64,000 nucleotides of DNA from Chrysophaeum taylorii. Its lineage: Eukaryota; Sar; Pelagophyceae; Pelagomonadales; Pelagomonadaceae. The stretch lies in contig JAQMWT010000109.1 in the NCBI GenBank assembly GCA_029834535.1, positions 186,001 through 250,000 on the forward strand. Direction: 5' to 3'. The position numbers were made by a program, and so were the translations under genes. Every line of letters starts with the position of its first letter. Position 1 is the stretch's first letter. The notes under the pieces are model-generated. The model was not told the origin of the DNA and did no database searches. It saw only the letters and a list, made by a program, of their open reading frames with translations. This document shows positions 1 through 64,000 of this stretch, piece after piece.

Positions 1-3000
1 CGTGTTCAGTTTCAGTGGACAGACCAATCCCCCTCTGCAGCGCATCTAGGGAGAAGATTATACGACTAAACAGCATGAATTACAGCCCACGGATAGTGTG
101 GAGCAGGGTCAGTTATAGGGCGACCCTTGTATGACACATTCAGCAGGTTCCCAAGTCTAGTGGACGCAGCAGTTGCTATATGACCAACAGCAGCTTCTAC
201 CTCTGGATTAAAGACATGTAGGTAAGGCGGGAAAGTAGACATATTGATACCATGTTCAACACGATAGGGTGTTGTGACATACCAGGACAAATAGGGTTTA
301 AAGGAGTCACAGCAGATTTGTTTCAATTGAACATGGACATACGTAGAACAGAAATTGCTAACAAATTCAAGTGCTTTACAGAGTTCGCTAGCATTCGTAG
401 TGCGACAAAAATACACTAACAGAAATTTCGAATTAAGACGGTTGAAAACCAATAGACGTCGGAATTGACCCCACTCGGAAAGTATGGAAATGTATCCACC
501 ATCACATGCCCATGCTTCGCCAGGTTGGAATGTCCTTTCGAAGGATGGCTGTTTCTATAAAACATGTGGATGAGGGAATTTCTTCTTGTGTAGGGCGCAG
601 CCAACACAAATTTTCCGACAAGGAACATCGGAAGGGTGATGACCTGGATTCGAAATGACCTGAACAGCCTTTATGGCCTAAGAATCACTCGAATGATGAG
701 TGTCGTGAAAGATCGTAGCGCGTCGTTGTGCATCGCGAAAAGCGAGTGTACCACGAGAATGTACTTTCCTGTCGAATGAAGCGTGTTTTTCATGTTGATG
801 CCGTGGTGTTATTAGTATCATCTAAAGACGAGATGTTAGACATAAACACACCTGCAACAGAGTCGACATCAAAGTGAAGTGGATCGGAATTTGTGTACGA
901 GCTGTCACAACACATGAAGGTTTTAGATGACAAATGTTGCATGATAAGGATACTTTGGGAAAGTTGTTGTGTGTGATCTGTGGGAAAGATGTTGGTGAAG
1001 AAAGTCGACCTGAATGTTTTGGTTAGTTTGGCATGATCGGGATCGAAAGATGGAGATAAGGTTAATTTGCGTATATCATAGACGATCTGGCACAAATGTG
1101 TATACAACACATGATAGGTGCCGGCTGGAATAGCATTTGCAATCATGTCACAACACAAATCAGGGGGTAAAGACAAAAGAAAATTAGAATGGTGCGCTGT
1201 GAAATTATTGGCGCGTGCCAATTCACCAACTCGTGGGTCGTACAACAACATGTTTGCATATCCACGGATAGTGGGAGTGGGGGTATAAGTGGAGTGGACT
1301 TTAGCACCCATTTTCCTATCACTAGAAGTGATGAAGCCCAGATACCTGCTTTGAGACAAATGCATATCACTTAGAGCAAAAGACCTGTCGACAATCTCGA
1401 GAAGGTTAGTCTTCGAATAGAAGATTAATGAGTCCTGAAACACGTGGGAGCTGTGCGAGACAAGAGTGTTTATTAGGCGACGTGTGTCCCGCAGTTCGCT
1501 GACGTGATGATAGGCTTGGCAAAGCCATATAAAGGTGGTTGCAGGTTCTAAAAAAGTCATTTTCTCGACTCCACTCTCATGCGATTGTAGCGTATATGTC
1601 TCACCAAATGTGTTGATAGTAGCTTGATGCTTGAATGGCGGGTTGGTGACAGTGATGTCATCACCTGTGTGTCTTCCACCTGTGATGTAGATGATGGGTG
1701 TAGTTGAGGATTTGTTTAAGGTTGGTTAGTTTCGAGCGTGGTAATACGAAAAGACTCCGGTAAAGTGGTTTATTTTGGGAATAAGCGTCCCATAATGTTG
1801 TATAAGATGACGAAAGCTTTAAGTTCTATAGGCGACGTCATACAAGGCAAACGGTGGCTTTGAATTCGTTAGGAATCCAAGGCGAAAATTGCTACATTCT
1901 CAATGTTATCCTGTGATGGGTGTTCTGTCGTTTTCTGTCAGTGAAGACGTAGAAAAAGCATCGTTTATGTCTCAAGTTATACTACAGTCAAGCGAACAGA
2001 TCCTGTGCGATTAAAGGCACCAAAGGCCTTAGGATGTGATACGTATGATGCATCTGGAAAGACTTGCGTCCAAGTTTCATCGACATACAGCTTTCGGTTT
2101 ATAGCATTGCTGTTATCAGCAATGTCGAGAAAGGATGTTGCACGTTTATTGGGCCAAGAGAGCAAACCCAAAGGCCCAGAATTATGTTTGCGGGCCACAA
2201 GGATCCATCTTTCCCTGGATTGGTCGTCGCCACATAAATAATAAGGAAAACGATCACATAGTCCACTATATAGTGCATAGAAGCAAAGAACAAGCTAGCA
2301 ACTCTGATATGGTCTTCATAGGATGCACTATGCGGTGGAGTCATTTTCCATAAGGAGGACAAGAGGTTTTATGAGTTCAAGCACACTTAGAGCGCTTGGA
2401 AATAGAGAATCGTCCATGTCTCGCTCGAAAGTCGAGGTGGCTCTCCCATTGATAACATTTCGATTTGTGCACGGTGAAGTTAATTCCACGATATCCGAGT
2501 AGTATTTTGCGCGTTCCTTCTCCGAAGCACGATGGAGATACGTTAGGAATCTTGGGAGAGAAGGGAATGTTTCAATGGAGTTGCCAAACCGTGAACATAG
2601 CATATGCGTTAGAGTTTCATCGCTCTCAACTAGGACTTTGACGTTGAGTTGATTCGCAAGTCATGAGTAGTACAAGCTAGAAATGCTGGAGTGGACAAGC
2701 ACGCACAAAGAAGAATTTCCGTGGGAGCACGAGAGCTAGAACAGAGGTTACAGTGTGTAGCAGACGGGGATTAAGTCTGTGTCATATGGGCGGTGATAGT
2801 CGTTTGCATATATACACATGCTGAGAGTACATAGACTCTAAGATCGTCTTGTACCAGGGAACATAGATTACTCGTTCAAGCAGCTTAGTATATAGGCCTT
2901 GCATTTCCCATTGTTCATTGAATGGACACATCTTGAACTGTAACGAACGGAGTTCCATCTTGCGAGCCTTAGCCTGCTGCAGCGAATAGATTGGGAGCGT

Positions 3001-5384
3001 GGGAAGCAAGTTGTCCAGTCGGAACAGAGTCTGAAACGAGGAATTCGCACATTATCATCGACATTGCTCGTGATGTTGGATTGACCTTTAAATTCAGTCC
3101 CATAGAGATGAATACCAAGCTTATCTTCCCCCCATTGCGGCATACTTATAATGTGGAGATCTTGGTCGAGGTTCTGGTTTCGTTTAGGAAGAAACAGAGC
3201 GACATCTAATTTTGCGTAGCCAACATCAGGATGATTGGGCAGAGCTGGAATTACCGTACGAATAATCATCGCGTGAGTGATGCTGTGCGTATTGGTAGCT
3301 GTCTGTATAGCCGGAGGTAGCGAATCGGGCAACTTTACAATGTGCAAGGGATCCGCATAAACGGCGAAAGTTGATGACATGGTGCGAGGCGCAATAATCA
3401 GAATAGCCTGGAGTAGTCATGATTGGAAGATCGTATTCGTTGTGGAGCATAGTAGCATAATATGCATGTGTAGAACTTTGACCAAAAACATACTGAGTTA
3501 AGAAGGTTTGCGTTTGACCGGAGGGCGTGACTACCAAGGTTAGACCTGTATTAAGAGGCAACTTTGGAAGTAACCTAGGCGGTGTATTGTCCTCATCTTC
3601 TCCATCATCCTGGGTCTTATCTTGCTGCTCCTCGGATATAGGTGGAGCTTCTAGAGCATTGCGACGAACGACGGCACTTTGAGTTTTCGCATTAATGCGC
3701 AGCAACAGCGGTTGCGGGATATTATCGATGTCTGTGTCACTGACAGTTAAAAAAGTATGAAGCAATTGTGGAATCGACACGAGACATATAGAGTTGCACA
3801 TTAGTGGCTTCCTCCGGGTCAAGTGTCTGTGTTGAGGGATAGAAAACAGCAGTCCACATGGTACATAGCAAAGTTTTCATCTCTTCCTGAACAGTCTTAA
3901 CTTCAGCAGATGGATTTGGATTAGCATACTGGAGTTTGCGAAAGAGATGCCTGAGCCGTTCAATCTGGTACGCGGCTCTTTTCATTAAAGACATATTAGA
4001 GCGAGAACTGCGATTAGTCGTCTGAGGGTAAAGAGGGCGGTCGTAGCTGTTGCCTTTAATATTGTAATTACTTGGCGGACGGTAATAAGAAGTATCTCTG
4101 GGCGAGATCGAGGAGGATCGGTCCTTAGCGTCACGCAACTTGCGCGCATTGAAGCCAGATTTACCAGTGGCTGTAGCCAAGAGAGAATAGGTGCTCTCTA
4201 ATGGTGTCCATTAGCAACACCTTCGGGGGCTTAGTAGAAGATGCTCCCGAAATGTACGGTACCCAAGAAGAAGGCTTATCCAATCGACCATTAGTCTTGT
4301 ACTTCGTCTCATTATAGATTTGAAGAAGATATTCAAGCAATGGACGTACGTCACTGGGATCCACAAGTTTCAGAGTAGAAGGATCCCGAGTGTTATTGTT
4401 GCTGGAACGAGTCCCATACAATTTGCACCATTCAAGTAGTGACTGTGAGTACCTTTGGTGATCGGAGGGATTCGAATAATTCTTATAGATCTCCTCATGC
4501 GCTTTAAGCGCGATGATGGAGTTACTAAATTGAATTTAGCCTCATCTTTGTGAAGTCGATTTGCCCGAGTCTGAGAAGCATGAAGTTGTTCAACAAACAC
4601 ATGTGCATACCAATTCACATCGAGAGTCATGCGATTAAATTGCATTTTAAGTTCAGACGCATCAGTAGAAGATACGGACTCATAGTAATAATAAGCCAAG
4701 AGTACAATAGCTCGAGTTTTATTAGGATGCGCACTCATTGCATTTTGCTCCTTCAGCTCTACCCAAATGGCAAGAGCTGGCTTGTCAATCGATTCGGCAC
4801 TGAAATAGATATAGAGAAAACTGGCATAAGTTTCTGAATATTTCAACCAGTCAGCTTTAGAAAGACCTGTGAGGTTATGTCAGTTAATGATTGGTCATAG
4901 ACAATAGACTTAGGGAATTGAAGATCCAGTTGAGCAATAGCCCGCTTAACTACGGTATTTATTTCTGGTCTGACAATGTTAAACTCGTTGCGAACCATAG
5001 GCGAGCTAAATCATTCCACTCATCATCAGTTAGAATATGATGACGCGGAATGGTATGCCATTTTTGAAGGTGGTCCGGAAGAGCGGAAGTGTCTGGCAGA
5101 TTAAATGCCAGCAGTTGTTGGTTTAGCCAAGTACGGAAGACATTGTCGACAGCAGCATCTAGCATAAAACTATAATCAGGCGCGTTCCGGATAAATGCCC
5201 CATAGCTGTCATAGCCAAATATGGCATCGGCGTGTGCAGACGTCAGGTGCCTGTGAAGCATTTCAAATTGAAGACTGACCTTAGTGGAATTATCTTGGAA
5301 ACGCAGCCCGTCGCTTAATTTGTCGACTAATTGACTTTCCAACTTGAGAATGTCCGTCGTAGAAACGGGCTTGGACTTTGCCAT
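1..5384 (-). pseudogene. Decayed Copia-type (Ty1/copia) LTR retrotransposon A, gag and integrase remnants
   Basis: Seen: a chain of short, frame-broken minus-strand ORFs. The gag-like start is the ATG at 5384 (141 aa to 4959). Further gag-like pieces lie at 4846-4370, 4421-4161, 4180-3737, 3822-3226 and 3380-2868. An integrase core lies at about 700-66, split over two frames. The integrase shows a CxxC zinc-binding end, a PGEAWACDG segment (first Asp), CCDSF (second Asp), then HGINMSTFPPYLHVFNPEVE-like text with the catalytic Glu. This order and wording is that of Copia integrases. Established: Copia order is gag-PR-IN-RT-RNaseH, so RT should lie left of the window. The parts at 790-1560 and 1977-2603 are not confidently identified. 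Stops and frame shifts show the copy is dead. The gag part is homologous to the second copy at 6.45-8.58 kb. Confidence 0.7.
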
Positions 5385-5894
5385 ACTTGAGGTTTGTGGT
5401 GGACTTGATTTGGGATGGTGTTGGCGGTTAGCCTGTGGAGATAGGTTAGAGGACTGATAAACAAGAGCAACGCATATGAAAGAAGGGTTCGAATGTGCGC
5501 GTGTAATATGAAAAATACACTATCGTTAAGCCGTGGACTTATGTACAAGACCAAGCAGTTCATCATGCCAGTTAAACATGGTGAACTGAGACCGATAAGA
5601 AATATTTTAATTCCTTGTCAGAGAGTCCTTGGTTGGGAAAGTAGGAAACAACCCGCGCATACTTTCCGCAGCATGCGATGGAAAAGTTTAGTTTTATTGA
5701 ATCATACGAGTGCACGTGTCCCGTGGCCGACCCAACTCGGTCGCTTGCCAAATTAAATGGTGGGCACGCACCGTCGCATGAAAAAAATGTACAGTAGACC
5801 AACGCCAAAACGTTTTGTCCTGTACTCGTAATCAGTCGTGAGCTCATCACCTCATTAAGCGCACAAGACAATTGGACTAGCACACCTACGCGTT

Positions 5895-5908
5895 CTGGGC
5901 CCATAACC
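5895..5908 (-). other. Primer-binding site of Copia element A (initiator tRNA-Met anticodon type)
   Basis: Read on the minus strand this is GGTTATGGGCCCAG, directly after an LTR end in ...CCCA. The plus strand (CTGGGCCCATAACC) equals the anticodon arm of eukaryotic initiator tRNA-Met. Drosophila copia is known to prime from a 5'-half fragment of this tRNA. The same string follows LTR ends at 10713-10727 and 27582-27593. It lies 511 nt upstream of the gag ATG at 5384, where a PBS belongs. Confidence 0.7.
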
Positions 5909-6330
5909 TGGGAGATTTGACCCTCTCCGGGTGTACGGTGGAGACAGCGTACGGTCTTAGGTGCGACTAGACCATTCCGCAGTCACGTGTTACTACACAA
6001 GGCAGGAATTAGCTCCTCACTTCCCCAGGGACATTAAGTTCCGTAGAAGCTTTCACACTGACAGCGAGGTACAGAGCTACTGCTATTTCAGCAACAGACT
6101 CTGGACCTTACGGCACGCAAGGGCGGATTTCTCCTAAGGTCTGACGGATGAACCAGACGATCTCATTGTCTAGGTAAGTAGAAAGCGGAAGAGAAGGGGA
6201 AGGATGAGGGAAAGCCGTATTAAATCGGAGAGAAAACCCTCATGAGAGATAGAGGTATGGTGGTGTATGGCGCGAAGAGCTCCAGAGCGTCGTACATGTT
6301 ATGAGTCAACTCTCTGGACTTAGTTAACAT
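5909..6330 (-). repeat. 5' LTR of Copia element A
   Basis: About 420 bp between the PBS and the point where similarity to other copies ends. Homologous stretches occur at 53650-54085 (same orientation) and 58950-59105 (opposite orientation). Shared wording includes AGAAGCTTTCACACTG, TACAGAGCTACTGC, GGATGAGGGAAAGCCGTATT and a conserved outer end reading CAGAGAGTTG on the minus strand. The minus-strand 3' end is ...CCCA next to the PBS. The outer boundary is approximate because no target duplication could be verified. Confidence 0.6.
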
Positions 6331-6449
6331 GATATGTGAAGCCTGTTATTGACTTGAGGCAGTTTGAACAACGGGAACAATTTAGGATCAACGGGAAGTA
6401 TGTGTGTTGGCATCGCAACGTCAATTGTTGTCATCAACGATATAGATGC

Positions 6450-8583
6450 ACAACTATCTAGGTAGATCAGTTGATTATGCAGGGGGGGGGTTTGTGATCT
6501 CTAATATGTTTCGCAAGAAAAGGCGTTTTTTACTATTGAGACTGGTAGAAAAGATGCTCGCTGCAAACAAACTGGGCAGCTCCAATAATTTAGGAGCAAC
6601 AATGACTCTTGTGAACTTGATAAGAGCCACGGGAGCAGTCGGTTTGCCGTTGTTAGCACCGATGCCGTTTTGAAGATCGAAAGGTGAGAGTCCAGCATTT
6701 GTAGTTTGCGTCTCAGAAAGATCAGTCTGAGCCGTTAGTGATGAAGTGTGGCGGCACATTGCTGCTGTCACGTGTGATGACAGTATTTGCAGTTGGTTAG
6801 GTTAGCCTCTTCAGTGAAGTGCAAAGGCGCTGTAGAGTTAGAGGGTGCGGGAGAAGAAGGACCATCGGAACCAGCGGCGATAAGAGACGAGTTGGGCGTT
6901 GAAACAGTAGGTTGCTCGGTCCCACAGTTTAACGACGTTTCGGTCGAAAGCAGATGTGTGAACACGTCTTGGACGATGTCTTCTGCGTAGTTCAGTTGCT
7001 CGTTCAGGCGGAGCACTTCGGTGTTATCAGTTGCGTGGTAGTTGCGTTATGAGGGGACGTATCACGAGAGCTCTTTATACTGCTCTTTGAGCGCATGCAC
7101 CGTATGCTTAGTGCGATCAAGCAACTTCATGTCTGATCGAGCGGGGCGATCAAAAGTTCGCGCGTACACCGGCTTGTCGTTGGATTGTCCAGGACCATGA
7201 AGGGACTTGGTAACATAAAAATTACTTGGACGATAGTAGCTCAGGTCACTACGAGAAAAGGGTTGGCTTTCGTCTTTAGCGTTTCGTATGCGTCAAGGAT
7301 TGAATTGAGTTTTAGGTGTATTACCAGTGACTGCGGACGTCAGAGACGCAAACACATGAGCAGTATGGTGCAATTCTGCGTGCGTGTCATCCACCAACTT
7401 AGGAGTAGCTTTGGTTTCTGGTGGGTCGATAAACCCTCAACATGTGGAATCCAGGAAACTGGAGGTTCCAGTCGTCGTTTATCTTCCTTGTGTTTGGACA
7501 CAGAGTTGTAAAGGTCATAGGCGAACTCCAGAATGCAATGAGAGTCAGACGGGTGACACAGGGTCGCAGAGTCAGGTTGCGCTCCGAGCGAAGAGCATTC
7601 AGCCCAACAAACTCGATCATAGCGGTTATTGCTAGGGTTGTTCGGAGAATGTTTAAACACCCCTTCGTAGATCTTCCGACACAAGGTCGATTGGTCATAC
7701 TGAAGATCCGTCTCCTCCGGGTTAAGTTGATAGGAGAGATGTCTGAAAGACTGCGCACACTCAATAGAGACGTGTACTTACCCGTTAGTATTGTAAACAG
7801 CAGCGTTAAATTGCGGTTTAAGTACGCGACGTCGTTACTCTAGACAGTTTCATACTAGTTAAAGGCTATTAACATGATAGCGCGCGCTTTGTTAGGGAGG
7901 TAGTGTCTATTATACACATTAGTTATGGTTGGCCAGGCCGCAAGAGCTGGCTTATTCACGGATTTGGGATTTAAGGACGTAAACAAGAAGGTTGCGTACG
8001 TTTTCTGATAGGTATGCCATTCAGCATGGGCTAAATCAAACAAGGACACTTGCGCGCTGATTCTGCCATCAAAGGCAAGTTCTCGAGGCTAGGTGACATT
8101 TAAGTTACGTTCACCTTCCTTAAAGCGATCGTTAATCTCGGGGCGGACCGCACGAACATCATTTTCATAGCAGACAGTGGCTAGCTGTGCTACTTCATGA
8201 TCATGAAGACGTGGGAACGCTTCAGCAGTGAAATGCCAGACCTGATATTCGGGAGGCAGATCATCAACTGATCCCAGGTTAATTCCACCACTTTGGCGTT
8301 CTGCGACTCGTGGAAGACCTCACCAAGAATCCTATTTGCGAAGAACTTTTCATAGTCAACGCAGGATCTTGTATAGGCTTCGTACGAATCGTACTCAAAG
8401 AGTGCATCGGCGTGGTGAAACCGAAGAACCTGCCGAATTTGCCGAATCTGCAAAGAGGCTTTATGACTTTGGAGTAGGAAACGATTCCCATTATTGAGGA
8501 AATCAACAACGGGTGCCTCGAGCTTGATTATATCAGCACCCGTCTCCGCTTAGGGAGCTGCTCTACCTGCCTCGTTCTGCCAT
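6450..8583 (-). pseudogene. Gag remnant of a second Copia-type element (B)
   Basis: Broken ORFs at 8583-8190, 8049-7855, 7764-7340 and 7016-6768 parallel element A's gag. Examples: HADALFEYDSYEAYTRS versus HADAIFGYDSYGAFIRN; SVNKPALAAW versus SIDKPALAIW; SWIPHVEG versus SWVPYISG; LNPEE versus LDPEE. The order is the same, so this is a diverged copy of the same family. Its pol part is missing, because element A's LTR starts at about 6330. Its leader is interrupted 32 bp upstream of the likely gag ATG (8583) by the hAT insertion at 8623-10091. Multiple stops rule out function. Confidence 0.65.
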
Positions 8584-8622
8584 ATGAACTGTGACGTGAA
8601 CCTGTGAGGTTCTGGTCAGATC

Positions 8623-10091
8623 TATTGAACAGCTTAAAATGTTTTTTACAACGGGCCAAAATATAATTTCGGTTTATATCGATATTATTTTAATATTATA
8701 TCGTTTCGTTTGTATTTTTTCAATTTTCGCTTTAAAAACCCTCTCAGCGCGCCAGTACTTGGTTGTCCAGTACTTTTGAGAGGCGGATGCGTCGATGGAG
8801 CCGTATGTAGGTCGCAAAAAGAGCATCGTCTCGGACTACGTCGTCAAGGGACCTACGAATTCCGAGAATCAAACGACGTATTCTTGTGCGGCGCATGGCT
8901 GCACCTATTCGAAGGAGACGCAGACATGGACGGCGTCGTACTGGGCGGATCATATTGTTGGGTGCAAGTTTACTACTGATGAGGTAAAAATCGCGTCGCC
9001 AAGTCCACCAGTACGACGAAGACGCGGGCCATTTTGAGCACTATGGAGAAGATGGCCACACAAATGGTGACGTGCGCCATGTCTGAATCGATCTGCGTCC
9101 CCTCTAAGCGAACAGCCGAGTCCGAGCCAGCCGCGAGCAGTAAGAGTAAGCAGGCCAGGGTCACTGGCTGCTTTGACCGTTGTGGCGACGCGCGTGCACA
9201 GCGCATCACCGCGACGATCACCAAGTTTGTTGTCAGATGCGCTCTCCCGTTCTCCATAGCGGCAGGTTGGTCTCCTGGACTCACTGCACATCTTCGCCTG
9301 GCTGGTAGACCCATTCACAACGCCAACGTATGATGAGCTTCTTAATGTGACAGACTGGGAAGACCACGGCATCAAGATAATCGAGCGGTTCTACCCAGAC
9401 TCTACTGATCGCGAGGTGGCCTTCACCGAGCTCAAGCAGAACGCTCTCCGCCGGGGCCGGTGGGGCGCGCTCATCGATCGCAAGCAGTCCTTCATCAAAC
9501 CGCCCGCCGACATGCGACTCAAGGCGTCCACCGAGCGCGAGATCTTCAAGCAGTCGCGGATGATGTCCGTCGCCGACGACTGGCGACTCACCGGCATCAA
9601 GCAATTCCCAAAGATCACCCCCATCGCCATCCGCATCGACGAGATGGCTGTCCAGTCTGCCGACGTCGAGCGAGTTTGCAAGACCCACAAGCTCATCCAC
9701 ACCAAGACGCGCAACCGCCTCTACACCCTCACCGTCCATCGCCTTCTCTTTACCTACGTCAACCTCCGCCTCCTCAACAAGTGCACTGAGGAGCTCGGCG
9801 GCGACTTCCTCATGCAGACGCTGAGCAACTGCCACGACGAGGACGAGCCCCCTCTCGAGGCCGGGCGCTCCGACTACGAAGACCCAGCAGCAGTCACTGA
9901 TGGCGCCTCCTTCGTCGCCGCAGTGCTCGACGACGAGAGCATTTCCGAGATATAAGTTGGGCTGTTGGCTGTTGGTATGTCTAATTTTGTATCGGCGTTT
10001 TTAATTTTAAAATGGCTTCTATATAATATCAATATAAAACGAAAAAAAACGATATTATATTTTTGGTAATATAATATAGCGCGGTTCAATA
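8623..10091 (+). mobile_element. Internally deleted hAT-type DNA transposon with TIRs and 8-bp target duplication
   Basis: Left end TATTGAACAGC (8623) and right end, read inward on the minus strand, TATTGAACCGC (10091) form terminal inverted repeats. AT-rich subterminal parts also mirror each other imperfectly (CCAAAATATAAT near 8658; the reverse near 10055-10062). The flanks are GTCAGATC (8615-8622) and GTCAGAGC (10092-10099), a 7/8 match of the 8 bp expected for hAT. Inside are a BED-finger-like N-terminus and a hAT C-terminal dimerisation-type segment, but not the full catalytic core, so the copy is non-autonomous. It sits in the leader of Copia element B, giving a relative age order. Confidence 0.75.
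8795..9955 (+). pseudogene. hAT transposase remnant (BED finger and C-terminal region)
   Basis: First part (ATG 8795) reads GRKKSIVSDYV, then C-x4-C, a Trp-rich stretch and HIVGC, a BED-type finger. The next frame (9034-9333) has an N-terminal hAT text ending KFVVRCALPF. The last frame (about 9281-9955) carries LVDPFTTPTYDELL and then AVQSADVERVCKTHKLIHTK and RNRLYTL, the hAT C-terminal pattern (S-x2-x-ER, then NRL). The region expected to hold the DDE catalytic core (about 300-400 aa) is missing between roughly 9255 and 9285. At least two frame changes remain. The final segment still has clean coding composition. Confidence 0.65.
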
Positions 10092-10712
10092 GTCAGAGCA
10101 GAGTTAACTAACTACCTCTAGACATTCTGAGGGGCTCTGTCAATCGGGAGTATATGTACACCCATCGGTAGACGATGGCAAGATGCATACCCTGCTACTG
10201 TACAAAATGTGGTTCCAATCAGTGTGAGGTTTGCACTGACTGCAGTTGCACGCCTCGGCGATGACCCCGACTAGGTCCCGCGTACTTATCTCCGCCCGTC
10301 AGGCACATCCCTCATACCCCACAAACCCCCCACATCCTTCGCGCTCCCCACACACACCCCCCTCTTAGCAGTCGACATTTAAAGACTGCAGTTGTAAGGT
10401 GGTGCTCTATATATGGAGAGAGCAGTTAGTACATCATCGTTGAGCGTCCAGGTGGATATACCCAAAATACTCTATAGCGCGCGTGCAATCAGTACAGTTA
10501 GACAGAACACACACACGCACACCAACACCCTCACGAGAATACGAAGACATGTAGACAGACACACAAAGTTGCGCGGTCTTAACGTGTGTGGTGTGGCTAT
10601 GTGCAGCCCATGTTAAACGTATAGATACAAGCGTGTTGCGCGGCGAGGCTAGACTGGCGCGGTATAACAGTCTAATACCCAACAGTTGCAACACATGATT
10701 CTTCAGGACCTC
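10092..10712. other. Leader remnant of Copia element B, no gene
   Basis: This 0.6-kb stretch lies between the hAT right target duplication and a second PBS. Its length is close to that of element A's PBS-to-gag leader (511 nt). It holds an AC-rich microsatellite near 10507-10530 and one copy of the dispersed CTTAGCAGTCGAC motif (10364-10376). No convincing ORF is seen. Confidence 0.4.
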
Positions 10713-10925
10713 GCTGGGCCCATAACCTGAGAGTTTCCCGAAAGGCAGTAGTATAAAGTCACTGGAGAACCATCCCGCCTCGCCGTTTGAGTCTGGCGGG
10801 TTACAGTTCAGGGAACAGGTTCGTTCCCCTAGCCCCAGCACGCGACAGACGACACGTAGAACTACACCTAGGTTAACGTGTCAGTCTACGCACCTACGGG
10901 ACGCGCTAGACCATGATCGCACGAG
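10713..10925 (-). repeat. PBS (10713-10727) and degenerate LTR of Copia element B
   Basis: The minus strand reads ...ACTCTCA then GGTTATGGGCCCAGC, i.e. an LTR ending in CA followed by the initiator tRNA-Met anticodon-arm PBS, as in element A. The following LTR is only faintly similar to A's; a shared CGCTAGACCATG / CGACTAGACCATT block and its distance from the PBS support homology. The outer boundary is not resolved. Confidence 0.5.
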
Positions 10926-11502
10926 ATGATGTTGAGCGTGAGCACGAATCAGAGGACCTTCGATTTGCACGAACACAAGCACCCCCACCTCCACCCCTCC
11001 CCTCTTAGCAGTCAAGGAAGAGATCGCGTTATCAACGGACGGAATAGGAGCAGGAGTATGCAGGTTTCTCTACAAGCCCAACAAAACCGCTCAGATTGTG
11101 CGTGTAGAGAGTATGTTGTGGGCATCGCCGCGCTAGTAGTCTCTATTTGCAATATTATAAGCACATCCCTCAGGCTGGAAGACCCAAAACGGATGAGCGC
11201 AGAGACGGAAAACGGAAATGGCTACAGAGGATAGCAAAGAATTCAAAGCAGCAGCAGGAGCTTCTGAGAGCGCGAAAGGGGCGGCGAGAGCAGGGGGTGC
11301 GGGATTGTTGCGAGCTATAGGGATATTGTGCAGCGCACGAACCCAGAGCGCACCCCGCAAATCGTTTATACATCCCCGCGAAACAAAAGGAAAACCCTCC
11401 TAGACACATTCCCGCGAAAGAAAAGAAAAGAAAAGAAAAGGCTACATGAAGACGAGCAGAGCTTGTAGAGTAAAGGATGGTACGCGGGAGGAAGTGTGGT
11501 GA
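10926..11502. other. Intergenic, simple repeat only
   Basis: I see no supported gene. It holds a partial copy of the dispersed motif (CCTCTTAGCAGTC, 11001-11013) and a GAAAA-type microsatellite at 11417-11440. Small ORFs on both strands lack domain or composition support. Confidence 0.5.
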
Positions 11503-11560
11503 GGTGTTTTTCAGAAGCACAACAGGAAGGGGTAGTCCGGTGCGCGTCGTCATGGAACCC
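11503..11560 (-). promoter_or_regulatory. Candidate SECIS element of the glutathione peroxidase
   Basis: On the minus strand, 31 nt after the stop codon, an ATGA (11553-11550) opens a stem of about 12 pairs with two mismatches. A ~10-nt pyrimidine-rich loop follows, and the stem closes with CTGAAA (TGA at 11513-11511). This is the core of a eukaryotic SECIS: ATGA opposite TGA, then helix, then apical loop. The usual AA of the apical loop is replaced by C residues, a variant known from a few selenoproteins. The pairing was done by eye. Confidence 0.55.
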
Positions 11561-11583
11561 CCCGCCCCTCTCAGCGCGCCAAC

Positions 11584-12087
11584 CTACACTAGAAGCTTCT
11601 CGATGTCGGGCTTGATCGAGCTCGGGGCCGCCGTCGGGCCGAAGCGTTTGACGACGTGGCCTTCAGCGTCGCAGAGATACTTGCTGAAGTTCCACTTGAC
11701 TGAGGTGGTGCCAAGGACGCCCGTGGCTCCCGAGTTGAGGTAGGTGTAGAGGGGGTCGGCCTCGGGACCGTTGACCTTGATCTTGGCAAATACCGGAAAG
11801 GTGGCGTACGTTTTTTTCTCTGGATTCTTAGCGTTTTCTTGAATCGTAGCGTCGTCGTAGGGCTCCTGGCCCCCGAACTCGTTCGAGGGGAAGCCGAGGA
11901 TCGCGAGACCCTTGGACCCCAACTCACCGTCGAGCGCGTTGAGCTCGCGGTAGTTGAGCTCGGTCAAGCCTCATTTCGTCGCGACGTTCACGACCAGAAA
12001 GGCCTTCTTGGTCCCGCGGTAGGTGCTGAGATCCAACGACGTCCCATCGCCGCCCTTCACGGTGAAGTCGAAAATTGACCGCGCCAT
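11584..12087 (-). CDS. Glutathione peroxidase, selenocysteine-containing
   Basis: The protein reduces hydrogen peroxide or lipid hydroperoxides using glutathione or thioredoxin. The 168-codon frame from ATG 12087 has a single internal TGA at 11973-11971 (codon 39). It sits exactly where the catalytic Cys/Sec of the family belongs: VVNVATK-Sec-GLTELNY. The remaining tetrad residues are visible: Gln in FPSNEFGGQEP and Trp in VKWNFSKYL. Length (167 aa) is normal for a GPX4-like, non-secreted form. A SECIS-like hairpin follows the stop, which supports readthrough instead of a pseudogene. Without recoding, the ORF would appear to start at 11967 and lose the active site. It is divergent from the TauE gene with 161 bp between starts. 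No targeting peptide is obvious. Confidence 0.9.
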
Positions 12088-12248
12088 GGCCTAACGAGGG
12101 AGTGAGGGAGTAGCAAGGAGATCGCGCACGCACAGCTTGGCTCGCTCCGCCACGAAACAGCCACATCAGAGATCTTTCCGTCAAAGGGTACGGATGATGA
12201 CTGCAGAGACTACTACACTTGCCCACTAAAAGTAGTCATCATCGCGCG

Positions 12249-13706
12249 ATGCGGCGCCTCGTGTCGTTAATGCGCGACCGACGAGTGGTCGTGGGCCTCG
12301 TGGTGACCGGCATCGTTGCGACACAGGTCCTGACGACCAGCATCGAGGCGAGGCGACGGCTGCAGGGTGGCGAGATCACGATCGATCCCGTGACAAGGCA
12401 CAAGCGGTTGTCCCCGATGGGAACCCGGGACTGGGTGGGGATCGGGTGCGCGATCTTGGGCCTCATGATCGCTGCGGGTGGCGGTATTGGGGGCGGCGGC
12501 ATGCTCGTGCCGATCTACGTTCTTGTCATGGGATTCGAGCCAAAGTTCGCCATACCGTTGTCCAACTTCACGGTTCTGGGCGGCGCGATCACCAACGTCT
12601 GCATGAATGCCGCCAAGAGGCACCCCCACGCCGACCGTCCCCTCGTCGACTGGGACCTCCTGCTGCTTATGGAACCCCAGACTCTCGCGGGGGCTCTGGT
12701 TGGCGGATTTGTCAATAAGCTCGCCCCCGAATTTCTGCTGACGGTCATGCTCGTGGTACTGTTGGCGCTCACGAGCGAACGGACCCTCAAAAAGGGCCTC
12801 AAGCTCTACAAGAATGAATCCGAGGCCAAGCGCGTAGCGCAGCTGTCGGCGATTGCCGAGGCCGAAGCGGCCGCCGTCGCCGCCGAGGCGACCGAGGCGC
12901 TCCTCGAGGACGAGACCAAGGAGGAGGAGAAGGACGTCGAAGCGCAACGCGCAAAGGACGCGTCTTCTTCTTCCGAGCTCGCTGCCATCGTCGAGGAGGA
13001 AAAGCAGGCGGCCCCGGGCTGGAAGGTCGCCGTGCTCCTCGGCATGTTTCTCTTGATCGTTTCCATCAACCTCGCCAAAGGCGGCGGCGCGTTCCCGTCG
13101 CCGCTCGGCATCGCGTGCGGCTCGAAAGGGTTTTGGCTCGCGACGGCCCTCATGTTCGCCTCGCTCCTCGCCATTTCCTTGAGCGTCCGCGACTACCTCG
13201 TCAAGCGCACGCTCGCCAAGGACAAGCTTGGCTACGAGTATGTCGCGGGCGATTTTCGTTGGGACGCGAGCGCGACGCTCAAGTACCCCTCTATCTGCTT
13301 TTTCGCCGGCATGTGCGGCGGTTTGTTCGGCATCGGCGGCGGCATCGTCAACGGTCCCTTGATGCTCGAGCTCGGGGTCTTGCCGCAGGTCGCCTCGGCG
13401 ACCACCGCCTGCATGATTCTCCTCACCTCGACGACCGCCGCGACTACCTTCCTCGTCTTTGGCCTCGTCCAACTCGACTACGCCGCAAATCTCTTCTGGG
13501 TTGGCGTGGGCGCGACGGCCGTTGGCCAGCTCGGCATGAGCTACCTCATCAAAAAGTCTGGCCGCTCGAGCTACGTCGCCTTTGCCATCGGCGCCGTCGT
13601 CACCCTCTCGTGCATCTTGATGGGAGGTCATGGCCTCTTCAGCCTCGCCTACCAAGCCGAGGACGCGCCCCACAAGTCCGGCGGCATCTGCGCGAAGGGT
13701 GACTGA
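12249..13706 (+). CDS. TauE/SafE-family membrane permease (putative sulfite/anion exporter)
   Basis: 485 aa, single exon, from the first in-frame ATG (12249). Two homologous membrane halves are visible. The first opens with DWVGIGCAILGLMIAAGG and a glycine-rich GGGIGGGGMLVP. The second has CGGLFGIGGGIVNGPLMLEL followed by a Ser/Thr-rich helix. This repeated gly-rich motif is the TauE/SafE signature. Between them lies an acidic, Ala/Glu-rich cytosolic linker (about residues 185-250). An N-terminal hydrophobic segment (residues 14-30) may be a signal anchor. The family exports sulfite, sulfoacetate or other organic anions; the substrate here is unknown. Plant and algal members of this size are common. 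Confidence 0.85.
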   Translation: MRRLVSLMRDRRVVVGLVVTGIVATQVLTTSIEARRRLQGGEITIDPVTRHKRLSPMGTRDWVGIGCAILGLMIAAGGGIGGGGMLVPIYVLVMGFEPKFAIPLSNFTVLGGAITNVCMNAAKRHPHADRPLVDWDLLLLMEPQTLAGALVGGFVNKLAPEFLLTVMLVVLLALTSERTLKKGLKLYKNESEAKRVAQLSAIAEAEAAAVAAEATEALLEDETKEEEKDVEAQRAKDASSSSELAAIVEEEKQAAPGWKVAVLLGMFLLIVSINLAKGGGAFPSPLGIACGSKGFWLATALMFASLLAISLSVRDYLVKRTLAKDKLGYEYVAGDFRWDASATLKYPSICFFAGMCGGLFGIGGGIVNGPLMLELGVLPQVASATTACMILLTSTTAATTFLVFGLVQLDYAANLFWVGVGATAVGQLGMSYLIKKSGRSSYVAFAIGAVVTLSCILMGGHGLFSLAYQAEDAPHKSGGICAKGD

Positions 13707-14349
13707 CTACTAATCGCGATCTTTTGGGGGGGGCCTCCGCTGCGCCTTCTTTGATCGCGAACGCCGTTCGCGCTGCTCGCGAACCTTCTCTCGGAGTCAA
13801 CCGCGCTCGCTAGACTTGGCGATCTTCTTTCTCCTCCTCGTAGTTGTTGTGGAGTGCCGTTTTCATTTCCAAAGCATATCGAGGGCGCGCGAAAATGTGC
13901 GCGCGTGGAGATCGCTCAACCTTGTAGTAGTAGTAGTCCTACCTACTAGTATGCCTTCTTTTCTGTCCGGACTTTGTTCGTGGGCTCGGTTCTCGCCTGC
14001 TGATCGCTTGAATGAACGAACACCCGCTTCCTCGCCGTGATTTATTCTTTTCGTCGTGTTACCGCCGGCCCCTCCATATGTCCTAGGGTGATAGGCGCCG
14101 CCGTCTCGGGTACCAAAGAAGCGATAATTCGCTTCTTTGAGCGGGCGGATCTACAGGATCATTTCCTACCTAGAGAGTCGGGGTGCGTCGTAACAGTATA
14201 TCCCTCCCGGCAGGTCCAAGCTCGGGCGGGCACCCCTAGATTGGGGTTGCACTTCCCACCGCGTACGACACCACTACCATCATCATCATCATCACTTCGC
14301 ATCGAAATCCCAGTGGAGGGGGGGGGGTCTCGATTTTGTGCAGGCGCGA
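13707..14349. other. Intergenic, nothing supported
   Basis: The stretch between the TauE stop and the S74 gene stop. Trinucleotide runs occur (GTA near 13925-13936, CAT near 14279-14294). No ORF with domain support was found. Confidence 0.5.
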
Positions 14350-15090
14350 TCAAGTATTCTGGGCTGCTAACTGTGCTTCGACTGTCGTGAGACGAGCCTC
14401 GAATGTTGCCGCGATCGCCCTTAAGCGCCCGATATCAGCCTCTTGGTTTTCGATGGTCGATTGGAGCTCCTGGATTGCCTTGACGCTGATGACGGCGAAT
14501 CGGTCGTACATGATGGACTTGTAACCCTTGGTATCGGTGCGGACAATTTCCGGGACGACCAGTTCTACCTCCTGAGCCACAAAGCCAATCTGCTTCCCAC
14601 TCCCGGCGCTTGGGTGCGAGTCGGCCCACTCGAATTCAACAGACCTGAGCTGGGCGACTGTCGCCGCGCCGTACGTCAAGTTGGTTATGTTCTGCTTCCA
14701 CCGACGATCCGACGTGTAGGAGTTTGTCGCCGATACCACGTTGCCTGCAGTATCGACCTGAATTTGAACATTTTTGTTCAGTCATTCCTCGTCAGTTCAG
14801 AAACTCTGGCAGTCTACGGTGAACATGTCAGTTGCCGTGCTGTCCTGGATCGTGATAAAGTTCGCCGTCTGTGGCTTGCGGTCCATTGGAATCATCAACT
14901 GACCAACATACCTGGGAGGCGATTCCCGTGACCGCGACTGCAAGACAAATGTTATCTATCCAGCGCGAACACGCGACGCACTCGATACGTCGGTCGTCGC
15001 TTCGTTCGTTATGGACAAATAGCCATGGCCCGTTGTCGTGGCCGCCTCGGACGCGACAACAGCAAGGAGTGCAATGCTCCAACAAGTCAT
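14350..15090 (-). CDS. Secreted S74 peptidase (endosialidase intramolecular chaperone) domain protein
   Basis: Gene model by splice sites: exons 15090-14973, 14937-14912, 14868-14818 and 14757-14350; introns of 35, 43 and 60 nt, all GT-AG. The exons sum to 603 nt (200 aa) with phases that match. The N-terminus MTCWSIALLAVVASEA is a signal peptide. A short beta-rich stretch (about residues 45-72) resembles phage tail-spike stems. It is followed by the S74 domain: SDRRWKQNI with the Ser81-Lys86 dyad known to self-cleave, GFVAQEVELVVPEIV, and a C-terminal AIQELQ coiled coil. In phages this domain trimerises fibres and cuts itself off. Eukaryotic members exist (e.g. the MYRF family), but here the partner region is very short. 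The role is unknown. Confidence 0.75.
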
Positions 15091-15251
15091 TGTTATTGGC
15101 GCTATCGCAAGCCTTAACGGGCCAAGCAAAGGAATCTAACGGCCATTTTCTATGCGAACTGCTGTAAAACTCGTGCCTAAGCCCCCTGTGCAATGGCTGG
15201 TCAATCGGGTTCCAGGCGTGATATGAATTTGTGACAAGCGTGCGCACAAGG

Positions 15252-18200
15252 ATCTAACTAACTTCGGACCTCTCCCGGGCATGGGAGCCAGGCTGGGCCG
15301 GAAGTAGCCGGTCCAGGATCACAGAGCAAAAATCACACAGTTGGGGTAGAGGCGAGGGATGAAAGTGCATGGATGGCGGACCGCCACTGCGCGCGGTCTT
15401 GTGCAAGGTCGTGCCACGAGTTGAAGGGGAAGTCGCATTTCCGGAGTGCCTTGGCGAGCGACCTCCCGTACGTCATCTGCGGAGCCCCCGGTGGGCGCTT
15501 GGAGCGGACCCAAGACGAGAGCATCTTGCGAGGGAGTCGGGAGAAGGGCATGCGGGCGACGTGACCGGCCCAGCGGAGCTGGCGGCGCGTGACGTAGACG
15601 TCGATGGACTCGAGGCCGAGGCGCCGCAGCAGGATCTCCGTTGAGATGTGGTGGGACCAGGTGTGTTTCCGGGTCACACGACACATGACACGGGCGCACT
15701 GCGCGTGGAAACACCGCAGCCGGCGGAACAGGACCTCGGTGAGGCACCACGATTCCGCACCGTGAAGGAGGATGGCCAGGACGAGCGAGACATAGACGAG
15801 GCGCTTGGCGCGAGCAGAGACGGACTTCGAGGCGAAGATGCAGTCCCGCAAGGCACCGAAGGCCTGAGACGCCTTCTTGATCCGCGCGTCGACGTCTGAG
15901 TCGTCGCGGTAGTCGCGCGAGAGGACCGAGCCGAGGTACTTAAACTGGTCGACGACCGGTATGAAGCGGCCGCGCCCGAGCTCGATGTCCGAGAGGTTCG
16001 TGTCGTCGAACGACTTTGGGTCGCCGTACAGGTGTGTCGGGCGAGCGACGAACAGCATCTCCGTTTTGGACGCCGCTTTCGTGTGTCGGTTGCCGCAATG
16101 CACCTCCATGCCCCAGGCGTCGCAGTGTTCGATGAGGCGCGGTGTCTCGCTGGCGGCGATGTGGCGGTCCCAGAAGAGAAAGGCAACGTCGTCGGCGTAC
16201 GCCGATTCATCGAAGGGAAACTCGTCGCCGCGAGCGGACCAACTCCGGTTCGTCATCTGAAAGTCTTTCCGCGTACGGTAGACACATGGGGCGCGGCCAT
16301 GGCGTCGTCGAAACGACGTCGTCAGTGCCGCCATGAACAGCACGAACAGGACGGGGCCCAGGACGTCGCCCTGCTTGACGCCGATGATCGAGTCAACTGA
16401 GGCGACGACACCGCTGACCGAGAAGTGGACCTGGATTCGGTGGAGGCCCTTGATGACTGCGACGAGCTTCGGCGGGACGCCGAACTTCAGGAGCACCTCC
16501 CAGAGAAGCTCTCGCGGGACGCGGTCGAACGCCTTAACGAAATCGATGAACAGTACCCACGAGTTCTGACCGTGCTCACGCCGCTTCTTCAGCGCTAGCT
16601 TGAGCAAGAAGGTGGCGTCGGACGTACGGCGCTCGGGTCGGAAGCCACATTGGGACTCGTGATCGAGGGCCTCGCAGATGACGTTGAGTCGCGCACGGAC
16701 GATGTTCGAAACGATCTTCTGCGCGACCTCGAGCATCATGATCCCGCGGTAGTTAACCGGCAGGGAGAGGTCCCCCTTCTTGGGGAGAATCCCGAGGAGG
16801 CCTACGTCCCACTCGGCCGGCTGGACTTCGGACTCCCAGAACTCGAGGACTACACGCTCCAACAGCGGGAGCGTGCGAGCATCGGTGGCGAGCGCCTTCC
16901 AGACCTCCGCGCGCAGGCCCGATTCGCCGGGCGCGGTGCAGTTCAGCTGACCAACGGCCCGTTTTATCGCCTCCTGCGTCGGTGTTTCCCCGAGTTCCGG
17001 ACGGATCGGCAACTGGTCAACGTCGTTGATCACGGTGGGGTCGTAGCGAGCTTGTCGACTGTAGAGCTGCTTGAAGTGCGCCTTGAACACGTCGGCGTTC
17101 TCCTGTGGCGACGAGCACCTGGTACTGTCGGCCTTCGTCATCTGCACCTGCCTAGCCAATGTGGTCTTCGTGAGACCGCGTCGGAGCCGTCCGACCATAT
17201 TCCAGTATTTCGAGGTGCCGCCGAGCGACTCGCTTCCCGCGTTGAGTCCGGCACACAGACGAGTAATCCATCGCTCTTTCGCCCGTGCTACGGCCTTCGC
17301 GAGCCGCGACTTGATCGCCCGAAGGTCGTCGAGGATCGTGGACGCCGAGCGAAGACGGCGCCGGGCACCGAGCGAGAGCACACACGCGTGGAGGGAGTTG
17401 CGTCGCTCGATCAGAGGCTGGAGCTCTTCCGCCGCGTCCTCAAACCATCCGGGTCGGAGGCGTCGGGTCTTCGGCAGTAAGGCGTCAGAGGCCGAGGCCG
17501 CCGCCCGCGCAAGGCGGGAGTACGGCGAGGACGGCGAGCCCTGGTCGGCGTCGGCCTGGTCGGCGTCGGGTATCTCGTCCGTGGCGTTGGTCGGTGCGTC
17601 GTCGGTCGCGTTGTCATGTGACCCACGGCCCAAGCCGAAGATGTCGAGCACTTTCGAGCACCACCGGCGCCGGAATCCGAAGCGCGTGCTTTCTGAGCGC
17701 AGGGGAGCGTAGTCAAGGCGCGCCAGAGAGGGCCGTGTGCCAGGAGGCCGTGCGAGGCGGACTTTGACGCGCAGGATGCACTTGAGAGCGCGGTGGTCCG
17801 AGTCCACGAGGCTGCTGGTCAAACCTACATCAGCGAACCGGTGCACGTCACGCCGCCGTGAGATCATGTGATCGAGCTGGTACGTTTTCCAGGAGCGCGG
17901 GTGCAGCCACGACGCGTAGGCGCGCTTGCGGAAGAGCGTGCCGACCGACGCCAGACGCCGTGTTGCGAGGAACGTGTGGAGACGGCGGCCAGCGTTGTTG
18001 ACGGAAGGCGCCCCGTAGGGCCCACAGGGGCCGTCGACGACGTACTTGGAGCGCACGCCGAGAGCCGCGTTCCCGTCCATCCCCAGGACGAGGATGTCGT
18101 CCGGCCGTCGCGCTTGAAGCGCAAGGTCAATGTCGTCGAAGAATGCGTCCCACTTCTCGTCAGGCGCGGTTCCGACTGAAGCGTAAGCGCTCATGACAAA

Positions 18201-18720
18201 GAGGCCGAGGTCTCGATCGTCATCGTCCTGGACATCGAGTCGCAGCGCAATAACTCGCGCAGATGCGCGGATAACGGTGCTGCCGCTCGCGTGCCACGCC
18301 TGTTGCGCCGCAGGGGACAGCACCACGGCCACACCCTGGCTGCCGCGTGAAGACTGCTCGGAGGCTGCCAAACCGGAACAAACAGCGACGTAGCCGTGTC
18401 GCTCGAGCGACTCGTTGCCGGTGAGCCACGTCTCCTGCAACGTGGCCGCGAAGATGTCCCGCCGCCGTAAAGATGCGAACAACTCTTCCTTCTTCTCGTC
18501 GCGTCGCAGACCGCGAACGTTTTGGTCCACGAATAATCGACCCGTCCGTCGCGTTCTACCCAACCGAGCGAACCCCATCCCAGCGCAGACTTTCCGGGTG
18601 CTAACCGGCCAGCCCGGGAGGCGGGCAGGCACCGTCTCACTCCGGGACGGCCGGGGCCGCCGCAGGGAGCAAGCGTATTAGGCGCCGTCCTCCATCGTGC
18701 TCTCTTTATCAAGGAAAGAA
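15252..18720 (-). mobile_element. Non-LTR retrotransposon (LINE), apparently full-length
   Basis: One long uninterrupted ORF plus a 3' end reading CCTGGCTCCCATGCCCGGGA, then GAGGTCCGAAGTTAGTTAG on the minus strand. The same 3' end, with a longer (TTAG)n tail, is seen at 45930-45991, so the 3' boundary at about 15252 is supported by a second copy. The 5' boundary (about 18.7 kb) is a guess. No target duplication was verified. Confidence 0.75.
15333..18578 (-). CDS. LINE ORF2-like protein: APE endonuclease plus reverse transcriptase
   Basis: About 1081 aa from the first ATG in frame (18578); the open frame extends to 18632. The N-terminus is an apurinic-type endonuclease (QNVRGL, LQETWL, LVLGMDGNAALG, the Asp-Asn pair, and a C-terminal SDHRAL). 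A charged linker follows, then a reverse transcriptase: NYRGIMML, GFRPERRTSDATF, LFIDFVKAFDRVP and YADDVAFLFW at about residue 793. The C-terminal segment RQLRWAGHVARMP and TYGRSLAKAL is typical of RTE-like and related animal/protist LINEs. No stops or frame shifts were found, so the copy could be active. It encodes its own nicking and target-primed reverse transcription. Two truncated relatives occur at 19.2-19.84 and 51.9-52.5 kb. Confidence 0.85.
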   Translation of the reverse strand: MGFARLGRTRRTGRLFVDQNVRGLRRDEKKEELFASLRRRDIFAATLQETWLTGNESLERHGYVAVCSGLAASEQSSRGSQGVAVVLSPAAQQAWHASGSTVIRASARVIALRLDVQDDDDRDLGLFVMSAYASVGTAPDEKWDAFFDDIDLALQARRPDDILVLGMDGNAALGVRSKYVVDGPCGPYGAPSVNNAGRRLHTFLATRRLASVGTLFRKRAYASWLHPRSWKTYQLDHMISRRRDVHRFADVGLTSSLVDSDHRALKCILRVKVRLARPPGTRPSLARLDYAPLRSESTRFGFRRRWCSKVLDIFGLGRGSHDNATDDAPTNATDEIPDADQADADQGSPSSPYSRLARAAASASDALLPKTRRLRPGWFEDAAEELQPLIERRNSLHACVLSLGARRRLRSASTILDDLRAIKSRLAKAVARAKERWITRLCAGLNAGSESLGGTSKYWNMVGRLRRGLTKTTLARQVQMTKADSTRCSSPQENADVFKAHFKQLYSRQARYDPTVINDVDQLPIRPELGETPTQEAIKRAVGQLNCTAPGESGLRAEVWKALATDARTLPLLERVVLEFWESEVQPAEWDVGLLGILPKKGDLSLPVNYRGIMMLEVAQKIVSNIVRARLNVICEALDHESQCGFRPERRTSDATFLLKLALKKRREHGQNSWVLFIDFVKAFDRVPRELLWEVLLKFGVPPKLVAVIKGLHRIQVHFSVSGVVASVDSIIGVKQGDVLGPVLFVLFMAALTTSFRRRHGRAPCVYRTRKDFQMTNRSWSARGDEFPFDESAYADDVAFLFWDRHIAASETPRLIEHCDAWGMEVHCGNRHTKAASKTEMLFVARPTHLYGDPKSFDDTNLSDIELGRGRFIPVVDQFKYLGSVLSRDYRDDSDVDARIKKASQAFGALRDCIFASKSVSARAKRLVYVSLVLAILLHGAESWCLTEVLFRRLRCFHAQCARVMCRVTRKHTWSHHISTEILLRRLGLESIDVYVTRRQLRWAGHVARMPFSRLPRKMLSSWVRSKRPPGAPQMTYGRSLAKALRKCDFPFNSWHDLAQDRAQWRSAIHALSSLASTPTV

Positions 18721-19221
18721 AACACATCGCTGAGTTTTTGCAGTCGACCTGAAAGCCCATCACAGAGAGAAATACAACGATAGTTGAACGTGCACGTGAA
18801 AGAAGAAAGAAAAAGCATACTACCTCAGTCCGGGCGTAAAGCGAAATTTGGGGTTTTGTTTCTTGACGGTGTTTATTGACCCCAAAATTTCGCGTTATTT
18901 CCGGATGGAGATAGTACTTTGGCCATTGGTTCTTTTGCGAGCGCTTCGGTTTTTGGATTTCCCCTCTTCTCACCATCCTACGGGCTTCATCTCGAATGGT
19001 TTCTTATAGGCTTGCTATATCGTCCCTATTGGCGCTCTACCACGCTCCCGCTGGAGTTGTCGCAGGTCCTCATGCACGTCGCTCCAAGTAAGTGTACACT
19101 AGGTGGTAAACCCAATTTATTATATTATCCTAAAGAAAAAGAGAACAAAGAAGATCCAAAAAAAAGAGCCTACAACTTTGTTGTCGCGCGCTGACATGCA
19201 TGCTGACTGGATATAGGTCCC

Positions 19222-19845
19222 GTGAAACGTGATTTCCTAGGCGAAGAACATATTTCATTATTGAAACATAGCATCTCGGCACATATGACCGCTTGCCGAG
19301 CAACAGTTGATGTATATTATCGTAAGTTTTGCCGAAATAAACGCGCTGAAAGACATTTGTCTACATTCGTCTTCAAGTGCTTTCACGCACAATGCGCACG
19401 CGCGATGTGCCGCGTTACACGTTTCCAGACCTGGCAACGTCATATCAAAACTTCAACCCTCCTCCGGCTCCTCGGCCTGGACACTATCGACATCTACATC
19501 TCGCGTCGACAACTTCGCTGGGCAGACCACGCTGCCCGGATGCCCTGGCATCGCCTCCCTCGGAAAATCGTCACCTCTTGGTGCGCCTCCAAACGTCCCC
19601 GCGGGTCCCCACAGTTCACGTACGGTCGTGGTCTCAACAAAGCACTCCGCCAGTTCCATATACCCGCAGCGACCTGGTACTCCCTCGCTCAAAACCGTGG
19701 CACCTGGCGACAGCAAATCAAATCGTCCTCAATCCCCCCCGTTTCATTGCCCAGTGACCCTACTTCCACGCGCCATGGCGCTGGGAGTAGCCTACGCCCA
19801 TGCATTGGGCGGATGGCCTCTAGTTATTTAGTTAGTTAATAGACA
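19222..19845 (+). pseudogene. 5'-truncated LINE fragment, C-terminal part
   Basis: The open frame matches the C-terminus of the full LINE: FHAQCARAMCRVTRFQTW, RRQLRWADHAARMP, RLPRKIVTSW and TYGRGLNKALR. It ends near a TTAG-rich tail (TAGTTATTTAGTTAGTTAA, 19824-19842). It is diverged at protein level from the intact element, so it is a separate subfamily or an old copy. It lies on the opposite strand to the intact LINE, with their 5' sides facing. Confidence 0.75.
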
Positions 19846-20421
19846 TTTCAGCGAAGCACATGAAACCGAAAAAGGCTACATCCGCTGGTAGCCGGAGTGC
19901 TATGTGCGAGAGACGTGGTCGCCTCGAACGGCGCGTCCATGCGGGTGAGTAGGCCAGTCAGGTCGTGGCCGTATGTGCGGACGCCGCGTCTTCGATTTGC
20001 TGCAGCATGTCAAGGCGACGGAGTGCCGTAGGCCCGTATCGCAAATTCCTTGGCACAAAAGGAGAGATATATTGCAACAACCAAAGCGGTTCAAAGCTTG
20101 ACCAGCCCGAGTTCACGGTCCTTGTCTTCGCCGTGGGTGGTATTTTACTTTGTGTATACTAACACCCTACCTTACCCTCGAGCGCGAAAATATCGAGGGC
20201 CTTGGCCTGTTCTTTTTACGTGACGACGACGTGAGCTAGGCCTGAACCCGCGCGCGAGTGACGTCCTCCCAAATGTCGCGGACGGGACCTCGCGTCCCCT
20301 TTAAACTTAGACCAGGAAAATGGCGCCCGTCAAAAAGGCACGCCTCCCCCACTCGCTTTCTGTCTGCGGCATGCCGGACTGGACGGTTCCCCCATAGTTG
20401 GCGTCGACCGCCGTATGCTCG
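19846..20421. other. Intergenic, nothing supported
   Basis: Lies between the LINE fragment and the ABCF gene stop. No ORF with recognisable domains, RNA gene or clear repeat. Confidence 0.5.
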
Positions 20422-22533
20422 CTAACAATAGTAGGAAGGCGCGGCTCGACTATCGTCGTCGTCCGGATGACTTCCGAGGAGGTCCTCGAGGTCGGCCCAT
20501 TGGTCGTAGTGGTCGTCGACCTGGGCCTGGAGGCGGGCGCGGTCGTCGTAAAGGGGAGCGAGTGCCGCCGAGTCCGAAGCGACAGCGGCCATTCGTTCGT
20601 CGAGATCGGCGATGGCAGTTTCGAGGTCGGCGATGGTTTCTCCGAGCTTTTCGATGAGACGGGGGGCGTTGAGGCGGCGGCGGCGTTTGGCGTCGCTCTC
20701 TTTGCGTTCGGCGGCCTTTAGTTGTCGTGCCTTTCGGGCGGCGGCGGCGTCGTCGTCGTCGTCGTACGCGTCGTCGTCTAAGTCGTCGAGGAGCTGGAGG
20801 TAGTCCGACATGGATCCAGCAAGGGTGGCGACATCGCCGTCGGCCAAGACGATGAGTTTGTCGCAGGTGGCGTCGAGGAGGGCGCGGTCGTGGCTGACGA
20901 GGAGGAGGGCGCCGCGGTAGTCGTCGACGAGGAAGCGCTCGAGCGCCTGGAGCGTGGCAAGGTCGAGGTCGTTGGAGGGTTCGTCGAGGACGAGAAAGTT
21001 CGGGTTCGAGTCGAGGACCTGCATCAGTTGGAGTCGTCGGCGTTCGCCGCCGGAGAGGCGGTCGAGGGGGGCTTCCTCGAGGCCCTCGAACTGGTAGCGG
21101 CGAAGGAGCGCGAGGGCAGCCGAGAGGCGGTCGTCGGGACGAGCTTCGCGCCGAGAAACCGTCGCGAGAGCAACGTCGAGGGGCGACGAATATTCCGTCG
21201 CCGCGGGCACGACCTGGGAGTAGTAGGCAACGCGCGCGCGCGCCGCGAGCCAGGCCTCGCCTTGGGTCGGGCGGTCGCGGGGCCGGGTTCCGGCGACGAG
21301 GCAGTTTTGCTTCGCGGCGACCGAGACGAGACTCTCGACGAGGCTGGACTTGCCGACGCCGTTTTCGCCCACGATCCCGACGCGGTCGGCGGGGCCGAGG
21401 TCGTAGTCGAAGGGCTCGAGGAGTCCGGGGAGCGCGAAGTCCTCGAAGGACGCGATCGCGCCGCCGCTCAGCGCTCGGCGCTCGGTCCCGAGAGACACGG
21501 ACGACGCGACGGTCGCGCGCGCGTCGTCGCGCAGGTCGTCAATGCTCCGGACGCGCGCGGAGGACTTGGTCTGGCGAGCCTTGGCGCCGCGCCGCAGCCA
21601 CGCGAGCTCCTTGCGCAGCCTCGCGCGCGCGGCGGCGGTCGCGCTCGCGTCGTTCGCGAGGCGTCTCGCCTTGCCCGCGACGTACGCCTCGACGAGCGAG
21701 ACCCCGTTCGTCTCGTTCTTGTGCTCGTAGGTCTTGCCGCCGTCGAGCTCTACGAGCGAGGTGGCCACGTTCTCCGAGAAGACGCGGTCGTGCGACACGA
21801 AGGCGACGCACGTCGACGGCAGCTCGCGCCTCAGAAACGATTCGAGCCAGCGCACCGCCCAAACGTCGAGGTGATTCGTCGGCTCGTCGAGCAGGCAAAG
21901 GTCCGGCGCGGAAAGCAGCGCGGCCGCCAGGGCGACGCGCTTCTTCTCCCCGCCCGAGAGTTCCCCGAGCTTGCGGTCGGCCAGGTGCGCGATCTTCAGC
22001 TTGGCGCTCACCGTCGCGATCGCCGCCTCGACGAGCCACGCGCCGTCCCGCCCCGCGCGTTCCATCGCTACCTCGTACCGCTTCAGCGCCCCGGCATCCC
22101 GCGGCGCGGCCTCGAGCTCCCGCGCGGCAGCCTCGAGCGCCCGCGCGGCCTCGACCTCGGGCCCGTCGCCGCCGATCAGCGTGTTCCGGACGGTCGCTTC
22201 CGCGAACTCCGGGCCTTGGAACGGCTCCTGCTCGACCAACGCCACGCGCGCGCCGCGCCGCAGACGCACGCCGCCGGCATCCACGCTCTCCACGCCCGCG
22301 AGCACGCGCAGCGTCGTGCTCTTCCCGCACCCGTTCACGCCCACGAGGCAACATCGCTCGCCCGCATGCAGCCGCAGACTCGCCGCGTCGAGCTGCTTGC
22401 GACGCCCGTCGTACGACTTGGACGCCTCCTCCACCCAAGCCACCGTCGCGCGCTTCTTCTGCCCCTCGACCCACGACAGTCCTACACACACCGTGCTGCC
22501 TCTCATCATCATCATCACCAACACCGCCAGCAT
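20422..22533 (-). CDS. ABCF-family ATPase (Uup/EF-3-like, two ABC domains)
   Basis: 703 aa from ATG 22533, no intron. There are two nucleotide-binding domains and no membrane part. Domain 1 has Walker [10 protein letters not shown] (residues 65-73), signature LSGGEKKR and Walker [13 protein letters not shown]. Domain 2 has Walker [10 protein letters not shown], signature LSGGERRR and [13 protein letters not shown] charged linker separates them, and a C-terminal Lys/Arg/Glu coiled coil (about 600-680) resembles the Uup C-terminal domain. ABCF proteins act on ribosomes or nucleic acid in translation control, not in transport. The N-terminal hydrophobic Met-rich stretch (residues 1-20) could be an organelle presequence, so plastid or mitochondrial location is possible. 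Confidence 0.88.
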
Positions 22534-22550
22534 CGCGCATCGAGACTGAG

Positions 22551-23270
22551 TCAGAGTGCGGTGGTGGTCGAGAAAAGCCCGATTTGCTGGGGCATGAGGC
22601 CGCAGGCGTACGAGAGGCAGGGGCCACGCTGTCGGAGGTGGCCGAGGTCTCGCAGGGCCTCGGCGAGCTGGGCCGCTCGCTTGATGCTATAGCAGACGAA
22701 GATGGGAGGCGTAGACGGGCCGCCGCCGCCGCAAAGCACGCGGAGCGCGGCGGCGAACTGGTCAATGTCGACGTTGGCGAAAGGCGGGTCGGCGAAGAGA
22801 GCGTCGAATTCGAAGCCGCTGTCGAGAGGACATGGTCGCGCGAAATCGAACGGTTCCCAGCGAAGTTCCTGAAACCGCTCGTCGCGGTCGAGCAGCAGGT
22901 AGTCGCGTTTCCCGTCGAGCGCGACAGCGAGCGACGGGACGCCCACGAGGAGCGGTCGCTCGTAGGCCAAGGCGAGTCCGGCGAGTCGCGCCGTCGTCGC
23001 CTCGTCGAAGAAGAACTGCTCGTACCGATGATCCTCTTCGACGCGCGTTCCACGCACGGCGAGCCAACTTGGCTCGAGGTCCGTCGCGCGGCCGCGCCGC
23101 CTTGCCACCGCGCACGCCTCGGCCTTCTTCCTTTCGGCCCACGCGCGCTCCCTATTTGTCTTCTTCTTCTTGCCCCATGCCTCCACGCCGCATCGCAGCG
23201 GCGGCGATGGCACAAGGGCGCCGGCTTGGCCCAACAACAAGAACACCACCCTCCACCAAAGGGCCCACAT
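22551..23270 (-). CDS. EEF1AKMT1/N6AMT2-like methyltransferase
   Basis: 239 aa from ATG 23270; the upstream extension to 23402 starts only at TTG. The N-terminus [20 protein letters not shown] looks like a signal peptide or signal anchor. The core matches the N6-adenineMlase-type family, whose animal members methylate eEF1A lysines. [15 protein letters not shown] is the family N-terminal box, followed by a short Rossmann part, then [14 protein letters not shown] with the DPPY-like catalytic motif (DPPF), and a C-terminal Lys/Cys-containing strand region. The substrate cannot be read from sequence. It is divergent from the dUTPase gene with 157 bp between starts. The ABCF start is only 17 bp from its stop. 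Confidence 0.7.
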
Positions 23271-23427
23271 TGGCCATCGAGTAGCGGTTGTTTGCCGCGA
23301 GCGCGCAGAGGCTAGCAACAGGATGTCGACCAGTATAACAATTACCCCCTCAACCGTTAAAATGGCCAAGCTAAATAAACCCTGCTCCGTTGTTCCTTTC
23401 AAAACGATTCAATTTCTCGTCTTGGTG

Positions 23428-24129
23428 ATGGCGTGGGCGCATCGAGTCGACAAGTTCTACGTGAAGCGCCTTTCGGAGAAGGCCAAGTTGCCCGTGAGTC
23501 GATGCGCGACGCGGCGGACGCCTCCGTAGGTCCGCGGCTCGGAGTTGGCGGCGGGCTGGGACCTCTCGAGCGCGGCGGACATGGTCGTCCCCGCAAACGG
23601 CAAGGCGATCGTCCCAACGGATCTCGCCATCGCCATCCCCGAAGACTGCTACGCTCGGATCGCCCCGCGTAAGGACCGCGTCGTTGTTGCTTGCGACCGT
23701 CGACGCAGGCTCGGGCCTCGCGGCAAAGCACTCGATCGACACGGGCGCGGGCGTCGTCGACGCAGACTATCGCGGTCCCGTCGGCGTCATCCTCTTCAAC
23801 CATGGCCCCCAGGACTTTGAGATCAAGCAAGGCGACCGCATCGCACAGTGCGTCTCGTTCGCGACGCCGTGGTGAGTTTTTTTTTTAGGCTCATCCTCGA
23901 GAAAGTCCGCCTCGACGTCCCCTTGAAGGAAATCGATGACCTCCCCGAGACAGCGCGCGGCGCCGCCGGCTTTGGCTCGACCGGCGTCTCGGACGAGCCG
24001 CTCACGAAGAAGCCCCGCGCGGCCGACGCCGCGCCACCCGAGGAGGACCCGCTTGTGGCCCTCCATGCCAAGTACGATGACCTCCTCACTCGGATCCAGC
24101 AACTCGAAGAAAAAGGGGGGTCCGTGTGA
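23428..24129 (+). CDS. dUTP diphosphatase (dUTPase)
   Basis: dUTPase hydrolyses dUTP to dUMP, keeping uracil out of DNA. Exons: 23428-23493, 23530-23668, 23709-23847, 23889-24129, with introns of 36, 40 and 41 nt. They sum to 585 nt (194 aa) with all frames matching. All five family motifs are restored by splicing: AAGWDLSSA (I), IAPRSGLAAK (II), [14 protein letters not shown] (III), GDRIAQLILEK (IV, across intron 3) and [10 protein letters not shown] (V, the C-terminal arm). A 60-residue charged, coiled-coil-like tail follows. The start ATG is tentative; in-frame ATGs lie further upstream (e.g. 23361), which could add an N-terminal extension. Confidence 0.88.
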
Positions 24130-24262
24130 AGCCCTCCTCATGTTATCGTGGCGTCCGTTTATTAACCTCAGGGAGAACTCTGTGGTCGGGTCGGTCGTGT
24201 CGCGTCGGGGGGGTGCTGCTGTAACCAGCCCGCGGTGGCTAGGTGATGTCGAAATGAAACAT

Positions 24263-26695
24263 TCATATCAGCGTCGAGCTTCTCCGCCTGGACGCTGGTT
24301 GCGCATCATGTTCTGAGTCTTGTGAGCCACGGGAGCTTAGCGACGCGCGGCGCACGCGCTCTCGGAAGTCCTCGGGGTCGGGCTGCGCGTGCGCTTTGAG
24401 TCTCAAAAAGGTGTCTGGCCGAGCGAAGTCGCGCCGCGCACCGCGCTGGAGGTTGCCTGCGCTTCTGAAGTTCTGCTGCCGCTGGATGGCCTCGACGCAT
24501 TTGGCGATGTCCATGACTACCGACTCGAGACGGCACTGGGATGTCTCGATTCGCTTGACCGAGTCGAGTGTTTCCTCGATTGATTCGTCGGTCATCGTCG
24601 CGGGAATGTCGCTCGTGGCGGAATCTCTTCTGCTGGACACGCGATTGTTGATGTACGGCGGCGGCTGTTCGAGAGACCCGTCGAACGAATGTGTGCTCCC
24701 CCCGGTCCCCTTTTCGCGAAACCATCTTCGACCCGACGACGCGAGCATCTTGGGGGTCAACGCGCGCCCGACTGGCTTGTAGGAACCGGTCAACATTGAA
24801 TGCTGCCGTTTGCGGAACGAGGCCGCAAGCTTAACCAAACGCATCTTGAGGGCGTAAAAGCGATTTGCCGAGGCGATCATTGCGCGTTCGTTTGCGAACA
24901 AAGGGTCTTCGAGGATCCCGAAGAAGTCTTCGCGCGAGATGCACGTGACGAGCACGTACGATAACGCGGCACCAATCGTGCGGTCGATGAGACTGACATC
25001 GGACATGATGAACTCCGCGCCTGCGCGGATAGGAAATCAACAATATTCACGGTGCTGGATGTCAGTTTACTCGCGCACCCCAGAGAGATCCTTTGGATAA
25101 AATTCTTCCGCGGCGCGCGACGATGCCGGACTGCAAAATAAACAGGGAATACGAAATGTCGATCGGCTCCATCGGCGCGAACATGATAGACGTCAGCGAC
25201 TGTGAAAGCTCGATGATGAACTCTTTGCTCGCGGGCTTGAGGTACCACACGTTTGTGATCCAGGGCTCGTTGATGACTGCCGCGACGTCCCCGCGGAGTG
25301 AAAAACTGAACAAGTTCTCGAGTGAGTGGTACGACGCCGCACGCTGGTGTTGCTTGCTGTTGATGAGAAAGAGACGACATCTCGTCTTGAGTTCGGACGG
25401 AAATTTTCTGTCTGCCATCATGACGTTGAGCTCGTCCATGCGTTGACGGTATTGTGACTCTTGCGCGTTCATCGATGACACGATGCTGCAGAACGACCCG
25501 ATCATGAACGCCCAAAACACGGCGCTGACAGCCATGAGAAAGACGGCGACAGCGCACTCGTGATGCGTCGACGGCACGACGTCGCCGTAGCCGATGCCCG
25601 TCATCGTGTAAATGCTGTAATACAAGCTCACGGTGTACGTCTGCAGCGCCGAGCCCCTGTCGAACAGTGGCCGGCCGTCACCGTCTCGGAGCAGCAATCT
25701 GCGTTCCTTGATCCACGACCATGATGCTTTGCCGATGATATCCGGGCTCGCCGCGAGGCCCCACAAACACGCGCTCCAGTGCGCAAAAATGATCAGCATA
25801 GCCGCCAGCTTATAGATACCTAGCGTCGCGTACGACATCGTAAACACGGCGTAGATTTCCCACCGAGCATGCATTCGCTTCAACCGCCATACGCGCGCCA
25901 GCTTAAGCAACCGCAGCACCCGAACCAACTTCAACCATCGCAAGTCGTCGCTTGCCACCAGCGCCGAAAGGAGATCCACCGGCACTGATGACACCAAGTC
26001 GATGAGGAACCAACTCTTGATGTAGTGCTTGGCGATGAGGTGGCGGTTTTTGATGAGGATATTCCCGCGCGTCGTGTCGTAGTAGCCCATGAAAAACTGG
26101 AGGATGAGATCGCCAATGAATATCATGTCGATGATACGGTTCAAGACAAACAGAGCATCGTCTTGAGGCTGCGGTAGGAACGATGACTCGACGGGAGTCA
26201 CCACCGCGGTGATGATGAGCTGCGCGCGCGCGAACGACGGATCACAACAAAACGCAAGGCATGAAAAGCCCTTACCGCGCAAAATGTCACCACGTCCCAC
26301 CGCTTCACGGCACGGCTTGAAGGCAGCACGACCCATCGATTCCCGTCGCGCAATCGTATGCGGATGGCTGCGATCTCCTGTTGCAATGTCTTCGGGCAAT
26401 TGACATTCGGCGCGGACGTTCTTCTTTCGGGCACGGCCTTGTCCGCCAGCACATCGCCGTCGTTTAAGCGCGCCCACAAACGCAGTTGACTCCGCGCTCG
26501 GATAGAGGCCGCCCGCTGTACGACTTGCTCGCCCAACGAAGTCAATGCCTCGGCGTCGTCATCCCTATCTTCCTCGCCATTTCCATCGTCATCGACCATT
26601 CGCGTTTCCCCGGAGTTGACGGGATGTACCTTCGCACCAAACGGTTGCGTGTCCTCCAAGCTTGGAAGGACGTATTTCGACCCCATCACGCTCAT
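24263..26695 (-). CDS. Voltage-gated K+ channel with C-terminal cyclic-nucleotide-binding-like domain
   Basis: Exons 26695-26276, 26219-25079, 25020-24263; introns of 56 and 58 nt; 2319 nt, 772 aa. The acidic cytosolic N-terminus is followed by S1 (WDVVTFCALIITAVV, created by splicing), S2-S3, and an S4 rich in Arg/Lys (LKLVRVLRLLKLARVWRLKR). The pore has the K+ filter TGIGYGDV (about residue 350). An S6, a C-linker (about 400-460) and a CNBD-like fold (about 470-580) come next, then a long Ser/Arg-rich tail. The layout is that of KCNH/CNG/plant Shaker channels. The CNBD lacks the usual GE...R-A-S phosphate cassette (it reads GSLWGAEFIMSD), so direct cNMP gating is doubtful. Plasma membrane location is inferred. 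Confidence 0.85.
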
Positions 26696-26735
26696 ACGCT
26701 AACCTTCTTTTCAGTACCCTTTTGAGATCGTAAAG

Positions 26736-28488
26736 ATACATCGGTAACTTTGATAGGTGCATATTTTTTTAGTATTACGATGTATGATTATCATCGATCC
26801 AAGGCTCGAAGGCCAGATTAATCGATAATCGTAGAGAATTAGAAAGAGAGACCTAAAGAGAAAAAAAAGAGCGGCGGGCCCAAAGAGCCAGATGGTGGAA
26901 ACACGACAAGGAAGTCGAAAGCAGAGAGAGGGGCGAGATCGGCGCGTGACAGCAATGTAAGTGCAAAGGGAGATACCAGAAGAGCAGGCGAGGGAGCGGA
27001 CCAAAGCGAAGGCAGCGGCGGCGGCGGTGGCAGAACGCACGCTGGAGATAAAGTGCGGGGCACAGCGCAAATTTGCGCAGAGATTGGCACAAGAAAAGGT
27101 GTGCAGAAGAGCATGCGAGTGGGGGTGAGCTCTTGGTCAAGTAAAGCCAGCGAGCACGGCAGCGTACTGGTCAGAGTGAAGACGGCGGCGGCTGCAGAAT
27201 GCAAGCTGGATACAAAGCGCGCGGCACAACACACGGCAGGTCCAAGGAGACAAATCGAACTCCCTTGGCGAGGGTGAGCGGCGAATCGGAAGTAACACGC
27301 GGGGTCGTGACAGCGAGACGCGAGTCCGCAAGAACTTGGAAACACGGGGCAGTGGGTGGCAGCAGCAAGCAAAGCCGAGAGCGAGGACGCGGTCGTCGAG
27401 CCTGAGCAGTCTATATATTGCTATATCGCCGCCCATCGGGGGTTTTACCGAACCTTGATCACCAGCCTTAGGAGTCGACCTTTAAAGAGCTTGGTTACCA
27501 GGGGAAGAGTACCGCTCACAGGGGTAATTCAGGCCAGGGCTCATACACTTTCTCATGGGACAGGCACTCCCACGGCTCTCCGGTTATGGGCCCTTCCATG
27601 CACTCGAGATAGTGCGTTTAAACCAACCCTGTCGCTGCGTTCGAAACACCGAGGGAAGTACCCCGCCTGGTGGCGTCTTGTCCCGTCAAGGACTTGCTCG
27701 TGACTGGCGTCAACCGCTCGCTTCTGAAGTAACGCCGACGTGACGCCAGGCGGACGGCCTTGTTTTGTACATGCAATACGTTATTGTAAATGCGACAACA
27801 CACACACGCACAATCACTCAACACACAAACGTGGCCCCAGCGATGCATGATTCACCGGGGTGGTGCGCGTGTATTATTTTTCGTCCATATCTTTACCTTC
27901 ACGGCTGGCTGAGTCTCCACTGTCTACTCCTCTTAGCAGTCGACCTTTCAAAACACTCTGGCTATGTGTTCCACTCAGGCGGGCGAGGGAGCACAGCGAT
28001 GTTGTGATAGTAGTAAGCCATTAAGAAGCGGAAACGAAATCCGAAATCAGGCAGATCCGGAGAAAAACAACCGACCGACCCCCTTTTTGCCGCTACAGAT
28101 ATATCAGCCCTGGGCTCACACTCAGACTCGTGGGACGAACACTCCCCTCCCACGGCTCTCCGGGTAGGCCATCCTTTTCCGAGTGCTGGGACGAAGGGTT
28201 TGAGCCCCCGGAAGGGTTGGAGGACACGGAAGGTGCGTGTCCCATGCTTTGGGGGGGGATGTCGTGTCTCCGCCGAGCTGTGGTGCAGGCGAAGGAGAGA
28301 TTAGGGACCCCCCGACCGCAAGTGGGCGCACGCGCCCCGCCGCCAGATTGAGAGTTGCTTGCGCCGGCCCGCCTAGAACGTGCGGAACCGTGTTGACGAA
28401 CAACGACCGCAGTTTATACATTCTCACAAGCGCGGCGGATTAGATAGTGATTCTAATAAGTTATTTAGATAGCTAGGTAGTTATATCG
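26736..28488. other. Intergenic with Copia-type LTR remnants, no supported gene
   Basis: Two plus-strand LTR-like pieces are homologous to each other: about 27465-27593 and 27931-28178. Both start at the dispersed CTTAGCAGTCGACCTTTAAA motif. Both end in CCCACGGCTCTCCGG, which in the first runs into the PBS string GGTTATGGGCCC (27582-27593). ORFs at 26839-27436 are Ser/Pro/Cys-rich in several frames and look like non-coding DNA. Confidence 0.45.
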
Positions 28489-28538
28489 TGTGTCAGATGC
28501 CGATTGTTGACTCGACATCGACGCAAGGACCCGCGGGT

Positions 28539-28982
28539 TTATTCAGGAGGACTCTTCGCCCGAGGCGGCGGGGCGTCGTCGTTGTCGTGGTTTGCAGGTT
28601 CGTCCTGGTACGAGAGGAGATCGGGGGGGTATTTGGCAAGGAGGTCGTCGATGACCCTGGCGTTTTCGCTGGCCGAATCTGCGATGGCAAAGGCCTCGAG
28701 CCAATAATTGGCGATTTGTGGCGCTTGTATGTTTGTTTGGATCCCCGAACGCGATCTTCTCGGCGCCGAGGGCGGGACGGCGCGCTTCTCGGCGGGGGGT
28801 GGTCGTTCCTGGTGCCCCCCCGAGCGGCGCCTCTTCTTAGTGTTGTGGTTGGCGCACCGGCTGCAGAGCGTGATGCCTTCGGCCGAGGTGTAGGTGAGTT
28901 TGACGCCCCCGAGGATGCAGTCGCACGACGCGCAGAACACCGTCTCCTCGTTTCGCTTGCGTCGGAAGTCTTCGAAGAGCAT
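28539..28982 (-). CDS. Small putative zinc-ribbon protein, unknown function
   Basis: 147 aa, from ATG 28982. I do not recognise a named family. The N-terminal third has two CxxC pairs (CASC at about 17-20 and CSRC at about 40-43) spaced like a treble-clef or zinc-ribbon fold. A basic, Pro-rich stretch (KKRRR, about 49-53) that could be a nuclear signal follows. The C-terminal half is acidic with a predicted helix around residues 90-118. Base composition matches flanking genes. No intron was needed. It could be a small nucleic-acid-binding or ribosome-associated protein; this is inference only. Confidence 0.5.
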   Translation of the reverse strand: MLFEDFRRKRNEETVFCASCDCILGGVKLTYTSAEGITLCSRCANHNTKKRRRSGGHQERPPPAEKRAVPPSAPRRSRSGIQTNIQAPQIANYWLEAFAIADSASENARVIDDLLAKYPPDLLSYQDEPANHDNDDAPPPRAKSPPE

Positions 28983-29011
28983 TTTCCGTAAGATTTTTTT
29001 TCTATTTCAAG

Positions 29012-29012
29012 G

Positions 29013-29051
<39 letters not shown>

Positions 29052-29052
29052 T
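29012..29052 (+). repeat. (GTGC)n microsatellite
   Basis: Ten tandem GTGC units just upstream of the zinc-ribbon gene start (minus strand), so within its promoter or 5' UTR. Confidence 0.9.
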
Positions 29053-29195
29053 TCTAGGAGGTACGATAAGCAACAAGAGAAGGACGGCCAGGGGAGGTCC
29101 GCGAGCACGTTGACGACATGGTTCTGGCTTCGGGAAGGGTTATTAGAGGGAGTTAGAACCAAAGGGATAGTTGTAATAATAACCCTCCCTTTTCC

Positions 29196-30106
29196 TAACT
29201 ACTAATCGACAGATGTTTGTCTCTCTGTCTGTCTGTTTGTCCCTCGATTTAGGGTAAGGATCAGGTAGGCGCGAGAGCCAGACAGTGATCCTCCAAGCCG
29301 TCTACGGCGACCTCGCAGACTATCTCCACGACCCGCGGCGGCTCTTTCAGCGCGCCATTCTCACGCCCCGTCGAAACGATGTTGTCGATGCTGACAACGC
29401 GCGCATGACCGCGGCCTTTTTTTCCCGGTGACGAGGCGTCGGAGTTCTTTTCGGCTACTAGGCTGGGTCGGAAGACGACGCCTCGCTCTTTACAGTAGAG
29501 TTTTCAACTCCCTGACAACCAACGGGATGCTGACTTTGAGCGCGAGCTTAAGGTCTTTGAAACCTCGACCCGTCGCACGGCCACTGCAACGGTACCAGAT
29601 ACATTATCGATCGTGTCGTTGTCACCGAGGCTCCTCCAACCTCTATCGCTTAAGGCCCGCCGACGCCAAACGATCAACAAGAGCCAGGGCCAGACGCCCT
29701 GCGAGGTCGGCGTCCTCTTGCCCACAAGCCCGTATTCTGCCACGTCCAGCTCTACGTGGCTCTCTGTCGATCGGCAACCCCGAGGATACCCTCTTCTGGG
29801 TCGACGACTCCACCCTACCCCACACCTGCTGCGCAATACCGATAAGCCCCCTCCCGGCGTCTAACGCGCACTATAGGTTAACTTACTGGGACCAGGTGAA
29901 CTTACTGGAACCAGGTGAACTTACTGGGGTTAGAGATTGGGACTAGGTGAACTAAGTGACCAGGTGAACTTACTGAGACCAAGTGCGAACTTACTGGGGC
30001 TTTTAGAGTAAACTCAAAGCTTAGCGGCGTGTGCGGATCAAAGCAGCTTAGATTGGCAGGGGTGGGAGCGACGAGCTCAAAGGAGAGTGGGGTGAGTGGG
30101 TGTGGG
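29196..30106 (+). mobile_element. Helitron-like 3' fragment (PIF1-type helicase remnant), left part
   Basis: The plus strand, in mixed frames, encodes ILQAVYGDLADYLHDPRR, RAILTPRRNDVVDADNARM, NLDPSHGHCNGTRYIIDRVV and PVFCHVQLYVALCR. These are the C-terminal helicase motifs of Helitron RepHel proteins (ILTPxNxDVxxIN, NGTRxIV, PVFxHGQLYVALSR). Stops and frame shifts show decay. The helicase part (about 29286-29800) is followed by short subterminal repeats of the type GGTGAACTTACTGG. The unit is inverted relative to the tandem array at 59.1-64 kb. The fragment is interrupted at 30107 by a TIR transposon and resumes at 34780. Confidence 0.75.
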
Positions 30107-30193
30107 TAGGGTCGGATAAGAAAGCTCAAAACTAGGCCCTAGCCTACATTTCGAACACCAAACGAGAAACCCTCATTCAAAAGTGGATTGTCT

Positions 30194-30218
30194 CAGGCTA
30201 TGTTTCAAACATAGCCTG
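30194..30218. repeat. Perfect 12-bp palindrome near the transposon left end
   Basis: CAGGCTATGTTT, one C, then AAACATAGCCTG: a perfect inverted repeat with a 1-nt spacer, 88 bp inside the left TIR and 28 bp before the transposase ATG. A shorter palindrome CTAGG-C-CCTAG lies at 30132-30142. It could bind a dimeric transposase or act on the transcript; inference. Confidence 0.8.
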
Positions 30219-30245
30219 CAAAATCACAAAATCGGCGTTCCGCCC

Positions 30246-33200
30246 ATGGAATCGGCCGAAACGAGCAAAGAGTCGGCCCCGGGTCCTTCTGTAACCCCTG
30301 TGGACCCTTCGGTCCCGGCTGAGTTGACGAAAGTGTCGAAAAAACCCGCTGCCAAACGTCAACGGCGAAAAAACCTCTTGAGGGGAGAGTGCGTGTGCTG
30401 CGTAGCGAGGCTCGACGCCGACGAGACGGCCAGGGGCCAGCCGCTCGACCTGGAGCGACTCCTGAATATCGAGGGCGAGCTGCCCGACAAGTTCTACGTG
30501 TGCTCGAAAATGTGCCGGGACGACTTCACCCCGAGCAAGCTACACACGACGAAGGGCGCGAAGGCCGTTCTCGCCCGGATCTCCGCGTCGCTAACTAGGA
30601 CTCTCAAGACAACCATCCGCAGCGGGGACGAGGTCCTCATCGAGCACGACTTCTCGGCGGGGTACAACATCCAGGGCGGCAACGGCGTTGTCCTGGGCCT
30701 AATCTACAACAACACTGTGTGTCGGGTCGAGTCATACGACGTGAAAACGATTCAGCAGGGAGAGATCCGCGTCCCGTTCTCCCACGTCAAGGCCAAGCCC
30801 GACAAGGAGAACGACACCCCCCCGATTCGGCGACTACCACCCGGACGGCCAGCGCGTCCGACGCTTGGATCGAGTGGGTCATCGGTTATCTCCACACTGT
30901 CGTCGTCGTCGGACTCGAATGTGCGGATCTCGGAGCTCGAGAAGGAGGTGTCGAAACTCCGGAGCACGGTCGACAAGCTCACGGCGGCCAAGACGGCTCA
31001 GCACTCTCGCTCTGTCACCGCCGAACGCGAGACGAAAGAAGCCCACGCCGACGCCTTCGCCGCGGAAATGGCGGCCGCCAAGGCAGACGCGGCGCGTCTC
31101 GAGGCCAAGTGGAAGTACGAGGACGAGGTCCGGGATGCCGCACGTCGGGAGGCACGGCTCCAGATCCGCATCGAACGCCACCAGGCCTCCAATGAGAAGC
31201 AGCGCGACCGCGATGCCGCGAGGCTGCAGCGAGCCATCGACGAGCTCAACGCGACCAAGGCCCAGTCGAACGAGGCGGCGAGACAGGCTGCGGCGGCGGC
31301 CGAGTTTCGGGAGAGGAACCGACTGAAAAAATCGGACCCTCGGGCCATGCGACAACTCAAGAACAATTACGCCGCCCTCAACCAGGAAGCGAAGCAAATG
31401 GAGATAAAGCTCGCGGCTGCCGAGGACCGCGTCCAGGCCCGGGAGGAGGAGATCGAGCGGCTGCGGGAGCGGGTCGCGGTCCTCGAGAAGCAGAACGCCG
31501 AAGTGTGGGTACCGCGGAAGCCGTCCGGCAAGGGATCCGGCAAGGGCACTCCGTGGGACTCGAAGCTCAGGGTGCTGTGTATGAAACTGCTCGCCTCGCG
31601 GGTTGCGCCTGCGGAAATCCCCGAGGTCCTGGTCTCGGTCGTCGAGGCGGTCGTTGGCCCGGAGCGAGTGCGCGACATGGAGCTCCCGTCCGCACGCTTC
31701 ATTCACGACCTGCGCTCCGAGATGGGTGTCCTTCACGAGGCCGCCGTCGCCCTCGCCGTGGGATACGGTGACGTCGTCGACGCGGCGACGGACGCGTCGC
31801 CGCTCGACGGCAAGGAGATCGCGACTACCCAACTTCGCGTCACACGCGGCGGCGTGACGGAGAACTGGACGCTGGGCGCGAGCGAGATCTCCGACCAGAG
31901 CGCGCCTGGCGAGGCCAAGGCGATCAACGATCGGTTTGGTGACCTGAATCGAGCGCTCCAGCTCGTTAACCAAGTTTACCAGGAGCTCTACGGAGCCGAC
32001 GCTGCTGCGGAGGCGCTCCCGGCCGCCGGCAGCGCTGGCGTGCAGAATCTCGCCGGCCGGGCCATCGTTACCGACAACGCCTCCGCCGCCATCGCATCGG
32101 TCCGCGAGCTCCAGGAGCATGTCCTTGCGGCGGTGCAGAAGGAGATCGGGGAAGAGCTGTGGAATTTGATGACGCAAGACGAGCGCGACGCGAAGACTCG
32201 TGTCTTTCACGGGAACTGCCAGCGACATCTCGGTACGTCGTGCCGTCCCACCAGCAATTTGTTGAGCAGGCAACACATGGCTCGACGGCGGCGCCGCCGA
32301 GGAGGCCAAGATGCTCGACACGCTGCTGAAGGATAGCATCGAGAGCTCGGAGGCGAAGCACCTGCGCCTCACCGGCGAGTTGAACAAGGTCATTCATGCC
32401 TTGTCCAAGTGTATCGGCGAGGGCGTGGATCGCTACGGGAAGGGCTTCGGGACCCCTCTCCGGGCATTCCTCGAGGGGAAGCACCCGTCGGAGCTCTACC
32501 TCACGCTCGGCCGCACGGACAAGGGGACGCGGCAGGACGCGTGCACCAACGCGGCCTGGGTCATCTTCCACAACCTCCCGATTCTCGTCGAGTTCCTCGA
32601 GAACGCGAGCTACGCGCCGCAGAACATCCTCAGGAACAACCTCTTCTCGACCTTGTCCTCGCAGGAGGTCGCCGGAGCCATTCGAGCCCGAGCGATCATC
32701 GACGACAAGCTCACGGTGCCTTTCCGATTTTTCGCCGCATCGGACGCCCTCGAGGGTTGGTCGGTTCTCGACATGGCGGGCGTTCTCGAGCGAGTGCATG
32801 CCTTCTTCCAAGTCTGCCAGGATAATCCACAACTCGTTGCGACCGCCGGTTACGCGGCCTTCGACACTGAGATCGCCACCTACGCCCAGTTCCTCGAGAC
32901 GCGGGCCGGGTCGGCGAAGCTGTCCGTCGACGGCCAGTCCACGATCCGCGACGTCGCGGCCGGTCGGGCGCGGCTCTACGCTCCGACTGACACCAATGAT
33001 CCAGAGGCCAAGACCATGCTCGACGCGCTCCGGGCCTGGGGCCGCGGCATGCGCCGCACGTTCGAGGGGGGGCAGTCTATGCGCTACGTCGGCGACGGCG
33101 ACCTCGCGGCGGTCAACCAGACGTCGGAGCTCCGGAGGGCCTTCGACGGCGCGCGGCGGAACTCGAACGAGGTCGAAGGCGAGTTTGGCGTATTGAAGTA

Positions 33201-34401
33201 TTACAACGCCTCCTACGTCAACATGAGCGTCGTGAACTGCGTCGGGGTCGTCGCGTGCCAACGGGACCACATGTTCGACCGGGCCGCCACGAGTTTTACG
33301 ACCAAGCGCCGGCGACGCGTCGCCGACGAGGTCGCTGGTCGAACGACGACGAAGGCTCGAATGCGCGATCGAGTTGGTGGAGGACGTCTCGCCACGCTCG
33401 GCGACGACTTTCGAGGAGTGTTGATGGAGGCGGCTCGTCGTGGTCGGCAGAACCACAAGGAGCAGGCTGCCGCGCGCGCGGAGGCGGCGAAGGAGCACCA
33501 TCGCCGTCGCGCCGCCGCGTTCGTCGAGAAGGCCCTCGAGCGCCAGGTGAACGACTACGCCAAGGCCCAGGAGGCCATGAAAGTCAAGCCTGTCGTCGAC
33601 GAGCAGGCCCTCGTCGGGAGGACCCTGCTCTCGACGGTCAAGAAGCGACTTGATGCGGCACTTAAGCAGATCTCGAGCGACGCTGCGCGGTCGAAGGTCC
33701 TCAAGGAGAACATCGACAGGTACGTCGTCGGCATGGGCATGGGCGACCTCAAACCCAAGTCCTACACCTCGGGCAAGGACCCGACGATCGGCTCGGCCGG
33801 TTCCAAGGCCAACATCGAATTCCTCACCGCGCACCTCGAGTACGTCTACGAGCAGATCAAGACCAACTCCCGCGAGTTGGTCGCCGAGGCGGTAGTCCCG
33901 GGCGAGCGCCGACGGCAGCTGCCAGTGCTCGGGACCGCGACGGCCCAGCGTCTCGAACTCGACGCGAGGCGGCACTTGAGCGTTGACGAGCTCAAGGCCA
34001 AGGTTGAGGAGTGCCGCGCCTTTCGCCATCCGAGGAAGCGGACGCGGACAACGAGTGGCCGCTCGAAGCTACCGACGATTGACGTGGCGTTGGTCGGGTC
34101 ACGCGTCGAGGTTCTCTGGGAGTTGTCGGGGCACCCGGGCTGCTACTGGATGCCCGGCACCATCGAGGCGGTATCCGACGAGAACTCCAAGGACGGTCGC
34201 AAGAAACTCGGGCTGGGTTGGATCTTCGTTTCCTATGACGACGGTTTCAGCGGGTGGCTCCTCGCGAACCGCCCCACCTTCTTCAACGGCTCCAAGCCGG
34301 CTTCCTGGCGCTTCGTGTCCGAGGACAACGAATACGACGACGACGACGACGAGGAGGAGGAGGAGGACGCGATGGACGTCGACGACGACGACTACGCATA
34401 G
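30246..34401 (+). CDS. Putative DDE transposase of the 4.67-kb TIR element, 1372 aa
   Basis: Exons 30246-32232 and 32270-34401 around a 37-nt GT-AG intron; 4119 nt in frame. Visible parts: a zinc finger (CVCC at 49-52 and CSKMC, about 85-89); an SH3-like stretch (about 118-175); and a long Ala/Arg/Glu coiled coil (about 215-430). A candidate catalytic core follows: DAATDASPLDG (first Asp, about 515), AIVTDNASAAI (second Asp, about 609), HGNCQRHLGN (a CxxH motif formed across the splice), and NSNEVEGEFGVLK (Glu, about 965). Near the C-terminus is a Tudor-like region (VEVLWE..., VSYDDGFSGWL; about 1268-1335) before an Asp/Glu tail. DDE transposases of the hAT/MULE/Dada type have a CxxH after the second Asp and a long insert before the Glu, which fits. 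Residue roles are inferred; I recognise no named family. Confidence 0.7.
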
Positions 34402-34779
34402 CTGCGTTCGCGGGCCCCGACGCCGGTCTCCCGAGGACGCCCGGAAAGACGAGGACACTAGAACTGGCCCCAGTGAACAAAAGGCGCCGTCTAAACGCCC
34501 ACACGACCCTCATTGGGCCTACGGACATTCCCGATGCGCCGGTTGTTGTATTTGGAGCCGATGGCGTCGTGCAGAGTAGAGCCACCTAGGCCCCCGCCTC
34601 CACCGAGGCGCCAAAATACCTCACTCCCAAGTAGATTCGCCAAATCGGCAGCTACGGACTTCGTTCCAAGATAAAATCGGCACCATTTTGGGTCAACTTG
34701 GCGACGGACAAAAAAGCCCGCCAATCCTTGGGGATTTTCGGCCCCGGCGCGGGACCCCCGAGTTCCTTATCCGACCCTA

Positions 34780-34912
34780 GTGTGGGTTTACGCCGAACTT
34801 ACTGAGGGTTAGAGATTGGGTTTACACCGAATTTACTGGGGTTAGAGATTGGGATAGGTGAACTTACTGGGGTTAGAGATTGGGACTAGGTGAACTTACT
34901 GGCCTGCACTTG
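34780..34912 (+). mobile_element. Helitron-like 3' fragment, right part (subterminal repeats and 3' end)
   Basis: Continuation of the unit broken at 30107. Repeats of GGGGTTAGAGATTGGG and GGTGAACTTACTGG end in CCTGCACTTG. The same end text closes units in the 59-64 kb array, so about 34912 is the 3' terminus. It lies only 28 bp from the next gene's ATG. Confidence 0.7.
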
Positions 34913-34940
34913 TTTATTTTAAAATAAATATCTCTGAGCG

Positions 34941-36389
34941 ATGGCGGCGAGGATTCTGCGGCGGTTGGGGCAAAGGACGAGTCGGCGGCTGAGCAGTCTT
35001 GCCGTGGAGGAAGGGAGGTCTAGGTCGCAGAACCGCGAGATAAGCCTCGCGCTGCGGTTCGCCCTCGAACGAGAGGTGTTCGACGGTCGCGGGGTGACGG
35101 CGGCGCCGGTGGGGTTGTTCTACGACCTGGATCTGTGGGATCATTTGCTCGAGAGCTGTACCGGGGCGCTGCCCGAGTTCCAGCATTATATCGCCGTAAA
35201 GTCGAACCCCGTGTCACGGATGCTGAAGCACGCGGCTCGGAAGGGCTTTGGCGCCGAGTGCGCGTCGATCGGCGAACTCTTGGTCGCGCGCGAGCGGTTA
35301 GGGCTCGAGAATGTGGTGTTCGACAGCCCCGCCAAGACGTACGCCGAGCTCGAATTCGCGCTGTCGAACGGGATAAGGTGCCACGTCGACAACCTCGTCG
35401 AGTTCGACCGCGCGATCGCCATCTTGGGCGAAGAGGAGGCGCGAACGGCGCGGCGGCCACTAGGGTTTCGGATCAACCCGAGCACGGTGGGCGAGGGTGC
35501 GATCGCGGCGCTCTCGGTGTCGACGCCCGACTCGAAATTCGGCGTCGACATCTCGGATCCGGCGACGCGGTCGCGTCTCGTCGACGCTTACGCGCGCTAC
35601 GCCTGCCTCGACTCGGTCCACGTTCACGTGGGGAGCGGCGGCATGGCCCCAGAGGCCCAGCTCGCCCACGGCATCCGCGTCGCCCTCGACTTTGCCCTCG
35701 ACGTCAACCGCGTCGCCCCCGGACGCGTAAAGGTCGTCGACATCGGCGGCGGCCTGCCCGTCAACTACGAATCGGACGACCTCTCGACCGACGCCGTCCC
35801 GACCTTCGCGGCGTACGCGGCAGTCTTGAGGCGCCACTGCCCCGAGCTTTTTGACGGGAGATTCGCGGTCCTCACCGAGTTCGGCCAGTCCCTCAACGCC
35901 AAGGCCGGTTTCCTCGCCTCGCGCGTCGAGTTCGTCAAAAAAGACGAGCGCAGGACGTCCAAACTCGCCGTCGTCCACTTCGGCGCCGACCTCTGCGTCC
36001 GCCAGGCCTACGCCAACGCCGACCATCCCCGCCGCTTCGCCTGTTTCGGGGGAACCGACGCGATGCCCCTCGACCCTGGATCCGACTCGTGGAGCATCGG
36101 CGGCCCGCTCTGCTTTCAGGGGGATTTTGTTGCCAGGGACGCCGCGGGCGTGCTCCCCGACGACCTACGCCCCGGCGACCTCCTCGTCATGAAGGACGCC
36201 GGTGCTAACACCCTCGCCCTCTTCTCGCGCCACTGCTCGAGGTTCGCCCCCCCCGTCTACGGCTTTCGCTGGAAAGACCCCCGCACCAAAACCCAAATCG
36301 ACGATCTCATCGAACTCAAACCGCGCGAAACCCTCGATTCCCTCGCGCATTTCTGGGGCGGCTCCTCCGGCTACGACCTTCCCATCTAG
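34941..36389 (+). CDS. PLP-dependent decarboxylase, fold type III (diaminopimelate/ornithine decarboxylase family)
   Basis: 482 aa, single exon, ATG 34941. The N-terminus MAARILRRLGQRTSRRLSSL is Arg/Ser-rich, a likely mitochondrial (or plastid) presequence. The alanine-racemase-type barrel has the PLP lysine in YIAVKSNP (about residue 87), the pyridine-stacking/phosphate region HVHVGSGG (about 228-234) and DIGGGLPVNY. The C-terminal beta domain has TEFGQSLNAKAGF, GPLCFQGD (the catalytic Cys loop) and KDAGANTLALF. DAP decarboxylases make lysine; ODCs make putrescine. GPLC-x-GD and DAGA look DAPDC-like, but the substrate-specificity helix is not clear, so the substrate is left open. The promoter region is made of transposon sequence. 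Confidence 0.8.
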   Translation: MAARILRRLGQRTSRRLSSLAVEEGRSRSQNREISLALRFALEREVFDGRGVTAAPVGLFYDLDLWDHLLESCTGALPEFQHYIAVKSNPVSRMLKHAARKGFGAECASIGELLVARERLGLENVVFDSPAKTYAELEFALSNGIRCHVDNLVEFDRAIAILGEEEARTARRPLGFRINPSTVGEGAIAALSVSTPDSKFGVDISDPATRSRLVDAYARYACLDSVHVHVGSGGMAPEAQLAHGIRVALDFALDVNRVAPGRVKVVDIGGGLPVNYESDDLSTDAVPTFAAYAAVLRRHCPELFDGRFAVLTEFGQSLNAKAGFLASRVEFVKKDERRTSKLAVVHFGADLCVRQAYANADHPRRFACFGGTDAMPLDPGSDSWSIGGPLCFQGDFVARDAAGVLPDDLRPGDLLVMKDAGANTLALFSRHCSRFAPPVYGFRWKDPRTKTQIDDLIELKPRETLDSLAHFWGGSSGYDLPI

Positions 36390-36483
36390 GCGTCTTTAGT
36401 TAATTTGTTGTAATTCGACGTCGACGACGACAATTACTCCCGGCGACGACGACGACTGACTGTGATTTTAAAGTTGTTGTTTC

Positions 36484-36538
36484 TCCGACTCCGACTCCGA
36501 CTCCGAGTCCGACTCCGAGTCCGAGTCCGAGTCCTCAC
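36484..36538. repeat. Hexanucleotide repeat (TCCGAC/TCCGAG)n
   Basis: A repeat of 6-bp units, directly after the stop of the kinase-WD40 gene (minus strand), between two convergent genes. In the neighbouring frame it would encode a Ser-Asp/Ser-Glu tail. Confidence 0.85.
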
Positions 36539-39500
36539 TCAAAGGGTCGTCGCGCGGAGCGTGCCGTCCGTCGAGGCGGAGAAGACGCGCGGTCGCGAGC
36601 CAGCAGGGCTCTCGGCAACATCTTCGACGCGAAGGTCGACGACGGCACCGTTGTGAGCCTTGAGGACGCATTTCGGCGCACCAGTGCGTGCCCGCCAGAC
36701 GCGGACGGTCGCGTCGGCCGAGCCCGAAACGAGGAGGCCGTCGTCGCGGGCGTGGTCCCCATACCACGCGGCGCAGTGGACCGCCTGGGTGTGACCAACG
36801 AGTTGTCGCAAGACGCGGCCCCGGTGGTGGTCCCAGACGCGAATCTTGGCGTTGGTCGAGGCGCACGCGACGACCGTCGGCGCCGAGGCCGACAGAGGCG
36901 ACACAGAAATGTGCTGCACAAAGCCGCGCTGCGAGCGGAGAGTGCGCATGCAGGTGCCAGCTTGGGACCAGATGTGGACCGACGTGTCGCGCGCTCCCGA
37001 GAGGACGGCACCGCCGCCGCCGTCGAGGCTCGCGTCGAACGCCAGACATTCGACGCTCCCAAAGTGCTGCGTGAGGTGGAATTTGCAGCGCCCGGATCGC
37101 AGGTCCCAAGCGCGGATGCACGTGTCCTTGCTCGCACTCCACGCGGACGACGCGTCCAACTGGACGTAGACCGAGTTTATGATGTCGCTGTGGCCGCGCA
37201 AAGCGACGACCTGAGGTCGTCGAAGCCGCGCGTCCCACAACCGGACCGTGTGGTCGGCGGATCCCGTCACGAAGAGTGCCGGACTCGTCGTCGTCCTGGT
37301 GCTTGAATCCTTGGTCGGCGACGACTCGACAATGGCGATGCACGAGATCCGACCCTCGTGGCCCTCGAGCGTGTGGAGTACCGTCGCGCTCTCCGTCGCC
37401 CAGACGAGACCCGTCCGGTCGTCGCCCGTCACTACGCGGTCACCCTCGACGCTGAGCGCGACGATCGCCCCGCTCCTGCCGTCCTTCGCCGGCTTGCGGG
37501 GGGGCGTACCCGAGTACTTTGCATCGCGCTCCGGCGGCACGCTGCCTGTGTCTCGCTGCTGCATCTTGGGCTCGAGCGTGGCGACGACGCGACAGCTCGC
37601 CGTCTGCGCGACGTGGACTGTTCCGTCCGCCGCGCCCGTCGCGAGCACGCCGGCCCGTGGTGCGACGCGTACGCACGAGAGGGGCGCATCGTGCTGGACG
37701 ACCACGGTCTCTTCTTGCTCCTTTTTCGGCTCGTCCTCCGCTTGCGCCTCTTCGACCAACTCGTCTTCGAACTCGTCTTCGTACGCGTCGTCCGTCGCGC
37801 GTTGATCCTCTTGATCGACGTGTTCGTCTACGACAAGGTCCGCCTCGGGAGAGCCAAACACCATCACCTCGGAGGGCCGCGCGCTGAAGAGCGGCGGCTC
37901 ATCGGCGTTAGAGCACACCGTCTCCTCGTCCTCTGAGTAGTTCGAGCCTCGTGCTTTGTCGCCCTCGATGTCGTCCACGTTATCGTCGTCGATTGGCGCC
38001 GCCGCCTGTACGTCGTCTTCGCCGCGGTGGTAGAACACATCCGTTGGTCGTGGGTCTTCGGACAACACAAGCTGCCGGCGCTCCTCCGACGGCTTCCTCC
38101 GCTCTATGCTCGCGTCGACCTCGCTCAGCGGCGGAACGCCGCGTCGTGCTGCTTCTTTTGAAGTGTCATTATTCTTTCGATGGCGGTCCAAAGTTGCCGC
38201 CGTCGATGCCGATGGCTCGTCGTTGTTCCCAGGATCAACGACGTCGACCTTTCGACTGAGCCTTCGCGAGTACAACCTGCGCAGCTCGCTCCGGTTGGTC
38301 GACGAATCTGTCGAGTTACCGTCCTCGTTCTCCCGCCGCCTGCTTTGCCGAATGTCCGGTGTTGTTGTCTCGGGAGGCGCGGCCGCCGTGGTGTTCGCAT
38401 TCCCCGCTTCGGTGGTGCGCAACACGACCACGCGCGAAGCTCGGCTGCGCCCGCGGCCGGTCTTCTCTGGTAGCCTCCTGTGGACAACGCGCTCGCTGTC
38501 TCTGGCGTCGTCCTTATGGTTTGCGTAAGCGTCCTTCTTCGAAGACGAGCGCGAAGATGGAAAACGGCCCGAGAGCATCGGGTGAATCGCAGTTGAGGGG
38601 AGCGGCTTGCCTCGCGTCGGGACGGCGAGTTGAGACACGGGCCGCCGAACTATGGGAGTCATGGTCGTTGCGATCTTTCCGTGAGCAGACGAGGCGTCTC
38701 CTCCCTTTGAAGCCGATGACGATGTCGTTCCTGTTATTAACTCCGGCGCCGTGCGCTTCGTGTGCTGCGAGGTGCGGAGGAGACGCTCCTGCCTTCCCTG
38801 CTTCCGACTCCCAACGAATCGACGACCCTGAGCACCCTTGCGTCGATTCTTGTTGGCATCTGTGTCGTGAGTTGCGGTGGTGGCCACCGTCTCAGTCGCA
38901 GCGCTCGGCATCGTTGCGACGTCTCTCGGCTTGGGTAGTTCGAGAGCCGGATCGTCTGACACGAAGATGTTGACAACGCCGTCGCGCTGGCGCGGTGGCG
39001 TAACCGACTTCTTGGGCCGCCTCGAGTCATCTTTTCCAGCCACTTTCAGGGGAAGCTCAAAGTCTTGACTGGCGCGTCGCGAGCTCCCAGTCGGCTGCGG
39101 CGTCGTTGGCGTCCTGTTGATGTTGTTGTTGTTGAGCATGGCCGGCGGGATCAACAGCATGCCGGCACCAGCGTCAAGCGACGCGCCACATGAATCTGAT
39201 TGTGCACTTGGCGTTGCGGCCGCCGCCGACGAAGGCGTAGTTGCTGGCGGGAGGCTAAACGATCGCCGGCGGTGGCAGTCGTCTATCTCGGTTGGCGGCG
39301 AAGCTGGGTTCGCCCTAGAGGCCGCCGGGATGGCGGTGCTACGATCGAGAAGGGCAGGGTCGGTAATAACTCGCAGGGACGCCACCGAGCGACGCGCTCC
39401 GTGCGACGATTCGGTGCCAGAGGTTGTTGACGGCCGTGACGGATAGAGCGATTCGGCGGGCGCGCGGCGGCCGACGTCGTGCGCTTGAAACTCGCGCCAA

Positions 39501-41059
39501 GCCGTTGGTGCGACGGCCGCGAAGTTATGTAGGAGGAGCGAGGAGGCCTCCGGACGGAGCTTGGGGTTTCTTTGAAAACACAGCCACAGGAACTGGCAAC
39601 CATCGCCCGATAGCTCCGACGGCATTTCTGGCGGGTCCTCGATGCACGCGATATGGTACATTGCGGTTACGGGATTCGAGTATTTCGACCAGGGAGGCCG
39701 ACCAGTTGCCATCTCGATAATGGTCGCGCCCAGAGACCAGACATCGGCCTTGCGCCAGCCCTGGCCGCGCGGCGCCGACTCCTTGATGACTTCCGGGGCC
39801 ATCCACAGCGGTGATCCCCTGGCGCCGGTTGCGTGCAGCGATTCCACCGTGATTCGCTTGGATGCACCGAAATCAGCGAGCTTAACCGAGCCGTCGTTGG
39901 AGACGAGGATGTTGGCAGCCTTAATATCCCGGTGTGCGATCCCTTGGCTATGAAGATACTCGAGGCCGAGAAGGATCTGGCGCGAGTACAAGCGTACGAC
40001 AACTTCCTCGAGCTTGCCAAAGCGATCAAGGAGCGACCGGAGCGAGCCGCCCGGCACGTACTCGAGGAAGATGGCGAGCGTCTCCGTCGAGCTCTCGACG
40101 CCCACGTATCGGACGATGTTGGGATGCCGCAGGCCCTTCATCATCGAGACTTCGTTTTCGAGCGCAGATCGCTCGCGCGACGACACCGCCGTCGTGTCGA
40201 GCTGCTTCATGGCCATGAGTTCGCCAGTGTCGAGATTAAGCGCCATGTAGACGCGTCCGAACGCGCCCTGGCCGATCATGTGGCCGCGTTGCCAGCGAAT
40301 GTGCCTCACCACCGGCATCGTGACGACAGCAGGTGCCGGCGCGGGTTGCTGCTCGACGATTGTTGCAGACGACGTCGGCGTCGCGCGCCTCAGTTCGTGG
40401 CGGCCACTCGCAGACGAGTGCTCGCGCAAAGGGTCCAGCGTCGGCATAAGTGGTGGCGCGGCCGATCGCGAGGTCGTCAATGTCGGTTGGAGGAGGCGGC
40501 TACGCGCCGGCGGCGAGGGCGAGATGCTGGTGGTGGTAGGTTCGGGCGGGTGGAAGGACGCGGCCGAGAGCGGATGGAGGCTCGCGGTCGCCGAGGCCGC
40601 GGGCGTCGGAGCCGAGATGAGCGTGTGGACATCGTGCGGCTTCGAGCCGTGATGATGGTGGTGATGATTGGTGTGGTGGTTGTGATGACGACCAGCGTGT
40701 TTGGGCGTCGTCGTCGTCGTCTCGTCGGCGTCGTCATCCTTCGCACCAACTGGAACGACGCGAACGTTGGCGGTTCGTTCGCGCGTCGCGAGAAGCTCGT
40801 TCAAATCGTTCTGCGAGGCGAGCGTGATGAGGTCGCCGTCGTTGTCGTGGTACGCGAGCGAGACCTCGAACCCATAGTCGGCAGTCAGGCGCTGCTTGAG
40901 GTTGCTGAAGGACTCGGTCGTGTGTCTGCTGTCGACGGCGACGACTCGAATGGTGCGGTTGTAGTGGAATTTCAGTCGCAGCAGAGGCTCGTCGTCGGCC
41001 TCGGAGGGCACCTCGGCCTCGGGCTGCAGCGGTCGGTTGGCCGTGGTGGTCCCTACCAT
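36539..41059 (-). CDS. PB1 - MAP3K-type protein kinase - WD40 fusion
   Basis: 1506 aa, intronless, ATG 41059. A PB1 domain (about 28-103: LRLKFHYNRTIRVV, then an acidic YHDNDGDLITL loop) precedes a His/Thr/Ser-rich linker. The kinase (about 250-520) is STE11/MEKK-like: GQGAFGRVYM, AMKQL with the ATP lysine, FLEYVPGGSL, HRDIKAANIL, DFGASKR and GSPLWMAPEV. A long Ser/Arg disordered region (about 530-1110) is followed by a WD40 propeller (about 1120-1506) with repeats ending VRLWD, IRAWD, VHIWS, IRVWD, VRVWR. PB1 domains pair kinases with scaffolds, and WD40 propellers bind substrates, so one chain may carry its own docking modules. It sits 148 bp from the divergent FAIM/PDZ gene. Confidence 0.88.
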   Translation of the reverse strand: MVGTTTANRPLQPEAEVPSEADDEPLLRLKFHYNRTIRVVAVDSRHTTESFSNLKQRLTADYGFEVSLAYHDNDGDLITLASQNDLNELLATRERTANVRVVPVGAKDDDADETTTTTPKHAGRHHNHHTNHHHHHHGSKPHDVHTLISAPTPAASATASLHPLSAASFHPPEPTTTSISPSPPARSRLLQPTLTTSRSAAPPLMPTLDPLREHSSASGRHELRRATPTSSATIVEQQPAPAPAVVTMPVVRHIRWQRGHMIGQGAFGRVYMALNLDTGELMAMKQLDTTAVSSRERSALENEVSMMKGLRHPNIVRYVGVESSTETLAIFLEYVPGGSLRSLLDRFGKLEEVVVRLYSRQILLGLEYLHSQGIAHRDIKAANILVSNDGSVKLADFGASKRITVESLHATGARGSPLWMAPEVIKESAPRGQGWRKADVWSLGATIIEMATGRPPWSKYSNPVTAMYHIACIEDPPEMPSELSGDGCQFLWLCFQRNPKLRPEASSLLLHNFAAVAPTAWREFQAHDVGRRAPAESLYPSRPSTTSGTESSHGARRSVASLRVITDPALLDRSTAIPAASRANPASPPTEIDDCHRRRSFSLPPATTPSSAAAATPSAQSDSCGASLDAGAGMLLIPPAMLNNNNINRTPTTPQPTGSSRRASQDFELPLKVAGKDDSRRPKKSVTPPRQRDGVVNIFVSDDPALELPKPRDVATMPSAATETVATTATHDTDANKNRRKGAQGRRFVGSRKQGRQERLLRTSQHTKRTAPELITGTTSSSASKGGDASSAHGKIATTMTPIVRRPVSQLAVPTRGKPLPSTAIHPMLSGRFPSSRSSSKKDAYANHKDDARDSERVVHRRLPEKTGRGRSRASRVVVLRTTEAGNANTTAAAPPETTTPDIRQSRRRENEDGNSTDSSTNRSELRRLYSRRLSRKVDVVDPGNNDEPSASTAATLDRHRKNNDTSKEAARRGVPPLSEVDASIERRKPSEERRQLVLSEDPRPTDVFYHRGEDDVQAAAPIDDDNVDDIEGDKARGSNYSEDEETVCSNADEPPLFSARPSEVMVFGSPEADLVVDEHVDQEDQRATDDAYEDEFEDELVEEAQAEDEPKKEQEETVVVQHDAPLSCVRVAPRAGVLATGAADGTVHVAQTASCRVVATLEPKMQQRDTGSVPPERDAKYSGTPPRKPAKDGRSGAIVALSVEGDRVVTGDDRTGLVWATESATVLHTLEGHEGRISCIAIVESSPTKDSSTRTTTSPALFVTGSADHTVRLWDARLRRPQVVALRGHSDIINSVYVQLDASSAWSASKDTCIRAWDLRSGRCKFHLTQHFGSVECLAFDASLDGGGGAVLSGARDTSVHIWSQAGTCMRTLRSQRGFVQHISVSPLSASAPTVVACASTNAKIRVWDHHRGRVLRQLVGHTQAVHCAAWYGDHARDDGLLVSGSADATVRVWRARTGAPKCVLKAHNGAVVDLRVEDVAESPAGSRPRVFSASTDGTLRATTL

Positions 41060-41207
41060 ATCATCGGCTTAACAGGCTGTGTTGTACTGCATTTGAAGAA
41101 TTTTGAAAACCGCCGCGTCGAAATGACTTACCGCCGCCGGCGCCGCCATTGTAAAATCGGAAGAAGCTTTCCGAAGCGGGTAAGGTTGCGGCGCGTGTGG
41201 AGGAAGA

Positions 41208-42587
41208 ATGGCAAGCACACGCACGCCACGGCCCGTGTCTTTGGAGGCCCTGAAATCGGGGACCGTATGGGACGCGGAGGAAGTGGAGCGGATGCGGGCG
41301 TCGCGGGTGTTTCGGCTCAAGCTCGAGCACGCGTGGTGCGGGCGCGTACGGCCGACGACCAAGCTGCGGCTAACCTGGCACTTGTGCTTCGGGCCAAACG
41401 GTCGCGAGCACACGATCGAAGTGCTCGCGAGCATGCGTTCGGGGAAGCGCGAGGTGCGGTTCGACCGGCACGTCCTCAAGGCGGCCGCGCGGTGCGCGCC
41501 GTTGCTGTTCCAATTCGAGGTGCCCGGGCACGAGTTGGTGCTCGAGGAGGCGATCGAGCGGGGTCCGGAAAGCAGCAACAACAACTTTCGGTTCGCGCTG
41601 CGCGTCGACGGGGTGCGGTTCAACGAGCTCGCGGATGTCGACGGCGTGACGGCCGCCGAGGCCGAGCGGCTCGAAAAGAAGCTGGAGAAGGAGATCACCA
41701 AGGTCCGGCGCAAGCTCGCCGAGGAGACGCCCGAGGTGCCGCCCGACAACGTGTCGGAAACGTCCGAGGCCAAGTCGTCGCCCGCGCAGCCACAGGAGGT
41801 GCTGTCGCGGCGGTCGGTCGTCGCCGAGAACGCGCTCGTCGCGCTCTACCAGGTCCAGCTCGAGCCGGGCGTCTTTGGCACGGGTATTCTCCTGCGGAAC
41901 GAACCGTGCGCGTCGCGCCGAATCGAGGTCGCCGCCGTCGCCTCCAAGACCGGCGTTCCGGGCGTCGTGCCGGGCGACGTGCTGGTGGCGATCAACGGCA
42001 AGCCGCTCCCGCGCGGCGCCTCGGCGACCGAGCTTCAGGAACTTGTCCGCAGCAATCCGCGCTACGCTCTCACCGCCGTCGACGCGCTCATGTGGCACAA
42101 AAAGCTCATCGACCGCGCGCCCGACGACGAGCCAGACGACGACGACCTCCCCGATGTCGAGGGCCTCGCCGGCTCGGAGCTCACCATTAATTGCGGCAAC
42201 GGCGCCCTCGGCGTCGAGTGGGCTCGCATGGTTTCTACGCCGAACGTTCCTGCCGCGCACGTCGACGGCCTCTTCGCCGCCGTCGGCATCCGCGGCCAGG
42301 CTCTCCATCTCGCCGTTAAAACCGGCGACTGCCTCATCGGCATCAACCACGAACCCCTCCCGAAGGACCTCCCTTCTGCGACCCTCCTTCAGCGCTTCTC
42401 CTCGGCCGCCGCTCGCGGACCCCCTACCCTCAATCTCTGGCGCTGCTACGACCCAAAAGTCCTCACTCTCATCCTCCACCAGTGCGAGGCCGCCAAGAAG
42501 CACGCCCTCGCCGTCAACCCTTCCGTCTCCGCCCACATCCCCCGTAAACCCAGAGATCTCCGCCCCCCGCCCGCCGCCTGTTGCTGA
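41208..42587 (+). CDS. FAIM-like domain plus two PDZ-like domains
   Basis: 459 aa, one exon, ATG 41208. The N-terminal part (about 30-145) reads like Fas apoptotic inhibitory molecule: a WHLCFGPNGREHTIEV start, SGKREVRFD, and a second sheet ending FRFALRVDGVRFNEL. A short basic coiled coil (about 150-180) is followed by a PDZ-like fold (about 208-285, with VPGDVLVAINGKPL). A second, weaker one (about 325-405) has VKTGDCLIGINHEPL. Cys-Cys at the very C-terminus could be lipidated. FAIM has a role against protein aggregation in animals; the role here is unknown. The PDZ parts suggest membrane-linked scaffolding. The FAIM call rests on motif shape and could be wrong; the PDZ calls are firmer. 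Confidence 0.6.
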   Translation: MASTRTPRPVSLEALKSGTVWDAEEVERMRASRVFRLKLEHAWCGRVRPTTKLRLTWHLCFGPNGREHTIEVLASMRSGKREVRFDRHVLKAAARCAPLLFQFEVPGHELVLEEAIERGPESSNNNFRFALRVDGVRFNELADVDGVTAAEAERLEKKLEKEITKVRRKLAEETPEVPPDNVSETSEAKSSPAQPQEVLSRRSVVAENALVALYQVQLEPGVFGTGILLRNEPCASRRIEVAAVASKTGVPGVVPGDVLVAINGKPLPRGASATELQELVRSNPRYALTAVDALMWHKKLIDRAPDDEPDDDDLPDVEGLAGSELTINCGNGALGVEWARMVSTPNVPAAHVDGLFAAVGIRGQALHLAVKTGDCLIGINHEPLPKDLPSATLLQRFSSAAARGPPTLNLWRCYDPKVLTLILHQCEAAKKHALAVNPSVSAHIPRKPRDLRPPPAACC

Positions 42588-42610
42588 TTGACGCGCCCCC
42601 TTCATTCCTT

Positions 42611-42649
42611 GGACGGACGGACGGGCGGACGGACGGACGGACGGACGGA
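42611..42649 (+). repeat. (GGAC)n microsatellite
   Basis: Nine to ten GGAC units, one with a G for A change, 24 bp after the FAIM/PDZ stop. Confidence 0.9.
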
Positions 42650-43004
42650 GCCGCTCTCCAGCGCCTGCGCCCGTCGGGGGCCTGCTCGAAGCTACCGTGC
42701 TTCGCCCTGCCTTCGCGCGATCCGAGGCAGACTTCCCTCCTTCCCTCCGTCTCGCCGCGTCCACTGCGGCGGAATCTTGGCTGCGCGACCTTCTTGTCGT
42801 CCTCGCAGGCATGCAGGCAGGCACTATACTTATTTATTAATTAATTAATTTTCGTCGTAAGTACCAAGATACGAAGCGCGACCGTCCGTCCCGCCGTTGG
42901 ATGTTGCCCTGCTCTGATGGTGCACGCACCCTCCCCTCTATTCCATCCATCCCGATGCGGCTACCCTCTTGGCACACCTCTAGTTGAAACTTCAAAGACC
43001 CAAA

Positions 43005-45196
43005 ATGAAGATGCTTGGTTGTAGTTGTGTTTGGGTGGGAGTTGTTGTCGCGGGTGTGGTGCGGCCGCCGAAGACAAGGTGGATGGAGCCCCCGTTCGAC
43101 TCGAGCGGGGCTGGAAGCAGCGAATTGACTGGCGGTGCCTGGGTTAACTCGGTGGAGGCGGTGGAATCGGCGCTGTCGTCGTGCGGTATCGACGAGCGCG
43201 ATTGCCTTGGAAACACGGCGGCGTTCGTCGCGGCTTGGTGCGGGCACGAGAGCGTGCTGCGGTACGTCGTGGAGCGCGGCGCCGAGACGAGCGGGCTGTT
43301 GAGCGTCGTGTGCGCTCGAGGGCACGCGTCGTGCGCGCGATGGCTGGTCGACGAAGGTTTCGCGGACGCGAACGAGGCAGTTCCGTACGACTCGCGGTCT
43401 CCGCGGTCGACGGCGCTCTTTCACGCCGCGCGGCGGGGACACGCCGAGTGCGTGGAGGCGCTCCTCGCTCGCGGCGCCGACCACCGCCGCGGCGCGGACC
43501 TCGAAGAGACGAGCGACGGCCGGTGGCGGCACAGGCCCGAGCACGAGAGTCCTCTCTTCGCGGCCGTCGCGAGGAGCGAATCCGAGGCGTGCGTCGCGCT
43601 CCTCCTCGAGCGCTATCGCGGCGGCGAAAGCGTCGAGGACGTCGAGGAGGCGATCCTCGCCGCGTGTTACACGGACAACACCGAGGCCGTTCTGGCACGA
43701 CTGCTGGCCGCGTCGGGCGTCTCCGTCGACGCCGAGCGCGGCAACGCGCCGCCGCCGCTCTTTGTGTGCGCAATGTTCGACGCGCCGCGGTGCGCTCGCC
43801 GCCTTCTCGAGGCCGGCGCCGCCGTGCGCTCCCGTCGAACGAGCCAAGCGGCGACGCACGTCGCGGCGGCGCGAGGCAGCGACGCGACGCTCGCCGTTCT
43901 TCTCGAGCTGCGGCCCGAAGAGGACCTCGACGAGCTCTGGGACGACGAGACCGCGCTGCACCGAGCAGCGCGCGAGGGCCACGCCGCCTCCGCGGTCCTG
44001 TTGTTGGAGAACGGCGCGTCGGTCGACGTCGAGTCCCGACGAACGGGCCGGACGCCCGCGTTCGCCGCCGCGGCGACGGGCCGCGCCGACGTCGTCGCGG
44101 TCCTCGTCGACGCCGGCGGCGACCCAGACTACCGCGACCTCAACGGCACCACGCCCCTCATGGAGGCCGCCGCGGCTGATGCCGCCGACGCCGCGGCCGC
44201 GCTGATCGCCGCCGGCGCGGACGTCGAAGCCGCCAACGCCGCCAGCGACACTCCGCTCGGTATTCATTCTTCTTCCTAGCGTAACGTCGCGTCACGTCAC
44301 GTCCCCCGGTAGGCGTCGCCGCCTCCCACGGCTCGGTGAGGGTCGCGCGGCTTCTCGTCGCAGCCGGCGCCGACGTCGAGGCCGCGCCGGACGAAAAAAA
44401 GGGCACGCCGCTTCTGCTGGCGGCGAGGCACGGCCACGCCAACGTGTCGCGGCACCTCGTTGAGGCGGGGGCAAACGTCGAGGTCGTCGACGCCTCCCAA
44501 CACTCACCCATATCCTACGCCGCCGCGAACGACGACGCGATTCTCGTTGATCAGCTGGCGCGCCGTGGCGCCGATCTCGAGCGCCAAACCGACGACGGCT
44601 GGAGACCCTTGCACTCTTGCGCGAGTCGCGGCAGCGTCCGCGCCGCGCGCGCCCTCCTGTCGCGCGGCGTCGACGTCGACGTCATGACACGCCACGCCAG
44701 CACGCCGCTCGCGATCGCGGCTTCCCGCGGTCACGTCGACGTCCTCAATCTCCTCGCAGATCACGGCGCCGACGTCGAGGGAGCGGGGGGACGGTCGCCG
44801 CTTTGCTGTCTCAGCACGAAAGCGACGAGTGGGCACTTTGATTGCGTCAAGGCGCTCGTCGAGAGAGGCGCGAACGTGGATCGCCCGTGCCCGCTCGATG
44901 GCGGTATGCCCCTCCACTACTCGGCTCTCGACGGCGCGACCAACATGACGCGCCTTCTGCTCGACGAAGGAGCGGACGTCGACCGACTAACGCGAGCCAA
45001 CGAGACGGCGCTCCACATGGCCGCCTTCGCCGGCAACCTGCCCACCGTCCAGCTTCTCCTCGATAGAGGCGCCTCCGCTTGGGCGCGCGACGAATCTGGA
45101 GCAACGCCGATTGACTACGCCCGCTCCCGCGGCCACGACGGCGTCGTCGACGAGCTCTGTTGGGAGACCCGACTAGACTCCGACGCGCAGGGCTAA
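43005..45196 (+). CDS. Ankyrin-repeat protein
   Basis: Exons 43005-44259 and 44313-45196; a 53-nt GT-AG intron restores repeat register (PLG-VAASHG); 2139 nt, 712 aa. Roughly 18-20 ankyrin repeats of about 33 residues fill the protein from about residue 45, with classical pieces such as GHAECVEALLARGAD, TPLLLAARHGHANVSRHLV and TALHMAAFAGNLPTVQLLL. The N-terminus MKMLGCSCVWVGVVVAGVV is hydrophobic and may be a signal peptide or anchor; a start at the later Met of MEPPFDSS would remove it. There is no catalytic domain. Such proteins are protein-binding scaffolds. The partner is unknown. Confidence 0.85.
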
Positions 45197-46148
45197 TAAT
45201 ACTACGAGCACCCCGCCTCATTTCTCTCGGTCGCGCTCCCCGTTCTGGGAAGGGATCCGCGCGCTGCTGCTAGTGCAAATCGCGCGGCGGCTTCTTAAGC
45301 TTCCTTCCATCCCGTCTCATCTCCTCACGGCCGAGAATAGCAGGTGTTGATTTTTTATCCTCCCGTGAGCTCACTCATGTAGTACACTCGAATGGATAGG
45401 ATGTCCGGTCTCGGGAAGCTTTTTCTTCTCCCGGAGACGCACTTCTCCTTCACCGCCGAGCGACGACGGAAAGGAGAGGTGTGTCCCCAACCTCCAGAGA
45501 GGCGGGAAGATGGGCTCGACTTTTCCGGCTCGCCAAATGCTACTGCCAGGTATATTCATTCACAGGTCAAAATAGCAGCGTCTGTGCTTACTTTTTTGAC
45601 ACAGGCACCTCCTGAGCGACACAGATGACTATTTCAGTAGTTAGTACGACGACACTGCACCTTACGGCAGTGTCGCGAGGGGCGGATTGAAGAAATGCTG
45701 ACTGTAAAAAAAGGCCAAGGCGGAGGTGGACGGACTCCTCCTCCTCAACTCATCGAGTGGCTGAGTTCTCAAAAAAAGGAGAAGAGGAGGATTTGTCTAA
45801 ACGTCAGTCGCATCGCGGTCTCCGCGTCGCAAGGTGACGAGCCTGATGATCACCCTTCGACGACTCACGTTTCGGCGCCCCTCGTCTTGGTCTACAGACC
45901 CCGTGATTCTGTCTGGACCGCCTTCTTCGTCGGTGCAGCCTGGCTCCCATGCTTGGGAGAGGTCTGAAGTTAGTTAGTTAGTTAGTTAGTGGTTTAAAAC
46001 ACGGACCCGGAGTCTCTGATCGTTGACGAGGTGCATCATCAAGATAACGCGAGATAATTGGGACATAATAACTCTCTGCACGACCGGTCGAGGAGGTGGA
46101 GTTTGAGGAAGGGACTCAGGGCGCGGTGGAAGATAGCGCGCCAGGGAG
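45197..46148. other. Intergenic with a LINE 3'-end insertion (about 45870-45991)
   Basis: The plus strand at about 45930-45991 reads GCAGCCTGGCTCCCATGCTT, then GGGAGAGGTCTGAAG and (TTAG)5-6. This is the 3' end of the intact LINE at 15.25-18.7 kb. Weaker similarity extends left to about 45905. It is a 5'-truncated insertion. The rest shows no supported gene. Confidence 0.6.
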
Positions 46149-47279
46149 TCATCGTGGGTGTGGTCGCGGGAGGGAGGGCGTGCCCGAGTGCTCAATATTG
46201 TGGGTGGTTTCCCAGTCCAAATGGACAAAGGCGCGCTCGACGTCGTCGAGGGATTCGACGAAGTCCTGGAGAGCCTGGCCGATGTCGTGGGCCTGCTTGA
46301 GCGGAAGATCGGGTTTCAGGACAACGTCGATCTCGCAGAGATAACCGAGACCAAAGTGGTAGGCTCGGACGGTATCGACAGCCTGGATATCTTCCGGGGC
46401 CCAGACGAGGGCGATGTAGGTGAGACGTTGCAGAAATTCGGGATCAGCCGTGCGTCCGACGAGACGATTTATTTGGTCGACCGCCGTGAAACTCCACGAT
46501 ACGAGAAGGCACGCGGCGAGGGCGGCGGCGCCGACGGGGTCTGCGATCCAGGCTTGCTGCGGCCCCAGCGTGGCGAGCAGCAACGCGGCGAGACCGAACG
46601 CGTTGCTCGCGGCGTCGTTGCGATGGTCGTCGCGGTACGCGTCTACGGCCGGAGAGTCCACCACGGTCGCGCAGTAAGCGCAAAGTGCGAGCTTGGCGAC
46701 GATCGTGAGGACGAGGATACCAATGACAAGCGGAGAGGCCGACGGTCGGTGGGGACCTTCCATCAGACCGCGCACCAAGACGCGGCCCGCTTCGACCATT
46801 ATCTGCAGCGATGCCATGCCCATTCCGACGCTAAACGCGAGCACGCCCGCCGGCTCGACGCGGCCGACTCCGGGCGGGTAGAGCAGCCGGTCCGATGGGA
46901 GCGCACGCTGGACCCAGAATAACATGAACCCCGAGATAAGGTCCAGCAGGGAGTCTACGGCAGAAGCCAGCACGACGAGAGACCCCGACAATCCGAACGC
47001 AGCTACCTTGCACAACAGGAGAGCGATATTCGAACCAAACGACACCCGCACGGCAATCAGCGCGCTGTCTCCCGATGCCGGCCGCCGCGACGCGCACGTC
47101 TGCGAGACGTCTTCCTCGAGCGCCATCAAGTCGCGAATCAACGCGTTCTGCCGTCGCTGGAACCGCCTCACTGGCCGCGACAGTTTCGTGATCGCCGGCT
47201 CGTCCACGAGCCCAGCCAGCAGTCCGCGCTTCAGGCTCGACGCCTCCAACACCTGGCTCTCCTCGTCGCGCTCAATCAT
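46149..47279 (-). CDS. Cation diffusion facilitator, Mn-type (metal tolerance protein)
   Basis: 376 aa, ATG 47279 (further upstream only a GTG start). Six membrane segments of a CDF transporter are visible. The metal-site motifs are SAVDSLLDLISG in TM2 (DxxxD) and DDHRNDAASN in TM5. The DxxxD type and HRND wording belong to the Mn-CDF/MTP8-11 group rather than the Zn group (HxxxD). A C-terminal cytosolic ferredoxin-like domain (about 290-360) includes a VDTVRAYHFGLGYLCEIDVV strand-helix, which is typical. It would export Mn2+ (or Fe2+) from cytosol into vacuole, Golgi or outside, by proton exchange. The N-terminal cytosolic 90 residues are charged. Stop is 4 bp before the lower ORF limit; no intron is seen. 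Confidence 0.88.
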   Translation of the reverse strand: MIERDEESQVLEASSLKRGLLAGLVDEPAITKLSRPVRRFQRRQNALIRDLMALEEDVSQTCASRRPASGDSALIAVRVSFGSNIALLLCKVAAFGLSGSLVVLASAVDSLLDLISGFMLFWVQRALPSDRLLYPPGVGRVEPAGVLAFSVGMGMASLQIMVEAGRVLVRGLMEGPHRPSASPLVIGILVLTIVAKLALCAYCATVVDSPAVDAYRDDHRNDAASNAFGLAALLLATLGPQQAWIADPVGAAALAACLLVSWSFTAVDQINRLVGRTADPEFLQRLTYIALVWAPEDIQAVDTVRAYHFGLGYLCEIDVVLKPDLPLKQAHDIGQALQDFVESLDDVERAFVHLDWETTHNIEHSGTPSLPRPHPR

Positions 47280-47675
47280 CAGAACACGTATGTATGATCC
47301 CCGCCAGGCTCGCTTTGTGAAACGGCCGTTTTTTTGGCCTTCGTGCTGTTGTTGACTGTTGACTGGGATTATAGGCACGTTACGCTCAACTCGAGACAGA
47401 GCGAGAGCGAGAGAGAAAGAGCGCGCTTCGCTGTTGACGCCAACTCGCTCGCTTCGAAAACTGGTGTGCGAAAATAATAATAATCGCCAAGCAAAAAACG
47501 GCTGGGGGGAGGGTGTTGGTGTCGGAACGCAGCACGTGGTTGGCTGGTCCGCAGAATAAAACCGGCGCGCGTCGGAGGCCTCGGGGCAGGCGAATACCGC
47601 AGTATCGGGTCGAGGACGTGGGGCGACGAAGAAGTGGGCGTCGTGGGGGGCGAAATGGAATAAGGATCATCAACG

Positions 47676-47678
<3 letters not shown>

Positions 47679-47712
<34 letters not shown>
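47679..47712 (+). repeat. (GA)n microsatellite
   Basis: About 16 GA units lie 29 bp after the SPX-PRS stop codon, in its probable 3' UTR. Confidence 0.9.
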
Positions 47713-47713
<1 letters not shown>

Positions 47714-47740
47714 CCGCGCGAAGCACGGGGGAGGTACAGC

Positions 47741-49801
47741 TCAGGCGATGAGGTCGCCACCGACGTTGGCCTCGAAAAGCGCCGAGACGCTCGTCCCAGA
47801 GTGGATGCCTGGTCGCAGCACTTGAGGAACGGAACGGAACGGAACGGAACAGAACGGAACGACGACACACAAAGAACGAACCGCGAATAGCCCCCTCGAC
47901 GAGCTTGCCGACGGAAAGCATGCGGATTTTGCGAGTGCGCTCGGTAATTTCGGGTCGGAGCGGGACGGTGTTGGCGACAACAACTTCTTCGAGGACGCAG
48001 GCCTCGATACGATCGGCTGCGGGGCCGCTGAAGAGACCGTGCCTGCGGCCGAGTCGAGTCACAATAAGGGCAGCGAGACGCTTCGCACGTGGCAAAGGCG
48101 AAGACGCGTTGGGCGCCAAAGTTCTTGAGCTCGTTGGCGGCAGCGGTGAGAGTCCCGGCGGTGTCGATCATGTCGTCGACGATGATGCAATCACAGCCCG
48201 CAACAGAGCCGACGAGGTGCATCGAGGAGACCTCGCCAGCGCCGGCGCGCTGCTTGAGGATGACGGCGAGGGTGACCTCGGGCGGATCGGGGAGGCGCGA
48301 AAACCCCTCCATGAAAAGCTTAGCGCGCGCGACTCCGCCGGCGTCGGGCGAGACGATGACGGGTTTGACTAGGTCCTTCATGTTGAAGCTGGGGGGCGAT
48401 TCGCGTCAGAAAAAGAAAGGCCCAAAACGAGGAACGCACAAGGAGACCGCGATGGGAGCCGCGAAGAGGTTGTCGACGGGCGTGCGCGGGCCGAAGAAAC
48501 CCTGAATCTGCGCACAGTGGAGATCGACGCAGACGACACGATCGACGCCCATGGCCTCCATCATGCGCGCCACGTCGGCCGCCGAGATGGGAACGCGACT
48601 CCGGTCCTTGCGGTCTTGGCGAGCGTATCCGTAGTACCTACGGTGGCGGCGTCGTTCAAGTCAAGTTTTAAAAACCAACGAGGAGGAAAGGGACGCTGGG
48701 TATCACGGCACGACGGCCGTGACGCTGGAGGCACTCGCGCGGCGCGCGGCCGAGACGAGCAAGAGAAGCTCGATGAGGTGGTCGTTGACGGGCGGGCAGG
48801 TTGGCTGGACGATGTAAACGCTACAGCCGCGGACCGAGTCGCAGAGCTGGATGTTGACCTCGCCGTCATTGAAGCGGCGAACCTTGGCCGGCGAGAGTGG
48901 GACGCCGAGGCGCGCCGAAATCTCCTCGGCGAGCGGCTTGTTGGCCGAGCCACTAATGAGCTTTATTTCGACGGAGCCGCCGTCCTGGTTGACGCGCGAC
49001 CGCATCATTTTGAAGCGCTCCAGGCAGCTCTCGAGGCGGTCCGACTTGAACGCCTCGTTCCGGAGCCGCGCCTCGAAGTCGGGCGTCTTGGCGGCCGCCG
49101 TGTGCCGGAGGCCCATGAACTTGTCGAATTTCTTCATTATCTTCTCAAACCCCTGCGTGTTTAGCCAGACGAAGGCTTGGAGCTGTCCAATCTTGGCGTG
49201 CAGCTGCATCATCTGGTCCTGCGTGGACCTGGGGGGATAATAATATTTATGAACGAGGTTGGATGCCCAAACAAACAAACAAACAAACTAACAGAGTAAC
49301 TCACAGGGATGGCACCGTCGAGATCGAGTTGCTACGCGGACGCGCCTTGGAGTCGTCCAGCGAAGTGAGCTCGGCGTCGAACTCGGTCACCTTGTCCAGG
49401 TAGAATCGATTCACCTTCTCCAGCTCTTCCTCCTAAGCGGACGATGCGGAAGAAATCGTCGCCGGGTGGTCTTCTTACCAGCAAGAGGAAGAACTCTTCC
49501 TCGAGGCTCTCGCGCTCGTCGACGTTCTCCCCGCTGATCTTCTTGATGAGCTCCTTGAGCTTGTCTGCGACGTTCAGCGAGACTCGTTGTAAAGAAAAAA
49601 CACCAACAAGCAGCAGGGCACGACGACAATAAGCAACGCGAGGTACAAACAAAAAACAAACACACACGAGGAAGAGGATCTCCACACCGTAGGCGATATA
49701 TCCATACTCCCACTCCGGAACCTGCGTGATGACCTCTCGGGCGCACGCGCAGGCTCGAAGAAACGTACGATGTTGTTCTTCAAGTCCTGGCCGAATTTCA
49801 T
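47741..49801 (-). CDS. SPX domain - ribose-phosphate pyrophosphokinase fusion
   Basis: PRPP synthase makes PRPP from ribose-5-P and ATP for nucleotide, His and Trp synthesis. Nine exons: 49801-49769, 49721-49688, 49564-49479, 49432-49305, 49228-48707, 48637-48440, 48388-48089, 48042-47882, 47808-47741. They sum to 1530 nt (509 aa), all GT-AG and in phase. The SPX domain (about 1-170) has [25 protein letters not shown] (across two introns), [11 protein letters not shown] and [16 protein letters not shown]. The PRS (about 185-509) is class I-like: [34 protein letters not shown], the PRPP loop [12 protein letters not shown], and [13 protein letters not shown] domains sense inositol pyrophosphates and so phosphate status. 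The domain boundary lies inside exon 5, so chimerism from misassembly is unlikely. Confidence 0.88.
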
Positions 49802-49950
49802 GATCACGGGTGGTCGGGGTCGGTCGGTTACAGCGAGATGGCGACCTTCGCGCCCTTTTTCATTCAATCCCCGGCTTCTAATAAAGTCAGAGCGAATTGT
49901 TTTTTCTTCACAAAATCCTCTCTTCATTGCACAGAAGGGTAAGCGTTACC

Positions 49951-49958
49951 TATAAAAG
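49951..49958 (+). promoter_or_regulatory. TATA box of the glycosyltransferase gene
   Basis: TATAAAAG, 45 bp before the ATG at 50003, in the 201-bp gap between the divergent SPX-PRS and glycosyltransferase genes. Confidence 0.5.
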
Positions 49959-50002
49959 AGCCGTTGGGTAGGGGCTCGTTGCCGAAATCGCGCGCTCCTG
50001 TC

Positions 50003-51625
50003 ATGGGCGTCGTGCGGCGTGTTGGAATCACGCTCGTGGGCGTCCTCGCGTGCGCCGTGACCGTGACGCACCTGGCCTATCGACAAAGTTTGTCCGGGCG
50101 GACGTCGGTGGGGGTCCGGTTTAATGAACAGTTGCGAGAAGCGAACGAGCAGAGGTCCCGTGCCGACAGAGCCGAGGAGCTCGCGCAGGAGGCGTTGCAG
50201 CTGGTCAAGCAGCTGCGGAAGCAGAAGGAGGCGGCCGAGGCCGAGCTACACAAGGCGCGAGCCCCCGCACGCGTCCGACCGCCGTCGCCGGGTCCGCGTC
50301 GTCGCGCCGAGACGCCGCCCGACGGCAACTTGACGTTATGCTTCTCGCTCGAGGTGTCGGAGTGCGTGGCGCCCGAGCTGCAGTTCCGGACGCCGACGCG
50401 CGTGCACCTCGTCAAGCCCGACTCGCCGCAGAGCGGGTGGCGGTTCCAGCACCTCGTCAGGATGGGCTTCTCGACGCACCCGGCCATTATTCCGTCGCCG
50501 CTCGTCGAGGCCGACTTTGTGCTGTACATGCCGGTCTCGACGCGCGAGCCGCCGACGGGCGTGCCGGCGACCAAGCTCGTGGTGCTGGACGAGGGCGACG
50601 GCGCGGGCGTCTACGGCAAGGTCAAGGAACACGCGTACCTCGTCTACCTCAAGCGGTCGTGGGTGACGAAGCGCGACGGCGTCTACACGGGGACGGGCCG
50701 CCGGTACAAGAGGCACTACTACCCGATGGCCTACTCCGTCTCGGACTCGTACTTTGATTCCAAGAGCACGACCGTCAGGCGACCGCTTGACGTCGTGTGT
50801 TCGAACCGACCTACCGACCGCCAGCCGACGCGCGCGAGAGTCGTGAAGTGGATCGCCGATTTCCTGGACAAGCACGAGAACTACGAGGGCATAGCGGGCG
50901 AGGTCAACGCGGCCGGCCGCAAGGAGATCAACAAGGCCTACTTCGCGGCAATGCGCGAGGCCAAGATCGTCGTCACCTGCAATCCGAGCCACTGGGAGGG
51001 CGACTTCAGGACCTTCGAAGCCCTCGCCTCGGGCGCCCTCGTCTTCGTCGACGAGATGTATGTCCCTCACCCCCACCCCTTCGTCCACGAGAAGCATCTG
51101 ATCGTCTACGACAACTCGGACCCCGATGATTTTGAACGCAAACTTCTCTACTACCTCGAGCGACCTCGAGAGGCTCGCTCCATCGCCATCAACGGCCTCC
51201 GCCACGCCCTCAAGTACCACCGCGCCGTCTCGCGCATGGACTACATCCTCCGCTCCGCACACGAAATCGCCTCGGGCGGCCACGGCACGCCCTACACCTT
51301 CACGGCGAGCCAGATCAAATTCGACGTCAACGCGACTACCCAGGTCCCTCCCGTCGTCGACATAGCTCACCCGTCCATGAACCTCCAGCACATCGACTGG
51401 AAACTCAACGTCGGCCGCACCAAAGTCCCGCCGCCCCTCTCCCAGGGAGACTTGGAAGACCTCGTACTACGCAACCGCGAGACCCGCCGCCGCCGCCGCT
51501 TGGGAGGCCCCGCTGCCGCTTCTCCTCAACACGACCGAGGCCTCCACGGTGGTCGTCGTCATCGTCGAGCCCTCCTCTTTTCCAGACGGCGTCCCCTCTC
51601 TTTTCGCGCCTTGCCACCGTGGTAG
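50003..51625 (+). CDS. Type II membrane glycosyltransferase (exostosin/CgeB-like, GT family-1 end)
   Basis: 540 aa from ATG 50003. A cytosolic Arg tail, then a membrane anchor (about residues 6-24: RVGITLVGVLACAVTVTHL), then a coiled-coil stem (about 42-80) and a Pro-rich hinge give a Golgi type II layout. The luminal catalytic part ends with AMREAKIVVTCNPSHWEGDF, then FEALASGALVFVDEM, HLIVYDNSDPDDF, and a helix with GLRHALKYH. This E...SG..V / D..DF pattern is the nucleotide-sugar-binding half of GT-B enzymes in CgeB/exostosin-like families. Donor and acceptor are unknown. The last ~40 residues are Arg-rich and may be a run-on frame rather than a structured part. Confidence 0.7.
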   Translation: MGVVRRVGITLVGVLACAVTVTHLAYRQSLSGRTSVGVRFNEQLREANEQRSRADRAEELAQEALQLVKQLRKQKEAAEAELHKARAPARVRPPSPGPRRRAETPPDGNLTLCFSLEVSECVAPELQFRTPTRVHLVKPDSPQSGWRFQHLVRMGFSTHPAIIPSPLVEADFVLYMPVSTREPPTGVPATKLVVLDEGDGAGVYGKVKEHAYLVYLKRSWVTKRDGVYTGTGRRYKRHYYPMAYSVSDSYFDSKSTTVRRPLDVVCSNRPTDRQPTRARVVKWIADFLDKHENYEGIAGEVNAAGRKEINKAYFAAMREAKIVVTCNPSHWEGDFRTFEALASGALVFVDEMYVPHPHPFVHEKHLIVYDNSDPDDFERKLLYYLERPREARSIAINGLRHALKYHRAVSRMDYILRSAHEIASGGHGTPYTFTASQIKFDVNATTQVPPVVDIAHPSMNLQHIDWKLNVGRTKVPPPLSQGDLEDLVLRNRETRRRRRLGGPAAASPQHDRGLHGGRRHRRALLFSRRRPLSFRALPPW

Positions 51626-51879
51626 CACCCACCACCACCACCGCCGTGTTTTCTTCCTAAGATATCTCTCTAATAATTCCTGCTTTCTCCAGTAGAATAA
51701 CCCGGCAACCTACGATGGTGCCGACCTCTCCGACTTTGACGTACATGGCGGTCGTCAATAATCCCCGTTGTGGCGACGTTCATATATCTTAGCTCGGTGG
51801 TCTCCCGCTACTGTACTCAATCTGCCCAGGATCGTCGACTCGCGTCGGAAGAAGGCGGCAGCGGCTTTCATCGGTAGTG

Positions 51880-52490
51880 GGCTCCGTCCTTGCGTTTTCG
51901 CTTCGAGATACGTCTCTGCTCGAGCCAAGCGAACAACTGTCTACGTCATCCTCCTCCACGGTGTGGAATCCTGATTCCAAACCGAAATTGTCGATTACAT
52001 GAATCGCCTACACGCACAGTGCGCACGCGCGATATGCCGAATTCAAGACACGTTACCAGACCTGGCAACCTCATATCAAAACGTCAGCCCATCTCCAGCG
52101 CCTTGGCATAGAAACTATCGGTATTTACATCTCTCTCCGACAAGCAGCGTCCCATGCAGGGCCCGCTTGCCCTGGAACCGCCTCCCTCAGAAGATGCTCT
52201 CCTCCTGGTGCGCCTCCAACCTAATCCCGCGGGTCCCCTCTGTTCACATATGGCCGGGGTCTCAACAAACAAGGCACTCCGTTGATTTTACGTACAAACG
52301 AATTCCTGGTACTCCCTAGCTCAAGGTCGTTGAAAGCTGGCGACAGACCATCAACTCACCCTCAATCCTCCTTTGTACGACCCTCGTCTGAACTACCTGT
52401 GTCTCTGATCCCAGGCCCAACTGCGATGGATTTAGCGTACGCCCCATCAATGGCTGGGCGCTAGCTTCTTAGCTTGCTTCCATTTTCGGA
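51880..52490 (+). pseudogene. Degenerate LINE 3' fragment
   Basis: Broken frames match the intact LINE's C-terminus: VILLHGVES, MNRLHAQCARAICRI, KTSAHLQRLGIETIGIYIS, an RLPQKMLSSW-like piece and SWYSLAQGR. At least three frame changes are present. Closest in wording to the 19.2-kb fragment. Confidence 0.65.
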
Positions 52491-52536
52491 CGGGCTCCTA
52501 GCAGCCCTCTTGTTGATGCCGTGGTGCCGAGAGTTT

Positions 52537-52560
52537 CCAAAGGTCGACTGCTAAGAGGGG
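52537..52560 (-). repeat. Copy of dispersed motif CCTCTTAGCAGTCGACCTTT
   Basis: Minus-strand copy, next to a G-run. Other copies: 10362-10384, 11001-11013 (partial), 27465-27485, 27929-27950, 54836-54851 and 54975-54995. Confidence 0.7.
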
Positions 52561-52758
52561 GGGGGTGCGCGTGGGTGCTGAAGGTTGCGCAAGGCCATTC
52601 CTCTATTGCGCGTGGTGGCTGCCCTCGAGGGCCTCTCTAGTAGTAGTAGTAGTAGTCTTTGTGTACCACCCACCACCTTTACACATCAATGGATCCGAAA
52701 CCCGACCGGATGATATCGGAACATCGGATCAAGACCAGTTCCCAAAAAGATCACCACA

Positions 52759-53184
52759 ATGATTGCATCTGTCGTGTCGACAGCACTCTCGGGGGTACTC
52801 GGGTTCTTTTTCTGCTTTGCGGGCGTGAGCAAGCTTACGCCATTCACTCCAATGTCTCAAGAAGTGCAAAACGGTTTTCGGAGCGGCCTGTGGCCGACGA
52901 TGTGGGCGTTGCCGAGTATGCCCTTCATGTACTTTGTGGGCGCCACCGAGCTCCTTTCCGGCCTCGGACTCTTCGGCTACGTCTTTGGCATCGCTCCCCA
53001 GCTTATCGCCCAGTGGGCCGCCGTCGTGCCGCCAAGCATCATGATCGCGGCCAGCACGTCGCACGTTCTAAACGGAGACCCACCTGGCACCTCTGGCTTT
53101 GCGGCGGCGCTTGCCGGCCTCTTCATCATCAACAATTTCGCGATGGCTTTCTACTTTGCCGGGTCAAAGGCCAAGGCAGCTTAG
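52759..53184 (+). CDS. DoxX-like small membrane protein
   Basis: 141 aa, ATG 52759. Four hydrophobic helices. The N-terminal FFFCFAGVSKLTPF (a helix with conserved F-AG--K), the second-helix GATELLSGLGLFGYVFG and a final NNFAMAFYFAG match the DoxX/DUF4267-type fold, in which a Lys after helix 1 and a Glu in helix 2 are conserved. Function in eukaryotes is not established; bacterial relatives are linked to redox or sulfur chemistry. Position 200 bp after the dispersed motif copy suggests its upstream region includes repeat DNA. Confidence 0.7.
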   Translation: MIASVVSTALSGVLGFFFCFAGVSKLTPFTPMSQEVQNGFRSGLWPTMWALPSMPFMYFVGATELLSGLGLFGYVFGIAPQLIAQWAAVVPPSIMIAASTSHVLNGDPPGTSGFAAALAGLFIINNFAMAFYFAGSKAKAA

Positions 53185-54970
53185 GTCGCGATAGTTGCAC
53201 GCGCCAAAAGAAACGTCCTCAATATCTATCAATTATTCTCCACGCCCGTATACGTTATGCGCGGCCTACGAGGCTATCCCGATGTGTCATTTACCTGCAA
53301 AAAGCAAGCTAAGCGTACGCGGATTGCAATTGGGGGAGGGTGAGCGGGCAAATATTCATCGCGGGGAAGATGGGGCACCGGGGGCGGCAACAGGTCGCCG
53401 CCCCGGCTGAGCTCTGAAGGTGCTTTTGTACTCACCGCGACCTATCCGCAATTGCCATGTTTTCCCTAACTCGGAGTTATATCTGAGAATCGCCGGACAC
53501 ACGAGGGTTTGCGGCAAGTTCTTTGCGCGGTCAGGACAAGTTCCAGTAAGCGCGGGCAAATGCCGAACTGGACAATTATCGCGATTTGCGGAAGCTTCAG
53601 CTCGATACCCTCGATCACGAGCCTCCCGGAGCAGCGACGAGTCTGAAGAAGTTTGACCCACCCGCAGGTTTGGTAGAGACCGCGTGCGGTCAAAAATCTC
53701 ACCATACCATTCCGCCTCACCACGTGCTACTCTTCAGGAATAGAGCACTTTACCTCCCAGGGGCATACGCCATGAGAAGCTTTCACACTGGTACAGAGCT
53801 ACTGCCGGATAAACAATGGACTCCGGATCTTATGGCACGCAAGGGCGGGACTATTCAAGGTCGGGAGAGAACCAGACGAGCTCACTGTCGGTTTTATTAT
53901 ACGAAAGTGGAAGGAAGGCAGGAAGGGGAAAGGATTTCGAGGGGAAGCCGTGATTAGGTCTTGGAGAGAGGAGCCTCAAGGGAAAAGAAGTAAGGTGTGG
54001 TCCTGCGGACTAGAAGTGGTGTATTGGAGTACCAGAGAGTCATATACGATATGGGTGCAACTCTCTGGAGAATTCCGAAACGGGTCACTCAACGGCGACG
54101 GCCGAACGGACAGATGAAAATGGACGCGTCCGCACTCGTGAGTTGGTACGCAGGATAACCTACGAGGGTTTGGGATCTGGGCAGTACACATCGATCGTAG
54201 TGGCGTAGGAGGTGATAGCGCGCGGCAACTTGCCAACTCGAACCTGGAATTGGTAGCTTGGATTTAGGTTACGAGCGGGGTTGGAATAACTTTGTCCTGC
54301 AATGTCAGGTTTTCGAGCCCAGTAGTAGCGGAGCGACAGATGGAGGGAGGAGACCAGCACGTTTAGTACAAGGAGACGCTGGCGGATGAGTCTTTCGAGC
54401 ACGGGTTGGTGTTTCGTCGGCGGGTTGCTGGAGATGGCACTTCGACTCCGGAAGCCGAAGGCGTGCCCTGGAAATTCGCCTCCGTCCTCTGGCACCTGAA
54501 ATGCCTACCGCTTGCTGACGGGGCTGACTACGCAGATGTGCTGGATCCCATCCCGCGGAGATTGGGATCGATTTCACGAGCAATGGTAGCAAGGCGCCGG
54601 GTTTGACATGTGTGACCATCGACATGGTCAAAACGCTTTTATCCGACCAGAACGACGATGTCAAGCACATTTTAAAAGCGGCTTAGATGCGCAGCACGCA
54701 CTTCTACCGAGGGGGTATAATCTGCACCCCCTTGGCCGGGCTTGGGCAAAAAAACAGTCAAACCTTTCCTACCTTTCCTTCTTAGAAATAAGGATTCGCG
54801 CCCGTGCCCTCGCTCGCGCCCCCTCCTCTCAGCTAACTTAGCAGTCGACTTTGACCCCCCCTGACCCCTCAGCTGTCGACTTCTAGAAACTCCGCTTGCT
54901 CCCGTTCGCCCCCCCCGCTCAACCCCCTCACCCTTACTATGGGCCTTAGAATTCTACATTAAATTACGAC
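53185..54970. other. Intergenic with a Copia LTR remnant (about 53650-54085), no supported gene
   Basis: 53650-54085 is similar to element A's 5' LTR in the same orientation (AGAAGCTTTCACACTG, TACAGAGCTACTGC, GGCACGCAAGGGCGG, CAACTCTCTGGA end). The PBS string is absent beside it, so it is a solo or truncated LTR. ORFs at 53356-54670 have no family match by eye. Two copies of the CAGTCGAC motif lie at 54836-54851 and 54975-54995. Confidence 0.5.
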
Positions 54971-55039
54971 TCCCCCCTCTTAGCAGTCGACCTTTAAAAA
55001 CCCTCGTAGCGTGAATGAAAACCCTCGTAGTGGCATACG

Positions 55040-55819
55040 ATGCCGACAGCGCTCGTCACCGGAGCTTCTCGTGGGTTGCGTTTTTTTACACGTATTATTC
55101 TGATAACCTGCGCAGGTGGATTGGGGTTCGAATGGTGTCGGCAACTCTCCGCCAAGGGTTGGCGCGTGTTCGCCGGGTGCCGCACTGGCACGAGTGCGGA
55201 GAGCCTGCAGGTATTGCCGAACGTGAGGGTCGTCGCGCTGAACGTGGGCGACAGTGCGTCGGTCGCCGGCTTGACCGCGGCTCTGGAGGATGTTGCGCTG
55301 GACTTGCTTGTGAACAACGCGGGCATTCGGCCTGAGCAGTGCGGTCCCGACTGTCTTCTCGACGAGATCGACTACGACGCGATGGCCAACACTCTGAGCA
55401 CCAACGCCGTTGGGCCGTGCCGCGTGCTCGCTGCCGCGTTGCCGGCCCTCGCGCGCGCGCCTAGGTTCGCCGTCCTCAATGTTTCGTCCGGTCTCGGGTC
55501 GGCGGCGCGCGTCTGTCAGTCGCGCGTCTTGTTTCGCAACCTGCGCGCGACCGACCTCGCATATCGCGCGAGCAAGGCTGCACTCAACATGGCTACCGCA
55601 TGTGCGGCATTGGAGCTCTCCGAGCGCTACCCAAACTCGGTCGTCGTGGCGATGGACCCTGGCTACTGCAAGACTCACATGGGGCGGCGCGGGGGGCGGG
55701 ACGATCCGCCCATGGAGGTCGCCGCCTCCATCGAGGGTCAACTTCGGGTGCTGGAAACCCTCACGCCCGCAGACACGGGCAAGTTCATCAATTTTGACGG
55801 GACTGAGCTTCCCTGGTAA
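55040..55819 (+). CDS. Short-chain dehydrogenase/reductase (SDR)
   Basis: Exons 55040-55070 and 55116-55819; a 45-nt GT-AG intron; 735 nt, 244 aa. Splicing gives TGASRGLGFEWCRQL, the classical TGxxxGxG cofactor motif. Without splicing the frame stays open, adding 15 residues (mostly FFTRIILITCAGG) that break it. NNAG (about 85-88) and the catalytic Ser in NVSSGLG, then Y-x3-K in AYRASKAAL, are present. The C-terminus PGYCKTHMGRRGG is family-like (sniffer/C-factor-type SDR). Substrate is unknown. A copy of the dispersed CTTAGCAGTCGAC motif lies 52 bp before the ATG. Confidence 0.85.
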   Translation: MPTALVTGASRGLRFFTRIILITCAGGLGFEWCRQLSAKGWRVFAGCRTGTSAESLQVLPNVRVVALNVGDSASVAGLTAALEDVALDLLVNNAGIRPEQCGPDCLLDEIDYDAMANTLSTNAVGPCRVLAAALPALARAPRFAVLNVSSGLGSAARVCQSRVLFRNLRATDLAYRASKAALNMATACAALELSERYPNSVVVAMDPGYCKTHMGRRGGRDDPPMEVAASIEGQLRVLETLTPADTGKFINFDGTELPW

Positions 55820-56086
55820 AAAATAAGAATAAAACGCCATACACAGGAGACCTCGCTGACCATCATTCAACCTAGGAAGTAGAGCGCGCCACTTCGCCAT
55901 CACGTCACCCGCAGAGGCGCTACTTACTCAAATATCGTTTTCTCACATAGTCACAAGGGGGGGAGGGAGGGGGGACCTAAATACACACGTGGCGGCATCC
56001 TCAAAAAAAGCGACGAAGCTGTCAGGGTTCATATGCGACAACGCGAAACGAAGAGGATTTCATAAACTTGGTGTGTGCTCGAGGTT

Positions 56087-56446
56087 CTAATCAGACCACT
56101 CATCTTCGAGAAGTTCGACCATGTGGGCCAAAGGAACGGGGTGCGGGAGGAGCCAGCCCATGGGCTTAGAGAAAATAGTGTCGTAGATGACCTCGTCGTC
56201 GACGACCGGCGCAGGTCGTCTCGGACCTCGTCCGTTCATTCCGACGGGCCGCAGCCACTTGGCGCGGCCCTCCTCCCATCGCCGGAGGCCGTGGTTGACA
56301 AACCCGCAGTTCGCGTCCTCGCGTTTCTCGTCTGTCATCGCGCCGATGTCAGCTCGTTGCCGCGCGTAGTCCCTACTACTTCGGTCCGACTTGGAGTCCT
56401 CGACCTTCTTGTCTTCTCGCATAGGCCCATACCCCTTCCCGCTCAT
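56087..56446 (-). CDS. Small DUF4050-like (Gag1-type clamp) protein
   Basis: 119 aa, ATG 56446. The N-terminus is charged (Lys/Asp/Glu/Ser). The middle has VNHGLRRWEEGRAKWLRPVG, and the end DEVIYDTIFSKPMGWLLPHP then VPLAHMVELLEDEW. This W-x5-R-x-W ... Y-x-I ... P-x-PL--MVE-L---W pattern is that of the DUF4050 domain found in plant and fungal proteins. The length fits a domain-only protein. The function is unknown. No intron was needed. Confidence 0.6.
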   Translation of the reverse strand: MSGKGYGPMREDKKVEDSKSDRSSRDYARQRADIGAMTDEKREDANCGFVNHGLRRWEEGRAKWLRPVGMNGRGPRRPAPVVDDEVIYDTIFSKPMGWLLPHPVPLAHMVELLEDEWSD

Positions 56447-56482
56447 CGACCTGCCATCGTTTTTTTGTCGGTAGAGTGAGAG

Positions 56483-56890
56483 TCAACCGGCGATTGTTCT
56501 TTTCACTTCTGGTAGACTCGAGGGTAAGGACGGGGTCTGCATCGCAGCCTGCTTGAAGAGCGCAGGTTTGGGAGGAATTCCTAAGGAATGGTATGGTGCG
56601 TGGTAAGGCTCCGGGCCGGTGAACGCGTGTGGCTTGGGTGGCACGTGGGAGGCGGATTTTGCACGCGCCGTCTTCAAAGATGAGGGGGGGTGAGCCCAGG
56701 GGAGTAATGTCGACGCCATTGCGAGCGCGTCGGTGGATGCTGTCTGAGTGGCCCCAACAAAGGAGGGCAGACCGACGGAGGTCTTCTTCGCGTGACTGGT
56801 AGCACCCGGCACCAAAAAGCCTCGGTAGGCGGGGCTGAGAAGGAGGGGCTTAACAGGCCAATATGTTGTTGTTGTGTCACTTGGTCCCAA
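56483..56890 (-). CDS. Hypothetical protein, low confidence
   Basis: Open frame without ATG at its upper end (begins TTG); the first in-frame ATG would leave 79 aa. Pro/Ser/Ala/Lys-rich, with no recognised domain. A text in another frame just upstream (about 56890-56950) could be an earlier exon. May be only a chance ORF. Confidence 0.2.
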   Translation of the reverse strand: MGPSDTTTTYWPVKPLLLSPAYRGFLVPGATSHAKKTSVGLPSFVGATQTASTDALAMASTLLPWAHPPSSLKTARAKSASHVPPKPHAFTGPEPYHAPYHSLGIPPKPALFKQAAMQTPSLPSSLPEVKRTIAG

Positions 56891-56899
56891 ATCTCGAAC

Positions 56900-57720
56900 T
56901 TCACATAGTTTCGTGCTGCGCTCACTTCGACCCGGTCTCTCGCAAACACTCGTCCTTCTATGGGTGCTCCACCCCTTCGTTCACTATTCAACACGCGTGA
57001 GTCGGTGCTGCGGCCATGGGCTCAGCGCTCGACGACTCTGCTGCGGGAGAGAGGGCGGCTTTGATTTTATGGCGCGAGCTCTAGGAATTTTATTGTTTTG
57101 GTATGCAAAAAGAAAGAAAGAGGGAAGTTCGTCCTCGCCTCGACGCTGATGGGTCTAGCTCGCACCTCGCTCTCCCGCGCCCTATCTAGCTTGCGCACTA
57201 TCTATCTTCAGTCAATGCGGCAAGCGCGTGAATTAGTACTAAGTGCCGCTCGTTGCGAGCGCATAGCCAGGCTGCGGGTGGTCATCTATATACTGTGATG
57301 GGAGCCTGCTCAAGTTCGACGCTTACCCAGGACGTGTAGTGCACTCTGCCGTCGTGTTCAAATACCAGGTCTTCCCGACTCGGTGTGCAGCGCGACTGAT
57401 CGGCACGTCTTCTTCGAAGGTCCCATCAGCGTCGAATCTCCGAACAGTGATGACCAAAAGCGATATCGAATAGACATTCGCCTGGGACTCCATCGTAAGA
57501 CCGAGGCCGTGTAGCGGCAACGCCCTTCCCTCCACTTCACCTGCCTCCTGCCTTGAACTTGGAGATGCTACCCTGCCGTCTCCATCTGCTTTCCTAGGAA
57601 TCTCACCTCCGGTCATTACATCTTGTTTGGAAACGCATCGATTGCCGTGTTCTGAACATACTACTGCGCGTATTCGTGCTATTATAATCCGCTTCAGCAA
57701 AAGCAGTGCAATCAACAAGA
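56900..57720. other. Intergenic, nothing firm
   Basis: A 131-aa minus-strand frame (57718-57323) is open but has mixed composition and no domain I can name. No RNA gene seen. Confidence 0.35.
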
Positions 57721-58940
57721 GCTTAAGGATGCTCTTCAGCGCTGTCTAGCTGCTCGGAATATAACGTTTGATAAGGTTTTAGCAAATGCAGGTGATGAGA
57801 GTTCAATTTTCCTGCAGCTGCCACGACTCTCCGTAATGAACCTCGAGCATCTCGCTCTGGTTTGGTCGTTACTCTATTCTGCACAAATGACCACGCAGTC
57901 GTCGACGACCCAAAGTATCTTCTCGATCTTCTGCTCGATTTGTTTGGAACATTAATAGTTGAAGAAGAGCAGCTGATGACCACTTCCGACCCTACCGCAT
58001 TGCCTAGTCTTTTGGACAACTTTTCTGAACTTTCTTCGGACAATCAAGTCAAATTCTTAAATATGCTACACAAAACCAAATACCCACCTGCCTTAGTTAA
58101 TATGTTCTCCTATAACAGCCATCAGAACTCTAAGGTTGTCTCTTCGCCTGCTACTAAACAAGTTGTGCCCTTTGCCGATGATGTTTCCGATGGATCGACT
58201 ATCCAGCTTCAAGTCTTGGAAACCAAAATATGCAACTAACTAACCAGCTTCAGGCCACTCAGAATCAACTGGCTTACACCACAGGACTAAGTCTGCAGGA
58301 CGATCGCACTTCGGACCTGCCGGATCATCAAGACACATCTCTTCCTTTCTTTTGCGAGCTGGCCCAATAAATTTCCCAGTTAGTAGTAACTTTACTGCAG
58401 AATCTAGAAGAAAAGGATCCCTCGCGACAACCCAAGCTCGAGGAAGCCACTAATAGGCGATATTATTACCAACGCCAAAGGGACTATCTTGCCTGTTTCA
58501 CAGATTCGCCACTTTTCTTCAGCTGCCGCCGTTTCTTATGTGTCTGACCGAATGCCAGCACTTACTGCATAGTTCGAGTTTTATCTTGGAACAGAAAGCA
58601 CTGTTAGTGTCAATGATGAAACTCTTCAGACCTCCACTAAGTTGGAGTTTGAAGATGAAGACGCTGACCACGATATGTCTCGAACGTCTAAAAGTGAAGA
58701 AGATGAAGAAGAAGTTAAATTTTCTTCACCATCTAAAATGGTGCATGAAACTTCTATGCGCAACTTAACAACACGCACATCTCTCCAGACACCAACAATG
58801 CCTAAGGCTGCTACTTCGCCCTGGTTTCTGTTTTGTATGTCACTGTTCTGTTTGTTTTGTTTAAACTTGACATTTTCATGTCTCGTTTACGATCTGTGCA
58901 CTCTCTAGAACGTCCAGGAACAACTAAAGTGTGTCCCACA
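57720..58940 (+). pseudogene. Internal 3' part of a decayed LTR element
   Basis: AT-richer than its neighbours, like 1-8.6 kb. Broken plus-strand frames include 57862-58239 (DLLLDLFGTLIVEEEQL, LSSDNQVKFLNMLHKTKYP) and further Gln-rich pieces at 58230-58480 and 58642-58908. A G-rich polypurine run (GAGGGGG, 58946-58952) and an LTR follow, so this is the 3' end of an element on the plus strand. The protein parts are not recognised. Confidence 0.45.
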
Positions 58941-58949
58941 CGTTGAGGG

Positions 58950-59105
58950 GGTTCAGAGAGTTGGCTCATCTTGTATACGACCTCTGGAACTCTTCGTGCC
59001 ACACTCCGTACCACTTTCTCTTATGAGGGTTTTCTCTCCGAGTTAATACGGCTTTCCCTCATCCTTGCCCTTCCTTCCCTTCCGCTTTCTACTTTAGACA
59101 ACAAC
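58950..59105 (+). repeat. Partial Copia-type LTR, truncated by the Helitron array
   Basis: Reverse-complement match to 6175-6330: starts CAGAGAGTTGGCTCATC, contains AATACGGCTTTCCCTCATCC and ends in TTCCGCTTTCTACTT. Only about 150 of the expected ~420 bp remain before the Helitron unit begins at about 59107. Confidence 0.65.
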
Positions 59106-59106
59106 A

Positions 59107-62100
59107 AGTGCAGGCCAGTAAGTTCGCCAGTAAGTTCACCTAGTCCCAATCTCTAACCCCAGTAAGTTCACCTGGCCCCAGTAAGTTCACCTAGTCCCAA
59201 TCTCTAACCCCAGTAAGTTCGGTGTAAGCCCACTCGTGCTCACATCCACTCACCCCACTCTCCTTCGAGCTCGTCGCTCTCACCTCCGCCAATCTAAGCT
59301 GCTTTGATCCGTACACGCCGCTCGCCTTTGCGTTCACTCTAAAAACCCCTGTAAGTTCACTTGGTCTCAGTAAGTTCACCTGGTCACTCAGCTCACCTAG
59401 TCCCATCTCCAACCCCAGTTCACCTGGTCCCAGTAAGTTCACCTACAGTGCGCGTGTAGACGCCGTGAGGGGGCTTATCGGTATTGCGCAGCACGTGTGG
59501 GGTAGGGTGGAGTCGTCGACTCAGAAGACGATATCCTCGGGGATGCCGATCGACAGAGAGCCACGTAGAGCTGGACGTGGCAGAAGACGGGCTTGGGCAA
59601 GAGGACGCCGACCTCGCGGGGCGTCTGCCTCTGGCTCTTGTTGATCGTTTGGCGTCAGTGGGGCTTGAGGGATACAGGTTGGAGGAGCCTCGGTGACAAC
59701 GACACTATCGATCATGTATCTGGTACCGTTGCAGTGGCCGTGCGACGGGTCGAGGTTGCGAAGACTTTAAGCTCGCGATCAAAGTCAGCATGCCGTTGGT
59801 TGTCAGGGAGTTGAAAACTCTACTGTAAAGAGCGAGGCGTCGTCTTCCGACCCAGCCTAGTCAGCCGAAAAGAACTCCGACGCCTCGTCTCCGGGAATAA
59901 AAGGCCGCAGTCATGCGCGCGTTGTCAGCATCGACAACATCGTTTCAACGGGGCGTGAGAATGGCGCGCTGGCTAAAAGAGCCGCCGCGGGTCGTGGAAA
60001 TAGTCTGCGAGGTCGCCGTAGACGGCTTCGAGGATCAATGGCTGCCTCGCGGGCCTACATGATCCTTACTCTCGCGCCTACCTGATCCTTACCCTAAATC
60101 GAGGGACAAACAGACAGACAGACAGACAGACAAACAAACAGACAAACACAAGTGCAGGCCAGTAAGTTCACCTACTCCCAATCTCTAACCCCAGCATTAT
60201 CACCCCGTTAAGTTCACCTAGTCCCAATCTCTATCCCCAGTAAATTCGGCGTAAGCACACTTGTGCTCACGCCCACTCACCACACCCCTTCGAGCTCGTC
60301 GCTCTCACCTCCGCCAATCTAAGCTGCTTTGATCCGTACACGCCGCTAGCCTTTGCGTTCACTCTAAAACCTCAGTAAGTTCACTTGGTCCCAGTAAGTT
60401 CACCTGGTCACTAAGATCACCTCCCAATCACAAACCCCAGTAAGTTCACCTGGTCCCAGTAAGTTCACCTACAGTGCGCGTGTAGACGCCGGGAGGGGGC
60501 TTATCGGTATTGCGCAGCACGTGTGGGGTAGGGTGGAGTCGTCGACTCAGAAGAGGATATCCTCGGGGTTGCCGATCGACAGAGAGCCACGTAGAGCTGG
60601 ACGTGGCAGAAGACGGGCTTCGCCAAGAGGACGCCGACATCGCGGGGCGTCTGGCCCTGGCTCTTAGTGATCGTTTGGCGTCGGCGGGCCTTACGGGATA
60701 CAGGTTGGAGGAGCCTCGGTGACAACGACACGATCGATCATGTATCTGGTACCGTTGCAGTGGCCGTGCGACGGGTCGAGGTTGCGAAGACTTTAAGCTC
60801 GCGATCAAAGTCAGCATGCCGTTGGTTGTCAGGGAGTTCAAAACTCGACTCTTGAGAGCGAGGCGTCGTCTTCCGACCCAACCTAGTCGGCCGAAAAGAA
60901 CTCCGACGCCTCGTCTCCGGGAAAAAAAGGCCGCGGTCATGCGCGCGTTGTCAGCATCGACAACATCGTTTCGACGGGGCGTGAGAATGGCGCGCTGAAA
61001 GAGCCGCCGCGGCTCGTGGAAATAGTCTGCGAGGTCGCCGTAGACGGCTTGGAGGATCAATGTGTGGCTCGCGGGCCCACATGATCCTTACCCTAAATAG
61101 AGGGACAAACAGACAAACATCTGTCGATTAGTAGTTAGGACAAGTGCAGGCCAGTAAGTTCACCTACTCCCAATCTCTAACCCCAGTAAGTTCACCTGTT
61201 TCTGTTAAGTTCACCTGGTCAGTAAGTTCACCTAGCTCTAACCAACTCCTTTGAGCTCGTCGCTCTCGCCTCCGCCAACCTAAGCTGCTTTGGTCCGCAC
61301 GCGCCGCCAACCTTTGAGTTTACTCTAAAAACCCTTTACTCTGAAAACCCCAGTATGCTCACCTGGTCCCAGTTTCACGGCCCTCGATCCACCCAATTAC
61401 CCAGCCCAACAGTGGTTCCACGCGATTGCAGTTACCTAGTGCGCGTGTAGACGCCGGGAGGGGCTTATCGGTATTGCGCAGCACGTGGGGTAGGGTGGAG
61501 TCGTCGACCCAGAAGAGGATCTCGGGGTTGCCGATCGACAGAGAGCCACGTAGAGCTGGACGTGGCAGAAGACGGGCTTCGCCAAGAGGACGCCGACCTC
61601 GCGGGACGTCTGGCCCTGGCTCTTGTTGATCGTTTGGCGTAGGCGGGCCTTAAGCGATACAGGTTGGAGGAGCCTCGGTGACAACGACACGATCGATCAT
61701 GTATCTGGTACCGTTGCAGTGGCCGTGCGACGGGTCGAGGTTGCGAAGACGAAGCTCGCGATCAAAGTCAGCATGCCGTTGGTTGTCAGGGAGTTCAAAA
61801 CTCGACTGTAAAGAGCGAGGCGTCGTCTTCCGACCCAACCTAGTCGGCCGAAAAGAACTCCGACGCCTCGTCTCCGGGAAAAAAAGGCCGCGGTCATGCG
61901 CGCGTTGTCAGCATCGACAACATCGTTTCGACGGGGCGTGAGAATGGCGCGCTGAAAGAGCCGCCGCGGCTCGTGGAAATAGTCTGCGAGGTCGCCGTAG
62001 ACGGCTTGGAGGATCACTGTCTGCCTCTCGTGCCTACCTCATCCTTATTCTCGCGCCTACATGATCCTTACCCTAAATCGAGGGACAAACAGACAGACAG

Positions 62101-64000
62101 ACAGACAAACACAAGTGCAGGCCAGTAAGTTCACCTATCTCTAACCCCAGTAAGTTCACCTTGTCCCAGTAAGTTCACCTGGTCAGTAAGTTCACCTAGT
62201 CCCAATCTCTAACCCCAGTAAGTTCGGCGTAAACCCACTCGTGCTCACACCCACCACTCTCTTCGAGGTGTCTGCGTCGCGCCGCCAATAGCTGCGATCG
62301 GCGTGCACACCCGTAACGGCTGCGTTTACTCTAAAACCCCAGTAAGTTCACCTGGTCCCATAGTTCACGGTCACTATGTTCACCTAGTCCTCAATAACCC
62401 AACAATACGGTTGCGTGCAGCGGTTCACAGTGCGGGTTGCCGATCGACAGAGAGCCACGTAGAGCTGGCGTGGCAGAAGACGGGCTTGGGCAAGAGGACG
62501 CCGACCTCGCGGGGCGTCTGGCCCTGGCTCTTGTTGATCGTTTGGCGTCGGCGGGCCTTAAGGGATACAGGTTGGAGGAGCCTCGGTGACACGACACGAT
62601 CGATCATGTATCTGGTACCGTTGCAGTGGCCGTGCGACGGGTCGAGGTTGCGAAGACTTTAAGCTCGCGATCAAAGTCAGCATGCCGTTGGTTGTCAGGG
62701 AGTTGAAAACTCGACTGTAAAGAGCGAGGCGTCGTCTTCCGACCCAGCCTAGTCAGCCGAAAAGAACTCCGACGCCTCGTCTCCGGGAAAAAAAGGCCGC
62801 GGTCATGCGCGCGTTGTCAGCATCGACAACATCGTTTCGACGGGGCGTGAGAATGGCGCGCTGAAAGAGCCGCCGCGGGTCGTGGAAATAGTCTGCGAGG
62901 TCGCCGTAGACGGCTTGGAGGATCACTGTCTGGCTCTCGCGCCTACCTGATCCTTATTCTTGCGCCTACCTGATCCTTACCCTAAATCGAGGGACAAACA
63001 AACAAACAGACAGACAAACATCTGTCGATTAGTAGTTAGGATCTGTCGATTAGTAGTTAGGACAAGTGGAGGCCAGTAAGTTCACCTACTCCCAATCTCT
63101 AACCCCAGTAAGTTCACCTGGTCCCAGTAAGTTTCGTATAAGTTCACCTGGTCAGTAAGTTCACCTAGCTCAAACTCCTTTGAGCTCGTCGCTCGCGCCG
63201 CCAATCTGCTGCTTTGATCCGCACGCGCCGCCGACCTTTGAGTTCTAAAAACCGGCATCTAAAAACCCCAGTATGTTCACCTGGTCCAGTTTCACGGTCC
63301 TCGGTTCACCGATTAATGTCCAAACCCCAGAGGTTCGGTGCAGTAAGTTCACAGGTGCGCGTGTAGACGCCGGGAGGGGCTTATCGGTATTGCGCCACGT
63401 GTGGTAGGGTGGAGTCGTCGACCCAGATGGTATATCTCGGGGGATGCCGATCGACAGAGAGCCACGTAGAGCTGGACGTGGCAGAAGACGGGCTTGGGAA
63501 GAGGACGCCGACCTCGCGGGGCGTCTGGCCCTGGCTCTTGTTGATCGTTTGGCGTAGGCGGGCCTTAAGCGATACAGGTTGGAGGAGCCCGGTGACAACG
63601 ACGATCGATCATGTATCTGGTACCGTTGCAGTGGCCGTGCGACGGGTCGAGGTTGCGAAGACATTAAGCTCGCGATCAAAGTCAGCATGCCGTTGGTTGT
63701 CAGGGAGTTGAAAACTCGACTGTAAAGAGCGAGGCGTCGTCTTCCGACCCAGCCTAGTCAGCCGAAAACTCCGACGCGTCTCCGGGAAAAAAGGCCGCAG
63801 TCATGCGCGCGTTGTCAGCATCGACAACATCGTTTCGACGGGGCGTGAGAATGGCGCGGCTAAAAGAGCCGCCGCGGGTCGTGGAAATAGTCTGCGAGGT
63901 CGCCGTAGACGGCTTGGAGGATCAATGTCTGGCTCTCGCGCCTACCTGATCCTTACTCTCGCGCCTACTTGATCCTTACCCTAAATCGAGGGAGAGACAG
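59107..64000 (-). mobile_element. Tandem array of five Helitron-derived units (about 0.93-1.03 kb each)
   Basis: Unit anchors (the GTGCGCGTGTAGACGCC side) fall at 59449, 60474, 61439, about 62429 (shortened) and 63355; the last unit is cut by the window edge. Each carries, on the minus strand in decayed frames, the Helitron helicase C-terminal motifs: ILTPRRNDVVDADNARM, NLDPSHGHCNGTRYMIDRVV, TINKSQGQTPREVGVLL and PVFCHVQLYVALCR. Next comes a block of short repeats read on the plus strand as CCAGTAAGTTCACCTGGTCC. A (CAGA/CAAA)n tract beside CCCTCGATTTAGGG closes each unit. A 615-nt open stretch in unit 2 (60446-61060) is the longest remnant. Homologous to the fragment at 29.2-30.1/34.78-34.91 kb. 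Confidence 0.8.

Follow-up and report, generated by a model that had tools for sequence, protein, structure and literature searches.

A DNA transposon of unassigned superfamily with a probable C/DxxH-type transposase in the pelagophyte Chrysophaeum taylorii

Introduction

The C/DxxH group of transposases comprises hAT, P, Dada, Kolobok and MuDR; Kolobok elements have TTAA as their target. In the hAT superfamily, the target site duplication (TSD) is 8 bp, the target pattern of Hermes is nTnnnnAn, and the enzyme Kat1 has the residues D310, D377, C402/H405 and E895. Dada elements, as described in PMC3706591, have TSDs of 6-7 bp and a protein of ~1400 aa with an N-terminal Cys cluster and a C/DxxH motif; Dada-U6 and Dada-U1 have no terminal inverted repeats (TIRs), and those Dada elements with clear termini are located in small RNA genes. 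The Dada catalytic residues are D567-D635-E811. KDZ elements are large eukaryotic DDE-type transposons, with Ectocarpus among their reported hosts (PMC12477816); the authors of that account regard the Ectocarpus element Gypsy-10_Ec32 as the first TE in which a Tudor domain was reported. Transposons are absent from the main text of the pelagophyte genome paper. We describe here an element of the pelagophyte Chrysophaeum taylorii, and compare it with these systems.

Results and Discussion

Structure of the element and its gene

We have analyzed a window of 64,000 nucleotides of C. taylorii DNA, which contains a transposon of 4673 bp (Table 1). Its TIRs are 14 bp in length without mismatch, and match at 94% when extended to 17 bp. 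The gene starts with an ATG at 30246, stops at 34399-34401 and encodes a product of 1372 aa. Re-examination of the window confirmed the perfect TIRs, the exact 7-bp TSD GTGTGGG, the two exons and the 37-nt intron that had been described in an earlier, sequence-only reading. The exon 1 product is homologous to the relative P0011 along its whole length. At the position of the intron the relatives continue uninterrupted through HLGNTW, and P0003 has an 18-residue insertion at exactly this point.

Table 1. Positions of features of the C. taylorii element within the window
Feature	Position	Strand	Remarks
Left TSD GTGTGGG	30100-30106	.	same letters as 34780-34786
Left TIR TAGGGTCGGATAAG	30107-30120	+	463 genome matches vs 0 control
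Exon 1, candidate transposase gene	30246-32232	+	residues 1-662 and base 1 of codon 663
N-terminal Cys cluster C49-x2-C52 ... C86-x3-C90, putative zinc finger	30390-30515	+	
Beta-rich-looking conserved segment, residues 118-190	30597-30815	+	kept in relatives; no Pfam match
Long charged segment, probably coiled-coil, residues ~226-420	30921-31505	+	composition
D516 codon, proposed catalytic D1	31791-31793	+	D in 13/13
D610 codon, proposed catalytic D2	32073-32075	+	18/18
C658xxH661 codons, C/DxxH motif	32217-32228	+	C 13/13, H 13/13
GT-AG intron, 37 nt	32233-32269	+	
Exon 2, candidate transposase gene, including stop	32270-34401	+	
E965 codon, proposed catalytic E	33175-33177	+	11/11
C-terminal conserved domain, residues 1270-1345	34090-34317	+	Tudor/Agenet-like by eye only
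Acidic tail	34321-34398	+	similar tails: P0004, P0005, P0006
Right TIR	34766-34779	-	
Right TSD GTGTGGG	34780-34786	.	

Copies, target sites and MITEs

The TIR 14-mer is found 220 times on the forward and 243 times on the reverse strand of the C. taylorii genome, while the reversed 14-mer, used as control, gives no match. At 75 places two perfect ends lie 254-268 bp apart, again with a control count of 0, and mostly at an end-to-end distance of 259 bp among the matches listed. Because of these 463 TIR matches and 75 paired ends against none in the control, the element is evidently more than a chance arrangement. The short elements (MITEs) have 17-21 terminal bp in common with the long element, and nothing more.

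An exact 7-bp TSD flanks 11 of 14 long copies and six of 14 MITE loci. The 17 exact TSDs include no two alike and no TTAA target, and follow the pattern N-Y-N-N-N-R-N, with Y at position 2 in 16/17 and R at position 6 in 16/17. The genome search thus located further copies with the same TIR ends and 7-bp TSDs; copies with different ends, which the sequence-only reading had named as evidence against itself, did not occur.

The element in the window was said to lie in a repeat, a putative Helitron, whose other copies show the empty site; the empty site was borne out. The host site is a multicopy repeat. Using as query the two flanks joined over one copy of the TSD, and scoring 40 of 1915 first-look candidates, we found at least 40 uninterrupted places in the genome that span the junction, each aligned over 167 or more of the 172 query bases and 94-99% identical. 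At 29 other loci there are near-identical copies of the element (98.5-99.7% identity over the part present). The element is an intact, recently active DNA transposon.

A single conserved protein with invariant D, D, CxxH and E

The 1372-aa protein is the only conserved long reading frame between the ends. We compared its residues in 11 genomic loci, nine metagenome proteins and the window protein, each counted where letters exist. The Asp, Asp, CxxH and Glu proposed earlier do not vary in any relative that has letters at these positions, which are now placed, slightly shifted, at D516, D610, C658xxH661 and E965. The adjoining E963 is not conserved. The N-terminal Cys cluster and the C-terminal domain are present throughout the family; within the cluster the counts in relatives with letters are 11/11 for C49, 9/10 for C52, 10/11 for C86 and 11/11 for C90. 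The cluster has no Pfam match, and no His was seen as a ligand.

The protein would adopt an RNase H fold and use D516, D610 and E965 in catalysis, and its Cys cluster may bind zinc. Together with the further copies, which share the ends and the 7-bp TSD length, the invariant residues uphold the earlier proposal that the protein is the transposase, which we regard as very probable. Our preferred explanation, in which we have good confidence, is that this is a class II cut-and-paste transposon encoding one protein, a DDE transposase of C/DxxH type. Several observations count against it. The protein matched no transposase model, TSDs are inexact at three of 14 long copies and eight of 14 MITE loci, a convincing TIR/TSD pair was obtained at one of the 11 diverged loci scanned, frame-breaking indels are present in most long copies, and the pooled pN/pS of 0.88 for the near-identical copies gives no sign of purifying selection.

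The 1372-aa protein might instead be a passenger, with the element moved by another protein. In favour of this, MITEs sharing the ends move although they lack the gene, and the protein fits no transposase model. Yet it is the sole long conserved frame, and none of its candidate catalytic residues varies within the family. The gene also occurs in a diverged family whose TIRs are related and whose TSD is likewise 7 bp. This family is represented by the C. taylorii element L065, with the exact TSD GCTTTGT; this was the one locus of 11 diverged loci scanned that had a convincing TIR/TSD pair, in a scan where background pairs score similarly. We consider a passenger role very improbable.

If the protein is the transposase, it would be a DDE enzyme in which D2 is followed by the C/DxxH motif and then, ahead of E, by a long insertion. 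It would bind the 14-17 bp ends and then excise the element. Insertion would proceed with a 7-bp stagger, at 7-mers whose second base is Y and whose sixth is R, and the ~259-bp MITEs would probably be mobilised in trans by the same enzyme.

Comparison with known superfamilies

Searches of Pfam, NCBIfam and PDB sequences matched the family to no transposase family. A strong match to a named superfamily, which the sequence-only reading had listed as evidence against itself, was absent from these three libraries, and its claim that the protein fits no known superfamily stands to that extent. The Pfam and NCBIfam matches obtained were to coiled-coil models, such as SMC_prok_B (2.3e-05) and HAUS1 (2.6e-04) on the stretch of P0011 that matches the coiled-coil segment, or stray ones, such as FluMu_N (0.0055) in one of seven members. 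Profile searches of the PDB, with the family and the C-terminal domain as queries, gave no matches at E up to 10.

Among known superfamilies the nearest layout is that of hAT. The element could be a deeply divergent hAT with the same fold and insertion domain and the same hairpin chemistry, making a TSD of 7 bp instead of 8. As in Kat1, D, D and CxxH follow one another and a long insertion precedes E; in the C. taylorii protein 303 residues lie between C658xxH661 and E965. The palindromic N-Y-N-N-N-R-N pattern may be set beside that of Hermes, and with Hermes and Kat1 the element has in common short TIRs, the pyrimidine/purine character of its target preference and an N-terminal Cys motif. The TAGGG of the TIR also resembles the ends of Ac. 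However, the TSD differs in length, and the family proteins gave no match to the hAT dimerization model Dimer_Tnp_hAT (PF05699) with E limits of 1 and 10; elsewhere in the C. taylorii genome the same model found five genuine hATs. Alignment with hhalign of the family core with two C. taylorii hAT proteins, which are fragments used as one-sequence profiles, gave a probability of 0.1%. The W of the DxW motif is absent two residues past D1, and unlike hAT the protein has 1372 aa with a coiled coil and an extra C-terminal domain. At the N terminus, where hAT proteins have a BED zinc finger, it has the conserved Cys cluster and no match to a BED model. A protein search with a genuine C. taylorii hAT returned two proteins, from the same species. 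Membership of hAT is unlikely on balance, but far from negligible. The superfamily is best read as unassigned with Pfam, NCBIfam and PDB sequences, or as at most deeply divergent hAT-like.

Dada, a rival named in the sequence-only reading, resembles the element in TSD length, protein size, N-terminal Cys cluster and C/DxxH motif. It fails on its defining features, the TIRs and the RNA-gene targets: the C. taylorii element has perfect 14-bp TIRs, and its 17 different TSDs and multicopy-repeat host contrast with RNA-gene targeting. The catalytic spacing 516-610-965 also differs from that of Dada, and the C-terminal CCHC finger of Dada is absent. That the element is a Dada transposon is thus extremely unlikely. 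Like KDZ it is a large eukaryotic transposon, very probably of DDE type; unlike KDZ, its family proteins are not recognised by PF18758, the KDZ model of Pfam. This model found no match in the C. taylorii genome, but its control was also silent. The family proteins have no Pfam match to P, MuDR or Kolobok.

The C-terminal domain

Residues 1270-1345 are conserved in diverged relatives. An Agenet match was obtained with one of four pieces, at E 0.081 and 13.9 bits, below the cut-off of 27. There is a single Cys after residue 1270, and hhalign of the Cys-cluster segment with the C-terminal domain gave a probability of 0.3%. This putative Tudor-like module might read chromatin and, as the sequence-only reading proposed, could conceivably guide insertion to marked chromatin. 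Gypsy-10_Ec32 (PMC12477816) is likewise a stramenopile mobile element with a reader-like C-terminal domain, but it is an LTR retrotransposon with an integrase, whereas the C. taylorii element is a DNA transposon and its Tudor-like domain is putative. If a domain of this reader-like kind is retained by divergent transposases, one could ask directly whether a DNA transposase finds its chromatin targets through a domain of its own.

Distribution of the family

Relatives are found in several diverged C. taylorii lineages and in marine metagenomes, and none were found in viral contigs or GTDB genomes. The element may be one member of a transposase family widespread in eukaryotes, already in animal sequence data and perhaps named. 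Some unannotated animal proteins may have a D2-CxxH spacing of ~46, the E motif TNxVxERxFAxLD and a Tudor-like C-terminal end, in the same order. Against this, pattern scans gave 14 chance matches and otherwise none, and a literature search found nothing. We regard such a family as a real possibility, while leaning against it.

The family could also constitute a not-yet-named superfamily, characterized by TIRs TAGGGNNGGNTAAG, 7-bp N-Y-N-N-N-R-N TSDs, a transposase of Cys cluster, coiled coil and DDE-CxxH core, and a built-in chromatin reader that chooses the target. The reader would be kept throughout marine algae and metagenomes, and the transposase itself, not a partner, would pick the chromatin. 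As a whole this proposal seems to us rather doubtful. If the family does lie outside the named superfamilies, it would be an extra branch of C/DxxH transposases, in pelagophytes.

In two C. taylorii gene models, P0001 and P0002, transposon exons are fused to host genes.

An intact transposon and its gene

The transposon finding is real. The sequence-only reading had described an intact element with 14-bp TIRs, a 7-bp TSD of GTGTGGG and a gene with a 37-nt intron encoding 1372 amino acids, and the coordinates and features collected in the table agree with that description.

Features of the window element (window positions) and of the diverged element at locus L065 (locus positions)
Feature	Position	Length	Details
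Window element	30107-34779	4673 bp	perfect 14-bp TIRs TAGGGTCGGATAAG
TSD of window element	both flanks		GTGTGGG
Window gene	ATG 30246; stop 34399-34401	1372-aa product	one gene
Intron of window gene	32233-32269	37 nt	GT-AG
Diverged element, L065	2643-5499		ends TAGGTTGGGTTAAG and TAGGGTGGGTTTGT, 10/14 alike; exact 7-bp TSD GCTTTGT

The intron is lineage-specific, since sequence comparison reveals an uninterrupted reading frame at this site in the related locus L040, and the related protein P0003 has an 18-residue insertion at the exact intron point. The insertion itself looks like a retained intron.

In the public Chrysophaeum taylorii models P0001 and P0002, parts of two element copies have been merged with neighbouring genes, and these fusions are probably annotation artefacts. 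P0001 (CTAYLR_003894) joins transposase pieces of the element to a downstream ornithine/DAP/arginine decarboxylase gene, located at window 34941-36389 and beginning 162 bp past the element end. P0002 is a comparable fusion of a transposase part with a PF01124 gene.

Copies in the genome and their decay

A search for further copies with the same TIR and 7-bp TSDs, proposed earlier as a check, gave 463 TIR matches in the 70.8 Mb genome (220 forward and 243 reverse; control 0), with exact TSDs at multiple loci. Two perfect TIR ends lie 254-268 bp apart, mostly 259 bp, at 75 places (control 0). At 14 MITE loci compared with the window element, similarity is confined to the terminal 17-21 bp.

Using exon 2 as query gave 73 protein matches in the genome. 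Nine of them extend over the full 709 residues with 98-100% identity, and eight of these nine are stop-free, the window copy counted. Across nine copies the pooled pN/pS comes to 0.88, as expected if the copies have decayed neutrally after a recent burst. At 29 other loci the window element is matched with 98.5-99.7% identity over the part present, and most of these carry frame-breaking indels. In a run of G at window ~33066-33072, a 2-bp deletion is common to nine of the loci L024-L038 and a 1-bp deletion to the other six, while the remaining damaged copies have their own separate frame-breaking indels. Only C138, C675 and C529 are without such an indel in the part present, and C529 has a stop codon. 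The groups sharing a G-run deletion suggest either that damaged lineages multiplied in trans or that there is sequencing error in the run, and such error could account for the common deletions in part.

Target sites

Eleven of the 14 long-spaced copies, among them the one in the window, lie between exact 7-bp TSDs. At C493 six of the seven positions agree, and at C6 and C529 the TSDs disagree. The ends of the MITEs are less clean than those of the long copies, since 8 of 14 MITE loci lack an exact 7-bp TSD (present in the other six). No two of the 17 exact TSDs are identical, and they follow a palindromic pattern N-Y-N-N-N-R-N, with pyrimidine at position 2 and purine at position 6 in 16/17 each.

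The window element sits within a repeat, a putative Helitron in the sequence-only reading: its flanks, fused over a single TSD copy, match at least 40 uninterrupted places across the junction. On either side of the insertion this host repeat contains short AACTTACTGGGGTTAGAGATTGGGACTAGGTG-type direct repeats (window 29890-30010 and 34787-34910).

A second, diverged family

The genome also contains 12 + 5 matches to another type of TIR, TAGGGTGGGTTAAG (control 0 + 1), and several of these adjoin diverged gene copies. A scan for TIR/TSD pairs at 11 diverged loci gave the L065 element, which has an additional internal TIR copy 36 bp inside, and no convincing pair at the other ten, all old and broken. 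The scan yields background pairs of similar score, and the L065 assignment therefore rests on the TIR motif and exact TSD combined.

Locus L064 carries a nested element at 355-2384 within a diverged transposase-gene relative. The ends of this element are 18-bp inverted repeats, TAAAGGAAGCAACGAACC, and it is flanked by an exact duplication of 8 bp, GGCCATTC. Three MITEs are spaced ~395 bp apart at C177:14734-15784, and three second-type TIR copies ~352 bp apart at L060:1172-1889; both arrays are tandem repeats containing transposon ends.

Conserved residues of the probable transposase

Nine metagenome proteins and 11 genomic loci, either diverged or broken, were aligned to the full window protein as reference, and each position was counted only over the sequences with letters there. 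Aspartate is found at 516 in 13/13 and at 610 in 18/18, C658 and H661 in 13/13 each, and E965 in 11/11; the adjacent E963 is variable. The spacing is D-94-D-48-C-x2-H-304-E, as position differences. These five residues are invariant in the aligned relatives, and the element's transposase is very probably this protein, as had been proposed. By eye, the segments flanking D516 and D610 alternate in a manner that would fit an RNase H fold.

The N-terminal cluster C49, C52, C86 and C90 is conserved, although C52 and C86 are each replaced in a single sequence. Relatives also have the conserved segment that follows this cluster, the charged segment, and the C-terminal domain and its acidic tail, so the architecture is a property of the family and not peculiar to the window copy.

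Comparison with known superfamilies

Pfam and NCBIfam searches at E up to 10 with halves of the window protein and relatives gave coiled-coil or stray matches and no transposase family, and a PDB sequence search of the family gave zero matches. The sequence-only reading had recognised no matching superfamily; this stands for Pfam, NCBIfam and PDB sequences. The window family consists of DDE-type TIR transposons of the C/DxxH group with no superfamily match in these three.

Dada resembles it in TSD length, protein size and C/DxxH motif, but the groups described in PMC3706591 have no TIRs, are located in small RNA genes and differ in catalytic spacing, which makes Dada very unlikely. In the hAT superfamily, too, two D residues are followed by CxxH, an insertion and E, exemplified by D310, D377, C402/H405 and E895 of Kat1 (PMC4763223), and the target preference is likewise symmetrical, Hermes preferring nTnnnnAn with an 8-bp TSD (PMC10368747). 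However, hATs have an 8-bp TSD and a C-terminal hAT domain, neither of which was found in the window family. Five genuine hATs lie elsewhere in the genome; hhalign of the family against two of them gave a probability of 0.1%, a weak comparison as these are fragments. The C/DxxH motif is common to hAT, Dada, Kolobok, MuDR and P (PMC10045372), and by its motif the window family belongs with them.

The C-terminal domain and distribution

Some unannotated animal proteins may have these motifs in the same sequence and finish in a Tudor-like part; pattern scans for them gave 14 chance matches, then 0 and 0. If such proteins are related, the family would be wide, possibly already named, and less novel.

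The C-terminal domain is conserved among diverged relatives as G-x-x-V-x-V-x-W ... W-x-P-G-x-I ... G-W-x-F-x-x-Y-D-D-G-x-x-G-W. By eye, and from one sub-threshold Pfam match (E 0.081), it appears to resemble Tudor or Agenet domains; PDB sequences gave no match to it. According to a 2025 paper, a Gypsy element of Ectocarpus is the first TE reported to carry a Tudor domain (PMC12477816). No DDE DNA transposon with a Tudor-domain transposase was evident from titles and abstracts in the literature searched, and no prior report of the window element was found there, most subscription papers lying outside its scope.

Three protein searches covered candidates sharing exact words with the query. Among these candidates no relative was found in viral contigs or GTDB genomes, and relatives at 31-59% identity lie on marine-type ENA contigs, with five more detected by profile.
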